Shown: positions 1 to 48,364 of the stretch, one piece after another
Layout: each line of letters begins with the position of its first letter
Position numbering within the stretch: the stretch's first letter is position 1
Source of the DNA: Nitrospirota bacterium
Lineage (GTDB): Bacteria > Nitrospirota > Thermodesulfovibrionia > Thermodesulfovibrionales > Magnetobacteriaceae
Reading direction: 5' to 3'
Assembly (NCBI GenBank): GCA_015233615.1
Contig: JADFXJ010000013.1
Coordinates: 1-48,364, forward strand
DNA: 48,364 nucleotides
Notes under the pieces: generated by a model
Databases searched by the model: none
Told to the model about the DNA's origin: nothing
Seen by the model: the letters and a program-made list of their open reading frames with translations, nothing else
Program-made: the position numbers and the translations under genes

Positions 1-12
1 AAAAGATGAGAA

Positions 13-84
13 AGCCGAGGATGGGATTTGAACCCACGACCTGCTGATTACGAATCAGCTGCACTACCACTGTGCTACCTCGGC
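13..84 (-). tRNA. tRNA-Thr (anticodon CGT)
   Basis: On the minus strand the acceptor stem GCCGAGG pairs with CCTCGGC. The anticodon arm has a loop TTCGTAA giving anticodon CGT (reads ACG, threonine), and the T arm contains GGTTCAAATCC. The discriminator base would be T and no CCA is encoded. It points away from the ATP synthase operon. Confidence 0.93.
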
Positions 85-257
85 TCAGGATTATGATATA
101 CGTATGCAACTTTTCAAAATAACATATTTCATCCGCAATAGGCAATCTATAAAATAATTTTTGACATCCGAAGCAATTCGATGCAATTTGAAACATTTTT
201 TAGCGCAGGCATTTATCACAAGAGGACTCTACCTGCCTATTTTACGCCAGTTTTGCG

Positions 258-284
258 GTATTTTGCATTTTATTTCCAAAATAC
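258..284. promoter_or_regulatory. 8-bp inverted repeat upstream of the atp promoter
   Basis: GTATTTTG (258-265) and CAAAATAC (277-284) form a perfect 8-bp inverted repeat ending 12 bp before the -35 box of the putative atp promoter. It could be an operator or an upstream hairpin; the sequence alone does not decide. The rest of 85-514 is AT-rich and holds no gene I can support. A second weak TTGACA lies at 161-166 without a good -10. Confidence 0.3.
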
Positions 285-296
285 TGTAAAAATATA

Positions 297-325
297 TTGA
301 CAACTTTTTTATATTGTGGTACATT
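297..325 (+). promoter_or_regulatory. sigma70-type promoter for the ATP synthase operon
   Basis: A perfect -35 TTGACA (297-302) is separated by 17 bp from TACATT (320-325). It is the best sigma70-like promoter upstream of the atp genes and would give a leader of about 180-230 nt before the first coding sequence. Confidence 0.65.
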
Positions 326-514
326 GATCAGGTTTTAGAAAATATGTTTCGATTCGGTTTTGTTAAATTATGTTAATATTCGGTTTGAAACGTTTGGTTG
401 ATTATAATAACTGGATCCATAAGTCATGCGCTTCGTTTATGGCGTGGCCTGAGGTAGACAGGAGTTAACCTATGAATAGTCGACAGATACTGAAAAGAAG
501 TGAAGGAGTTAGAC

Positions 515-562
515 ATGGTAAAACATAGTAATGAGGAGCATACAAGTGAGGTTGAGGAATAA
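515..562 (+). CDS. possible 15-residue leader peptide ahead of atpF'
   Basis: A short frame encodes MVKHSNEEHTSEVEE and its TAA overlaps the ATG of the b' gene by one base (TAATG). A good ribosome-binding sequence, GAAGGAG (502-508), lies 6 nt before its ATG. The b' ATG at 562 has no strong site of its own, so the small frame could feed ribosomes into b' by coupling. I recognise no family, and such a short frame can arise by chance. An overlapping frame from 472 (17 codons) is less likely. Confidence 0.3.
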   Translation: MVKHSNEEHTSEVEE

Positions 563-996
563 TGATTGAGTTAAACGGGTGGTTTTTTGTTCTCGTAGCA
601 AACTTTCTGATTCTCATGTATCTCTTGAACTTGCTGTTGTTCAAGCCTCTGATAACCATGTTTAAGGAGAGGGAAAGAATTAGAGCCAGCGTCCTGGAGG
701 AAGCCAGGTCTCTGGAGATGAAGGCCGACAAAGCCATGACTGCCCTGAAAACGGAAATGGCGATCGCCCACGATAAAGCAAACGCAGAGTTTATGAAACT
801 TCGCCAGGAAGGGCTTATCATTCAGAAAGAACTAATTACCAAAAGCCACGACGAATCTGTCAAGCTTTTATCCGTAGCGCTGAAGGAAATTTCTGTAAAA
901 GGACAAGAGGCAAGGCTCTCGTTGAAAGAAGACATTCAAAGGTATGCCGATGAAATAGTTAACAAGTTGCTCTATGAACACATCAGGCGAGCATAG
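562..996 (+). CDS. atpF': F-type ATP synthase subunit b' (stator)
   Basis: This 144-residue protein has one membrane helix near the N-terminus (about residues 6-28, rich in F, L and V) followed by a long charged helical region. That is the architecture of the b-type stator of F1Fo ATP synthase. It is shorter than the next gene product and lacks a signal-like N-terminus. It lies immediately before a second b-type gene and the delta subunit gene, so a b/b' heterodimer is likely. The peripheral stalk holds the F1 head against rotation driven by the membrane ring. The symbol b' rests on its position as first of the pair; which is formally b and which b' is uncertain. Confidence 0.85.
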   Translation: MIELNGWFFVLVANFLILMYLLNLLLFKPLITMFKERERIRASVLEEARSLEMKADKAMTALKTEMAIAHDKANAEFMKLRQEGLIIQKELITKSHDESVKLLSVALKEISVKGQEARLSLKEDIQRYADEIVNKLLYEHIRRA

Positions 997-1153
997 AAGA
1001 GCCGGTAAGTATAAAGTATAATATGAATAATATCGGTAATCAAGAATGATTGAAACAATTAGGAATAATATGAATAGTATCGGTAAAAAACGCTGTAAAT
1101 CAAGCTTTGGCAGAGTTCGCGAAGGGTCCGGCAAGGGTTTAGCCACCGTGAAT

Positions 1154-1735
1154 ATGAATAGATCGTTATTTATACCGTTTTTTTCGGCATTGTCGTACTT
1201 TGCATTTGCCGTCACCGTAAACGCTTACGGAGCCGAAGAGGGTGGTGGGCATAGCTCGGGGTTTAGCCAATGGTTCTGGCTCGTGGTGAATTTCTCGGTT
1301 CTTATTGCAATAATCGTAGTCTTTTTAAGGAAACCTTTGGCTGAATTTTTTGCGCGCCGCACGGAGCTAATCGAAAAAACCCTCTTAGAGGCTAAGGATG
1401 CCAAAATGCTCGCTGAAAAGGCACTTAAAGATATAGAAGAAAAACTCCGTCTTAAGGACGAGGAGATACAGAAGATAATCGCGTCCGCCAGGGAAATGGG
1501 TGAGCACGACCGTGACAGGCTGATAGAAAACGGCAGGATGCTCAGCGATAAGGTCAAAGAGCTTACCGAGAGCAACATTGCCTACGAACTAAAAAAGACC
1601 AGGGATGAAATAAAATCCGCCGTCATAGAGATGGCTCTTGAGCTGGCCAAAGATAAAATGAGAGAGCAGATTACCAAAGAGCAGAAGGATAATCTTATAA
1701 ACGACGCCATAGACAGCATAGGTTCGAAGAATTGA
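1154..1735 (+). CDS. atpF: F-type ATP synthase subunit b (stator)
   Basis: From ATG 1154 the product has 193 residues: a hydrophobic signal-like stretch (SLFIPFFSALSYFAFAVTV), a short Gly/His-rich loop, a second hydrophobic segment (WFWLVVNFSVLIAIIVVF), then FLRKPLAEFFARR, which marks the b-subunit membrane exit, and a long charged coiled coil. The frame is open back to ATG 1046. I prefer 1154 because the extra 36 residues are basic, low in hydrophobicity and unlike the family. The stretch 1019-1087 carries a duplicated motif (TAATATGAATA followed by ATATCGG or GTATCGG) typical of the spacers in this window. The stop overlaps the TTG start of atpH. It should pair with the b' product in the peripheral stalk. 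Confidence 0.85.
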   Translation: MNRSLFIPFFSALSYFAFAVTVNAYGAEEGGGHSSGFSQWFWLVVNFSVLIAIIVVFLRKPLAEFFARRTELIEKTLLEAKDAKMLAEKALKDIEEKLRLKDEEIQKIIASAREMGEHDRDRLIENGRMLSDKVKELTESNIAYELKKTRDEIKSAVIEMALELAKDKMREQITKEQKDNLINDAIDSIGSKN

Positions 1736-2274
1736 AAGTAAATTATAAGATAGCTAAGAGATACGCAAAAGCACTGTTTGACAAGGAAGAATTATCGAAT
1801 GTAGAAAAGGTTCTCGACGAAATCACGGCGTTGAAATCCTTAATGGACAACGATGCCGGTATATACTCGATATTTGTAAATCCGATGTTCAGCTTCGAAG
1901 ACAAGCAAAAAACCATAAATATAATTTCCGGCAAAGCAGGATTTTCCGGATTAACGGAAAGCTTTGTGTTATATATCGTGGAAGAAGGTTTTATCCATGG
2001 TTTGGGCGGGATTATAGACATATTGACGGAATTGACGTTCGAGGCCCGAAAAAAAGCCAGAGTTACCGTAATGTCACCCGAGATGCTTAGTGAAAGCGTC
2101 GAAGAATGTCTGAGCAGATCACTCGAAGCGCGACTCGGAAAGAAAGTTGAGATAATGGTGAAAATAGACCCTTCTATTATTGGGGGATTGGTGGTTCAGG
2201 TGGGTGGCGTCATAATAGATACCAGCATAACAGGCCAGCTCAGGCAATTAAAAGAAGAGCTCATAAAGAGGTGA
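1732..2274 (+). CDS. atpH: F-type ATP synthase subunit delta (OSCP)
   Basis: The 180-residue product matches the delta/OSCP family in length and features: an N-terminal helical bundle starting [12 protein letters not shown], and a C-terminal part with VTVMSPEML and the conserved ending [20 protein letters not shown]. Delta links the b/b' stalk to the top of the alpha3beta3 head. The start is TTG at 1732, overlapping the stop of atpF (TTGA), so translation is probably coupled. There are only four bases between its stop and the atpA ATG. Confidence 0.93.
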
Positions 2275-2278
2275 TGAA

Positions 2279-3778
2279 ATGGATATAAATGTCGCAGAGA
2301 TAAGTGGGTTAATCAAAGAAGGCATTCATAGTTTCGAGAAGAAGATCGACGTCAGCGAGATCGGGACGGTGCTGAGCATCGGTGATGGAATTGCGAGGAT
2401 ATACGGTCTGGAAAACGCGATGTCCGGCGAGCTTCTGGAATTTCCCAACAAGGTTTACGGTATGGCCCTTAACCTTGAAGTAGGGACGGTAGGTGCTGTC
2501 CTTTTCAGAGAGTCACAAGTAGTTCACGAAGGTGACATTGTAAAGCGCACCGGACGTATTATGAATATTCCCGTCGGGGAAGCCCTGCTTGGAAGAGTCG
2601 TAAACGCACTCGGTTTTCCAATCGATGGGAAGGGCCCGATAGAGACTTCCTCAAGCAGGATAGTCGACATACTGGCACCCGGCATCGTAGACAGGAAACC
2701 CGTACACGAACCGCTTCAGACGGGCATCAAGGCTATCGACTCCATGGTACCTATCGGACGCGGACAAAGGGAACTCATAATCGGCGACCGTCAGACCGGT
2801 AAGACCGCCATAGCCGTCGACGCAATTATCAATCAGAAAAACACCGGCGTTTTTTGTATATACGTAGCGGTAGGGCAGAAAATGTCCAACGTGACCCGCG
2901 TTGTCAAGACTCTGGAAGAATACGGGGCACTGTCGCACACGATAGTAGTTTGCTCTTCGGCCTCAGAGCCGGCCTCGCTGCAGTATATCGCACCTTTTGC
3001 CGGTTGTGCAATGGGCGAGTACTTTAGAGACAAGGGGCAGCACGCTCTCATAATATACGACGACCTTAGCAAGCAGGCAGTCGCCTACAGACAGCTTTCC
3101 CTGCTTTTGAGACGTCCGCCAGGACGTGAGGCTTATCCTGGAGACGTATTTTATCTTCACTCCCGTTTGCTTGAAAGATCGGCTAAGATGTCCGACGATT
3201 TCGGCGCCGGTTCACTTACTGCACTTCCTATTATCGAAACACAGGCGGGAGACGTTTCCGCTTACATACCGACGAACGTTATTTCCATAACGGACGGCCA
3301 GATATACCTTGAGCCGGATCTTTTTTACTCCGGAGTAAGGCCTGCCATTAACGTCGGCCTCTCCGTCAGCCGCGTTGGAAGCGCCGCGCAGACCAAGGCC
3401 ATGAAGCAGGTGGCAGGTACACTCAGGCTCGACCTGGCCCAGTACAGGGAACTCGCTGCTTTCGCCCAGTTTGGCACCGATCTTGACAAGTCTACCATGG
3501 CCCAGATCGAAAGGGGTAAGAGGATGGTGGAGCTCTTGAAGCAGTCCCAGTATTCCCCAATGTCCATGGAAGAGCAGGTAATCTCTCTCTTTGCAGCCGC
3601 ACAGGGTTTTATCGACGACCTTCCGGTGGAAAAAGTGAGAGACTTCGAGACAACCCTTCTGACTTATATGAGAAATAACAAGCCGGACCTGGTAAAAGAG
3701 GTCCTTGAAAAGAAGGCAATCGACGACTCGCTGAAGACGAAACTCATAGACGCCATAAAAGAGTTCAAAAATAGGTAA
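2279..3778 (+). CDS. atpA: F-type ATP synthase subunit alpha
   Basis: The 499-residue product has the three-part alpha layout: an N-terminal beta barrel (about 25-95), a nucleotide-binding domain with the P-loop GDRQTGKT (169-176), and a C-terminal helical domain. The stretch around [12 protein letters not shown] and [12 protein letters not shown] is typical of alpha. Alpha subunits alternate with beta in the F1 head and bind non-catalytic nucleotide. The ribosome-binding sequence AGAGGTGA is partly inside the end of atpH, consistent with coupled expression. Confidence 0.98.
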
Positions 3779-3784
3779 CCCTGA

Positions 3785-4657
3785 ATGCCAAGTTTAAGAG
3801 ACATAAGAAAGAGAATTACATCGGTAAAAAATACCGGCAAAATAACGAAAGCGATGCAGATGGTCTCGGCGGCAAAGTTGAGGAAGGTGCAGAATGTACT
3901 TCTTATGGCCAGGCCTTATTCTGACCGGCTGTATGAAATGATAGCCGAGCTTTCCGACGGTGTCGAGAAGGAAAATTATCCTCTTCTTTCCATAAGGCCC
4001 AGAAAGAACGTAGAGGTTCTGGTTATTACCAGCGACAAAGGACTCTGTGGCGCCTACAATACAAACGTTATGAAAAATGCCCAGTCGATGCTCAGAGAGC
4101 TTAAAAACGAATCGGTAGGTGTTACGCTAATCACTATGGGGAAGAAGGCGAAAGAGTTTTTTACCCGGCTTGGCGAGCCTATAAAGCAATCATGGGTAGA
4201 CGTTGCCGCACTTAGCTATCCCGACGTTCAAGGCATAGCCGGCGGTATCATAGATGCCTATACCGAAGGCAAAGTCGATGAATTTACGGTTGTCTATAAC
4301 GAGTTTAAGACGGTACTTGTCCAATCCGTGAGGAGACTAAAACTGTTGCCGATAGAGCCGGTTGTCGTTGATGGGAAAAAAGGCGGCGACAAGGAGATGT
4401 TCCTCTGTGAGCCCTCCGAAACCGCGGTATTAACCCGGCTCCTTCCTAAATATGTAGAAAACCAGACATACCGGACAGTACTCGACTCCAAGGTGTCGGA
4501 GGAGGCTGCAAGGATGGTGGCTATGGAAAACGCCACGAATAATACGAGAGACTTAATTACCAGTCTTACGTTACAGTACAACAAGGCTCGTCAGGCCGCC
4601 ATCACATTGGAACTGATGGATATCGTAGGCGGTGCGGCAGCCATTTCCGAGGGATAA
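3785..4657 (+). CDS. atpG: F-type ATP synthase subunit gamma
   Basis: The 290-residue product begins with RDIRKRITSVKNTGKITKAM, the signature of the gamma coiled-coil N-terminus. It has the conserved ITSDKGLCGAYN motif in the middle and ends with the C-terminal helix including QAAITLELMDIVGGA. Gamma is the rotating central shaft that couples Fo rotation to catalysis in the head. It lies seven bases after atpA with AGGTAA as ribosome site. About 100 bp of AT-rich sequence separate it from atpD. Confidence 0.97.
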   Translation: MPSLRDIRKRITSVKNTGKITKAMQMVSAAKLRKVQNVLLMARPYSDRLYEMIAELSDGVEKENYPLLSIRPRKNVEVLVITSDKGLCGAYNTNVMKNAQSMLRELKNESVGVTLITMGKKAKEFFTRLGEPIKQSWVDVAALSYPDVQGIAGGIIDAYTEGKVDEFTVVYNEFKTVLVQSVRRLKLLPIEPVVVDGKKGGDKEMFLCEPSETAVLTRLLPKYVENQTYRTVLDSKVSEEAARMVAMENATNNTRDLITSLTLQYNKARQAAITLELMDIVGGAAAISEG

Positions 4658-4733
4658 CCTCTTAAGAGCAGGTTGTTCGGATTATGAGCACTAGTGAATG
4701 ATTAATGATGAAAATAGATAATTTAAAATATGA

Positions 4734-6176
<1,443 letters not shown>

Positions 6177-6179
<3 letters not shown>

Positions 6180-6218
6180 TTGAAATTACCGATTGAAATT
6201 ACACTGATTGAAATTCCG
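6177..6218. repeat. three 14-bp degenerate tandem units between atpD and atpC
   Basis: The units start at 6177, 6191 and 6205, each built on GATTGAAATT. The first contains the TGA stop of atpD. The unit is not shared with the other spacers in the window, so it looks locally duplicated. Confidence 0.75.
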
Positions 6219-6277
6219 GTTGACAAACCAGCGTTGCATATCCTTAAATAAGAGAAGAAGGATAAAAAGAGGGATAA

Positions 6278-6562
6278 TTGGAAGAAAAAACAGCTAATCC
6301 TAACAATAAACTGACTCTTGAGATTATAACCCCCGAGGGGTTTTCGATTAAAGAACTGGTAGACGAGATTGTCGCTCCCGGTACGGAAGGGCAGTTCGGC
6401 GTTTTGCCCGGACACATAAGTTTTTTAACGGCTCTCGACCAGGGTCCCGTAGTTTACAGGAAAGATAAAGAATCTAAGCAGATCGGTGTTAAAGGGGCCT
6501 ATTTGAGAGTAATGAAAGACCACGTTTTGGTACTGGCGGATAGCATCGAAGTCCAGGCATAG
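6278..6562 (+). CDS. atpC: F-type ATP synthase subunit epsilon, short form
   Basis: The 94-residue product has the epsilon N-terminal beta-sandwich: LTLEIITPEGFSI at the start, then EGQFGVLPGHISFLTAL and the end of the sheet. The usual family length is about 130-140 residues; the C-terminal pair of helices, which in many bacteria inhibits ATP hydrolysis, is absent. Short epsilon subunits are known in some lineages such as green sulfur bacteria. The start is TTG at 6278 after an AGGGATAA stretch. The 3' end is the first unit of a 27-bp tandem repeat, so the truncation and the repeat may be connected. Confidence 0.9.
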   Translation: MEEKTANPNNKLTLEIITPEGFSIKELVDEIVAPGTEGQFGVLPGHISFLTALDQGPVVYRKDKESKQIGVKGAYLRVMKDHVLVLADSIEVQA

Positions 6563-6624
6563 GCTTTTAAAATCGAAGTCCCGGCATAGCTTTTAAAATA
6601 GAAATCATGGCGTAGCTTTAAAAC
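6545..6624. repeat. three-unit 26-27 bp tandem repeat starting inside atpC
   Basis: Units start at 6545, 6572 and 6598. The first runs from the last codons of atpC across its TAG; the second and third reproduce the same stretch with a few changes (ATCGAAGTC, GGCATAG, CTTTTAAA) and end exactly at the ATG of the next gene. The spacer is therefore made of copies of the gene end. Confidence 0.88.
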
Positions 6625-7848
6625 ATGAAAATTCCGGAACTTCTCGCTCCGGCTGGCAGTTTTGACAAACTGGTAACCGCTTTACACTATGGTGCCGATG
6701 CCGTGTATCTGGGTATCAGCGCCTTCAGCCTGCGTGCAAAGACCGACAACTTCACCGATAAAACCTTAAAAGAGGCCGTTGCCCTCTGCCGACACTCAGG
6801 AAAGCGGGTCTATGTCACTGTCAATGTATTTGCCCATAACAGTGATATCGACGCGCTTAAAAAACATGTGGAACTGCTTAGGGAAACGGAGCCGGATGGT
6901 GTAATAGTGTCGGACCCGGGTGTGTTCGATTGTTTCTCGGAGCATGCCCCAGGACTTTCCTTGCACGTAAGCACCCAGGCAAATACGACGAACTACCGCT
7001 CGGCAAAGTTCTGGGAGCGACTAGGTGCCAGGAGACTCGTCCTTTCCCGCGAACTCACACTGGAGGAGATACGCCGTATACGAGATCACGTCTCTTTAGA
7101 ACTGGAGTGTTTCGTCCATGGCTCGCTATGCATCTCTTATTCCGGCCGCTGCTATATGAGCAGTTTTCTCGCAAACCGCAGTGCAAACCTAGGCCGGTGT
7201 ACAAATTCCTGCAGGTGGAAATATGCCCTCGTCGAAGAAAAACGTCCGGGCCAATACTTGCCGGTTTACGAAGACGACAGGGGCACCTACGTGATGAGTT
7301 CACGAGACCTGTGTTTGATAGAACATCTGGATAAACTGGCGGATGCCGGAGTCGATAGCTTTAAGATAGAGGGACGTATGAAGGGGGTCAATTACCTGGC
7401 CGGCGTCGTGAAGTCCTATAGGGAGGCCGTCGATGCCCTCGCCGTAAATCCGTATATGGTGAAAGAGAGTTGGCTCGGGGAGTTAGCCGCAACGTCGAAC
7501 AGGGGATTTACTACCGGCATGTACCTGGGCAAGCAACCCGATGGCGATTACAACCACGACGAAGAGGAAATATACAGGACGGGCCGCACTCTTGTGGGCA
7601 TTGTCAAGGCAATCGACGGCACTCGCGGCAAAGTGCTATTAAGAGATACCCTCAGGATAGGCGATACTCTGGAGCCTCTTACCCATGGTTGCGAAAGGAC
7701 GTCTTTTTGCGTAACCGAAATGCGGGATCTCGATGGAAATCACATCGACACCGGAAAGGCCGCCCAAAATAACGAGGAAATGATAGTTATTAACCTGCCG
7801 GCAGGCGTTAGGGTTAATGACTTGCTCAGAAGGGGAAACAACTCATAA
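6625..7848 (+). CDS. peptidase U32 family protein, likely tRNA hydroxylation protein TrhP/YegQ type
   Basis: The 407-residue product starts with PELLAPAGSFDKLVTALHYG and YLGISAFSLRA, the conserved opening of the U32 family. It has the family cysteine cluster CFVHGSLCISYSGRCYMS followed by GRCTNSCRWKY. The stretch DSFKIEGRMKGVNYLAGVV is typical of YegQ/TrhP, which in Escherichia coli is needed for 5-hydroxyuridine formation in tRNA wobble positions. Family members were long annotated as collagenases; tRNA modification is the better guess here. It follows atpC with only the repeat spacer between, so it may be read through from the atp operon. No clear ribosome-binding site is visible. Confidence 0.85.
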   Translation: MKIPELLAPAGSFDKLVTALHYGADAVYLGISAFSLRAKTDNFTDKTLKEAVALCRHSGKRVYVTVNVFAHNSDIDALKKHVELLRETEPDGVIVSDPGVFDCFSEHAPGLSLHVSTQANTTNYRSAKFWERLGARRLVLSRELTLEEIRRIRDHVSLELECFVHGSLCISYSGRCYMSSFLANRSANLGRCTNSCRWKYALVEEKRPGQYLPVYEDDRGTYVMSSRDLCLIEHLDKLADAGVDSFKIEGRMKGVNYLAGVVKSYREAVDALAVNPYMVKESWLGELAATSNRGFTTGMYLGKQPDGDYNHDEEEIYRTGRTLVGIVKAIDGTRGKVLLRDTLRIGDTLEPLTHGCERTSFCVTEMRDLDGNHIDTGKAAQNNEEMIVINLPAGVRVNDLLRRGNNS

Positions 7849-7881
7849 ATATTCGACTATGTACTAGGCTATGTACTCAGC

Positions 7882-8877
7882 TTATTTCCACAGATTTCCG
7901 AGCTTTTTAAATATTCCCGGCTTATTTTCTCCAAAGCACTTAATATTTGCGGCTTGTTCGGCACTTATAATTGCAAACCGGACGCTATTTATAGTAATCG
8001 TCTGTCCGGCGGAAACTTTTGCAGGCTTGTCCGGCTTCAATTTCGTGCCTTCCAGAAAAGTGCCGTTGGTGCTGCCCGGATCTTTTACGTAAAGATTGGT
8101 GTTTTCCTGCCAGATCTGGAAGTGGGTAATGGACACGAACTCTTCAGCCATTCGTAAGTCGCACTTTGGGCCACGTCCTATGGTTAACCCATGTCTGGTA
8201 ATGGGGTATTCAACCAATTCTCCGTCGTCCCTTAGATAGACGAGTTTATATAAAATTGGTACCTCTGTAACCTTGTAGATCTTGAAGGCTTCCTTTTTTC
8301 CCTTCAACTGCCTTGTCTTGAAGTACCGGCAGCAAAACTCATCCTTGTCCCCGAGATTTTTGAAAGTTTCTTCGGATATGCAGACTTCTCCGGCTTCGGC
8401 CTGGGATTCGAAACGGCAGGCTACGTTTACCACGTCGCCGAAGATATCGTCTTTCTCTACGATGCACTCGCCCGTGTGCAGACCTATGCGAAGCTGTATG
8501 GGGATTTTTGGTTTCCCGGAGGCGTTAAATTCTTTGATTTTTCTCTGTATGCCAATTGCAGCACGCAGGGCTTCCTGCGGGCTTTCAAAGTAGGAAAGCG
8601 TACCGTCTCCGATAGACTTTACGAATTTGCCGTTGCATTCTTTGATAGCAGGCATGATAATGTCGCTTTGATCCTTGATGAGAACCCTCAGGGCAAGGTC
8701 TCCCTCGGCCTCGGTTATAGAGGTTGAGCCTTTGAGATCCGTAAACATCACTGTTATTTGTTTGGTGAATTTTTGCTTGAGCAGTTCCTCTATATGCTTC
8801 TTTTTTTCGAGGAGACCATCTACGTCGTAGTTTTCGGTTTTCTCACCGTGGTACTCGTCGAGCTTTTCTGTTTCCAT
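7882..8877 (-). CDS. class III adenylate/guanylate cyclase with C-terminal FHA domain
   Basis: The 331-residue soluble protein has a class III cyclase domain (about 38-205). The two metal-binding aspartates are visible at 47 (FTDLKGST) and 91 (KSIGDGTLSYF), with a base-recognition lysine candidate at 87 and the transition-state pair N151 and R155 in FGDVVNVACRFE, so it should be active. Whether it makes cAMP or cGMP cannot be told. Residues 215-305 form an FHA domain with G234-R235, S249, H252 and STNGTF; FHA domains bind phosphothreonine. The gene is downstream of two Ser/Thr kinase genes on the same strand (65 bp gap), so the kinases may phosphorylate a protein that docks on this FHA domain, or the cyclase itself. 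A GGAG site lies before the ATG. Confidence 0.88.
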   Translation of the reverse strand: METEKLDEYHGEKTENYDVDGLLEKKKHIEELLKQKFTKQITVMFTDLKGSTSITEAEGDLALRVLIKDQSDIIMPAIKECNGKFVKSIGDGTLSYFESPQEALRAAIGIQRKIKEFNASGKPKIPIQLRIGLHTGECIVEKDDIFGDVVNVACRFESQAEAGEVCISEETFKNLGDKDEFCCRYFKTRQLKGKKEAFKIYKVTEVPILYKLVYLRDDGELVEYPITRHGLTIGRGPKCDLRMAEEFVSITHFQIWQENTNLYVKDPGSTNGTFLEGTKLKPDKPAKVSAGQTITINSVRFAIISAEQAANIKCFGENKPGIFKKLGNLWK

Positions 8878-8941
8878 TACGGTTTCTCCAGTTTGCCACT
8901 CTATGGCCTCGCCATTTACAGAGGCCCCTTCTTTGTTCCGG

Positions 8942-10276
8942 TTAGTCTTTCGATTTCTTTGGAGAGATTACGTCTATAATGCCTTCATTCGAATCTTTAT
9001 GATGCTTTTCATCGTGGTTTTCCGTTGCTTTAGGGGTTGCAATGGGAGTGGACGACGGTTTTTGCACTACCGTGGATGCAGGCGATGGACTTGAGGTCGT
9101 TGTTGCCTTTGCACGTGGTTTGGTAGTCCTTGGCGACCGAATGTTTTTAATGGTTTTTTTAACCTTATCGGACAAGGAGCTTTCCTTTTCTTCATCTGAT
9201 GAAGTAACGGAAGGCGTTGGTTGCGGGGTATTTGCAGACTTGTCCGATATGGCGGGCCTGACAGATATAGCGGGCCTGGCAGGTATAGCCGGCTTTAGAA
9301 TGCTTTTGGCATTATGGGATTTGAGATTCAGGAAGGGAAGGGTACCTGCTATTACGGCCGCGGCAAGTAGAATGAGAATAATGATTTTTAACGTTCTTTT
9401 CTTTCGCATGGCCATGGGTTTGTCAAGAGTCGGCAACACGGTAGTATATTTATTGGTTTTTTCGAGGGGCATAGAGGTATCCCAATCGTCGAGTGCTTTC
9501 GAGAATTCTTTCGCGCCTCCGAATCTGTCGGATACATCTTTGGCACACGCCTTCATTATTACCTTTTCGATTGCAAAAGGCACGTCGCTGCGGAATTTGG
9601 CAGGTGAGGGAATTTTATTCTTTACGATTGCGTTCATCAGGTGGAAGGCAGAGTCATCCTTAAATGGAGACTTGCCGGTAATCATTTCGAATAGCGTAAT
9701 ACCTATCGAGTATATGTCTGATTGTAAGCCTACCTTCCCACCCTTTATTTGTTCGGGAGACATGTACCTCAGGGTTCCCAGCGAAGTGCCCGTTTTTGTG
9801 AGGCGCAAGTCGTCATTTTCCACGGCTATGCCGAAGTCCATTATTTTTACAATCCCGTCGTTATCTACGATGATGTTTGCCGGTTTTATGTCCCTGTGGA
9901 CTACTCCCTGGCAGTGGGCGAAATCCACGCCTTCCAATATCTGCTTAAGGTATCCGATACACCTGCCGTAATCCATGGGAGTCTCTTTTTTTATAACGTC
10001 GTCTAATCTTATGCCCTCCATGAACTCCATGATCAGGTAAAACAGGCCGTCCTGCTCGATAAAATTATAGAGGCGGACGATATTTTTATGGGTGAGCTTA
10101 GCCAGTATCTTTGCTTCGCGGATAAAGCGCTCCCTCATTTCCTCACCGGCGGAAAGCCCCTTTGTGAGTTCTTTAATCGCTACGATCTGCCCGGTCAGGT
10201 TATGCTCTGCCCTGTAAACTACCCCGGAGCCGCCTTCCCCTATCTTTTGTATGATCTTGTATGGCCCTATTTCCAT
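8942..10276 (-). CDS. membrane-anchored Ser/Thr protein kinase, single kinase domain
   Basis: The 444-residue product has a Hanks-type kinase domain (about 6-266) with the P-loop GEGGSG (13-18), Lys35, Glu54, HRD (127-129), Asn134, DFG (147-149) and SPEQ, so all catalytic residues are present. One membrane helix follows (about 296-314). The C-terminal tail is low-complexity, rich in Pro, Ser, Thr and Lys, with PAI-type repeats and no PASTA or other sensor domain. The protein should face the cytoplasm with its kinase. It is a tandem duplicate of the gene at 10375-12615: 9820-10149 appears identical, base for base, to 12159-12488. Its own TATAAT at 10288-10293 suggests separate transcription, with GGAAG before the ATG. 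Confidence 0.93.
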   Translation of the reverse strand: MEIGPYKIIQKIGEGGSGVVYRAEHNLTGQIVAIKELTKGLSAGEEMRERFIREAKILAKLTHKNIVRLYNFIEQDGLFYLIMEFMEGIRLDDVIKKETPMDYGRCIGYLKQILEGVDFAHCQGVVHRDIKPANIIVDNDGIVKIMDFGIAVENDDLRLTKTGTSLGTLRYMSPEQIKGGKVGLQSDIYSIGITLFEMITGKSPFKDDSAFHLMNAIVKNKIPSPAKFRSDVPFAIEKVIMKACAKDVSDRFGGAKEFSKALDDWDTSMPLEKTNKYTTVLPTLDKPMAMRKKRTLKIIILILLAAAVIAGTLPFLNLKSHNAKSILKPAIPARPAISVRPAISDKSANTPQPTPSVTSSDEEKESSLSDKVKKTIKNIRSPRTTKPRAKATTTSSPSPASTVVQKPSSTPIATPKATENHDEKHHKDSNEGIIDVISPKKSKD

Positions 10277-10287
10277 TTTCTTCTTCC

Positions 10288-10316
10288 ATTATAACTTAAT
10301 TTATCGGATTTGATCA
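10288..10316 (-). promoter_or_regulatory. candidate promoter of the single-domain kinase gene
   Basis: On the minus strand a consensus TATAAT (10288-10293) lies 11 bp before the ATG, with a weak -35 (TGATCA) 17 bp further upstream. The surrounding bases match the promoter region of the neighbouring kinase gene at 12626-12654, showing the promoter was duplicated along with the gene. Confidence 0.45.
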
Positions 10317-10374
10317 TTAGTTAATATCAGGGCATCCGTATTTTCTGTATTTCCGGAGGCCCCTTTTGTTCCGG

Positions 10375-12615
10375 TTAGTCTTTTGATTTCTTTGGAGAGA
10401 CTACGTCGATAAGGCCTTCATTCGGATCTTTATGCTTTTCATCGTGGTTTTCCTTAGTTTTAGGAGTTTCGATGGGATTGGCAATTGGTGTGGACGTTTG
10501 TTTTTGGTCTACCATGGGTACCGGCGGAGGACTTGAGGCCGTTATTGCCTTTGCACGTGATTTGGCAGTCTTTGACGATCGATTGTTTTTGACGGTTTTT
10601 TTAACCTTGTCGGGCAACGAGCTTTGCTTTTCTTCCCCGTCGGAAGCAACGGAAGGAGTGGGTTGCACGGTACTTGCAGACTTGTCCAATATGGCGGGCT
10701 TGTCCGGTATGGCGGGTCTGGCAGGTATAACGAGCTTTGGAATGTTTTTGGCATTATGGGATTTGAAATTCCAAAAGGGAAGGGTGCCTGCTATTATGCC
10801 CACTGCAAGTAGAGCGGTAATACCGATTTTAAACGATCTTTTCTTTGGCATAGCCAATGGTTTATCATTATCAGCGGGTTTATCATGATCAAGTGGTTTA
10901 TCATTATCAGGCGATACGGGAGTATATTTATTGGTTTCTTCGTTGATTACTTCGCCGGATATGGAGATATCCCAATCGTCGAGAGCTTTCGAGAATTCTA
11001 TCGCGTTACCGAATCGCTCGGCTGGATCTTTGGCACACGCTTTCAAAATTGTGTTTTCGATTGCAAAAGGCACGTCACTGCGAAATTTGGAAGCTGAAGG
11101 AATTTTATTTTTTACGATAGCGTTCATCAAATGGAAGGCAGAATCACCCTTAAAAGGGGAGGTGCCGGTAATCATTTCGAAAAGTGTCATACCTATCGAG
11201 TATATGTCCGATTGTACGTCCACCTTCCCACCCTTTATTTGTTCGGGGGACATGTACCTAAGGGTTCCCAGCGAAGTGCCAGTTTTGGTGAGGCGCAAGT
11301 AGTCATCACCCACGGCTATGCCGAAGTCCATTATTTTTACAACCCCGTCGTTATCTACGATGATGTTTGCCGGTTTAATGTCCCTGTGGACTATTCCCTG
11401 GCTGTGGGCGAAACCCGCGCCTTCCAATATCTGCTTACAGTATCCGATACATCTGCCGTAATCCATAGGTGTCTCTTTTTTTATGGTCTCGTCTAATCTT
11501 ATGCCTTCCATGAACTCCATGACCAGGTAAAACAGGCCGTCGTGCTCGATGAAATTGTAGAGGCGAACGATATTTTTATGGGTGAGCTTAGCCAGTATCT
11601 TTGCTTCGCGGATAAAGCGCTCCCTCATTTCCTCACCGGAGGAAAGCCCATTTGCAAGCTCCTTAATCGCTACGATTTGCCCGGTTAGGTTATGCTCTGC
11701 CTTGTAAACTACCCCGGAGCCCCCTTCACCTACCTTTTGTATGATCCTGTACGGCCCTATTTCCATAGCCGGCGATACGGCAATATATTTATTGGTTTTT
11801 TCATCGGTTATGGAGATATCCCAATCGTCGAGTGCTTTCGAGAATTCAGCCGCACTTTCGAATCTGTTGGATGGATCCTTGGCACACGCTTTCAATATTG
11901 CCTTTTCGATTACCAAAGGCACGTCACTGCGGAATTTGGCAGGTGAGGGAAGTTTATTCTTCACTATTGCGTTCATCAAATGGAAGGCAGAGTCACCTTT
12001 AAACGGAGACTTGTCGGTAATCATTTCGAAAAGTGTCATACCTATCGAATATATGTCCGATTGTACATCGACCTTCCCACCTTTTATTTGTTCGGGGGAC
12101 ATGTACCTCAGGGTTCCCAGCGAAATGCCCGTTTTGGTGAGGCGCAAGTAGTCATCTCCCACGGCTATGCCGAAGTCCATTATTTTTACAATCCCGTCGT
12201 TATCTACGATGATGTTTGCCGGTTTTATGTCCCTGTGGACTACTCCCTGGCAGTGGGCGAAATCCACGCCTTCCAATATCTGCTTAAGGTATCCGATACA
12301 CCTGCCGTAATCCATGGGAGTCTCTTTTTTTATAACGTCGTCTAATCTTATGCCCTCCATGAACTCCATGATCAGGTAAAACAGGCCGTCCTGCTCGATA
12401 AAATTATAGAGGCGGACGATATTTTTATGGGTGAGCTTAGCCAGTATCTTTGCTTCGCGGATAAAGCGCTCCCTCATTTCCTCACCGGAGGAAAGCCCAT
12501 TTGCAAGCTCCTTAATCGCTACGATTTGCCCGGTTAGGTTATGCTCTGCCTTGTAAACTACCCCGGAGCCCCCTTCACCTACCTTTTGTATGATCCTGTA
12601 TGGTTCTATTTCCAT
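10375..12615 (-). CDS. membrane-anchored tandem Ser/Thr protein kinase (two complete kinase domains)
   Basis: The 746-residue product contains two Hanks-type kinase domains one after the other. The second begins at Met284 with MEIGPYRIIQKVGEGGSG, repeating the N-terminus. Both keep the catalytic set: Lys35 and Lys318, HRD with Asp129 and Asp412, and DFG. The repeated unit is exactly 849 bp (283 codons). A linker of DNDKP-type repeats (about 568-588), one membrane helix (about 595-613) and a Pro/Ser/Thr/Lys-rich tail follow, the last similar to the tail of the downstream kinase. The internal Met codon suggests fusion of two in-frame gene copies by duplication of the kinase part. 11567-11751 appears identical to 12416-12600. 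Tandem active kinase domains in one bacterial protein are unusual. A collapsed or duplicated assembly must be considered but is unlikely, since each copy has its own differences. Confidence 0.92.
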   Translation of the reverse strand: MEIEPYRIIQKVGEGGSGVVYKAEHNLTGQIVAIKELANGLSSGEEMRERFIREAKILAKLTHKNIVRLYNFIEQDGLFYLIMEFMEGIRLDDVIKKETPMDYGRCIGYLKQILEGVDFAHCQGVVHRDIKPANIIVDNDGIVKIMDFGIAVGDDYLRLTKTGISLGTLRYMSPEQIKGGKVDVQSDIYSIGMTLFEMITDKSPFKGDSAFHLMNAIVKNKLPSPAKFRSDVPLVIEKAILKACAKDPSNRFESAAEFSKALDDWDISITDEKTNKYIAVSPAMEIGPYRIIQKVGEGGSGVVYKAEHNLTGQIVAIKELANGLSSGEEMRERFIREAKILAKLTHKNIVRLYNFIEHDGLFYLVMEFMEGIRLDETIKKETPMDYGRCIGYCKQILEGAGFAHSQGIVHRDIKPANIIVDNDGVVKIMDFGIAVGDDYLRLTKTGTSLGTLRYMSPEQIKGGKVDVQSDIYSIGMTLFEMITGTSPFKGDSAFHLMNAIVKNKIPSASKFRSDVPFAIENTILKACAKDPAERFGNAIEFSKALDDWDISISGEVINEETNKYTPVSPDNDKPLDHDKPADNDKPLAMPKKRSFKIGITALLAVGIIAGTLPFWNFKSHNAKNIPKLVIPARPAIPDKPAILDKSASTVQPTPSVASDGEEKQSSLPDKVKKTVKNNRSSKTAKSRAKAITASSPPPVPMVDQKQTSTPIANPIETPKTKENHDEKHKDPNEGLIDVVSPKKSKD

Positions 12616-12625
12616 TTCTTTTTTG

Positions 12626-12654
12626 ATTATAACTTAATTTACCGGTTTTGTCAT
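12626..12654 (-). promoter_or_regulatory. promoter of the tandem kinase gene
   Basis: On the minus strand ATGACA (12649-12654) and TATAAT (12626-12631) are 17 bp apart. The -10 box ends only 10 bp before the ATG at 12615, so the transcript would start within a few bases of the start codon. No Shine-Dalgarno sequence is seen in those bases. Confidence 0.6.
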
Positions 12655-12658
12655 TATT

Positions 12659-12715
12659 TTCTACATTTGTGTTCTACATTTGTGAATAGGGTTACCCGTT
12701 AAATTACTCGTTAAA
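12659..12715. repeat. two short tandem duplications in the kinase/mobA divergent spacer
   Basis: TTCTACATTTGTG occurs twice back to back (12659-12671, 12672-12684), then a 12-bp unit TTACCCGTTAAA / TTACTCGTTAAA twice (12692-12703, 12704-12715). Confidence 0.8.
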
Positions 12716-12812
12716 TAAGGTCTCCAAACATGTTAAAGATATGTTAGAATAACGATAATGTTAAGTATGGCGGTACTTTTATAGTGATTTCGCTGCCTGT
12801 GGGTAAAGGTTT

Positions 12813-13421
12813 ATGGCGTATCCCATAACGGGGGTTTTTTTAGCAGGCGGGCAAAACAGGCGTTTTCCTTCACTAAAAGCATTTATCACCGTTGGTGGAG
12901 ATACCATCCTGAGAAGGAGTATAGATATTCTTACCGGTTGTTTCGACGAAGTGTTCATCAGCACAAACATGCCGGAGGTTTATTTTTCATACGGTAGGCC
13001 AATGATAGGGGACGTAGTCGATTCCAGGGGACCGATAACGGGGATTTTGAGCTGTCTTTTGTGCGCTTCCAACGAAAACGTCCTGGTAGTGGCCTGTGAT
13101 ATGCCATTTTTGAAGAAGGAAGTCGTGGAACTCGTAGCCTCCGGTGTCGGGGAGGGCTTCGACGCCGTCGTGCCTATATTTGGTGGACGCCTTCAACCTC
13201 TTCTGGCTGTTTATAACAGGACTATAGTACCTCGTTTGCAATCAATGATCGGGAACAATGAAAAAAGCCTCTCGTTTATGTTACCATCTCTCCACGTGAA
13301 ATACGTTGAAGAGGATATCGTACGTTGCAAGGACGCCGAAGGTTTGAGTTTCGTTAACGTAAACACCCCGTATGATCTGGAACTTATAAATGGGGTTAAC
13401 GTTAGTAGGGTTAATGTTTGA
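12813..13421 (+). CDS. mobA: molybdenum cofactor guanylyltransferase
   Basis: The 202-residue product has the MobA nucleotidyltransferase opening GVFLAGGQNRRF with SLKAF supplying the lysine, then the DSRGPITGILS stretch and VVACDMPFL, the metal-binding Asp motif of this family. MobA joins GMP to molybdopterin to make the guanine dinucleotide form of the cofactor used by DMSO-reductase-family enzymes such as nitrate or formate enzymes. Length fits the family (about 190-210). The usual RMGxDK is written RFPSLK here. An AAAGG lies before the ATG. It is divergent from the kinase operon and followed by tatA; Tat export serves many Mo enzymes, so the pairing is functionally sensible. Confidence 0.85.
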   Translation: MAYPITGVFLAGGQNRRFPSLKAFITVGGDTILRRSIDILTGCFDEVFISTNMPEVYFSYGRPMIGDVVDSRGPITGILSCLLCASNENVLVVACDMPFLKKEVVELVASGVGEGFDAVVPIFGGRLQPLLAVYNRTIVPRLQSMIGNNEKSLSFMLPSLHVKYVEEDIVRCKDAEGLSFVNVNTPYDLELINGVNVSRVNV

Positions 13422-13484
13422 GCCTTGCCATTAATCTATGGGCAGGCATTTCGATCTTAAAACGTTTCAAGAAGGAGAAAAACT

Positions 13485-13691
13485 ATGTTTGGTCTAGGTA
13501 TGCCGGAGATATTGTTAATACTCGTAATCGTTGTCATATTGTTCGGGGCAAACAAGCTTCCCGAGCTTGGCAAAGGTATGGGGTCTTTCATAAAGAACCT
13601 GAAAAAGGGCATGTCCGAGCCCGATGAGATAGACATCACTCCGAAGAAAAGCGAAGAAAAGGAAAAAGAGAAGGGAAAGGTGGAAAAATAA
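13485..13691 (+). CDS. tatA: Sec-independent protein translocase subunit TatA/TatE
   Basis: The 68-residue product has the TatA pattern: a short N-terminus, one membrane helix ([24 protein letters not shown]), the Phe-Gly hinge, an amphipathic helix ([15 protein letters not shown]) and a charged Lys/Glu tail. TatA oligomers form the passage for folded proteins in the Tat system; tatB/tatC are not in this window. A strong AAGGAG precedes the ATG. The alanine racemase gene starts four bases after its stop. Confidence 0.93.
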
Positions 13692-13695
13692 GTCC

Positions 13696-14838
13696 GTGCA
13701 AAGAGGCCCTCTCGTTGAGATCAATATCGCATGTCTGAAGCATAATTTCGACACGATAGGACGTTTAACCGGCAAGGTGCCGGTTCTGGCCGTCGTAAAG
13801 GCGGATGCTTATGGACACGGTGCAGTGAGGATTGCCACCCTGTTAGAGGAAATGAAAGTACACGCCTTTAGCGTAGCTTTTAACTCTGAGGCCGTCGAAT
13901 TGAGGGAGGCTGGCATAAAAAAGCCTATACTGGTTTTTTTCGATCCTCCGGACATAGACGAGATACTCTCATACGATCTGACTCCCGTATTGGTTAACGA
14001 AAGGGCCGCCGGTGAATTGTCCGCTCTTTCGCTTAAGCGTGGCAAAAGGGTAAAGGTTCACGTTACGATAGACACCGGCATGGGCAGGTTGGGCTTTCTC
14101 TCTCTCAGAGACGTAAATGCACTGAGAGAGGTGGCCGCTCTGAAAGGCATCCAGGTGACCGGTGTTATGAGCCACTTCTCTGAAGCGGATCTTCTGGATA
14201 GAACCTTTGCGGAGCTACAGCTCAAACGCTTTCTGGAAGTCAGGAAAGAACTATTTCCATTGTTCGGGGGCTGCCTATGGCACATGTCAAACAGTGCCGC
14301 AGTATTGTCTTATCCCGATGCGCACCTGGACATGGTGCGGCCCGGCCTCATGCTTTACGGATGCGACCCCTTCAAGAGGAAAAACAGCAGCCTTCTTCCC
14401 GTCATGACGGTAAGGTGCAAAATACTGGAAGTGAGGAAGGTTCCGACAGGGACGTCCGTAAGCTACGGCAGAACTTTTGTGACCCGCAGGGATAGCCTCA
14501 TAGGAGTTATCGGTCTCGGTTATTCAGACGGTTACCCCAGGGCGCTTTCGAATAAAGGGCGAGTAATCGTAAACGGCCAGGTAGCTCCTATAGTCGGACG
14601 CATCTGCATGGACTTGACCATGGTAGATCTTACTGATATAACGGGATTGACAAATGAATACCTGTGGAGGCCATATAATTGCATAATTCTCGGTAAAGAA
14701 GGGGACGTGGAAATTACCGCGGATGAGCTTGCCGCCTATGCCGATACTATCTCTTACGAGATCCTTACTTCGCTTGGCCGTTCGAAGCATAAGTGTGTTA
14801 CAAATGTCTCTTCGGCCGCCTCTGCGGTTACCTCATGA
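13696..14838 (+). CDS. alr: alanine racemase
   Basis: The 380-residue product has the fold type III PLP barrel with VVKADAYGHGA, whose Lys carries PLP, and the C-terminal domain with SYGRTF supplying the second catalytic base (Tyr). VGRICMDLTMVD is a further family signature. It interconverts L- and D-alanine for peptidoglycan. The start is GTG at 13696, directly after tatA with GGAAAAATAAG upstream; the two genes are probably co-transcribed. The last 11 bp overlap the convergent nitroreductase gene. Confidence 0.95.
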   Translation: MQRGPLVEINIACLKHNFDTIGRLTGKVPVLAVVKADAYGHGAVRIATLLEEMKVHAFSVAFNSEAVELREAGIKKPILVFFDPPDIDEILSYDLTPVLVNERAAGELSALSLKRGKRVKVHVTIDTGMGRLGFLSLRDVNALREVAALKGIQVTGVMSHFSEADLLDRTFAELQLKRFLEVRKELFPLFGGCLWHMSNSAAVLSYPDAHLDMVRPGLMLYGCDPFKRKNSSLLPVMTVRCKILEVRKVPTGTSVSYGRTFVTRRDSLIGVIGLGYSDGYPRALSNKGRVIVNGQVAPIVGRICMDLTMVDLTDITGLTNEYLWRPYNCIILGKEGDVEITADELAAYADTISYEILTSLGRSKHKCVTNVSSAASAVTS

Positions 14839-15400
14839 TGATTATATCGTCGAGTTTGCGCTTTGGCACATAGTGTACCTGCCTTTCGTCACGCCAGTAC
14901 TTTATGCTTTCACCATCGTCGATCTCTTTGATTATTATTTCCTCTTTCGGCTTACCAAGGGCGAGGGCTAACAGGATTTCATACTTTTCAGGGATTTCGA
15001 GAGCTTTTCTCAACTCGTCTTTCTTGATAGAGGCTATGATACAGCCGCCAAACCCCTGTTCCCTGGCACCGAGTAACATCGTCTGTGAAACGATACCATG
15101 GTCGCACCAGAAATTTTTGCTTATCCCGGTGTCACCCAGGACTAATATATAAGCGGAAGGTCTCTCCCCCTCCGCGGGTCCGGGCCAATCCTTCAGGTAA
15201 CCGGCCCATGCCAGGCATGGAAAGATCAATGCGTTTCTAACGGGCTCGTTCGATAAAATATATTTTAAAGGTTGCAGGTTTGCCGCCGACGGCGTAAGCC
15301 TGGCCAGATTTACAAGCCAGGTCAGCGTATCTTGCGAAATGGGAACGTCCTGGTAAAACCTTCTCACGGATCTGCTTTTTAAGACTAACTCTTCTATCAT
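14828..15400 (-). CDS. nitroreductase family protein
   Basis: The 190-residue product has the nitroreductase opening with the FMN phosphate-binding SRSVRRF, then TPSAANLQPLKYIL and the central GIVSQTMLLGAREQGFGGC and LALALGKPKE. Such proteins bind FMN as dimers and reduce nitro compounds, quinones or flavins with NAD(P)H. The physiological substrate cannot be read from the sequence. It is convergent with alr and overlaps it by 11 bp at the 3' ends. Confidence 0.9.
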   Translation of the reverse strand: MIEELVLKSRSVRRFYQDVPISQDTLTWLVNLARLTPSAANLQPLKYILSNEPVRNALIFPCLAWAGYLKDWPGPAEGERPSAYILVLGDTGISKNFWCDHGIVSQTMLLGAREQGFGGCIIASIKKDELRKALEIPEKYEILLALALGKPKEEIIIKEIDDGESIKYWRDERQVHYVPKRKLDDIIIMR

Positions 15401-15439
15401 GCCGATTCCCCTTTTACATTACCTTTCGAATTACATCGA

Positions 15440-15479
15440 TAATTATTAAGCATACAAGTTAATTATTAACCATACAAAT
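15440..15479. repeat. 20-bp tandem duplication upstream of the nitroreductase gene
   Basis: TAATTATTAAGCATACAAGT (15440-15459) is followed by TAATTATTAACCATACAAAT (15460-15479). A partial third unit (TTAATTATTA) occurs near 15496. The unit is not seen elsewhere in the window. Confidence 0.8.
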
Positions 15480-15574
15480 AACCGCACGACAACGTTAATT
15501 ATTACCCGTCTTATCAGCCGTCGCCGGTCCGCCGAAATCATTTTGGTGCGGAAACGGTACGGCCAAGAAACCAA

Positions 15575-15646
15575 AGCGGGCGACGGGATTCGAACCCGCG
15601 GCCAAAAGCTTGGGAAGCTTTCACTCTACCACTGAGTTACGCCCGC
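15575..15646 (-). tRNA. tRNA-Gly (anticodon CCC)
   Basis: On the minus strand the acceptor stem GCGGGCG pairs with CGCCCGC, the anticodon loop is TTCCCAA giving anticodon CCC (reads GGG), and the T arm contains GGTTCGAATCC. The discriminator base is T, as usual for glycine tRNA. CCA is not encoded. Confidence 0.94.
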
Positions 15647-15817
15647 ATAGGTAAATCAAGCTTGAGTAATAGTAGCATATTCCATGTTCGCCTTTCAAGG
15701 GTTTTTATCCTAAAAACGGAAAGTGTAGAATTTCATTAATTAACGCTATGCTCAACGCATCAAAACCATTACTCCGGTATGAACTTATGTTACAATAATG
15801 GGAGCAAGTTATGCAAA

Positions 15818-15903
15818 GCATTAAGTTAAACTTTAAGTGTAGCATTAAGTTAAAGTTTAAATAGAGCATTATGTTAAACGCTAAACGGAACGTTAAGTTA
15901 AAG
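15818..15903. repeat. 24-bp tandem repeat, three full units and a partial one
   Basis: Units start at 15818, 15842, 15866 and 15890 (the last is 14 bp), each built on GCATTAAGTTAAA. The array fills the space up to the start of the metallophosphoesterase gene and leaves little room for a conventional ribosome-binding site. Confidence 0.9.
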
Positions 15904-15905
15904 AT

Positions 15906-17318
15906 TTGGTTGAATCTAACATTGAGAAATGGGGAATATATTTGAAAAATTCGAATTGTAGTCCGGACGCAGCCGAAGAAGCTTATTGCGATACCGGTAT
16001 AAATCTGCCTTTCGATGCGAACGCGCCTTTCGATACGAATGGCAGGATAAGAAGCAGGAAAAACAGGCTAGACAAGTTAAAGGGTAAGTTGAAGGAACTG
16101 GGCGAAACCTATAATCTTTCGAAGATTTTTTGGTTCATTAAGGGTTTTATAGACAATGACGTCGACATCATGTATCCTAACGGGGAAGGCGGACTTTTAA
16201 TCCTCGATAAGCACGTCCCGCTCCTGATCATATCCGACTCTCATGGGCTGAGGAGAAAGTTGCTGGACTTTTTATTCGAAAAAAAGTACATCGGCGAAAA
16301 GACGGATTTTCAGCTTCTTGCCGAAGGAGCGATACAGGTTGTGATGCTTGGAGACGCCTTACATACTGAGAATAAGGCGCTATGGACTAATTGCCTTATA
16401 GACGAGTATATGAAGCAATATGTAAACCACGGTTTTTATGGAGAAATGCCTAACATAGAGAGGGAAATGGCCGATAGTTTAGGACTCGTTGCAATGGTAA
16501 TGTGCATGTTGAGACATTTTCCCAACTTCCATTATTTAAAAGGCAATCATGACAATCTCAGGAATACGACCGAGGACGGAAACCTTAAAGTGGTAAAGTA
16601 CCTTGGGCACCAGGACCACGGGGAAGGCGCAATATTGAGAGCCGGCGTGGAATCGTGGCTGATAAGGCGAAGGTTAAGGCAGGTTGGGATTCGCTCATGG
16701 GAAACATTTTTGGATGAATACGACAAACTTCACGACAGATTGGCGCATAATAATTATTCTCCGGATGAATATTTCAAGATCTACGGCCTCTGGATGGAAG
16801 ATTTCGAGTATTTAAAGGCTCATCCGGGATGGATATGTTATAACGCTTTTTTTGCCGGGTACTCCAACTGGGAAAACAGGCTGCCTATTATGGCGGTATA
16901 CGAAGGAGAACTTCTTCGCGTGGTAATGTCCCATGCCCCGCCAGGGGAAGCGGTGATTGACGACGTGCAAACGATCCGGAGCAGATCGGATAAAATCGTA
17001 TTTAATTTTACCTGGCCAAACGGCGTAAACGAAAGAAGCGGGTTATATGTCTCACGCATCTTCGAAGTTGTATTTAAGGATAACGCGTATAGGGATAACG
17101 TCTCTAATGACAACGGGCCCGTTGCCGGCGGGTTTTTCGGTAGATTTTCCGATAAATTACCCGATAAATTATACGTGGCTGGCCATATTAATACGGGTGA
17201 CGGTGTCCTGGTAGTGGATGAAAAACGCCTTGTAATGATTCATAAACCCGGGGTTTTGGTTGTTCTTCTCATTTATCCGGATCAAAGATTGTTTTCCGTT
17301 GATTTAATCTCTTCTTAA
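15906..17318 (+). CDS. calcineurin-like metallophosphoesterase
   Basis: The 470-residue product carries the five metal-binding blocks of the calcineurin-like superfamily in order: DSHG (111-114), GD (149-150), GNHD (213-216), SHAPPG (342-347) and GH (426-427). The order resembles PPP-type protein phosphatases, although helical inserts between the GNHD and SHAPP blocks make it longer than most. No signal peptide or membrane helix is seen, so it should be cytoplasmic. The start is uncertain: I give TTG 15906; a TTG at 15942 after GGGGA is also possible. FDANAPFDTNG (36-46) looks like an internal repeat. It is followed by a kinase-like gene and a histidine kinase gene, so a phosphoprotein is a plausible substrate, but this is inference from context. 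Confidence 0.75.
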   Translation: MVESNIEKWGIYLKNSNCSPDAAEEAYCDTGINLPFDANAPFDTNGRIRSRKNRLDKLKGKLKELGETYNLSKIFWFIKGFIDNDVDIMYPNGEGGLLILDKHVPLLIISDSHGLRRKLLDFLFEKKYIGEKTDFQLLAEGAIQVVMLGDALHTENKALWTNCLIDEYMKQYVNHGFYGEMPNIEREMADSLGLVAMVMCMLRHFPNFHYLKGNHDNLRNTTEDGNLKVVKYLGHQDHGEGAILRAGVESWLIRRRLRQVGIRSWETFLDEYDKLHDRLAHNNYSPDEYFKIYGLWMEDFEYLKAHPGWICYNAFFAGYSNWENRLPIMAVYEGELLRVVMSHAPPGEAVIDDVQTIRSRSDKIVFNFTWPNGVNERSGLYVSRIFEVVFKDNAYRDNVSNDNGPVAGGFFGRFSDKLPDKLYVAGHINTGDGVLVVDEKRLVMIHKPGVLVVLLIYPDQRLFSVDLISS

Positions 17319-17338
17319 TGGTACGGTTAGCGGAAAGT

Positions 17339-17436
17339 GGCATTAATAAAAATTGGTATTTTTGGTATCATTGGTATTAATGAAAATTGGCATTAACGAA
17401 AACTAACGTTAACGAGAACTAACGTTAACAAAAACT
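17339..17436. repeat. 16-bp tandem repeat between phosphoesterase and kinase-like genes
   Basis: Six units start at 17339, 17355 (18 bp, diverged), 17373, 17389, 17405 and 17421. They grade from GGCATTAATAAAAATT to AACGTTAACAAAAACT, as expected for successive duplications that have decayed. The array fills most of the 129-bp spacer. Confidence 0.88.
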
Positions 17437-17447
17437 GAGGTTGGCAA

Positions 17448-18479
17448 ATGCTTAGTCGTCAGGAAATTTCAGAGCTTATAGACAGGTATATGAATAGTGT
17501 CTACTTGTCGAATGGTGCACGCATACCGGCAGGATACAAGATTATCGAAGATACAAGCGAATTTTTCAACATAGATTACAATGATGTCCTTATATTGAGT
17601 AACAAACCTTATTTGGTCAGACAATGTGCCAAGGAAGGCCGTTTCGGTATAGATGAGCAGGATAAGTTCTGGGTTAGACATGCCGTTGACCTCGTCGATG
17701 GTAATCCTAAAATAATAAAAATGCCATTCCATGAGAAATTTACTGGCACATCAGGGGAAAGGACGGTTGATTTTAACAGAAGTTCCAGTAAGGAGGCCCG
17801 GATTTTGAGAAAAACGAGAGGACATCCAAACTTCATGCAAGGATTTAACGTTAAAGACAAGACCGGGCATACGGTTAGAATCATCGATTTTATCAAAGGC
17901 AAAACGTGGAGTGACTATATCGTAAAACTTGGCTCAAGCCATGAGGATTATTATTATAACCATTTTATGACGGTATTCGAAGAATTTATCGAGCTTGTCG
18001 AGGCTATTGCTTACATACATCACCGTGGCGAGATACATGGAGATATAAGGCGGGATCATATAATCAGGGAGATGGAGACAGGTATTAATAAATGGATCGA
18101 TTTTGACCTGAGCTATATTATCCATGGAGAGAGCCATTTTCTATTTGACTTGTTGAGTTTGGGTAATCTGTTAGCTTTTGCGGCAGGCCGGGGAGACGTC
18201 ACGGTTCAGAATGTTCAGAACATATTAAATTTAAGTAGTAAGTTCAACCAAACGTGTAACCAGACGGATAACCAAAATCAAAATCAGAACAGTGGTACTA
18301 TAACATCCGAGGATCTTAATATAAACTTCAGAAACAGGATAATAAACCTGAAGAAAATTTATCCATATATATCCGGCAAATTAAATGATATTTTACTTCG
18401 TTTCTCATGTGGCGCAAAAGTGTCATACGATGGAATAACCCAATTTATCGACGATTTGAAAGAGATTGAGATTTTATAA
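17448..18479 (+). CDS. atypical protein-kinase-fold protein
   Basis: The 343-residue product has no clear Gly-rich loop, but later kinase landmarks are recognisable: KIIKMPF (Lys91), an alpha-C-like Glu116 in SSKEARIL, a hinge around VRIIDFIKGKTW, a catalytic loop HGDIRRDHI (His197-Asp199), and IDFDLSY (218-224) in place of DFG. The normal Asn after the catalytic Asp reads His204. This resembles atypical kinases (RIO or aminoglycoside-kinase-like) more than Hanks kinases. It could phosphorylate protein or a small molecule. A Gln/Asn-rich stretch (TDNQNQNQNSG) lies in the C-terminal third. The gene sits between a phosphoesterase gene and a receiver-histidine-kinase gene (23 bp ahead of the latter), suggesting one signalling unit. 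Confidence 0.65.
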   Translation: MLSRQEISELIDRYMNSVYLSNGARIPAGYKIIEDTSEFFNIDYNDVLILSNKPYLVRQCAKEGRFGIDEQDKFWVRHAVDLVDGNPKIIKMPFHEKFTGTSGERTVDFNRSSSKEARILRKTRGHPNFMQGFNVKDKTGHTVRIIDFIKGKTWSDYIVKLGSSHEDYYYNHFMTVFEEFIELVEAIAYIHHRGEIHGDIRRDHIIREMETGINKWIDFDLSYIIHGESHFLFDLLSLGNLLAFAAGRGDVTVQNVQNILNLSSKFNQTCNQTDNQNQNQNSGTITSEDLNINFRNRIINLKKIYPYISGKLNDILLRFSCGAKVSYDGITQFIDDLKEIEIL

Positions 18480-18502
18480 AACCAAAATAAGGATCAAAAT
18501 AA

Positions 18503-19834
18503 ATGGAACAACAGAATATTCTTATTGTAGACGATAAGGTCGAAAACCTCCTGGTACTGGAAACTGTGCTACAAAGTCCTCAGGTGAACTTAGTCAGGGC
18601 GACCAGCGGAAAGGAGGCACTGTGGAAACTTCTAAAAGACAAATTCATGCTTGTAATATTAGACGTTCAGATGCCTGAAATGAATGGTTTCGAGGTGGCG
18701 GAACTCATAAGGATGAACAAGAAGACCAGATCGATTCCTATCATATTTATAAGCGCCGTCAGCAAGGACCAAAAGTACATTTTTAAAGGTTATGAATTGG
18801 GAGCCGTCGATTACCTGATAAAACCCGTGGAGCCGGAGATACTGAAAGGCAAGGTCAGGGTTTTTCTTGAGTTAGACGAGCAAAGGCAGTTGATTACGAA
18901 ACAGGCGGAGGAATTAGAGGCCTCAAACAAGTACCTTAAGGGAGCATTAGATGATTTACAGTCTGCATCGAAGATGTTTAAAGACGAGGTAGAGAAAAGA
19001 AGAAAGCAAGAGCAAATATTGACTCAGCAATCCAAAATGGCTTCCATGGGAGAAATGATAAACGTCATAGCCCATCAGTGGCGACAACCTTTAAATTCGC
19101 TTGGCCTTTTAGTGCAGGAAATTCAGGAGGCTTACGAATTCGGAGAGCTTACAAAGGAATATATTGCAGACCTGGTCGGTCAATCCATGCAACAGGTGGA
19201 ATTTATGTCGAAAACCATCGATGATTTCAGAAACTATTTTAAGCCGGCAAAAGAGCAAACTCTGTTTGACGTCAAACAGGCCATGGTACCGGTGTTGTCG
19301 ATGATTTCGCCTCAGCTTAAAAAAAATGAGATAGAATGCAGGTTTACCTGTCATACACATGATAAAACATTTACCGGACTGGACGTGCAGTTTTGTTGCG
19401 ATGACATGAAAATTTTTTCCTTTAAAAACGAATTCGAACACGTGTTGTTGAATTTAATAAGCAATGCCAAAGATGCTATTCTTGAAAAAAAGGCTTCTAA
19501 ACCGGTTCCTTGTGATTATACGGGAATTATCGACATTGATTTTTACAAAAAGGATAGCAAAATTATAATTCAGGTAAGAGACAATGGCGTCAGCATTCCT
19601 GCGGAAATCGTGGACAGGGTTTTTGAGCTCTACTTTACCACGAAAGATGTAAGTAGCGGCAGCGGCGTAGGATTATACATGTCGAAGATTATTATCGAAG
19701 ATAAAATGGGCGGAAAAATATACGCCGAAAATGCAGAGAATTCGGACGATGGTGCCGTGTTTACTATAGAGATTGCAACGGCAGAGATATCAACGGATTT
19801 TGATATTTCCAATCGCGACTATAAAACCACATAA
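18503..19834 (+). CDS. response regulator-histidine kinase hybrid (REC-HisKA-HATPase)
   Basis: The 443-residue protein starts with a receiver domain (about 4-122): DD at 10-11, phospho-acceptor Asp54 in ILDVQMPEMNG and Lys107 in YLIKPVEP. A coiled coil (about 125-175) leads to the H-box NVIAHQWRQPLNSL with His191, then an ATPase domain with the N-box LLNLISNAKDAI, VRDNG, FELYFTTK and GSGVGLYMSK. There is no membrane segment or sensor domain, so the input would come through the receiver or a partner protein. It is the last gene of the three-gene cluster and may relay the state set by the kinase-like and phosphatase neighbours. Confidence 0.93.
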   Translation: MEQQNILIVDDKVENLLVLETVLQSPQVNLVRATSGKEALWKLLKDKFMLVILDVQMPEMNGFEVAELIRMNKKTRSIPIIFISAVSKDQKYIFKGYELGAVDYLIKPVEPEILKGKVRVFLELDEQRQLITKQAEELEASNKYLKGALDDLQSASKMFKDEVEKRRKQEQILTQQSKMASMGEMINVIAHQWRQPLNSLGLLVQEIQEAYEFGELTKEYIADLVGQSMQQVEFMSKTIDDFRNYFKPAKEQTLFDVKQAMVPVLSMISPQLKKNEIECRFTCHTHDKTFTGLDVQFCCDDMKIFSFKNEFEHVLLNLISNAKDAILEKKASKPVPCDYTGIIDIDFYKKDSKIIIQVRDNGVSIPAEIVDRVFELYFTTKDVSSGSGVGLYMSKIIIEDKMGGKIYAENAENSDDGAVFTIEIATAEISTDFDISNRDYKTT

Positions 19835-19865
19835 AATCGTTTTTCCTTCCAACCTCTTTGTCGTC

Positions 19866-19884
19866 ATTCCAGCTTGTCTGGAAT
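19866..19884. repeat. short hairpin downstream of the histidine kinase gene
   Basis: ATTCCAG (19866-19872) and CTGGAAT (19878-19884) form a perfect 7-bp stem with a 5-nt loop inside TCGTCATTCC...GGAATC. This resembles dispersed GTCATTCC palindromes common in many genomes. A T-rich stretch follows, so it could also act as a weak terminator. Confidence 0.5.
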
Positions 19885-20011
19885 CTGTTCTTTAATTTCG
19901 GTATATCTAACTGAGTTTATTCATTACCGTTTATGTTAAAATATTTTGTGTCCAAATATTGATTTACGTCGTCTGATAGCCGCCACAAAAGTCGATTGAT
20001 GAGGTAACGTT

Positions 20012-20902
20012 ATGTCAAAGTCGCAGATCGTTTTCGTTTCGTCGTCTTGGGATATGGCGGATTGGGCCGCACTTACGGTTGCCTATGTCCGTGACTTCTC
20101 GGCACGCCACGGTCTGTCCGAACTCGAGGTTAATGATTACCGCGACATCGATCCATCCGACGTCAATCACGCTGCCACTTGGCAGGATAACGTAGGCGCA
20201 CCTTCGCGGATGAATACCGCACTCACCATTGTACTCTTGGGCGAACGCCTTGGGACACCTTTGCCCGCTGATTTCAAGTTAAAGGAAGACATCTATGGCC
20301 GCCTGAAGCGCGATGGACATGACTGGGTGCACGTGGCAGGCATGTCGCCGGAGCCTATGCAGCCCGGCCAAGCGCCATTGACTGGCGTTTTATTCGAATA
20401 TTTCGACGCTTTTCTGTCCCGCGCCGATGGCTCACAACCGTCACCTTTGAGGGTTATGATCAAGGGCAAATGGGACGGCAAAGAAGAGCCGGACTTTGGC
20501 AATGGCGAGTTTCGCTCTGAAATCGAGGCCGGCAACGAAACGGCGCAACGCAAAAGGGGCCTGCGGAAAGAATATGAACAGCAACTGGAATGGATGAATA
20601 TATTATGGCGCAAATTATATGGGCTTCAACAACGTGTCAGTCTGTTTTGTCCGGACCAAAGCACTTTCCTCACCAATCTCGAACGAGCGCTGGAGGCTGA
20701 GTTTCTATCAAACGGAACTATCATTGCAGGCGCTAGCTATTACTCGACGCTGAACGAGAGTGCCACAGCAGGTAAGCTGTGCAGTCGTCCCCAGCAACAC
20801 CACCCCGCTCAATTCCCTTACATAATTTTACATAATATCTCTTATCAGACGTTATATATCAACAAGCTTTGTTTGCAACATGTTGATAAGCCTGTTAAAT
20901 AG
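20012..20902 (+). CDS. truncated conflict-system protein with DUF4062/TIR-like N-terminal domain
   Basis: The 296-residue product begins QIVFVSSSWDMADW and contains TALTIVLLGERLGTPLP and GVLFEYFDAF. These are features of DUF4062-like/TIR-like domains that in related proteins precede a STAND NTPase module. After about residue 250 the sequence stops resembling a domain and becomes an arbitrary tail (HHPAQFPYIILHNIS...) up to the stop. No P-loop or repeat domain follows, so the protein looks cut off just before the NTPase part. Base composition also shifts: the first 770 bp are visibly richer in GC than both the tail and the neighbours, which suggests horizontal origin. It may be a decayed remnant. 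The domain call is from memory of family patterns and is moderate. Confidence 0.5.
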   Translation: MSKSQIVFVSSSWDMADWAALTVAYVRDFSARHGLSELEVNDYRDIDPSDVNHAATWQDNVGAPSRMNTALTIVLLGERLGTPLPADFKLKEDIYGRLKRDGHDWVHVAGMSPEPMQPGQAPLTGVLFEYFDAFLSRADGSQPSPLRVMIKGKWDGKEEPDFGNGEFRSEIEAGNETAQRKRGLRKEYEQQLEWMNILWRKLYGLQQRVSLFCPDQSTFLTNLERALEAEFLSNGTIIAGASYYSTLNESATAGKLCSRPQQHHPAQFPYIILHNISYQTLYINKLCLQHVDKPVK

Positions 20903-20983
20903 CCCCATGAATCGTTACGTCCCGCCAATATACCGTTGTTGTATAACTTTTGAGCATAAGATTAACTTTGATATAATAGCGGG

Positions 20984-22231
20984 TTATCGTCCACTTATTG
21001 GCTTTCCTAAGAGGTAACTTTCTGTATAGCCGGTAACTATCAGTTTTATAAGACTTTTTTTCAAAGCGGCCGCACCGTCGAAATTGAAAGCGATTTTAAG
21101 GTAATTACCGGTTGTCCCAAACCGGCGACGGCCTTCGACTTTTTCGACTACGGCCTCTAAAACCCGCCCGGACTGGCTTTCCATGTACTTTTGCTTTTTT
21201 ATTGCAGACAGGTTCCGGAGCGTTAGAACCCGTTGTTTTTTAACGTTTTCCTCCACTTGCCCGGCCATGGTGCAAGCCCTTGTGTTTGGCCTGGGTGAAA
21301 ATGGAAAGACGTGAAGGTACGAAAGTGGCAGTTCCGTGAGGAATTCGAGCGTTTCGAGAAAGTGCCCGTCTCTTTCCCCCGGGAAACCCACTATAACGTC
21401 ACTGCCGATGGACAGGTTTTCTACGGCCCCATGCAGTTTCCCGATGGTCGCTCTATACAGATTTGTATCGTAAGGACGATTCATCGCCTTAAGGATATCG
21501 TCGTGGCCGCTTTGAAGTGGCACGTGTACGTGGTTACACATACGCTCATCCGGCATGAGAGAAATAATTCCTTCATCAATCTCTGTAGCCTCCAGTGAAG
21601 TAAGGCGCAGCCTCACCGTCGAGGTACTTTTGAGTATGGCTTCGATGAGCCCGGCAAGAGAGAGTTTCGGACTTAGGTCGACACCGTAATAGCCGATATG
21701 GATACCGGTAATGACTATCTCGGTAAACCCGTCTTCCTCCAGGCCCACTGACTCTCTGATAATATGCTCCTGCGGGACACTCCTGGATGCACCCCTGGCC
21801 TGCGGGATAAGGCAATAAGAGCAACTGGAATTGCACCCATCCTGGATTTTAATAAAGGCGCGGCTTCTGTCCGAAGTTGTAACCCTGGGAGGGATCTCCG
21901 TTATTAATCCGCTTTGTTCAAGAAAATAGAGGATCTTTTGGGAGTTCTTTATTATCTCGACGTCGATACCGATGGAGCGTATCTCTTTGGAATTCAGCTC
22001 GGAGTAGCAGCCCGTTGCAAACACCCTTGCTCCGGACTTCAAGGCCCGCCTGATGAGCTGCCTAGACTGGTAATCGCTTTTTGCGGTAACGCTGCAGGTG
22101 TTTATAATGCAAATATCGGGTCTCTCGTCGAGGGTTACCTTATCGTGAAAGTTGCGGACGAAGAGGTTTTCGATATAAGAGCTTTCCGCCTGGTTTGCCT
22201 TACATCCCAGGGTGAGGACACAGAACTTCAT
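20984..22231 (-). CDS. mtaB: tRNA (N6-L-threonylcarbamoyladenosine(37)-C2)-methylthiotransferase
   Basis: From ATG 22231 the product has 415 residues and begins MKFCVLTLGCKANQAES, the canonical MtaB N-terminus with a cluster-binding Cys. The second and third cluster cysteines lie in NTCSVTAKSD and TGCYSEL. The radical-SAM motif is CNSSCSYC, and a TRAM-like domain ends the protein. It adds a methylthio group to t6A37 of tRNAs reading ANN codons. The frame is open to 22291, but the extra 20 residues are unlike the family and arise from the duplicated junction. It is directly downstream of miaB, a sister enzyme. The first 33 bases of the gene and the bases just before it are duplicated at 22269-22306, inside the end of miaB. 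Confidence 0.9.
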   Translation of the reverse strand: MKFCVLTLGCKANQAESSYIENLFVRNFHDKVTLDERPDICIINTCSVTAKSDYQSRQLIRRALKSGARVFATGCYSELNSKEIRSIGIDVEIIKNSQKILYFLEQSGLITEIPPRVTTSDRSRAFIKIQDGCNSSCSYCLIPQARGASRSVPQEHIIRESVGLEEDGFTEIVITGIHIGYYGVDLSPKLSLAGLIEAILKSTSTVRLRLTSLEATEIDEGIISLMPDERMCNHVHVPLQSGHDDILKAMNRPYDTNLYRATIGKLHGAVENLSIGSDVIVGFPGERDGHFLETLEFLTELPLSYLHVFPFSPRPNTRACTMAGQVEENVKKQRVLTLRNLSAIKKQKYMESQSGRVLEAVVEKVEGRRRFGTTGNYLKIAFNFDGAAALKKSLIKLIVTGYTESYLLGKPISGR

Positions 22232-22306
22232 CCGGGAAGGTAGAACCGCCTTAGCACAGGCATGATCGCTTACATCCCGGGGTAAAGACACTGAACTTCA
22301 TCCGGG
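22199..22306. repeat. 38-bp direct repeat joining mtaB start and miaB end
   Basis: 22199-22236 and 22269-22306 match at 34 of 38 bases, offset 70 bp. One copy is the start of mtaB (minus strand) and the other codes the last residues of MiaB in a different frame. Confidence 0.88.
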
Positions 22307-23673
22307 CCCCGTCCTTCCAGAGAGTGCTTAAACCCTCTCGATATGATTACGTCGAATAATTGTCCCGTTCGAAGTTCGCCATTGTAAACGAAGTTGACGA
22401 TCTTGTTGGTCCTGGTTCTTCCGGTATATCTTGTCATTCGGTTTTTATTTGGGTCCGTCATAGGATCGGCATCGGCAACGCAACCATCTGTGACGCAACA
22501 CTCCGTGGCACCGTGATAATCTTCGGTCTTTCCCTCTATGAGAACTTCGACAGTTTGGCCTTCGAGAGATCTGTTTTTCCTCTCCGTGATGGTGTCCTGA
22601 ACCTTCAGCAAGTGGTTCAGGCGGTCCGACTTAACTTTTTCCTCAACCTGCCCTTCCAGATCCTTTGCCTTCGTGTATGGCCGTTTCGAATATTTGAACG
22701 CGAATATGCCGTCGAACTCTATCTCCCTGAGAGCCGAGACTGTTGCCTCGTGGTCCTCGTCGGTTTCACCGGGAAAACCGGCGATAATATCGCTCGTAAT
22801 GGCCACGCCAGGTACTTGTTCTCTTAGTTGCCGAATCCCGTCGAGGTATTGCTCATAAGTATACTTCCTGTTCATGCGCCTCAGCACGTCGGTAGAACCG
22901 GACTGAAGAGGCAGATGGATATGCTCGCACACCTTGTCGAGCTCTTTCATTGCCGATATGAGGTCTCCGCCGAGATCTTTCGGATGAGAGGTAACGAACC
23001 TTATGCGCTCTATCCCGTCTATAGCGTTAATATAAGCCAAAAGTTCCGGAAACGTGCAGTTGCCGTTGTAGGAGTTCACGTTTTGGCCAAGTAGCGTAAC
23101 CTCCTTGTAGCCACTCTGCGGCAGCGCCTCAATTTCTTCGATAACGTCGGCATAAGGCCTGGACCTTTCCCGTCCCCTCGTGAAAGGCACCACGCAGTAA
23201 CTGCAAAAATTATTGCACCCGTACATTATGTTGATCCATGCCTTGAGACCGTCTTGTCTTTCTGCAGGCAGTTTCGTGAGGTGTACCGACGGGTTTTCCT
23301 CTACTCTTGCCTGAAATTTTTCGCCACCTAAGAGATCCGGCAACATGGTTATGTTCTGGGGACCAAAAGCGAAGTCCACATGGGGGTTTGACTTGCGGAG
23401 TTTAGGCCCCTCCTGCTGGGCGATACAGCCGGTAATGCCTATTTTCATATCCGGCCTCTTTGTTTTCATTGCCCTCAACACTCCGAGTTCGCTGTAGAAT
23501 TTTTGCTCTGCCTTTTCCCTGATGCTGCAGGTATTCAGGATTATAAGGTCAGCTTTTTCGGGCATATCCGTGAGGGCATAACCTTCCACTTTCAGTACAC
23601 CGGCTATTTTTTCCGAGTCGTGTACGTTCATCTGGCAACCCCAGGTATGCAGATATGCTAATTTTTCTTTCAT
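22270..23673 (-). CDS. miaB: tRNA-2-methylthio-N6-dimethylallyladenosine synthase
   Basis: The 467-residue product opens with LAYLHTWGCQMNVHDSE and has NTCSIREKAEQK and GITGCIAQQEG, giving the three cysteines of the auxiliary iron-sulfur cluster. The radical-SAM motif is CNNFCSYC followed by VVPFTRGRERSRP. A TRAM domain lies near the C-terminus. MiaB adds a methylthio group to i6A37 in tRNAs reading UNN codons. The last 13 or so residues (PDEVQCLYPGM) are coded by a copy of the mtaB start read in another frame, so the natural C-terminus was probably altered. Two methylthiotransferase genes in a row is a useful grouping. Confidence 0.95.
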   Translation of the reverse strand: MKEKLAYLHTWGCQMNVHDSEKIAGVLKVEGYALTDMPEKADLIILNTCSIREKAEQKFYSELGVLRAMKTKRPDMKIGITGCIAQQEGPKLRKSNPHVDFAFGPQNITMLPDLLGGEKFQARVEENPSVHLTKLPAERQDGLKAWINIMYGCNNFCSYCVVPFTRGRERSRPYADVIEEIEALPQSGYKEVTLLGQNVNSYNGNCTFPELLAYINAIDGIERIRFVTSHPKDLGGDLISAMKELDKVCEHIHLPLQSGSTDVLRRMNRKYTYEQYLDGIRQLREQVPGVAITSDIIAGFPGETDEDHEATVSALREIEFDGIFAFKYSKRPYTKAKDLEGQVEEKVKSDRLNHLLKVQDTITERKNRSLEGQTVEVLIEGKTEDYHGATECCVTDGCVADADPMTDPNKNRMTRYTGRTRTNKIVNFVYNGELRTGQLFDVIISRGFKHSLEGRGPDEVQCLYPGM

Positions 23674-23731
23674 CGGTTTTCTAATCGTATACTTTTTTGA
23701 TCGCTGATTTTTCGATTCGCTTATTTTTCCG

Positions 23732-24451
23732 TTAATAGTTCATGATTTCGAGAAAGTCTACGTTGTCTTTTTCCTCCGGGCCGGAGGCTTTGCGTTTTCT
23801 TTCGACAAAAGTATCATGTGCCTTCTTGAAGTCTCCATTGAAGTTGGGGTCATGTTTTATCGCTTCGGTTAAGAACTCCGAAGCCTCACCGTAGCGTCCC
23901 AGGGTGTTGTACGAAAGTGCCAGGCCGTAGTATGGAGAGTAGCCCGATGGATTTCGTTTCAGCGAAGATTTGAAGGCGGCCAGTGCCTCATCGTATTTGC
24001 CTTGCCTGTAGAGGGAGAAGCCGAGATTGTTGCAGGCCTTGTCCGGGGTAGCGTAAAGGGGGTTAGCCAGGGCACTGGTAAAAGCCTTTTCGGAGAGCTT
24101 CCACTGATTCAGTTTTGCGTATGTGAGACCGAGATTGTTGTAAGCCTCCGAATAACTTGGGTCTACGTTTATGGCTTTCTTGAAGGATTCCTTTGCACCT
24201 TCGTAGTTGTCAAGATGCAGATAGACCAAACCCAGAGCATTATAAGCTTCTTTGTAAGAGGAATCGATTTCCAGTGCACGTTTTAATTCTACGAAGGCAC
24301 CCTGGATGTCGTTTTCGTTTAACTTCGCGACTCCCAGTCTATAGTACGCTTCGGCCCGTTTGTCCTTCTCTTGTACTCCGGTAGTTACACAAGAAACACA
24401 AAATGAAGCCGTTACGATGGAAAACATCATGTAAAAGATAAAGTATTCCAT
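23732..24451 (-). CDS. TPR-repeat lipoprotein, PilF/PilW-like
   Basis: From ATG 24451 the product has 239 residues: a hydrophobic N-terminus (MEYFIFYMMFSIVTASFCVSC) that could be a lipoprotein signal with Cys21 as lipidated residue, then five or so tetratricopeptide repeats (motifs such as AYNALGLVYLHLDNYEGA and AYNNLGLTYAKL), and a charged tail. The length and layout resemble PilF/PilW, the pilotin that helps type IV pilus secretin assembly, but other TPR lipoproteins look alike. The frame is open to 24580, which would overlap scpA; I prefer 24451 because it starts a signal peptide and has AGGA upstream. The lipobox is not ideal (Cys at -3). Confidence 0.7.
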   Translation of the reverse strand: MEYFIFYMMFSIVTASFCVSCVTTGVQEKDKRAEAYYRLGVAKLNENDIQGAFVELKRALEIDSSYKEAYNALGLVYLHLDNYEGAKESFKKAINVDPSYSEAYNNLGLTYAKLNQWKLSEKAFTSALANPLYATPDKACNNLGFSLYRQGKYDEALAAFKSSLKRNPSGYSPYYGLALSYNTLGRYGEASEFLTEAIKHDPNFNGDFKKAHDTFVERKRKASGPEEKDNVDFLEIMNY

Positions 24452-24539
24452 GCTAAGATCCTGTCGGATAAGGTATTTCCGAATATGATGTCCCGGCATA
24501 ATTTTAAGTGCAAATTTCAGATTAAGTTCCTTTTTCGCA

Positions 24540-25319
24540 TTATTTTTCGTATATACGTTTTCGTATGCGGATGCTTCCAAAGTCGCGATGCTGGCAAGCG
24601 ATGGCTATTCCGAGCCTTAGCATTTCAAGGAGCGCTAAAAAAGTTACAATAAAATCCATTTTAGTTACGTCATCTTCAAAGATCTGCATAAAGTCAATTT
24701 CCTCTTCTTCTTCGAGATGCTGGACAATTATAGCAATTTTGCTCTTAATGGTCAAGGTTTCCTTCGTTATATATTTTCTTTCTGCTGGTTTTTTTTCCAT
24801 TACGCTTCGTAGCGCTTCCAGGAGGTCGTAGAGGTTTACGTTGAACAGGCAGGGCTCGGTATCTTGCCCGGCACCATCTTCCGGATCGATGTACGGCGGT
24901 TCCTCTGCCGCAGACGGGTCCTTAAAAAAGACGTCTTCCCATTGCACTTCCCGTTCCCTGAGTAGGTATGCCGATTCCTTGAAAGACTGGTACTGAAGCA
25001 GTCTCTCTACTAGTTCCAGGCGCGGGTCCTCCTCTTGTTGCCCGTCCTGTTGCTCGACGGGCAGGAGCATCGTGGACTTAATCTGAATCAACGTGGCTGC
25101 CATCAGAAGGAATTCACCGGTTGTGTCGAGATTTAACTCCTCCATTATTTCCAGGTACCTTAAGTACTCGCCGGTTATGAACGATATGGGAATGTCGTAT
25201 ATGTCCACCTTGCTCTTCCTGATAAGAGAAAGCAGAAGATCCAATGGACCCTCGAATACGGGCAACTTGAGTATGTACTCGGTTTCCGTAATCCGGAAAT
25301 CGGATTTCAACGATTCCAT
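24540..25319 (-). CDS. scpA: segregation and condensation protein A
   Basis: The 259-residue product has the ScpA signature KLPVFEGPLDLLLSLIRKSKVDIYDIPISFIT, shown here as the pieces VFEGPLDLLLSLI and DIYDIPISFIT, then LLMAATLIQIKSTMLLP and a C-terminal winged-helix part (FIVTFLALLEMLRLG). ScpA is the kleisin that links SMC heads with ScpB in chromosome condensation; scpB is not visible in this window. The middle is acidic (QQEEDPRLE, EEPPYIDPEDGAGQ), as in the family. No strong ribosome site is seen before the ATG. Confidence 0.93.
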   Translation of the reverse strand: MESLKSDFRITETEYILKLPVFEGPLDLLLSLIRKSKVDIYDIPISFITGEYLRYLEIMEELNLDTTGEFLLMAATLIQIKSTMLLPVEQQDGQQEEDPRLELVERLLQYQSFKESAYLLREREVQWEDVFFKDPSAAEEPPYIDPEDGAGQDTEPCLFNVNLYDLLEALRSVMEKKPAERKYITKETLTIKSKIAIIVQHLEEEEEIDFMQIFEDDVTKMDFIVTFLALLEMLRLGIAIACQHRDFGSIRIRKRIYEK

Positions 25320-25388
25320 TATTTATACTATCAGCCTGTCGCCAAATTCACGTGATACTCGAATTTAAGCAGAAATAGGGGTTTATGT

Positions 25389-25603
25389 TCACTTGCGCAT
25401 ATTCTCAAGCTCCTTCAGCATTTCTGCCTCTGTTATACCTTCCTTTTCCATCAGCCATCTAAGAAACGATCTGCTCTTTTGGGCATAAGCTTTCTTAAGA
25501 GCCGAGACAACCGCCTCAGACGTATCGGCAAATATGCCGGTTTTATCTCTTCGTCAATGTTCCGGTAGATGTCATCCGGAATCTGAGCTACAATTTTAGG
25601 CAT
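25389..25603 (-). pseudogene. frameshifted antitoxin-like gene
   Basis: An excellent AAGGAGGTGCAAT precedes an ATG at 25603. The first frame gives MPKIVAQIPDDIYRNIDEEI and then runs out of sense. Shifting frame at the run of four A (minus strand, near 25541-25545) continues TGIFADTSEAVVSALKKAY, AQKSRSFLRWLMEKEG and ITEAEMLKELENMRK, ending at 25389. The span of 215 bp is not a multiple of three, which confirms one missing or extra base. The joined protein of about 71 residues resembles small ribbon-helix-helix-type antitoxins. No toxin gene is adjacent. It could be a dead gene, a programmed shift or a sequencing error. Confidence 0.7.
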
Positions 25604-25614
25604 ATTGCACCTCC

Positions 25615-26514
25615 TTATATCCAACTGGCGTACTGATGTGAGTTAAGTGTCTTTTCCAGGAGTACGAAAACGAAGATGGTAACGCTTATGTAACCGTTCA
25701 TGTTAAAGAAGGCCATGTTGAGTCTGCTCAGGTCGTTTGGTTTAATAATATAGTGCTCGTAAAACAGAAAAAAGGTAACTATAACGATGCCGGTGTAATA
25801 AAACAGGCCGAGTTCGAATACCAGTCCGTTGAGTATGAGGAGCGCCCACGTGAGTATGTGAAACCCCCTGGCTATCATTATGGCTTTTTCTTTTCCAAAA
25901 CGCCGGGGTATGGAAAAAAGGCCGTGCTGTTTGTCGAATTCCAAATCGTTGAGTCCATACAGGGTGTCAAATCCGGCGAGCCAGAAGACTACGGCAAGGA
26001 CAAGGGGCGTTATCGAAAGGGAAAAAGTGCCTTTGACGGCTATCCACGCCCCGATTGGAGCGAAGGATATCGCAACGCCAAGTACTACGTGTGAAAGCCA
26101 GGTAAAACGTTTGGTAAAAGAATAAAAAAACAGTATTCCAATGGCCAGCGGCGAAAGTTTGAAACACAAATAGTTCAGGTTGTATGCGGCGTATACTAAA
26201 ACGGCAAGAGATACCACGATGAAAACGGCGGCTTCGCCAACTCCTATTACGCCAAGCGGGATTTCACGGTTTTTGGTACGTGGATTCAAGGCGTCTATTT
26301 TCCTGTCTATGACCCTGTTCATCCCCATGGCTGCCGAGCGAGCGCCCACCATGGCAACGGTTATCCATAGCACCTGGCGAAGCGCGGGAATCCCACCGTA
26401 CGCAAGTATGGCGGACGTAAAAGCGAAGGGCAATGCAAATATGGAATGGGAGAACTTTATCATCCGCAGGTACAGGACTAAACGCCCGAAAACCGGTGTC
26501 GTTGCCATTGACAT
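25615..26514 (-). CDS. UbiA-family prenyltransferase (4-hydroxybenzoate or futalosine-pathway type)
   Basis: The 299-residue membrane protein has about eight or nine hydrophobic helices and the two Asp-rich motifs of the family: NRVIDRKIDALNPRTKNRE near residue 70 and YGLNDLEFDKQHG near 190. It attaches a polyprenyl chain to an aromatic acid. In bacteria lacking ubiquinone a UbiA-like enzyme (MqnP) is used in the futalosine route to menaquinone, usually with a UbiD-like decarboxylase, and one such gene lies at 32900-34351. The exact substrate cannot be decided here. It lies 15 bp downstream of the GAF protein gene in a minus-strand gene run. Confidence 0.85.
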   Translation of the reverse strand: MSMATTPVFGRLVLYLRMIKFSHSIFALPFAFTSAILAYGGIPALRQVLWITVAMVGARSAAMGMNRVIDRKIDALNPRTKNREIPLGVIGVGEAAVFIVVSLAVLVYAAYNLNYLCFKLSPLAIGILFFYSFTKRFTWLSHVVLGVAISFAPIGAWIAVKGTFSLSITPLVLAVVFWLAGFDTLYGLNDLEFDKQHGLFSIPRRFGKEKAIMIARGFHILTWALLILNGLVFELGLFYYTGIVIVTFFLFYEHYIIKPNDLSRLNMAFFNMNGYISVTIFVFVLLEKTLNSHQYASWI

Positions 26515-26529
26515 AGGATGATTAAAACC

Positions 26530-28386
26530 TCAGATCCAATGATTCTTCGATTGATCGGGATTCTTCGATTGATCCGGATCTTGAGATTGATCGGGATCTT
26601 GAGATTGCTCCAGGCTCTTCGATTGCCAGATATCCTTCGATTGCCCAGGGTGCTTCGACTGATTGTGCAGCCTTGCGTTTTCGATGGCTAAGGCGGCCTC
26701 TTCGGCAAGTGCCATGACGAAGTCTATTTCGTCCTGAGTAAAGCGTCTATGCTCTACTGTAAGGAGCCGCAGGACTCCGATGATGCTGTTGTAGAGCACC
26801 AGTGGCACTACGAGCATGCTCTTGATGCCCTCTTTTGCGGCCTCCTTGTTGTAAATGATTCGGGGGTCGTTGGCTACGTCGTATATGGCTACGGGCTCTC
26901 CCTTGAGGGCCGTCCTGATGCTTTCTTCGAATTCCACGGTGCCTCTGTTAATGTATTCCCGGCTCAGGCCGGAGGAGGCAACCAATTCGAGTTTTTTAGT
27001 CTCCGGGTTTATCAGCCTGATCGTCGCAGCCTTAGTCTTTATTATGGACGTGAGCTTTTCGACTATGCTGTCGAGTACTTCGTTAAAATCGGTAGTTTTT
27101 ATAAGGAGTTTCGTTATCTGCTGTAAAGTTTTGAGATAGGTCACTTCATTGTACTTCTTTTCGTACATGCGGGCATTTTCTATGGCGATGCCGCATTGTT
27201 CGGCCAATGACGTTGCGAATTCCACCTCCTGTTGCGTAAAGTTGCGGAACCAGCCGGTGAAAAGTTTAAGCACGCCGATTATCTTGTGTCTTACCACTAT
27301 GGGCAGAGTGAGTATGCTCTTTATGCCTTCCTCCAGGATGTCTTTCTTGTTTATGACCCTGGGGTCCGAAGTGGCGTCATAGATGAAGACGGGTTTGTAG
27401 CTTAAGCCTTCGAGAAGACCCATGTCTTTTTGATCCAGGAAAGGTTGCGAGGATGTCTGCATGTAGATGTGGTTAAGTGCCTCCGATATGTTTATGCCGG
27501 CAGTAACAGGGTCGTTTGCCAGGTACTTGTCGCTGAGGCCGTGGGAAGCGGCAAGTTTTATCTTTTTCATCTCTTCGTCGATGAGCTTTATGGTAGCAGC
27601 CTTGACGCTTAAGGCCTCCGGGATTTTCTTTACTATCTTTTTGAGCACTTCGTCCATGTTTAGGGAGGAACTGACGGCTTTCGATATTTCCCTGAACAGG
27701 CGCAGGTACTCCTTTTCTTTCGACACTATGGTCTCGAATTCCTTGGCGTTCATTATGGATATGGCGGCCTGCTCGGCTATAGCGGAGACGAACTTCAAAT
27801 CTTCGTCCGTGTAGTCGCGTGGTTCGGATGTGTACATGCGCAGTATGCCAATAACTTCGTCTTTGAAACGCAGGGGGATGGATATGATGCTGCGTATGCC
27901 TTCCTGCATGGCTTCCCTGTAGTACTTGGAGTCTTCGTCCTCCGCCACGTCGAAGACGGAAACGGACTTGCCGTTCATGGCGTCCTCTACGCTCTTGTCT
28001 ATTTCTACCGAGCCCTTGTTAACGTACTCACCGGTGAGACCGAAATAGGCAGCTACGTCGAGGGTGCGGGATTTTTTGTTTACCAACCTCAACATGGAGG
28101 CCTTTACGTTCATGACCTTTACGATACTCGTAACGATTAGATTCAGTACCTCGTTTAAAGAGATACTTGAGCTTATCACCTTGCATATGTTCTGGTAACT
28201 TTCGAGATAGACCCTCTTCTGGAATATTTTCGACGAGCAATCGGGGCACATCCCGTGGGTTATGTTTAAGTATCCCAGAGAAGAGAAGAATTCCTCTATG
28301 CTTTGCCACGTGGAGGCATCTGTCTTTATCTTTTTGCACCAGCCACAAACCATGGTCAGTTGCTTTTCTGTGAGTTTTTCATCCAT
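26530..28386 (-). CDS. triple-GAF-domain protein with N-terminal Cys motif
   Basis: The 618-residue soluble protein opens with CGWCKKIKT and a later CPDCSSK, a CxxC...CxxC arrangement that could bind zinc (about 14-52). Three GAF-type domains follow (about 60-220, 225-405, 420-580), each with the repeated pattern of helix, AATIRLI-type strand and GVLRL-type strand. There is no kinase, cyclase or other output domain, so it probably senses a ligand or partner and acts through another protein. The last 45 residues are seven QSK/QSQ hexad repeats coded by an 18-bp tandem repeat. The gene lies four bases after purC, an odd partner. Confidence 0.85.
   Translation of the reverse strand: MDEKLTEKQLTMVCGWCKKIKTDASTWQSIEEFFSSLGYLNITHGMCPDCSSKIFQKRVYLESYQNICKVISSSISLNEVLNLIVTSIVKVMNVKASMLRLVNKKSRTLDVAAYFGLTGEYVNKGSVEIDKSVEDAMNGKSVSVFDVAEDEDSKYYREAMQEGIRSIISIPLRFKDEVIGILRMYTSEPRDYTDEDLKFVSAIAEQAAISIMNAKEFETIVSKEKEYLRLFREISKAVSSSLNMDEVLKKIVKKIPEALSVKAATIKLIDEEMKKIKLAASHGLSDKYLANDPVTAGINISEALNHIYMQTSSQPFLDQKDMGLLEGLSYKPVFIYDATSDPRVINKKDILEEGIKSILTLPIVVRHKIIGVLKLFTGWFRNFTQQEVEFATSLAEQCGIAIENARMYEKKYNEVTYLKTLQQITKLLIKTTDFNEVLDSIVEKLTSIIKTKAATIRLINPETKKLELVASSGLSREYINRGTVEFEESIRTALKGEPVAIYDVANDPRIIYNKEAAKEGIKSMLVVPLVLYNSIIGVLRLLTVEHRRFTQDEIDFVMALAEEAALAIENARLHNQSKHPGQSKDIWQSKSLEQSQDPDQSQDPDQSKNPDQSKNHWI
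26541..26663. repeat. 18-bp tandem repeat coding the GAF protein tail
   Basis: About seven units of 18 bp encode QSKHPG, QSKDIW, QSKSLE, QSQDPD, QSQDPD, QSKNPD and QSKNHW at the C-terminus. The units nearest the stop are most alike. Confidence 0.88.
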
Positions 28387-28390
28387 AAAT

Positions 28391-29299
28391 TCACCCGGTA
28401 AGAATGTTTAATATGTCCCGGTATCGCCTGGAGGTCTTTTCTATGATCTCGCGCGGCAGCGTTGGCCCGGGATAAGTTTTCCCCCATTCCAGGGTGGAAA
28501 GGTAATCCCTTACTATTTGCTTGTCGAAACTGTCCTGGGCCCTCCCGGGGCAATAGTCTTTCAATGACCAGAATCTCGAAGAATCAGGGGTTAGTACTTC
28601 GTCGATGAGTATGAGTTTGTCTTCGTAAATGCCAAATTCGAATTTTGTATCGGCAATGATTATACCCTTGCCTTCGGCGTAAGACGCGGCCTTTTCATAA
28701 ATCTCCAGGCTGATGAGTCTTAATTTCCCGGCCGTTTCCGCACCGGTTAACGCCACCGCCTCGTCGAAGGAGATATTTACGTCGTGCCCGCTGCCTGCTT
28801 TTGTGCTTGGGGTGAATATAGGTTCGGGTAACCTGTCGGATTCCTGTAATCCCGGCGGCAGGGGTATGGAACAGATAGTGCCGTTTGCTTTATACTCATT
28901 CCAGCCGGAGCCGGACAAGTATCCTCTTACGATACACTCCAGCGGCATGGGCCGTGCCTTTTTGACGAGCATGCTCCTGCCTCTGAGCATACTGCCATAC
29001 CTGGAGCAGACACTACCGAGTGTCGGGCAAAAATGGGGGAATTCGTCGATGTTTACGGAAACGAGGTGGTTGTCTACCAAATCTTTTGTCATGGAAAACC
29101 AAAATACGGAGAGGCTGGTGAGCACTTCACCCTTTTGGGGGATTCCATCCGGCAACACTACGTCAAAGGCCGAAAGCCTGTCGGTAACGACCATCAATAA
29201 AAAATCGCCACATTCGTAAATATCCCTGACCTTGCCCCTCTGCACCAGTCTGAGGGCGTCCAGTTCGGTTTGTAAAATTACATCGTCCTTTCGATTCAT
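28391..29299 (-). CDS. purC: phosphoribosylaminoimidazole-succinocarboxamide synthase
   Basis: The 302-residue product has the SAICAR synthetase features QRGKVRDIYECGDFLLMVVTDR (given here as the pieces GKVRDIYE and MVVTDRLSAFD), RGYLSGSGWNEY and DTKFEFGIYEDKLILIDEVLTPDSSRFW (pieces DTKFEFG and LTPDSSRFW). It joins aspartate to CAIR in purine synthesis using ATP. The length is typical of the longer, eukaryote-like PurC subfamily. No other pur gene is in the window. It heads the minus-strand run that ends with mtaB. Confidence 0.96.
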   Translation of the reverse strand: MNRKDDVILQTELDALRLVQRGKVRDIYECGDFLLMVVTDRLSAFDVVLPDGIPQKGEVLTSLSVFWFSMTKDLVDNHLVSVNIDEFPHFCPTLGSVCSRYGSMLRGRSMLVKKARPMPLECIVRGYLSGSGWNEYKANGTICSIPLPPGLQESDRLPEPIFTPSTKAGSGHDVNISFDEAVALTGAETAGKLRLISLEIYEKAASYAEGKGIIIADTKFEFGIYEDKLILIDEVLTPDSSRFWSLKDYCPGRAQDSFDKQIVRDYLSTLEWGKTYPGPTLPREIIEKTSRRYRDILNILTG

Positions 29300-29470
29300 T
29301 CCGGGTTCCCGGTAAGTTTCCGGCCAATTCCCGGGAATCGGCCATTAAACGTATTTAGTATAATCCCGCCATAACTTAGCATTGCTCTATTGTATATAAT
29401 GAAAAGGGAAAAAGGAAAGAGGCTTACAAAAGATCGATACTATTCTTTTTACAACATCTTTTTTTTATGA

Positions 29471-29500
29471 TTGACAAACTTTAGTTTGCTTATTTACAAT
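29471..29500 (+). promoter_or_regulatory. promoter with overlapping palindrome
   Basis: TTGACA (29471-29476) is 18 bp from TACAAT (29495-29500). A palindrome CAAACT-TT-AGTTTG (29475-29488) overlaps the -35 box and spacer, as a repressor operator would. It lies about 80 bp before the 104-residue gene. The rest of 29300-29579 is AT-rich without a gene. Confidence 0.6.
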
Positions 29501-29579
29501 AATGAACATGATGTAAAAGCGATATAAGGTATTTTAATAATTACAAGATTAACTATATTATTGAGGATGTTTTACTAAA

Positions 29580-29894
29580 ATGGGTCCAAAACAGAAACTT
29601 TCAGCTTTAATTGTATTTGTGTCAGTGTTTCTTGGCAGTTTCCTTGGTGCGGGCATAACTATAGTAACTACGCCAAAGACAGCAACGAAAGAGTTTAATA
29701 GCAAGTTCAAGGATGCAGCCGAATCCGTTAAGGATAATTTGACCGAGCAGTTCGATAACGCCACCATCAGGCTGATAGAACAAAGCACAAAGATCTTAAC
29801 CAAGTCAAAAACCGGCATATCGAAGTTCTCGACGGTGATAAACTCCCTGAGAGACAATATTCAACGGTTCGTCGATAGAAAAGGCAAAAAATAA
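29580..29894 (+). CDS. small membrane-anchored helical protein, unknown
   Basis: The 104-residue product has one N-terminal hydrophobic helix (about 7-28, ALIVFVSVFLGSFLGAGITIV) and then a charged, largely helical region with many Lys, Asp and Ser. There are no Cys residues and no motif I recognise. It would sit in the inner membrane with the helical part outside or inside; the Lys before the helix favours a cytoplasmic N-terminus. It has its own promoter with a palindrome over the -35 region. The ribosome site is weak (GAGGA, about 15 nt before the ATG). Confidence 0.6.
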   Translation: MGPKQKLSALIVFVSVFLGSFLGAGITIVTTPKTATKEFNSKFKDAAESVKDNLTEQFDNATIRLIEQSTKILTKSKTGISKFSTVINSLRDNIQRFVDRKGKK

Positions 29895-29993
29895 ATGAGG
29901 CCGGAAGTAACATAGGCCGGAAAGCAAACTGCCAGGAAGGGGACTAAACATAGCCAACCTGGGAATTGTCGGAATGTAGAAAGGTTGCTTGGG

Positions 29994-30809
29994 TTGCCCG
30001 TGAAAAATGTTTTTTTGATAATCGTGGTGTTTCTTATGTCTGCATCAAACGTATATTCTGATGTATATCCCGATGTATACTCTAAAATGATCGACTATAA
30101 AGACGGGGATACGGTTTTAGAGGGATACATTGCTTACGACAAAACCATAAAAGTAAAACGTCCTGCCGTGCTTATAGTCCATGACTGGATGGGCCCGGGG
30201 GAATTCTTCTATGAAAAAGCGCAACGATTGGCAAAACTTGGCTATGTCGCTTTTGTCGCGGATATTTACGGTAAGAACGTACGGCCTAAGGACAGAGCCG
30301 GGGCTTCTAACCTTGCCGGCACATACAAAAATGATCGCAATCTCTTGCGCGAGCGTGTTAAAGCCGCACTGGGTTATTTGCAAACCGTCGTAGGCGTAGA
30401 CAAGCAACGCATAGCCGCTATAGGTTATTGCTTCGGCGGGACGGCAGTGTTGGAACTTGCAAGAAGCGGCGAAGAACTCGCCGGCGTTGTAAGTATCCAT
30501 GGTGGTCTCGATACACCCGACCCCAAAAGCAGCATTATCAAAACTAAAGTGCTAGTTCTGCAGGGTGCGGATGACCCTGTTACACCGCCGGATATAGTAA
30601 AGGCATTCCAGGACGAGATGCGTCAAACGGGTACCGACTGGCAGATGGTCATTTATGGCAACGCAGTACATGCCTTTACAAACCCCAAGGCCGGGAACGA
30701 CAACTTAAAAGGTGCGGCTTATAACGAAAAAGCCGATAAAAGATCCTGGGAAGCGTTAAAAGAGTTTTTTAAAGAAGTATTCGAAAAATGTAACTACTCA
30801 GATGTCTGA
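29994..30809 (+). CDS. dienelactone hydrolase family protein, exported
   Basis: From the TTG at 29994 the product has 271 residues: a signal peptide (VKNVFLIIVVFLMSASNVYS), then an alpha/beta-hydrolase of the dienelactone hydrolase family. The nucleophile is the Cys of GYCFGG, the acid the Asp in GADDPV, and the base the His in AVHAFTNP. Exported members of this family have broad esterase or unknown roles. I chose 29994 because AAGG lies nine bases upstream; TTG 29985 and GTG 30000 are alternatives. SDVYPDVYSKM just after the signal peptide is a small internal repeat. The last six residues (CNYSDV) and the stop come from an inserted miniature element; before insertion the gene would have ended ...VFEK followed by TAA. 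Confidence 0.85.
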   Translation: MPVKNVFLIIVVFLMSASNVYSDVYPDVYSKMIDYKDGDTVLEGYIAYDKTIKVKRPAVLIVHDWMGPGEFFYEKAQRLAKLGYVAFVADIYGKNVRPKDRAGASNLAGTYKNDRNLLRERVKAALGYLQTVVGVDKQRIAAIGYCFGGTAVLELARSGEELAGVVSIHGGLDTPDPKSSIIKTKVLVLQGADDPVTPPDIVKAFQDEMRQTGTDWQMVIYGNAVHAFTNPKAGNDNLKGAAYNEKADKRSWEALKEFFKEVFEKCNYSDV

Positions 30810-30981
30810 ACTGTGATTTAAATGATTTCTTGATTTACTATGATTCATATAATGTGGGAAGCGGATATTTGTTATTTATCATAGCCTTCATTTAATCATT
30901 ATTAATCACAGTTCAAGACAATTATCTGCTGCATTTCTGCTATTGAAACAGCCACCTTTTAACACTAACCTGAGTAGTTAC
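30790..30981. mobile_element. 192-bp IS66-like miniature inverted-repeat element (copy 1)
   Basis: The ends GTAACTACTCAG (30790-30801) and CTGAGTAGTTAC (30970-30981) are perfect 12-bp inverted repeats. They are flanked by a perfect 8-bp direct repeat CGAAAAAT (30782-30789 and 30982-30989), the target-site duplication. Ends beginning GTAA and 8-bp duplications are features of the IS66 family. An internal inverted repeat (GAACTGTGATT 30808-30818, AATCACAGTTC 30904-30914) can fold. It has no coding capacity and would need a transposase in trans. Confidence 0.88.
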
Positions 30982-31016
30982 CGAAAAATAATGTTTCAAT
31001 CCTTTTGAAGCCCTCC

Positions 31017-31140
31017 AGTGGGTACGCGTTTGATACGGCAGAGCCGTTCAGCCGCATTCGCGGGACGGCTTGGCCGGGGGGGGAAGCCCTTATAAAGATT
31101 TATTCTGCCGGTTCAGACCGTTTTGCTTTCCCCGGCCCGT
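31017..31140. other. GC-rich structured intergenic stretch
   Basis: This stretch between convergent genes is much richer in GC than its surroundings and contains inverted pairs such as GGCCGGGG (31072-31079) with CCCCGGCC (31130-31137). I see no gene. It could hold a terminator for either side or a fragment of a repeat element. Confidence 0.35.
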
Positions 31141-31154
31141 AAATTCCCCGGTTT

Positions 31155-31598
31155 TTAAAACTCAAGCTCGGAGAGCGATGGCCTGTTGTTTTCGAAAGAA
31201 GCAAACTCCATGCCGTTGCGTGTGTTTACGACCTTTACGTTAGGTGGAAGGCCAAGGGTTTCCCGGGCTTTAGCCAGTTTGATGAGGAAATCCTTTTTAT
31301 CCTTTACGCTCATCTTCTTCCACTTGTCGATGTTTACCTTTACCCGAAGGTAATTGTTGACGTCGGAGTAATCGGTTACGACACCCGCTGCGTTTTCCTT
31401 CAGCAGTCCTTCCAGTACGTTTTTTGCTTCTCCGACCATTCTGGGATCGGAGCTTTTTCTGACATTTACCGCCTCTTTACCGAATGTCCCGGTAAAGAGC
31501 AAGATGGAATATACTATTACTACAGCACCGAGAATCACTAATGTAGCGAACTTTGCCACGCCCACCTTTTTTCTTGCACAAGGTGCCGAATCCGTCAT
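31155..31598 (-). CDS. membrane-anchored protein of unknown function
   Basis: The 147-residue product has a short basic N-terminus, one membrane helix (about 15-37, KFATLVILGAVVIVYSILLF) and a soluble C-terminal domain of about 105 residues. That domain contains VTDYSDVNNYLRVKVN and a helical KKMSVKDKKDFLIKLAKA. I recognise no family. The topology suggests a cytoplasmic N-terminus and an outer soluble domain. GGAGG lies just before the ATG, a good ribosome site. It is convergent with the hydrolase gene and alone on its strand, with 172 bp before the antiporter gene. Confidence 0.7.
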   Translation of the reverse strand: MTDSAPCARKKVGVAKFATLVILGAVVIVYSILLFTGTFGKEAVNVRKSSDPRMVGEAKNVLEGLLKENAAGVVTDYSDVNNYLRVKVNIDKWKKMSVKDKKDFLIKLAKARETLGLPPNVKVVNTRNGMEFASFENNRPSLSELEF

Positions 31599-31770
31599 AA
31601 AACCTCCATTTATCGTAAATTATTATATGAAAACGTCAAATCGCTTTCTTTTTCACAACACCCTGGTGAGTTCGTAACTCCCGGGCAAATTAACACCAAA
31701 AGACGTAGATGGTTTGTGGGATTTATTATACCATATTACTTTATATAAATTGCTTTATATAAAATTTCGA

Positions 31771-32880
31771 TTATTGCAACAAAAAGATCCGCAGCAGGTA
31801 GGCCACGTAAAACACCCCGCCCAAAAGCAAGACGAAGGCATGCAGCCGCTTGCGGCTCTTAAGTGTGATTAGTAATATGAAAGCCATGGCAACGGCCATC
31901 GTTATGTTGAAAAACTCAGTGTGGCCCAATTGCCACCGGGTAAACAACAGGCCTATCGATATGGGGATGGTCGACTGAAAGACCATGGCACCGGAAATAT
32001 TTGCCATGGCAAGGCCGTCTTTTTTCTTTATCGTCCACGTTATCGAGTTGAACTTCTCCGGCAGTTCCGTGGCAAGAGGGGCTATGAGCAGAGAAAGGAT
32101 CAAGGAGGAAATACCTGACTTCACGGAAAAGACGGTTATATATTCTATGAAAATATGGGCGCCCACGGTTATGAACAACAGTCCCACGAGAGTCTGGACT
32201 ATTATGTACGTGCGGTTTAAGGGACAGGCCAGGACGTGCTCGAAGTGAAGGCTGCCGGCATACTCCTCGCCTGCTTCGGACTCGTGGTTTACCGCGATTT
32301 TTATGAATATCCCATATATGGTGAGCAAAACTCCTGCCGCCACGTAGTTTAGCATGGTCTTGCCGATATAAGATACGACGAGGATCAGCATCATACATAT
32401 CAGGAAAAAAACCAGGTCTAATTCGAGGGCCTTGAGATTGGCGTTGAAAACCGGTTTTTCACGGTGTTTTAAAAGCCGCAGCACTATGGTGGTGACTCCC
32501 AGCAGAAACATGGCCAGCGTGGTCAGCATAAAGGGGGCGCCAAGTATGGCTCCGATGGCAATCCCCTCCTTTTGCCCTTTTGCCCCAAACAAAATGGCAA
32601 AGAGTGGTAAAAGCGTCTCGGGCAGCGCCGTGCCCACGGCAGCCAGGAGACTTCCTGCCGTGGCGTGGGATAACTGGAAGTCCGCTCCGAAACACTCCAC
32701 ACCGTTGGAGAATATCTCGCAGCCAAGCAGTATTATGCCCATAGACAGGAGCAGAAACAGTACGATTACGAGGTAAGAAAGGCCGTCTGTTCCACCTGTA
32801 TTATTGCTGACGTGCCAGGCCACCACGGTAATAGCACCCAGTGTAAAGATGATCAAAGACAGAACGAGGGGCGGCCTCAT
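31771..32880 (-). CDS. Ca2+/cation antiporter (CaCA) family protein
   Basis: The 369-residue protein has about ten hydrophobic helices in two halves. Each half carries an alpha repeat: AAVGTALPETLLPLFA with AIGAILGAPF in the first, and IAPLATELPEKFNSI with MANISGAMVFQST in the second. The acidic residues in ALPET and TELPE are the ion-binding positions of sodium/calcium exchangers. The central loop is short (HESEAGEEYAGSLHFEH). It would exchange Ca2+ or another cation for Na+ or H+. It lies 19 bp after the UbiD-like gene on the same strand, so the two may be co-transcribed, with no obvious functional link. Confidence 0.88.
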   Translation of the reverse strand: MRPPLVLSLIIFTLGAITVVAWHVSNNTGGTDGLSYLVIVLFLLLSMGIILLGCEIFSNGVECFGADFQLSHATAGSLLAAVGTALPETLLPLFAILFGAKGQKEGIAIGAILGAPFMLTTLAMFLLGVTTIVLRLLKHREKPVFNANLKALELDLVFFLICMMLILVVSYIGKTMLNYVAAGVLLTIYGIFIKIAVNHESEAGEEYAGSLHFEHVLACPLNRTYIIVQTLVGLLFITVGAHIFIEYITVFSVKSGISSLILSLLIAPLATELPEKFNSITWTIKKKDGLAMANISGAMVFQSTIPISIGLLFTRWQLGHTEFFNITMAVAMAFILLITLKSRKRLHAFVLLLGGVFYVAYLLRIFLLQ

Positions 32881-32899
32881 ATTTTAAATACCGTATTGT

Positions 32900-34351
32900 T
32901 CAAATACCGTATTGTTCCCACCTCTTGCCGACAAGGTCCACTATGTCGGCAGACATGGTAACGTCCTCCGGCCAGGGACGCGTAAACCCCTCGCCGGGCA
33001 ATTTTTTGGTGGCGTCTATGCCAAGCTTGCCGCCGTAGGCAGGTATCTGTGAGGCGTGTTCCAGTACGTCAAGGGGACCTTCGAGTATTACCAGGTCTCT
33101 TTTAGGGTCGACGTTGTTGCCGATGCGCCAAACCACTTCCCGTGAGTCCTGGACGTTTACCCATTTATCCACTACTACTATCATTTTTGTAAAGCTCATC
33201 TGTCCCATGCCCCACAAAGCGTACATTACCTTACGTGTGTGGCCGGGGTATCGTTTGTCTATCGACACGATGGCTATGTTATGGAATACTCCCTCCATCG
33301 GAAGGTTGATGTCTACGATTTCGGGAAGCTGTTTTTTTATGAGAGGCAGGAAAATTCTCTCCGTAGCCTTGGCTATGTAACAATCCTCCATGGGAGGCTT
33401 TCCGACGATGGTGGCAGCATAGATGGCGTCTCTCCTGTGCGTTATGCAGGTTACGTGAAATACCGGGAATTCGTCCGATAGGGAATAGTAGCCGGTGTGA
33501 TCTCCAAAAGGCCCCTCGACACGCCGCTCGCCGGGGTCTACGTAACCCTCCAGGACAATTTCAGCGTTTGCCGGTACATCGAGGTCTATGGTCTCACACC
33601 TGACGAGTTCCACCGGGGACTTCCTTAGAAAACCGGCCAACAACATCTCGTCTATTCCCTCCGGAAGCGGTGCCGTGGCTGAGTACATGGTTGCCGGGTC
33701 GGCCCCTATTACCACGGCTACGTCCAGCCTGCGTCCAAGTTTCTCGGCTTTCCTGTAATGCCTGGCTCCGTCTTTGTGCATGTGCCAGTGCATTCCGGTA
33801 GTAACGTCGTCATACACCTGCATCCTGTACATGCCGCAATTGCGCTCCCCGGTTTCGGGGTCTTTTGTAAAGACCATCGGCAGTGTTATAAACCTTCCGC
33901 CGTCCTCCGGCCACGTCTTGAGAATGGGGAAAACTGACAATGACGGGTTGTCCCTGTAAATAGCCTCCTTGCAGGGGCCCGTCTTGACGTACTTTGGTAG
34001 CAGGTCGTTAAGCCTCTTAAGCTTAGGAAGAGCTTTAAGTTTTTCGATGATGTTGGTGGGTATTTCCGGTTCGAGGAATTCGAGCATCCCCTGCCCTATC
34101 ACGTCAAGGTTGTCCACCTCCAGTGCCATGCACATCCTGTCGAACCCGCCAAAGAGATTTACCACGCATGGAAACTTCGTTCCCCGGCAGTTGTTGAACA
34201 GAAGCGCCGGACCGCCCTTTTTTACAACGCGGTCGTTTATCTCCGCAATTTCTAAAATAGGGTCAACCTCTACGTCTATCTCTTTCAACAGCCCTTTTTT
34301 CTTCAGGAGCCGCATGAAATCTCTTAAGTCTCTGTAAGCCATATCTTCCAA
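32900..34351 (-). CDS. UbiD-family decarboxylase (menaquinone type likely)
   Basis: The 483-residue product is full length for UbiD enzymes and has KGGPALLFNNCRG near the start, GMHWHMHKDGARHYRKAE in the middle, and EGPFGDHTGYYS, which includes the conserved acidic/glycine block near the active site. UbiD enzymes use prenylated FMN to decarboxylate aromatic acids. In organisms with the futalosine pathway the homolog (MqnL) acts in menaquinone synthesis after the UbiA-like step. A UbiA-like gene lies at 25615-26514, which supports this, but both could serve other aromatics. UbiX, which makes the cofactor, is not in the window. Confidence 0.9.
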   Translation of the reverse strand: MEDMAYRDLRDFMRLLKKKGLLKEIDVEVDPILEIAEINDRVVKKGGPALLFNNCRGTKFPCVVNLFGGFDRMCMALEVDNLDVIGQGMLEFLEPEIPTNIIEKLKALPKLKRLNDLLPKYVKTGPCKEAIYRDNPSLSVFPILKTWPEDGGRFITLPMVFTKDPETGERNCGMYRMQVYDDVTTGMHWHMHKDGARHYRKAEKLGRRLDVAVVIGADPATMYSATAPLPEGIDEMLLAGFLRKSPVELVRCETIDLDVPANAEIVLEGYVDPGERRVEGPFGDHTGYYSLSDEFPVFHVTCITHRRDAIYAATIVGKPPMEDCYIAKATERIFLPLIKKQLPEIVDINLPMEGVFHNIAIVSIDKRYPGHTRKVMYALWGMGQMSFTKMIVVVDKWVNVQDSREVVWRIGNNVDPKRDLVILEGPLDVLEHASQIPAYGGKLGIDATKKLPGEGFTRPWPEDVTMSADIVDLVGKRWEQYGI

Positions 34352-34528
34352 AGAGATTATAACATTATTTCGATAAATTATCTCTGATTTATCTCAACCC
34401 AGATTCCGATATAGAAAGTCTTCATCGGCATCTTCATTTATTGAACCTTTATATATTATTATAAGGCTTATCATAAGCAATGGGTAAGCCTCGCTTTACC
34501 CCTATAACGTTTTTGGAGGTTTTTAACG

Positions 34529-35317
34529 ATGAAACAGAAGTTAAAGTACCTGTTGTATGCAACGTTGGTTGTCTTTTTGGTCTCGACTTCCAGTGGATTG
34601 GCGGAGGAAAAGGGCAAAGAAGCCGGGCATAAGCCGCATTGGGCATACGAGGGCGAAGCCGGACCAGGGCATTGGGCAGAGATATCGAACGAGTTCGAAT
34701 CTTGTAAGATAGGTAAATCTCAGTCCCCGATAGATATCACCGGCAAGGTGAAAAGCGAAAAACGCCCGTTAAAAGTCGACTACAAGGATACTCCTCTGAG
34801 TATCATAAATAACGGCCATACGATACAGGTCAATTACGCTCCGGGAAGCACTGTTACTATAGACGGCAACACGTACCAGCTCGTGCAGTTCCATTTTCAC
34901 GCTCCAAGCGAGCATACCGCCAAAGGCAAACACTACGCCATGGAAGCCCATATCGTTCATAAAAGCGCCGAGGGCAAACTCGCCGTCATCGGTATCAACA
35001 TGAAAGAAGGCAAGGAAAACCCGTTCATTAAGACCCTCTGGGACAACCTCCCCGATAAGGTTAACGAAGAAAAGACGGTGAGCGGCGTAACCGTAAACGC
35101 CATGAGTCTGTTACCCAAAATCTATCCATATTATTACTACTCCGGTTCCCTTACCACCCCACCCTGCTCCGAGGGAGTAAGCTGGAACGTCCTTGAAAAC
35201 ACAATCGAGGTATCCAAAGCACAGGTGAAAAAATTCGCATCCCTTATAGGTAAAAACGCAAGGCCTGTCCAGCCCCTTAACGAAAGAAAAGTGGCTAAGT
35301 CCGAGGGAGAGAAATAG
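34529..35317 (+). CDS. alpha-class carbonic anhydrase, periplasmic
   Basis: The 262-residue product has a signal peptide (about 1-25, ending SSGLAEE) and the alpha-carbonic anhydrase fold. The zinc ligands are visible: His122 and His124 in QFHFHAPSEH and His141 in EAHIVH. SQSPIDI and LTTPPCSEGVSW are other family signatures. It should hydrate CO2 to bicarbonate in the periplasm. GGAGG lies before the ATG. The C-terminal tail (NERKVAKSEGEK) is charged. It stands alone between the UbiD-like gene (divergent) and a repeat-rich spacer. Confidence 0.96.
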   Translation: MKQKLKYLLYATLVVFLVSTSSGLAEEKGKEAGHKPHWAYEGEAGPGHWAEISNEFESCKIGKSQSPIDITGKVKSEKRPLKVDYKDTPLSIINNGHTIQVNYAPGSTVTIDGNTYQLVQFHFHAPSEHTAKGKHYAMEAHIVHKSAEGKLAVIGINMKEGKENPFIKTLWDNLPDKVNEEKTVSGVTVNAMSLLPKIYPYYYYSGSLTTPPCSEGVSWNVLENTIEVSKAQVKKFASLIGKNARPVQPLNERKVAKSEGEK

Positions 35318-35404
35318 CTTTAATAGATTTAATAGCTATAATAAGATTCCGGTGTATCTTGAGAAATAGCGGTCAGACTCAACCCATAACATCCATCCCC
35401 CCCG

Positions 35405-35614
35405 CCCCTTCCTTTTCAAGGAAGGGGAGCCTTAAGGGAAAGGATTCCATCCTCTCCCTTAAGGCTCCCTTACCTGCAAGGGGCTTCGCCCCCTTGACCC
35501 CCCGACGTCAAGCGCGCCATGAGCAATGAATCCCGAACGACGATGTGGTACTTAAAGGGGGTTTCAAAAGGGGGCGAAGTCCCCTTTGGCTCCTCTTTCC
35601 TATTAGGAAAGAGG
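35405..35614. repeat. cluster of strong hairpins upstream of the caspase-FGE gene
   Basis: Five perfect inverted repeats occur in 210 bp: 35405-35414/35418-35427 (10-bp stem), 35425-35439/35455-35469 (15-bp stem around CCTTAAGG), 35477-35483/35490-35496, 35567-35573/35581-35587, and 35592-35602/35604-35614 (11-bp stem). The first two overlap and exclude each other. The rest of 35318-35684 holds no gene. Such G/C-run palindromes are often dispersed repeats. Confidence 0.75.
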
Positions 35615-35684
35615 CGGGGGTGATTGGTGCCCTTGCCCTTTACTCGTTTAACCGCATGATTGATCGCAAAATTCCCGTTTTTCC

Positions 35685-37307
35685 TTGACAGGACTCCAAG
35701 AGGAGCGTTTTTTTGCGGTCGTGCTTGGCGCGAGTAAATTCCCCAAAGCACCGTTGCTGGGTTCCAACGTGTCACTTGCGTCTTCGGCGGAGGACATGCG
35801 GGATTATTTCCTGGATGAAAGCGGCCTTGCAATCGATCCGGACAATGTCAAATGGTTATTCGACGATCATCGCTCTCCATTGGCACAACTGGAAGACCTG
35901 GCGACATTTCTTTCCGAACGTCAGGAATTCCTTCGGGATGCCGGCACCCCGGTATCTGCACTAATTTTCTATTACGTGGGACATGGAATATTCACAAGAG
36001 GCGATCAGGCATATTGCTTTGCCATCCGGACTACAAATGGCGAGATGGAAGGACCGTCCAGCATACGCGCCGTCGATCTCGCTAAAACGATTAAAAATAA
36101 AGCCTTTTCTTTGCGTCGATATCTCATTCTTGACTGTTGTTTTGCCGCTACGGCCTACAAGGATCTCCTGTCTGCCCCTTTGGATATGGTTAGTACTCAA
36201 ATTTACAAGAGCTTTCCAAGGCAAGGAACTTCGCTGCTATGCGCTTCCAGCGCCCATAACGCAGCCCTGGCGCCTCCATCTCTTGAAAGGACAATGTTTA
36301 CGGATGCGTTGCTTCGTGTTTTGCGAAGTGGCCACCCCAATATCACCGGTAAGTTGTCATTCAGCGACATAGGAGAACTTGTTACCCAGGAGCTAATAAA
36401 TTCGTATCCCTCCGATTATGTGAGACCCGAAGTTCACTCACCGGATCAACAAGAAGGTAATATAGCCGACATCCCTCTCTTCCCTAATCCTGCCGCTTCT
36501 AAGCCATCTGAGCCCCAAGGAGTGAATCGAGCAAACAAAGTTGAAATTAAACATGGTGACGAAAGGCAGGCGGTAGAAGGCTCTACCTATACAGACCCCA
36601 TAACCGGCATGGAGTTTGTGTTTGTTAAGGGCGGCTGTTATCAGATGGGAGATACCTTTGGAGATGGAGATGATGATGAAAGGCCCGTTCACGAAGTATG
36701 TGTGAACGATTTTTGGATAGGAAAATACGAGGTAACGCAGGGCCAGTGGATGAAAGTGATGGGGAACAACAATCCTTCGAGCTCCAAAAAGGTCGATAAT
36801 TACCCGGTTGAGACGGTAAACTGGGACGATGTCCAAGAATTCATAACAAAGCTTAACCGGCAGACGGATGAGAAATATCGTTTGCCGACTGAGGCGGAGT
36901 GGGAGTATGCAGCTCGTGAGGGAGGAAAGCAGGTAAGATTTGCAACGGGAACCGACAGGATAAATTCCGGTATTGCCAACTTTGACGCAAGTACGGAATA
37001 TAAGGAATCCTATTCAGACGCGGGTAAATATCGTAAAGAAACGACGCCGGTTGGAAGTTTCATGCCTAACGGACTTGGCATATATGACATGAGCGGTAAC
37101 GTTTGGGAGTGGGTCGAGGATATATATAGCGCCGATGCTTATAGGAATCATAAGCGTGATAATCCTATATATACTGGGAATGACTCCATTCGTGTTCTAC
37201 GCGGTGGCAGTTGGAGCGACAGGCCGCGGGGTGTGCGGGTCTTCTCCCGCCGTGCGCGCGTTCGCCGCAGCCCCTACGTCGGCTTCCGTCTCGCAAGGAC
37301 TCCGTAA
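35685..37307 (+). CDS. caspase-like protease fused to formylglycine-enzyme-like domain; possible DGR target
   Basis: The 540-residue product starts with a caspase/metacaspase domain (about 8-250) whose catalytic pair is visible: His100 in YYVGHG and Cys152 in LILDCCFA. After a linker, residues about 300-540 form an FGE-sulfatase-like (C-type-lectin-like) domain with FVFVKGGCYQMGD, KYEVTQGQWMKVMG, YRLPTEAEWEYAAREGG and NVWEWVEDIY. This domain is used by known DGR target proteins, whose variable stretch ends in RGGSW...GFRL; the same ending occurs here. The formylglycine-forming active-site cysteines are not evident, so binding is more likely than enzyme activity. The TTG start at 35685 lacks a good ribosome site, so expression or the exact N-terminus is uncertain. 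Such caspase plus sensor fusions belong to conflict or cell-suicide systems. Confidence 0.82.
   Translation: MTGLQEERFFAVVLGASKFPKAPLLGSNVSLASSAEDMRDYFLDESGLAIDPDNVKWLFDDHRSPLAQLEDLATFLSERQEFLRDAGTPVSALIFYYVGHGIFTRGDQAYCFAIRTTNGEMEGPSSIRAVDLAKTIKNKAFSLRRYLILDCCFAATAYKDLLSAPLDMVSTQIYKSFPRQGTSLLCASSAHNAALAPPSLERTMFTDALLRVLRSGHPNITGKLSFSDIGELVTQELINSYPSDYVRPEVHSPDQQEGNIADIPLFPNPAASKPSEPQGVNRANKVEIKHGDERQAVEGSTYTDPITGMEFVFVKGGCYQMGDTFGDGDDDERPVHEVCVNDFWIGKYEVTQGQWMKVMGNNNPSSSKKVDNYPVETVNWDDVQEFITKLNRQTDEKYRLPTEAEWEYAAREGGKQVRFATGTDRINSGIANFDASTEYKESYSDAGKYRKETTPVGSFMPNGLGIYDMSGNVWEWVEDIYSADAYRNHKRDNPIYTGNDSIRVLRGGSWSDRPRGVRVFSRRARVRRSPYVGFRLARTP
37200..37304 (+). other. candidate DGR variable region at the C-terminus
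   Basis: From RGGSW to the end the DNA is much richer in GC than the rest of the gene. Many codons that would be AAC or AAT in a DGR template end in C or T here: AGC and GAC (37215-37220), GGT (37230), TTC (37242), CGT (37251), CGC (37257), GTT (37260), then CGC CGC AGC CCC TAC (37263-37277). No reverse transcriptase or template repeat is seen in this window, so the DGR parts would have to be elsewhere. Confidence 0.45.
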
Positions 37308-37347
37308 CTTTTTGGTTTTTTACATTTTGGCCGTTCGCGATTTTTTT

Positions 37348-37522
37348 GTAACTATTCAGGATAGTGTTAAAAGGTGGGTGTTTCAATAGTAGAAATGGAG
37401 CAAATAATTGTCTTGAACTGTGATTAATAATGATTAAATGAAAACTATGATAAATGACAAATATCCGCTTTTCACATTATTAATCATAGTAAATCAAAAA
37501 ATCATTTAAATCATAGTTCAGA
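37348..37522. mobile_element. IS66-like miniature element, copy 2 (inverted, one end lost)
   Basis: This 175-bp stretch is the reverse complement of 30805-30981 with a few differences. It keeps one terminal repeat (GTAACTATTCAG at 37348-37359, one mismatch) but the opposite end lacks it and no target duplication is seen. It starts 40 bp after the caspase-FGE stop. Confidence 0.8.
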
Positions 37523-37533
37523 AAGAGGACAAC

Positions 37534-37554
37534 TCAGCGTCAGAGAGACGCTGA
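37534..37554. terminator. 8-bp hairpin downstream of caspase-FGE gene
   Basis: TCAGCGTC (37534-37541) and GACGCTGA (37547-37554) form a perfect 8-bp stem with a 5-nt loop AGAGA. No T-run follows, so a rho-independent terminator is unlikely. DGR targets often have a hairpin after the variable region; without the 175-bp element it would lie about 50 bp from the stop. Confidence 0.35.
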
Positions 37555-37588
37555 CCCGACATTCCGGCGGTTCTCCGGCAGTTTTCTG

Positions 37589-37642
37589 TTGACAAAATAG
37601 CCGGCCCGCGTTTATATTAATGAAGTAAGTAAGCAGTTACTT
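37589..37642 (+). promoter_or_regulatory. efflux operon promoter with palindromic operator
   Basis: TTGACA (37589-37594) and TATATT (37613-37618) are 18 bp apart. Five bases after the -10, a nested palindrome AAGTAA...TTACTT (37623-37642, core GTAAGCAGTTAC) covers the likely transcription start region. TetR-type repressors of RND pumps commonly bind such sites; no regulator gene is adjacent. About 130 bp of leader follow before macA. Confidence 0.6.
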
Positions 37643-37770
37643 TCCCATTCAGATGACGTATTAATTGGATGGTATCTTAATAAAGAATGCGTTTATAAGG
37701 AGTTTACTCTAAAATATCCTTAATATCCTTGTAGCAACGGGAAGTTTACGACAAGAGGAGACCTGCAGAC

Positions 37771-38991
37771 ATGAAAAAATTTTTATTTGCACTTATAGCG
37801 ATAATACTGATTGGCGGCTGTATATTCTACTACTTCTACTACTACTCGCCGCGAAAGAACGACGCCGGATCAAAATTCAGAACCGACAAGGTTACTCGCG
37901 GCGACTTGCTTTCTACGGTAACCGCCACCGGCACGCTTAACGCCGTCGTCATGGTAAACGTAGGTGCCCAGGTGTCGGGGTTGATCAAGAAACTGTACGT
38001 GGATTTTAACTCTCCCGTAAAGGAGGACCAGGTGATAGCTCTCATCGATCCGGCGACTTTCCAGGCACAGGTTGACCAGTCTAAAGCAACCCTGGATTCC
38101 GCGATAGCCAACCTAGAAAAGGCGAAAGCTACCCTAAACGATACCAGGCGGACCTTTGGCAGAGAGAAGGAGTTATTCAGGAAGGACTATGTTGCCCGTG
38201 CGGATATGGATACCGCAGAAACGAACTACCTTACGGCCGTCGCGGGTGTTAATGCCGCCAAAGCACAGGTTGACCAGTCTAAAGCCGCTCTAATCCAGGC
38301 CGAAACGAACCTCGCGTACACAAAGATTGTCTCTCCCGTTGACGGAACCGTTGTGTCGAGAAACGTCGACGTTGGCCAGACCGTGGCTTCCAGCTTTCAG
38401 ACCCCTACCCTTTTCAGTATTGCCAGGGATTTGACGAAAATGCAGATAGACACCAGTATCGTGGAAGCCGACATTGGCAAATTAAAAGTGGGACAGCCCG
38501 TCGATTTCACCGTGGATGCCTATCAGGAAACGACTTTTAAGGGAATCGTCTTCCAGGTGAGACAAGCTCCCATCATAGTACAAAACGTCGTAACTTACGA
38601 CGTGGTAGTAAAAGTGGACAATACCGACCTCAGGCTTAAGCCGGGAATGACTGCAAACGTAACCATACTCATTGCAAAAAAAACCGGCATACTGAAGATA
38701 CCAAACGCCGCGTTACGATTTACTCCCTTCGAAAAGAAAAGCACCACCCCTTCTCCGGATAAGGGAGCATCGCAACGTAAGGGCCCCGGCGGGGGAGCAT
38801 CGCAACGTAAAGGCCCCGGCGTATGGACAATCGAAAATAACAAACCTAAGCGGGTTAATGTACAGACGGGAATCAGCGACGGCATTTATACGGAGCTTAT
38901 ATCGGGCAAACTCCAAGAAGGCCAGGATCTGATAGTAGAGTCTCTGGTTAAAAAGTCCGATTCCGGGAGCCACGGACCGAGAATGTTTTAA
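37771..38991 (+). CDS. macA: MacA-like periplasmic adaptor of an ABC efflux pump
   Basis: The 406-residue product has an N-terminal hydrophobic anchor (about 2-25, which may be a lipoprotein signal with LIGGC), then the biotinyl-lipoyl-like part (GTLNAVVMVNVGAQVSGLI), a long helical hairpin with the AQVDQSK repeat, and beta-barrel domains. Adaptors of this type bridge an inner-membrane MacB transporter and TolC. Residues about 325-350 carry a Gly/Lys-rich insert made of a 30-bp tandem repeat (GASQRKGPG twice), not normal for the family. It is the first gene of the pump operon, with GAGGAG before the ATG. Confidence 0.9.
   Translation: MKKFLFALIAIILIGGCIFYYFYYYSPRKNDAGSKFRTDKVTRGDLLSTVTATGTLNAVVMVNVGAQVSGLIKKLYVDFNSPVKEDQVIALIDPATFQAQVDQSKATLDSAIANLEKAKATLNDTRRTFGREKELFRKDYVARADMDTAETNYLTAVAGVNAAKAQVDQSKAALIQAETNLAYTKIVSPVDGTVVSRNVDVGQTVASSFQTPTLFSIARDLTKMQIDTSIVEADIGKLKVGQPVDFTVDAYQETTFKGIVFQVRQAPIIVQNVVTYDVVVKVDNTDLRLKPGMTANVTILIAKKTGILKIPNAALRFTPFEKKSTTPSPDKGASQRKGPGGGASQRKGPGVWTIENNKPKRVNVQTGISDGIYTELISGKLQEGQDLIVESLVKKSDSGSHGPRMF
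38762..38821. repeat. 30-bp direct repeat within macA
   Basis: 38762-38791 and 38792-38821 differ at only a few bases and encode GASQRKGPG twice, in frame. Confidence 0.92.
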
Positions 38992-39007
38992 GCGGAAAAA
39001 TGCAGAG

Positions 39008-39700
39008 ATGGCCCTTATAGAGACTAAACAAATTTCGAGAATATACAGTATGGGCGACGTGGAAGTAAAGGCACTCGACAACGTTTCCTTTACTATCGAC
39101 AAGGGGGAGTTTGTTGCCATAATGGGTGCCTCCGGAAGCGGGAAATCCACCACGATGAATATACTAGGTTGCCTCGACTCCCCTACCAGCGGCAAGTATC
39201 TTCTCGAGGGTATGGACGTATCAAAAATGGGCAGAGACGAACTGGCAGCCATAAGGAGTAAAAAACTTGGCTTCGTATTCCAGGGTTTTAACCTTCTGCC
39301 CCGCACCTCTGCTATCGAAAACGTAGAACTTCCCATGCTCTATAGCGGAATGCACGCCAGGCAAAGGAAGAACAAGGCCCTCGAAGCCCTTAACCTGGTG
39401 GGTCTTGCCGGCAGGGAGCACCATACCCCCAGCCAGCTTTCCGGGGGACAGCAACAGAGGGTTGCCATTGGCAGGGCTCTCGTAAACAACGCACCGATAA
39501 TCCTGGCCGACGAACCTACCGGTAACCTCGACTCCAAAACCAGCGTCGAGATAATGGAGCTTTTCGTCAAACTGAACGCCGAATCCAATATCACGATTAT
39601 TCTGGTAACCCATGAGCCGGACATCGCCACGTACAGCAGGCGGCTAATGAAATTTTCGGACGGCCACCTCATAAGCGATACCACAAGAGGTATGCAATGA
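39008..39700 (+). CDS. macB: MacB-type ABC transporter ATPase
   Basis: The 230-residue product has Walker A GASGSGKST (40-48), the Q-loop FQGFNLLP, the signature LSGGQQQRVAIGRAL and Walker B ILADEPTGNLD, all intact, in the LolD/MacB subfamily. In many species MacB is one chain with ATPase and membrane parts; here they are two genes, with the permease next. It powers export through the adaptor and TolC. It follows macA by 16 bp. Confidence 0.93.
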   Translation: MALIETKQISRIYSMGDVEVKALDNVSFTIDKGEFVAIMGASGSGKSTTMNILGCLDSPTSGKYLLEGMDVSKMGRDELAAIRSKKLGFVFQGFNLLPRTSAIENVELPMLYSGMHARQRKNKALEALNLVGLAGREHHTPSQLSGGQQQRVAIGRALVNNAPIILADEPTGNLDSKTSVEIMELFVKLNAESNITIILVTHEPDIATYSRRLMKFSDGHLISDTTRGMQ

Positions 39701-39716
39701 CCGATGGAAATTTATA

Positions 39717-40946
39717 ATGATAGACCTGCCGTCAACGGTAAAAATCTCTTTCAGAGCCCTTAAGGTTAACAAGATGCGCTCCCTGCTCACCATGCTGGGC
39801 ATAATAATAGGCGTAGGAGCCGTTATAGCCATGCTGGCCGTAGGAACCGGAGCACGGCAGCAGATAGCGGAGCAGATTGCCTCTATGGGAAGCAACCTGC
39901 TCATCGTGATGCCCGGCTCTACTACCTCCGGAGGTGTAAGAATGGGCTCCGGCACCCAGCCTACCCTTTCGATGGCCGACTCGGAGGCCATAATTAGGGA
40001 AGCTACGTCCGTAGCCTACGCGGCCCCGGTATTGAGCGGAATTGCCCAAATCATCTATGGAGGCGAGAACTGGTCTACCGGCATACAGGGAACAACACCA
40101 AGCATGCTTAACGTAAGAGACTGGAACCTTTCCGAAGGAAGACCATTTACCATGGAAGACGTTCGCAACGCCACTAAAGTCTGCCTGCTCGGCCAGACCG
40201 TTGTCGATAATCTCTTTGGCGGCATCGATCCGGTGGGCCAATCGATAAGGATAAAAAACATTCCCTTCACGGTAATCGGCATTCTCGAAGAAAAGGGGCA
40301 ATCGCCAAACGGCCAGGATCAGGACGACACTATATACGTACCCGTTACTACGGCGCAAAAGAAGCTATTCGGTACCAGCTTTCCCGGCATGATCAGGATC
40401 ATCATGATTAAGGCAAAGGGACCGGAATACATGGACCAGGCGGAAACTCAGCTCGACGAATTGCTGCGGCAACGGCATCATATACAACCGGGGCGTGATA
40501 GCGACTTTAGCGTGAGAAACCTTACCCAGATGATGCAGACCGCCGAGCAATCCACTGCGGTTATGACCCTCCTTTTAGGTGCCATAGCATCTGTATCCCT
40601 CCTTGTGGGAGGCATAGGCATAATGAATATAATGCTGGTGTCCGTAACGGAGAGAACCAGGGAAATAGGGATACGAATGGCGGTGGGAGCAAACACCTGG
40701 GATATACGGACACAGTTTCTCATGGAAGCGCTGGCACTGTCCCTGATAGGTGGCGTTTTGGGGATCGCCGGTGGCATGACAGGGGCTCAGGCCATATCGG
40801 CCATGGCCGGCTGGCCAACTATCGTTTCCCCCATGTCGATCTTGCTGGCCTTCTGTTTTTCGGCTTTGATTGGCGTTTTTTTCGGCTTCTACCCGGCGTA
40901 TAAGGCCTCCCTCCTGGATCCCATCGAGGCGTTGAGATATGAATAG
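39717..40946 (+). CDS. MacB-type ABC transporter permease
   Basis: The 409-residue product has a first membrane helix near residues 20-45 (SLLTMLGIIIGVGAVIAMLAVG), a large periplasmic domain (about 50-280), and three C-terminal helices (starting LLGAIASVSLLVGGIGIMNIM). This is the MacB_PCD plus FtsX layout. The conserved VTERTREIGIRMAVGA follows the second helix. With the ATPase at 39008 and the MacA-like adaptor it should export substrates such as peptides, macrolides or siderophores; the actual substrate is unknown. It starts 16 bp after the ATPase gene. Confidence 0.92.
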   Translation: MIDLPSTVKISFRALKVNKMRSLLTMLGIIIGVGAVIAMLAVGTGARQQIAEQIASMGSNLLIVMPGSTTSGGVRMGSGTQPTLSMADSEAIIREATSVAYAAPVLSGIAQIIYGGENWSTGIQGTTPSMLNVRDWNLSEGRPFTMEDVRNATKVCLLGQTVVDNLFGGIDPVGQSIRIKNIPFTVIGILEEKGQSPNGQDQDDTIYVPVTTAQKKLFGTSFPGMIRIIMIKAKGPEYMDQAETQLDELLRQRHHIQPGRDSDFSVRNLTQMMQTAEQSTAVMTLLLGAIASVSLLVGGIGIMNIMLVSVTERTREIGIRMAVGANTWDIRTQFLMEALALSLIGGVLGIAGGMTGAQAISAMAGWPTIVSPMSILLAFCFSALIGVFFGFYPAYKASLLDPIEALRYE

Positions 40947-40949
40947 CAT

Positions 40950-41050
40950 AAGAATAACATGCAAATTACATACGAACAACATACAAATCACGAACTTGAA
41001 ACTTTATCCAAACATAATACTTTACCCAACATAATACAATAATAATCAAA
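40950..41050. repeat. degenerate short repeats between permease and tolC
   Basis: The spacer contains AACATGCAAATTACATACG and AACATACAAATCACG, then a TTATCCAAACATAATAC / TTTACCCAACATAATAC pair at about 41004-41037 (17-bp period). Confidence 0.65.
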
Positions 41051-41068
41051 TGGAGATAAGAAGATAAG

Positions 41069-42496
41069 ATGCCAGGATTAAAGAAGATACTGATAATTTA
41101 CGCGTTCATTTTTATTTGCGGTGCTTTTAGCTCTGGAGGTATTTACGCAGACGGCGACGGCGCGGCTCCGGACGTCTTGCCGGTTACCAATGCTTACCAG
41201 GTTCCCAACACTTACCAGGTTGCCGATGCATACCCAAATGCATCTCCGGGCGGTTCTGCGGAAACAGGTGGTTCTCAGTCTGCGGAAATAGGTAAAGGGG
41301 AAAAACTTACCCTCTCCCGGTGTTTAGGGATCGCGATGAAAAACCAGCCCTCGCTTACGGCTGCGGATTACACCGCAAGGGCGGCACAAAGCAGAATTGG
41401 GCAGGCATTGTCCTCTTATTATCCACAGGTGGGTGCCTCCGCCAATTATAACAGGATAGCGCCAAACTCTTTAACGGGAGCCGGATCTGCTTCTTCCTTC
41501 AATGAATACGCTGCTTCGGCCACGCTCAATCAAAACATTTACGACTTTGGACGTACGCCCACGTCGGTGGAGATCTCGCGCCTTAACTTCGGTGCCTTCG
41601 GAGCGGATTACGAAAACGCCGCCACCCAGGTGGTCTTTAACGTAAAGCAAACATATTACACCCTGGTGCAGACGATGAGAAACCTGGAAGTGGCAACGGA
41701 GGCCGTCAAGCAGTACGGACAACACTTAGACCAGGCAAAGGGGTTTTACTCGGTAGGATTAAAGGCAAAGATCGACGTTACCACGGCCCAGGTCGATTAC
41801 AGTAACGCTAAGCTCAACCTCACTAAAGCAAAGGACGCCTTGCGACTGGCCAGGGTTAACCTCAACAAGGCCATGGGGGTCATCCACCCACAAGATTATA
41901 CGGTGGAGGACGACCTCAATATAATAAAATACGACGTAAAGCTCGAAGATGTCCTGAAAGAGGCGATCGAGCGCAGGCCCGACCTGAAAGCGGCCATTGT
42001 CAGGACCAGGTCGGCGGAGATGGCCGTAGAGCTTAAGAAGAAGGACTATTACCCGACCGTTACCGGCAGTGCATCTTACAACTGGCTCGGCGAGTCTTTC
42101 CCCCTGTCCCACGGGTGGGACATAGGAGCACAGGTTACCATCTCCGTATTTAGCGGTTTTCTGACCAAAAAGCAGATAGAGGAGGCTCAGTCAAATTTCA
42201 ACACCGCCAGGGCTAACGAGGAAATCATAAGGCAGACGGTCGTTGCAGACGTTGAGCAGGCCTTCCTTAGCCTCACGGACGCAAAGGAAAGGATACCCGA
42301 AGCGGAACTGGTCGTAGGACAAGCGAAGGAGAACCTGGACATCGCAAACGGCAGGTATTCCGCCGGCGTGGGTAGTCCCCTGGAGGTTACCGACGCGGAG
42401 GTGTCTTACGAAAACGCAAAACTCGCGCACATCCAGTCACTCACCGATTACAAAATATCGGAGGCAAGCCTCGAAAAAGCCATAGGAGGCAAATGA
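41069..42496 (+). CDS. tolC: TolC-like outer membrane efflux protein
   Basis: The 475-residue product has a signal peptide (about 1-28, ending GGIYADG), then a short repetitive leader (NAYQVPNTYQVADAYPNA, about 39-56) that is not part of the TolC fold, and two OEP repeats with long helices (SLTAADYTARAAQSRIGQAL; AELVVGQAKENLDIANGRY). TolC trimers make the outer-membrane channel and periplasmic tunnel. It lies between the ABC and RND pump genes, so one channel probably serves both. Its stop overlaps the next start (ATGA), indicating coupling. Confidence 0.92.
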   Translation: MPGLKKILIIYAFIFICGAFSSGGIYADGDGAAPDVLPVTNAYQVPNTYQVADAYPNASPGGSAETGGSQSAEIGKGEKLTLSRCLGIAMKNQPSLTAADYTARAAQSRIGQALSSYYPQVGASANYNRIAPNSLTGAGSASSFNEYAASATLNQNIYDFGRTPTSVEISRLNFGAFGADYENAATQVVFNVKQTYYTLVQTMRNLEVATEAVKQYGQHLDQAKGFYSVGLKAKIDVTTAQVDYSNAKLNLTKAKDALRLARVNLNKAMGVIHPQDYTVEDDLNIIKYDVKLEDVLKEAIERRPDLKAAIVRTRSAEMAVELKKKDYYPTVTGSASYNWLGESFPLSHGWDIGAQVTISVFSGFLTKKQIEEAQSNFNTARANEEIIRQTVVADVEQAFLSLTDAKERIPEAELVVGQAKENLDIANGRYSAGVGSPLEVTDAEVSYENAKLAHIQSLTDYKISEASLEKAIGGK

Positions 42497-43764
42497 TGGA
42501 AATGCGAGGCGCTTTTGTACGTAAATTCAACGCCATAAGAAATATATCCGGCGCCATAGCGACGATACTTATCGTTGCCGCCTTGGCTACGTTAACCATG
42601 TTAGCACAGTCTTGTACGAAAGACGCAGTAGGAGTCAACACAAAACGCCCGCAGGCGGTGATACCGGTTACCGCGGCCATGGCCGTAGAAAAGGATGTCC
42701 CCGTGGAGCTGCGTGCCGTAGGCAACGTAGAAGCCTATTCTACGGTCTCCGTTAAATCGCTGATAAGCGGGCAGTTGCAGGAGATCCATTTCAAGGAGGG
42801 GCAGGACGTTAAAAAAGGAGATCTCCTGTTCACTATAGACCCGAGGACCAACGAGGTGGCACTCAAGCAGGCCGAAGCCGCCTACGCACGCGACCTGGCC
42901 CAGATGGAAAACGCTAAAAAGGATGCCCGCAGATATGAAGAACTCGCCAAAAAGGAATACGTCGCAGTGTCCCAGTACGACCAGTACCGAACGGCAGCCG
43001 ACGCACTGGAAGCCACCGTCAAAGCCGATAAGGCTTCAATCGACAATGCCAAACTTCAGCTTAGCTACTGTTTCATTTACTCTCCGGTGACCGGACGCAC
43101 GGGCAGCCTGCTCATACACAAAGGGAATTTGATTAAAGCAAGCGACGACAATAAATTCATGGTCGTTATTAACCAGGTACAACCCATATACGTAAATTTC
43201 GCGGTACCGGCACAATACCTTCCCGATATAAAGAGATACGACTCGGGTGGAAAACTGGCCATAGAGGCAACCCAGCCCCAAACTAACGAGGCCCCGGAGA
43301 AGGGGGTTTTAACGTTCATCGACAACGCCGTGGATAACACTACCGGTACCATACATATCAAGGGCACCTTCGATAACAATAGCAAATCACTGTGGCCCGG
43401 AGAATTCGTAAACGTCAGGCTGACTTTAACGGTAAAGCCGCACGCCGTGGTCGTGCCGTCGCAGACCGTAATGACCGGCCAAAGCGGCCAGTTCGTTTAC
43501 GTCATAAAACCCGACTCGACCGTAGATACCCGTTACGTAACGACGGGAATTGCCACTGACCGCGAAACCGTAATCGATAGCGGGCTCAAAACGGGCGAAC
43601 AAGTGGTAACCGACGGGCAGCTCCGCCTCGTGTCGGGCTCGAAGGTATCCATAAAGGGTGCCGAAAAGGGTTCCGAAAAAGGTGGTGACAAGAGTCCCGA
43701 AAAAGGCGGCGAAAAAGGTGGCGATAAGGGCCCCGCACAAGACAACGGGGTAAAGAAGGGATGA
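42493..43764 (+). CDS. RND efflux periplasmic adaptor (membrane fusion protein)
   Basis: The 423-residue product has a signal-like N-terminus that may be a lipoprotein (LTMLAQSC), the lipoyl part (VELRAVGNVEAYSTVSVKS; GQDVKKGDLLFTIDPR), a helical hairpin, and the beta-barrel region (FIYSPVTGRTGSLLIHKGN; WPGEFVNVRLTL). These features match AcrA/MdtA adaptors. The C-terminus is a Gly/Lys/Glu-rich repeat tail (EKGGDK-type), probably low-complexity. It overlaps tolC by four bases and the pump gene by four bases, so the three are translated as a coupled set. Confidence 0.92.
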   Translation: MMEMRGAFVRKFNAIRNISGAIATILIVAALATLTMLAQSCTKDAVGVNTKRPQAVIPVTAAMAVEKDVPVELRAVGNVEAYSTVSVKSLISGQLQEIHFKEGQDVKKGDLLFTIDPRTNEVALKQAEAAYARDLAQMENAKKDARRYEELAKKEYVAVSQYDQYRTAADALEATVKADKASIDNAKLQLSYCFIYSPVTGRTGSLLIHKGNLIKASDDNKFMVVINQVQPIYVNFAVPAQYLPDIKRYDSGGKLAIEATQPQTNEAPEKGVLTFIDNAVDNTTGTIHIKGTFDNNSKSLWPGEFVNVRLTLTVKPHAVVVPSQTVMTGQSGQFVYVIKPDSTVDTRYVTTGIATDRETVIDSGLKTGEQVVTDGQLRLVSGSKVSIKGAEKGSEKGGDKSPEKGGEKGGDKGPAQDNGVKKG

Positions 43765-46700
43765 GCATATCCGGCATATTCATACAGCGCCCCATAATGA
43801 CGACCCTCGTAATGGCAGCCATACTGATGTTCGGAATCATCGGCTATAATTTACTGCCGGTGAGCGACTTGCCAAACGTCGATTTTCCCACCATACTCGT
43901 TACCGCATCCCTGCCCGGTGCGAGTCCCGAGACAATGGCCTCCGCCGTAGCCACTCCGTTAGAGAGGCAATTTTCCACCATCGCCGGTCTCGATACAATG
44001 ACTTCGACCAACGCTTTAGGCGCCACCCAGATAACGCTCCAATTTAACCTGAACAAGAGCCTGGACTCCGCAGCACTCGACGTACAGTCCATGATAACCA
44101 AGGCCGCCCCCCTGCTTCCCCAGAACATGCCCACCCCACCCTCGTTCCAAAAAGTTAACCCGGCGGATCAGCCAGTTATATACCTGGCTCTGTCCTCCCC
44201 CACTCTACCCCTTTCCATGGTTAACGAGTACGCGGACACGACGATATCCCAGCGGGTCTCGATGCTTCCCGGCGTAGCCCAGGTACAGATATTCGGCACC
44301 CAGAAATACGCGGTCAGGATTCAGCTTGACCCCGACGCGTTAGCCTATAGGGGAATCGGTATAAACGAGGTATCCAACGCCATACAGTCGGGTAACGTGC
44401 TCCTTCCCACGGGCACACTCTACGGCAAGCAGCGGGCTTTTACGATAAACACGGAGGGACAGCTCACGAAAGCAACCGATTTCAACCCGCTAATCGTAGC
44501 ATATAGAAACGGCGCCCCCGTAAGGATTCAGGATATAGGCAAAGCCGTAGATGACGTCCAGGAAAACAAGATAGCAAGCTGGTTTACGGGTACCCGTGCC
44601 ATAATTCTTGCCATTCAGCGCCAGCCCGGCACAAACACCGTGGAAGTAGTGAACTCCATAAAGAAATTGCTTCCCGTGTTTCGTAAGCAGATGCCGGCCG
44701 CCATTAACCTGGATATAATATACGACAGGTCGGTCTCGATACGCGACTCCGTGGCCGACGTGAAATTCACGTTGATACTAACCGTAGCGCTGGTCGTAAT
44801 GGTTATATTTCTGTTTCTCAGGAATTTTTCGGCTACCGTAATACCGAGCCTGGCCCTCCCAATGTCCATAGTGGGCACTTTCGCGGCCATGTACCTGCTG
44901 AATTTCAGCATTGACACACTGTCTCTCATGGCCCTGACCCTATCCGTGGGATTTGTCGTAGACGACGCCATAGTGATGCTCGAAAACATAATACGCCACG
45001 TCGAAATGGGCGAAACCGTCTACGAAGCGGCGATGAAAGGCTCAAGGGAGATAGGGTTCACCATTTTGTCCATGACGCTGTCACTCGTGGCAGTCTTTAT
45101 ACCCGTGCTTTTCATGGGCGGCATACTGGGCAGGCTGCTCCACGAATTCGCAGTAACCATCAGCATGGCCATACTGGTATCCGGTTTCGTATCCCTGACG
45201 CTTACTCCCATGCTCTGTAGTCGCTTCATCCGGCCGCATGGCTCCGTTAAGCATGGGTGGTTTTATAACGTTATGGAAAACGCCTTTAACCGGCTGCTCA
45301 GGTCTTACGACGGAAGCCTTAAAGTCGTACTGCGCCACCGCCGCATGGCCATGGTTTTTTCTTTCTTAATCCTGCTGGCATCCATCTACATGTTTAAGAT
45401 TATTCCCATGGGGTTCCTTCCCAGCGTAGACACCGGACAGATATTCTCTATTACCGAAGCGGTTCAGGGAATATCGTTCAAGTCCATGGTGGAGCACCAG
45501 CAAAAGCTCGCCGCCATTGTGAAGGAAGACCCGAACATAGACGTTTTCATGTCGAGCGTCGGTGCCGGCGGACCAAACTTAGCCGGCAATGCGGGACGCA
45601 TATTCATGCGTCTTAAGCCCAGGAATCAACGCCGACTGAGTGCCGACGAAATAATCCAGGAGCTGAGGCCCAAGGTCGCAAAAGTCCCCGGCATTCAGAT
45701 GTATATGCAGAACCTGCCCCTCATAAGGATTGGCGGAGTGCTGACAAAGAGCCAGTACCAGTACACGCTCCAGGGGCCCGATACCGCCGAGCTCTACAAA
45801 TATTCCACGATACTGGAAGATAACCTCAAAACCTCGCCGCTGCTTCTGCCGCTGCTACAGGACGTCACAAGCGATCTGCTGATAAAAAATCCCCAGATTA
45901 ACGTAACTATAAACCGCGACGCCGCAAGCGCCCTCGGCGTAACGGCTACTCAGATAGAAGACGCCCTGTACTCAGCCTACGGTTCCCGCCAGGTATCGAC
46001 CATTTACGCTCCCACCAACCAGTACTGGGTTATAACGGAGCTGAAACCGGAGTATCAGGTGGACCCCTCACAGTTATCTATGCTATACATAAGGGCAACG
46101 AATGGTACTCTGGTTCCAATAAACTACGTTGCGAAATTGTCCAACGGCGTTGGCCCTCTTTCAGTAAACCACCTAGGCCAACTGCCCGCGGTTACCATCT
46201 CCTTTAACCTGAAACCGGGTGTGGCTCTGAGCGATGCCGTCAAGTCGATAGAAAAAGTCTCCACCGATACCCTGCCGCAAACTATCAGCACGGGGTTTCA
46301 GGGAGCGGCGCAGGCGTTTAAGTCCTCTATGAGCGGGCTGTGGATACTTCTTATCATGGCAATAGTAATTATCTACATAGTCCTCGGTATACTCTACGAA
46401 AGCTACGTCCATCCTCTGACAATACTTTCAGGACTTCCTTCGGCCGGGTTTGGCGCCCTGCTGACTCTGATGATCTTCCACAAGGAGCTGAACATTTACG
46501 CTTTCGTGGGAATCATAATGCTCGTGGGCATAGTCAAGAAAAACGCCATCATGATGATCGACTTCGCGCTCGAAGCCCAAAGGCAAGGCGGCAAAACCGC
46601 GGAGGAGGCCATATACGAAGGTTGTCTTATCAGGTTTAGACCAATCATGATGACCACCATGGCCGCACTCATGGGCACCCTGCCAATAGCCATAGGACTC

Positions 46701-46880
46701 GGCACCAGTTCCGAGGCACAACGCCCATTGGGTATGGCCGTCGTGGGTGGATTACTTTTTTCCCAGTTCCTGACCCTGTACATAACTCCGGTTGTTTACT
46801 GCTACCTCGACAAGCTCCAGCATGCCAAACAGGTTGTGGCCGGCCGGCCCGTTATACAGGAAAGCGAGCCTGCGGCGTAG
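43761..46880 (+). CDS. RND multidrug efflux transporter (HAE1 family, MdtB/C-like)
   Basis: The 1039-residue protein has the RND layout of 12 helices and two large periplasmic loops. The N-terminus (FIQRPIMTTLVMAAI) and VSDLPNVDFPTI are typical of HAE1 pumps. The proton-relay Asp pair lies in GFVVDDAIVMLENI. The helix-10 partner segment is VGIVKKNAIMMIDFALEAQR. It exports drugs or other amphiphiles using the proton gradient, with the adaptor gene just upstream and the shared TolC. It has only one RND subunit, unlike MdtBC pairs. It ends the operon; 138 bp of non-coding sequence follow. Confidence 0.96.
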   Translation: MSISGIFIQRPIMTTLVMAAILMFGIIGYNLLPVSDLPNVDFPTILVTASLPGASPETMASAVATPLERQFSTIAGLDTMTSTNALGATQITLQFNLNKSLDSAALDVQSMITKAAPLLPQNMPTPPSFQKVNPADQPVIYLALSSPTLPLSMVNEYADTTISQRVSMLPGVAQVQIFGTQKYAVRIQLDPDALAYRGIGINEVSNAIQSGNVLLPTGTLYGKQRAFTINTEGQLTKATDFNPLIVAYRNGAPVRIQDIGKAVDDVQENKIASWFTGTRAIILAIQRQPGTNTVEVVNSIKKLLPVFRKQMPAAINLDIIYDRSVSIRDSVADVKFTLILTVALVVMVIFLFLRNFSATVIPSLALPMSIVGTFAAMYLLNFSIDTLSLMALTLSVGFVVDDAIVMLENIIRHVEMGETVYEAAMKGSREIGFTILSMTLSLVAVFIPVLFMGGILGRLLHEFAVTISMAILVSGFVSLTLTPMLCSRFIRPHGSVKHGWFYNVMENAFNRLLRSYDGSLKVVLRHRRMAMVFSFLILLASIYMFKIIPMGFLPSVDTGQIFSITEAVQGISFKSMVEHQQKLAAIVKEDPNIDVFMSSVGAGGPNLAGNAGRIFMRLKPRNQRRLSADEIIQELRPKVAKVPGIQMYMQNLPLIRIGGVLTKSQYQYTLQGPDTAELYKYSTILEDNLKTSPLLLPLLQDVTSDLLIKNPQINVTINRDAASALGVTATQIEDALYSAYGSRQVSTIYAPTNQYWVITELKPEYQVDPSQLSMLYIRATNGTLVPINYVAKLSNGVGPLSVNHLGQLPAVTISFNLKPGVALSDAVKSIEKVSTDTLPQTISTGFQGAAQAFKSSMSGLWILLIMAIVIIYIVLGILYESYVHPLTILSGLPSAGFGALLTLMIFHKELNIYAFVGIIMLVGIVKKNAIMMIDFALEAQRQGGKTAEEAIYEGCLIRFRPIMMTTMAALMGTLPIAIGLGTSSEAQRPLGMAVVGGLLFSQFLTLYITPVVYCYLDKLQHAKQVVAGRPVIQESEPAA

Positions 46881-47018
46881 TTTGTGGGTATGACATGCAT
46901 AAAAAAAGCTCAGTCGTTGCAGACGGAATTATAACCAGATAGGTTGTCCAAAACCAAGAGACGGAGACTGTCCTTTTTCTCGCTTTTCTCTTAAAAGGAA
47001 TATCATCACCATCATCGC

Positions 47019-47471
47019 CTAAGTATACCGGGGCAGATCCTTTGTCTCTTCGAAATAAGCTTCGACACCGATCTCTTTCATCCGCTTATTCATTTTCAAC
47101 CATCTCTCCTTGAGATCAGGATCGAAATTCGTCTTTTCACACGGGAATTCATCGCACTGAAAACAGAAATCCATGCCTTTTTGCTTGTAACAGTCGGCAA
47201 CGCCACAGTTCGGATATTCACAGTCTCCCTGTCTGCACCCTTTGCAGCCGGCATGCGTGAAGTGATCAAGTAGTTCACTGAATGCCGGATAGTTTTTAAA
47301 GACCGGCAGAAATTTGGAAAAGCGGTCCGCATAGATGTCGAAGGCTCCGAGCAGGCGTTTCAGTTCCGAAGTGTGCCTTTTAATATCCCCATCGATGAAC
47401 ATTGCGCATTTGGCACAGTTCAACCCGCACGCGGCAAGGATTTTTAGTATCTCATCATATTTCATTCTCAT
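47019..47471 (-). CDS. DUF3795 cysteine-rich protein
   Basis: The 150-residue product has the family pattern ACGLNCAKCAMF, then CKGCRQGDCEYPNCGVADCYKQKG and CFQCDEFPC (written here as the pieces CKGCRQGDCE and CFQCDEFPC). Eleven or so cysteines suggest zinc or an iron-sulfur cluster. The family function is unknown. There are no membrane segments. It lies 60 bp after the pyridoxamine-oxidase-like gene on the same strand; AAGGAC precedes the start. Confidence 0.87.
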   Translation of the reverse strand: MRMKYDEILKILAACGLNCAKCAMFIDGDIKRHTSELKRLLGAFDIYADRFSKFLPVFKNYPAFSELLDHFTHAGCKGCRQGDCEYPNCGVADCYKQKGMDFCFQCDEFPCEKTNFDPDLKERWLKMNKRMKEIGVEAYFEETKDLPRYT

Positions 47472-47531
47472 ATTGTCCTTTCTCCTGATTAAGTGTTATA
47501 GCTCTACAGACTCGTAGCTCTATCTACGGGT

Positions 47532-47954
47532 TCATAGTTCTATATATTCCTTTGGCGCAAAATGAGTCTTCATCGTCCAGACGGTGGCAATGCCCTTTGT
47601 CATGCGATAAACAGCCAAAGGCTCATATCCCGACTTCTCAACCCAGGGCTTCAGGAAATCACGTTTTTGAACAATCTCCTTCTTTAACTCAATATCTTCT
47701 ACAAGCTCTACGGTACCGCTTATCCTTATCTGGACGAGATTTTCGAAGTTGCCGTTATTGAAACACATCTCCACATTCGGATTGGCGGTAAGCTGGCCAT
47801 GGAGATCCTTCATCTTACCGGTATGGAATATGATACCGTTTTCATCGGCCCGGTACATCATCATGCCTCGCACGCGGGGTCTGTTTCCTTCAACCGTTGC
47901 CAGGTGAAATATGGGGCTGACATTCAGTAAATCAAAGATTTCGGTCCTGTTCAT
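47532..47954 (-). CDS. pyridoxamine 5'-phosphate oxidase-like flavoprotein
   Basis: The 140-residue product has the split-barrel opening FHLATVEGNRPRVRGMMMYR and IIFHTGKMKDLHGQL, as in small FMN- or F420-binding proteins of this superfamily; NPNVEMCFNNG is a further match. It is too short to be a classical PdxH. It could be a general stress or reductase protein. A strong AAGGAGGAG lies before the ATG. It pairs with the DUF3795 gene downstream, a combination often seen in anaerobes. Confidence 0.87.
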   Translation of the reverse strand: MNRTEIFDLLNVSPIFHLATVEGNRPRVRGMMMYRADENGIIFHTGKMKDLHGQLTANPNVEMCFNNGNFENLVQIRISGTVELVEDIELKKEIVQKRDFLKPWVEKSGYEPLAVYRMTKGIATVWTMKTHFAPKEYIEL

Positions 47955-48364
47955 GCTTGTCTCCTCCTTGTCTTCTTAATTATTAACCTCGTTTTATTAT
48001 ATAATACTATAATACAAAAAATGGCAGTAAAAATTATAGGAGGAATAAGTTATTTATTGAAGAAGGCGAGTTCGGCATGAGGCGATTGAAGTAACTGAAG
48101 CAAACTTCGGTATGTCGAAAGTCGGTATTTTGGGTATAAAGGCAAGACTTCACACTTTGCCGGATTAGGGTTCAGCATAAGAGGGAAGGATATTCACGGG
48201 CAATCCGCTGATTAGCGGCAACCTCGTCTTTACCGCGGTGTTGCATCTCGATATCAAGCAGAAACACAAAGTACACAGAACAACGGCCATAACATAGCGG
48301 TGATTTAGGTGCCGGTTGCTTTCCGGTATCGACAAAACCATAAGTCCTTTGATATACTATCATT
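47955..48364. other. intergenic stretch without a supported gene
   Basis: The last 410 bp contain short frames only. One plus-strand pair (MAVKIIGGISYLLKKASSA near 48021, then EAIEVTEANFGMSKVGILGI in another frame) could be the remnant of a small gene with a shift near 48080, but I recognise no family. A 63-codon minus-strand frame at 48172-48363 shows no protein-like features. Confidence 0.4.

Follow-up and report, generated by a model that had tools for sequence, protein, structure and literature searches.

A caspase-FGE fusion gene and its surroundings

The window, by which we mean the whole stretch of DNA that was analysed (48,364 nucleotides), is contig C114 of a Nitrospirota MAG that comprises 220 contigs and is 79.9% complete. 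On its forward strand, at 35685..37307, lies an intact open reading frame of 540 aa with a TTG start, the position of which is approximate. In line with the initial annotation, which had described a caspase-FGE fusion here, Pfam assigns residues 11-233 (35715..36383) to Peptidase_C14 (E 1.7e-5) and residues 310-538 (36612..37298) to FGE-sulfatase (E 1e-52). The His-Cys dyad of caspase p20 is present in the N-terminal domain, with His100 (35982-35984) in the sequence YYVGHG and a DCC motif at residues 150-152, whose Cys151 and Cys152 are encoded at 36135-36140. This domain also matches the NCBIfam model NF047832, 'caspase, EACC1-associated type' (E 1.2e-28), with a score of 100 bits that lies under the curated 140-bit cut-off, and we therefore treat it as a relative of the EACC1-associated type and not as a certified member. 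No close homolog of the caspase domain was found among 396 genomes of the phylum, and PADLOC returned no match for the window protein. The architecture nevertheless recurs, since a caspase-FGE fusion of 633 aa is encoded in another Nitrospirae MAG, nDJH14bin7 (locus L118). Within the window's own genome, contig C6 carries a second such fusion of 715 aa (Peptidase_C14, E 3e-39), the C-terminus of which does not follow the template of the window gene.

The C-terminal domain is modelled by AlphaFold from 12 sequences as an FGE/C-type-lectin (CLec) fold with a pLDDT of 72, and Foldseek searches with this model gave E values of 1e-15 to FGE and 2e-13 to TvpA; a single-sequence fold of the whole protein reached a pLDDT of only 35. 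At the profile level the top PDB relative is TvpA of Treponema denticola (2y3c, E 4e-51), a target of a diversity-generating retroelement (DGR). Both the Pfam name and the fold match FGE and would suit a working formylglycine-generating enzyme (or a PvdO/EgtB-like oxidase) joined to a caspase that processes sulfatases; indeed, 33 metacaspase-FGE fusions were noted in 2012 and interpreted as proteins that might combine proteolysis with formylglycine modification (Asplund-Samuelsson et al., 2012, PMC3501461). We consider an enzymatic role of this kind very improbable, given that the best profile match is a DGR binding protein. Moreover, copper FGEs require a C-terminal pair of cysteines. The only cysteines of the FGE domain, Cys318 and Cys339, are both N-terminal, and the absence of cysteine from its C-terminal part argues that it is not a copper FGE enzyme.

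The genes next to the fusion resemble carbonic anhydrase and MacAB-type transporter genes, as judged by eye from their translations, and the side-by-side arrangement of reverse transcriptase (RT), template repeat (TR) and variable repeat (VR) of a canonical single-locus DGR cassette was not found at the window gene. Upstream of the gene, at 35419-35475, is a long GC-rich inverted repeat with 27-base arms, which is probably a dispersed element or a terminator. Downstream, a dispersed MITE-like repeat occupies 37340-37522 and returns in opposite orientation at 30805-30989 (90% identity over 185 bases); part of it is also found behind the FGE gene of contig C159.

A variable C-terminal repeat and its paralogs

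The C-terminus of the protein reads RGGSWSDRPRGVRVFSRRARVRRSPYVGFRLARTP, as the initial annotation had described, and comparison with paralogs and TRs places an inferred VR of 96 bases at 37200..37295 on the forward strand, two codons shorter than the VRs of the paralogs. As in DGR targets, this position is the 3' end of a gene that codes for a CLec/FGE-fold domain. The hypervariable core of the repeat, formed by SDRPRGVRVFSRRARVRRSPY and flanking constant codons (37215..37283, forward strand), stands out in base composition, with a GC content of 77% (50% in the gene as a whole) and an A content of 7% (26%); 0.15% of the 69-base stretches of the window are equally A-poor and 0.02% equally GC-rich. 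The local GC-richness remarked on earlier is thus real, and codons of the NNC/NNT type are present as claimed, their number being about ten instead of a dozen. Across most of the VR the pLDDT of the FGE-domain model is below 50, so that the model gives no support for surface exposure of this segment.

The window's own genome contains 17 FGE matches. Two of these genes have C-termini close to that of the window gene, namely a TIR/SEFIR-FGE gene on contig C9 (C9a), which is 75% identical over about 104 bases, and a SEFIR-FGE gene on contig C40. The latter (43592-44397) is broken, being interrupted between 43756 and 43990, and is thus probably a pseudogene. A second template group is formed by the kinase-FGE gene of C84 together with the FGE genes C159 and C9b. 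We aligned the VRs with four TRs, three from relatives and one being the TR-like stretch of contig C179 described below. In the C114/C9a/C40 group 25 of 28 TR-A columns are variable, compared with 13 of 74 other columns (p=2e-11); for the second group (C159, C84 and C9b) the values are 23/28 and 7/74. However, the A-mask positions are variable as well in control FGE pairs drawn from the window's genome and from others (median 0.64), which means that A-mask enrichment alone is not specific for a DGR, and we rejected it as sole proof.

The third codon bases are more telling. Outside the A mask, C114 and C9a differ at 5 of 32 third bases, a smaller fraction than in any of the 66 control FGE pairs, for which the minimum is 0.26 and the median 0.56. 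Where the caspase-FGE gene and the C9 SEFIR-FGE gene encode identical residues they use identical codons at 18 of 21 positions in the VR, as opposed to 51 of 103 upstream (p=0.0018). The contrast is sharper in the second group, with 20/21 in the VR versus 30/66 upstream in one comparison and 20/21 versus 31/74 in another (p<=2.4e-5). For the C114-C40 pair the same test was not significant (12/18 in the VR versus 29/48 upstream), and the synonymous-site conservation of constant VR bases thus holds for C114-C9a and the second group. A few non-A differences separate C114 from C9a: GGC/GGG and CGT/CGC cannot be explained by any template A, and a third, CGT/GGC, adjoins a 6-base gap. Conservation of third bases and codons in the VRs of otherwise diverged genes makes a common source the most likely origin of these tips, and the changes cluster at template A; the caspase-FGE and SEFIR-FGE genes have a template signature in common. 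The template inferred from the paralogs was employed solely for probing; that it matches the same paralogs is circular, and these matches were left uncounted.

Could this pattern have arisen without a DGR, if a ligand-binding loop of FGE paralogs came under ordinary diversifying selection, perhaps with gene conversion between the paralogs? The abundance of FGE/SUMF proteins in this genome and the variation of the same residues in FGE pairs for which no DGR role has been shown would fit such a scenario. It leaves unexplained, however, why VR third bases are nearly identical in genes whose synonymous codons elsewhere agree in only about half of cases, why the core is A-poor and GC-rich, and why full DGR loci with the same type of target occur in the same family, and we regard it as improbable. 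The paralogs, the TRs of relatives and the conservation of third codon bases instead support the initial annotation's proposal of a DGR-type VR on a caspase-FGE protein, and we put the probability that the C-terminal 32-residue tip is a VR written by a DGR at roughly 0.8.

DGR machinery in a relative and the search for it in the window's own genome

A relative of the host carries complete machinery. In MYbinv3, which belongs to the same GTDB family, contig C78 (locus L068) has all of the following on a single strand: genes for a trypsin-FGE target, an HRDC protein, a bAvd (NF033474 match above cut-off) and a DGR-type RT, and a TR. The cis VR differs from this TR by 18 mismatches, 17 of them at A. 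A second FGE gene of MYbinv3 on another contig (locus L100) has 20 mismatches to the TR, all 20 at A, with none of the 70 non-A sites changed; as read from the sequence, trans service therefore exists within the window's family. G134 and G135, of the same order, and G002, of the same family, contain further TRs. MYbinv3 is counted among the magnetotactic Nitrospirae, a group that belongs mostly to the family Magnetobacteriaceae (PMC8353452), and the shared family makes the host of the window a Nitrospirota near magnetotactic bacteria.

The VR genes also have similar 3' flanks. Behind the window gene, a T-rich stretch (37305..37334, forward strand) contains TTTTTACNTTTT at 37317-37328, which occurs once in the window (0.12 expected), and other VR genes share the flank, the cis target of the DGR in MYbinv3 among them; perhaps it forms part of a retrohoming recipient site. 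Motifs of the type GTTTTTTAC-TTTTTACC-TTTTGG directly follow the VR stop codons at L068, L122, L100, L118 and L103 and in the VR genes of the window's own genome, and in several cases a short hairpin comes next. Hairpins resembling those described for other DGRs are present behind some VR genes; behind the window gene, none of at least 6 bp was found.

Within the window, genome-wide searches turned up neither an RT nor a template-like sequence, in agreement with the initial annotation. That annotation had also proposed a genome-wide search for a near-copy with mismatches at A beside an RT gene. In the 79.9%-complete assembly neither was found: there was no DGR RT, no Avd and no cognate TR, the latter having been sought by BLAST, with the pattern GGNGGNWSNTGGAAYAAYAA and with a TR-tail pattern. 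Viral contigs contained no match to the template. Three RTs of the window's own genome were rejected as DGR RTs. Two of them, on C182 and C112, resemble fragments of group II introns, and the one on C173 (10065-10661) belongs to a 946-aa open reading frame that combines RT with an apparent Cas1 and perhaps a Cas6, as in CRISPR-associated RT-Cas1 fusions.

Only contig C179 stood out in the TR search. On its minus strand, at 5642-6811, the 5' part of an FGE open reading frame is joined in frame to an unmutated, AAC-rich, TR-like stretch, and next comes the RNA tail that is conserved behind the TRs of relatives. This stretch was rejected as template of the window VR because 23 of 71 non-A sites differ. 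The simplest reading of the arrangement is a VR-TR recombinant from which the intervening avd and RT have been deleted, although the join may be an assembly chimera. A SEFIR open reading frame lies upstream and phage-like genes, apparently including a Mu-type transposase, lie downstream. A similar mosaic, which we read as another VR-TR fusion within this family, is seen on contig C35 of G002 (around 20366-20434), where a VR-like mutated 5' half is followed by a template-like 3' half and the TR tail, with a broken frame.

These observations bear on whether the VR is still being rewritten. It could be an orphan, written once by a DGR whose RT and TR have since been lost from the lineage, so that the VR is frozen and now evolves normally. 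Such an orphan is a sub-case of a DGR-written VR and differs solely in whether diversification continues. Neither RT, Avd nor cognate TR turned up in what has been assembled, C179 resembles a recombinant that lacks avd and RT, the C40 paralog is broken, and C114 and C9a have come to differ by a few synonymous substitutions, all of which would fit an orphan. On the other hand, about 20% of the genome is missing from the assembly and mobile loci that bear repeats are readily lost in assembly or binning, and the constant codons are mostly still identical, which makes overwriting recent relative to the divergence of the genes. We hold an orphaned VR to be almost an even bet. Service in trans, as the initial annotation had supposed, is plausible for the caspase-FGE VR, because a same-family relative exhibits it and because the template signature of the caspase-FGE gene recurs in the SEFIR-FGE genes. 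To call the protein 'self-diversifying', on the other hand, is too strong, as the locus may be a remote or an orphaned target.

A proposed sensor and its place among known systems

If the VR was written by a DGR, an RT sited elsewhere would copy a template RNA with misincorporation at template adenines, and the mutated cDNA would overwrite the VR of the caspase-FGE gene and those of its SEFIR-FGE sisters on C9 and C40; a second template would serve the kinase-FGE gene of C84 and the FGE genes C159 and C9b. The VR is presumed to form the ligand-contacting face of the C-type-lectin-fold domain, and binding of a ligand would release or assemble, and thereby switch on, the caspase. The protein would thus be a sensor-effector of the conflict type. 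We give this route from sensor to caspase somewhat better than even odds. The domain fusion, the shared-template signature, the variation at template A and the trans service in a relative are read directly from sequence comparison. By inference, the writer would have acted in trans here, the VR would recognise a ligand, either self or from an invader, and this contact would set off proteolysis or cell death.

The kind of protein is already known. Cyanobacterial DGR targets include orthocaspase-, kinase- and TIR-CLec fusions, some of them remote (2020, PMC7517822). Like the window gene, they have a C-terminal CLec/FGE domain with the VR at the 3' end of the gene, behind an N-terminal orthocaspase, Ser/Thr kinase or TIR domain, and their paralogs are dispersed as remote targets. 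In contrast to these systems, the host here is a Nitrospirota of a family with magnetotactic members, the effectors include SEFIR and an EACC1-type caspase, and no RT or cognate TR was detected in the assembly. DGR-linked FGS domains occur in conflict systems (PMC7159879), and in Thiohalocapsa PB-PSB1 DGRs diversify putative antigen sensors, with trans-served and degenerate loci (PNAS 2024, PMC10907252). The likeness to Thiohalocapsa extends from conflict effectors joined to CLec/FGE domains that DGRs diversify, with CHAT caspase-like and TIR domains in one target, to degenerate loci with trans-served targets and to MITE-like repeats at DGR loci. Its machinery, however, is complete and natural variation at A sites has been measured there, whereas the window locus stands alone, with no STAND, MoxR or VMAP partners seen nearby. 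The DGR of MYbinv3 has an FGE target with a protease effector, similar TR residues and a remote trans target; it differs in that RT, bAvd, HRDC and TR are present and in that the effector is trypsin-like instead of a caspase. TvpA (2y3c) shares the FGE-type C-type-lectin fold and the C-terminal VR. Unlike the window protein, it is not known to be fused to a caspase.

What is new here is a member of this known kind in a magnetotactic lineage. Sister genes with other effector modules bear the same VR imprint, which suggests that a single mutator acted remotely on a whole panel of immune-like sensors. More tentatively, and in our view rather doubtfully, one template may have served caspase and SEFIR effectors in trans and a second one kinases, with VR-TR recombination repeatedly deleting the writer and freezing the repertoire, so that sensors would switch between a diversifying and a fixed state. 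If the DGR reading is right, DGR-diversified conflict proteins would extend to the magnetotactic Nitrospirota lineage, two types of effector, caspase and SEFIR, would have been written from apparently one template, and these genes would provide a concrete set for tracing how trans diversification proceeds and is lost.
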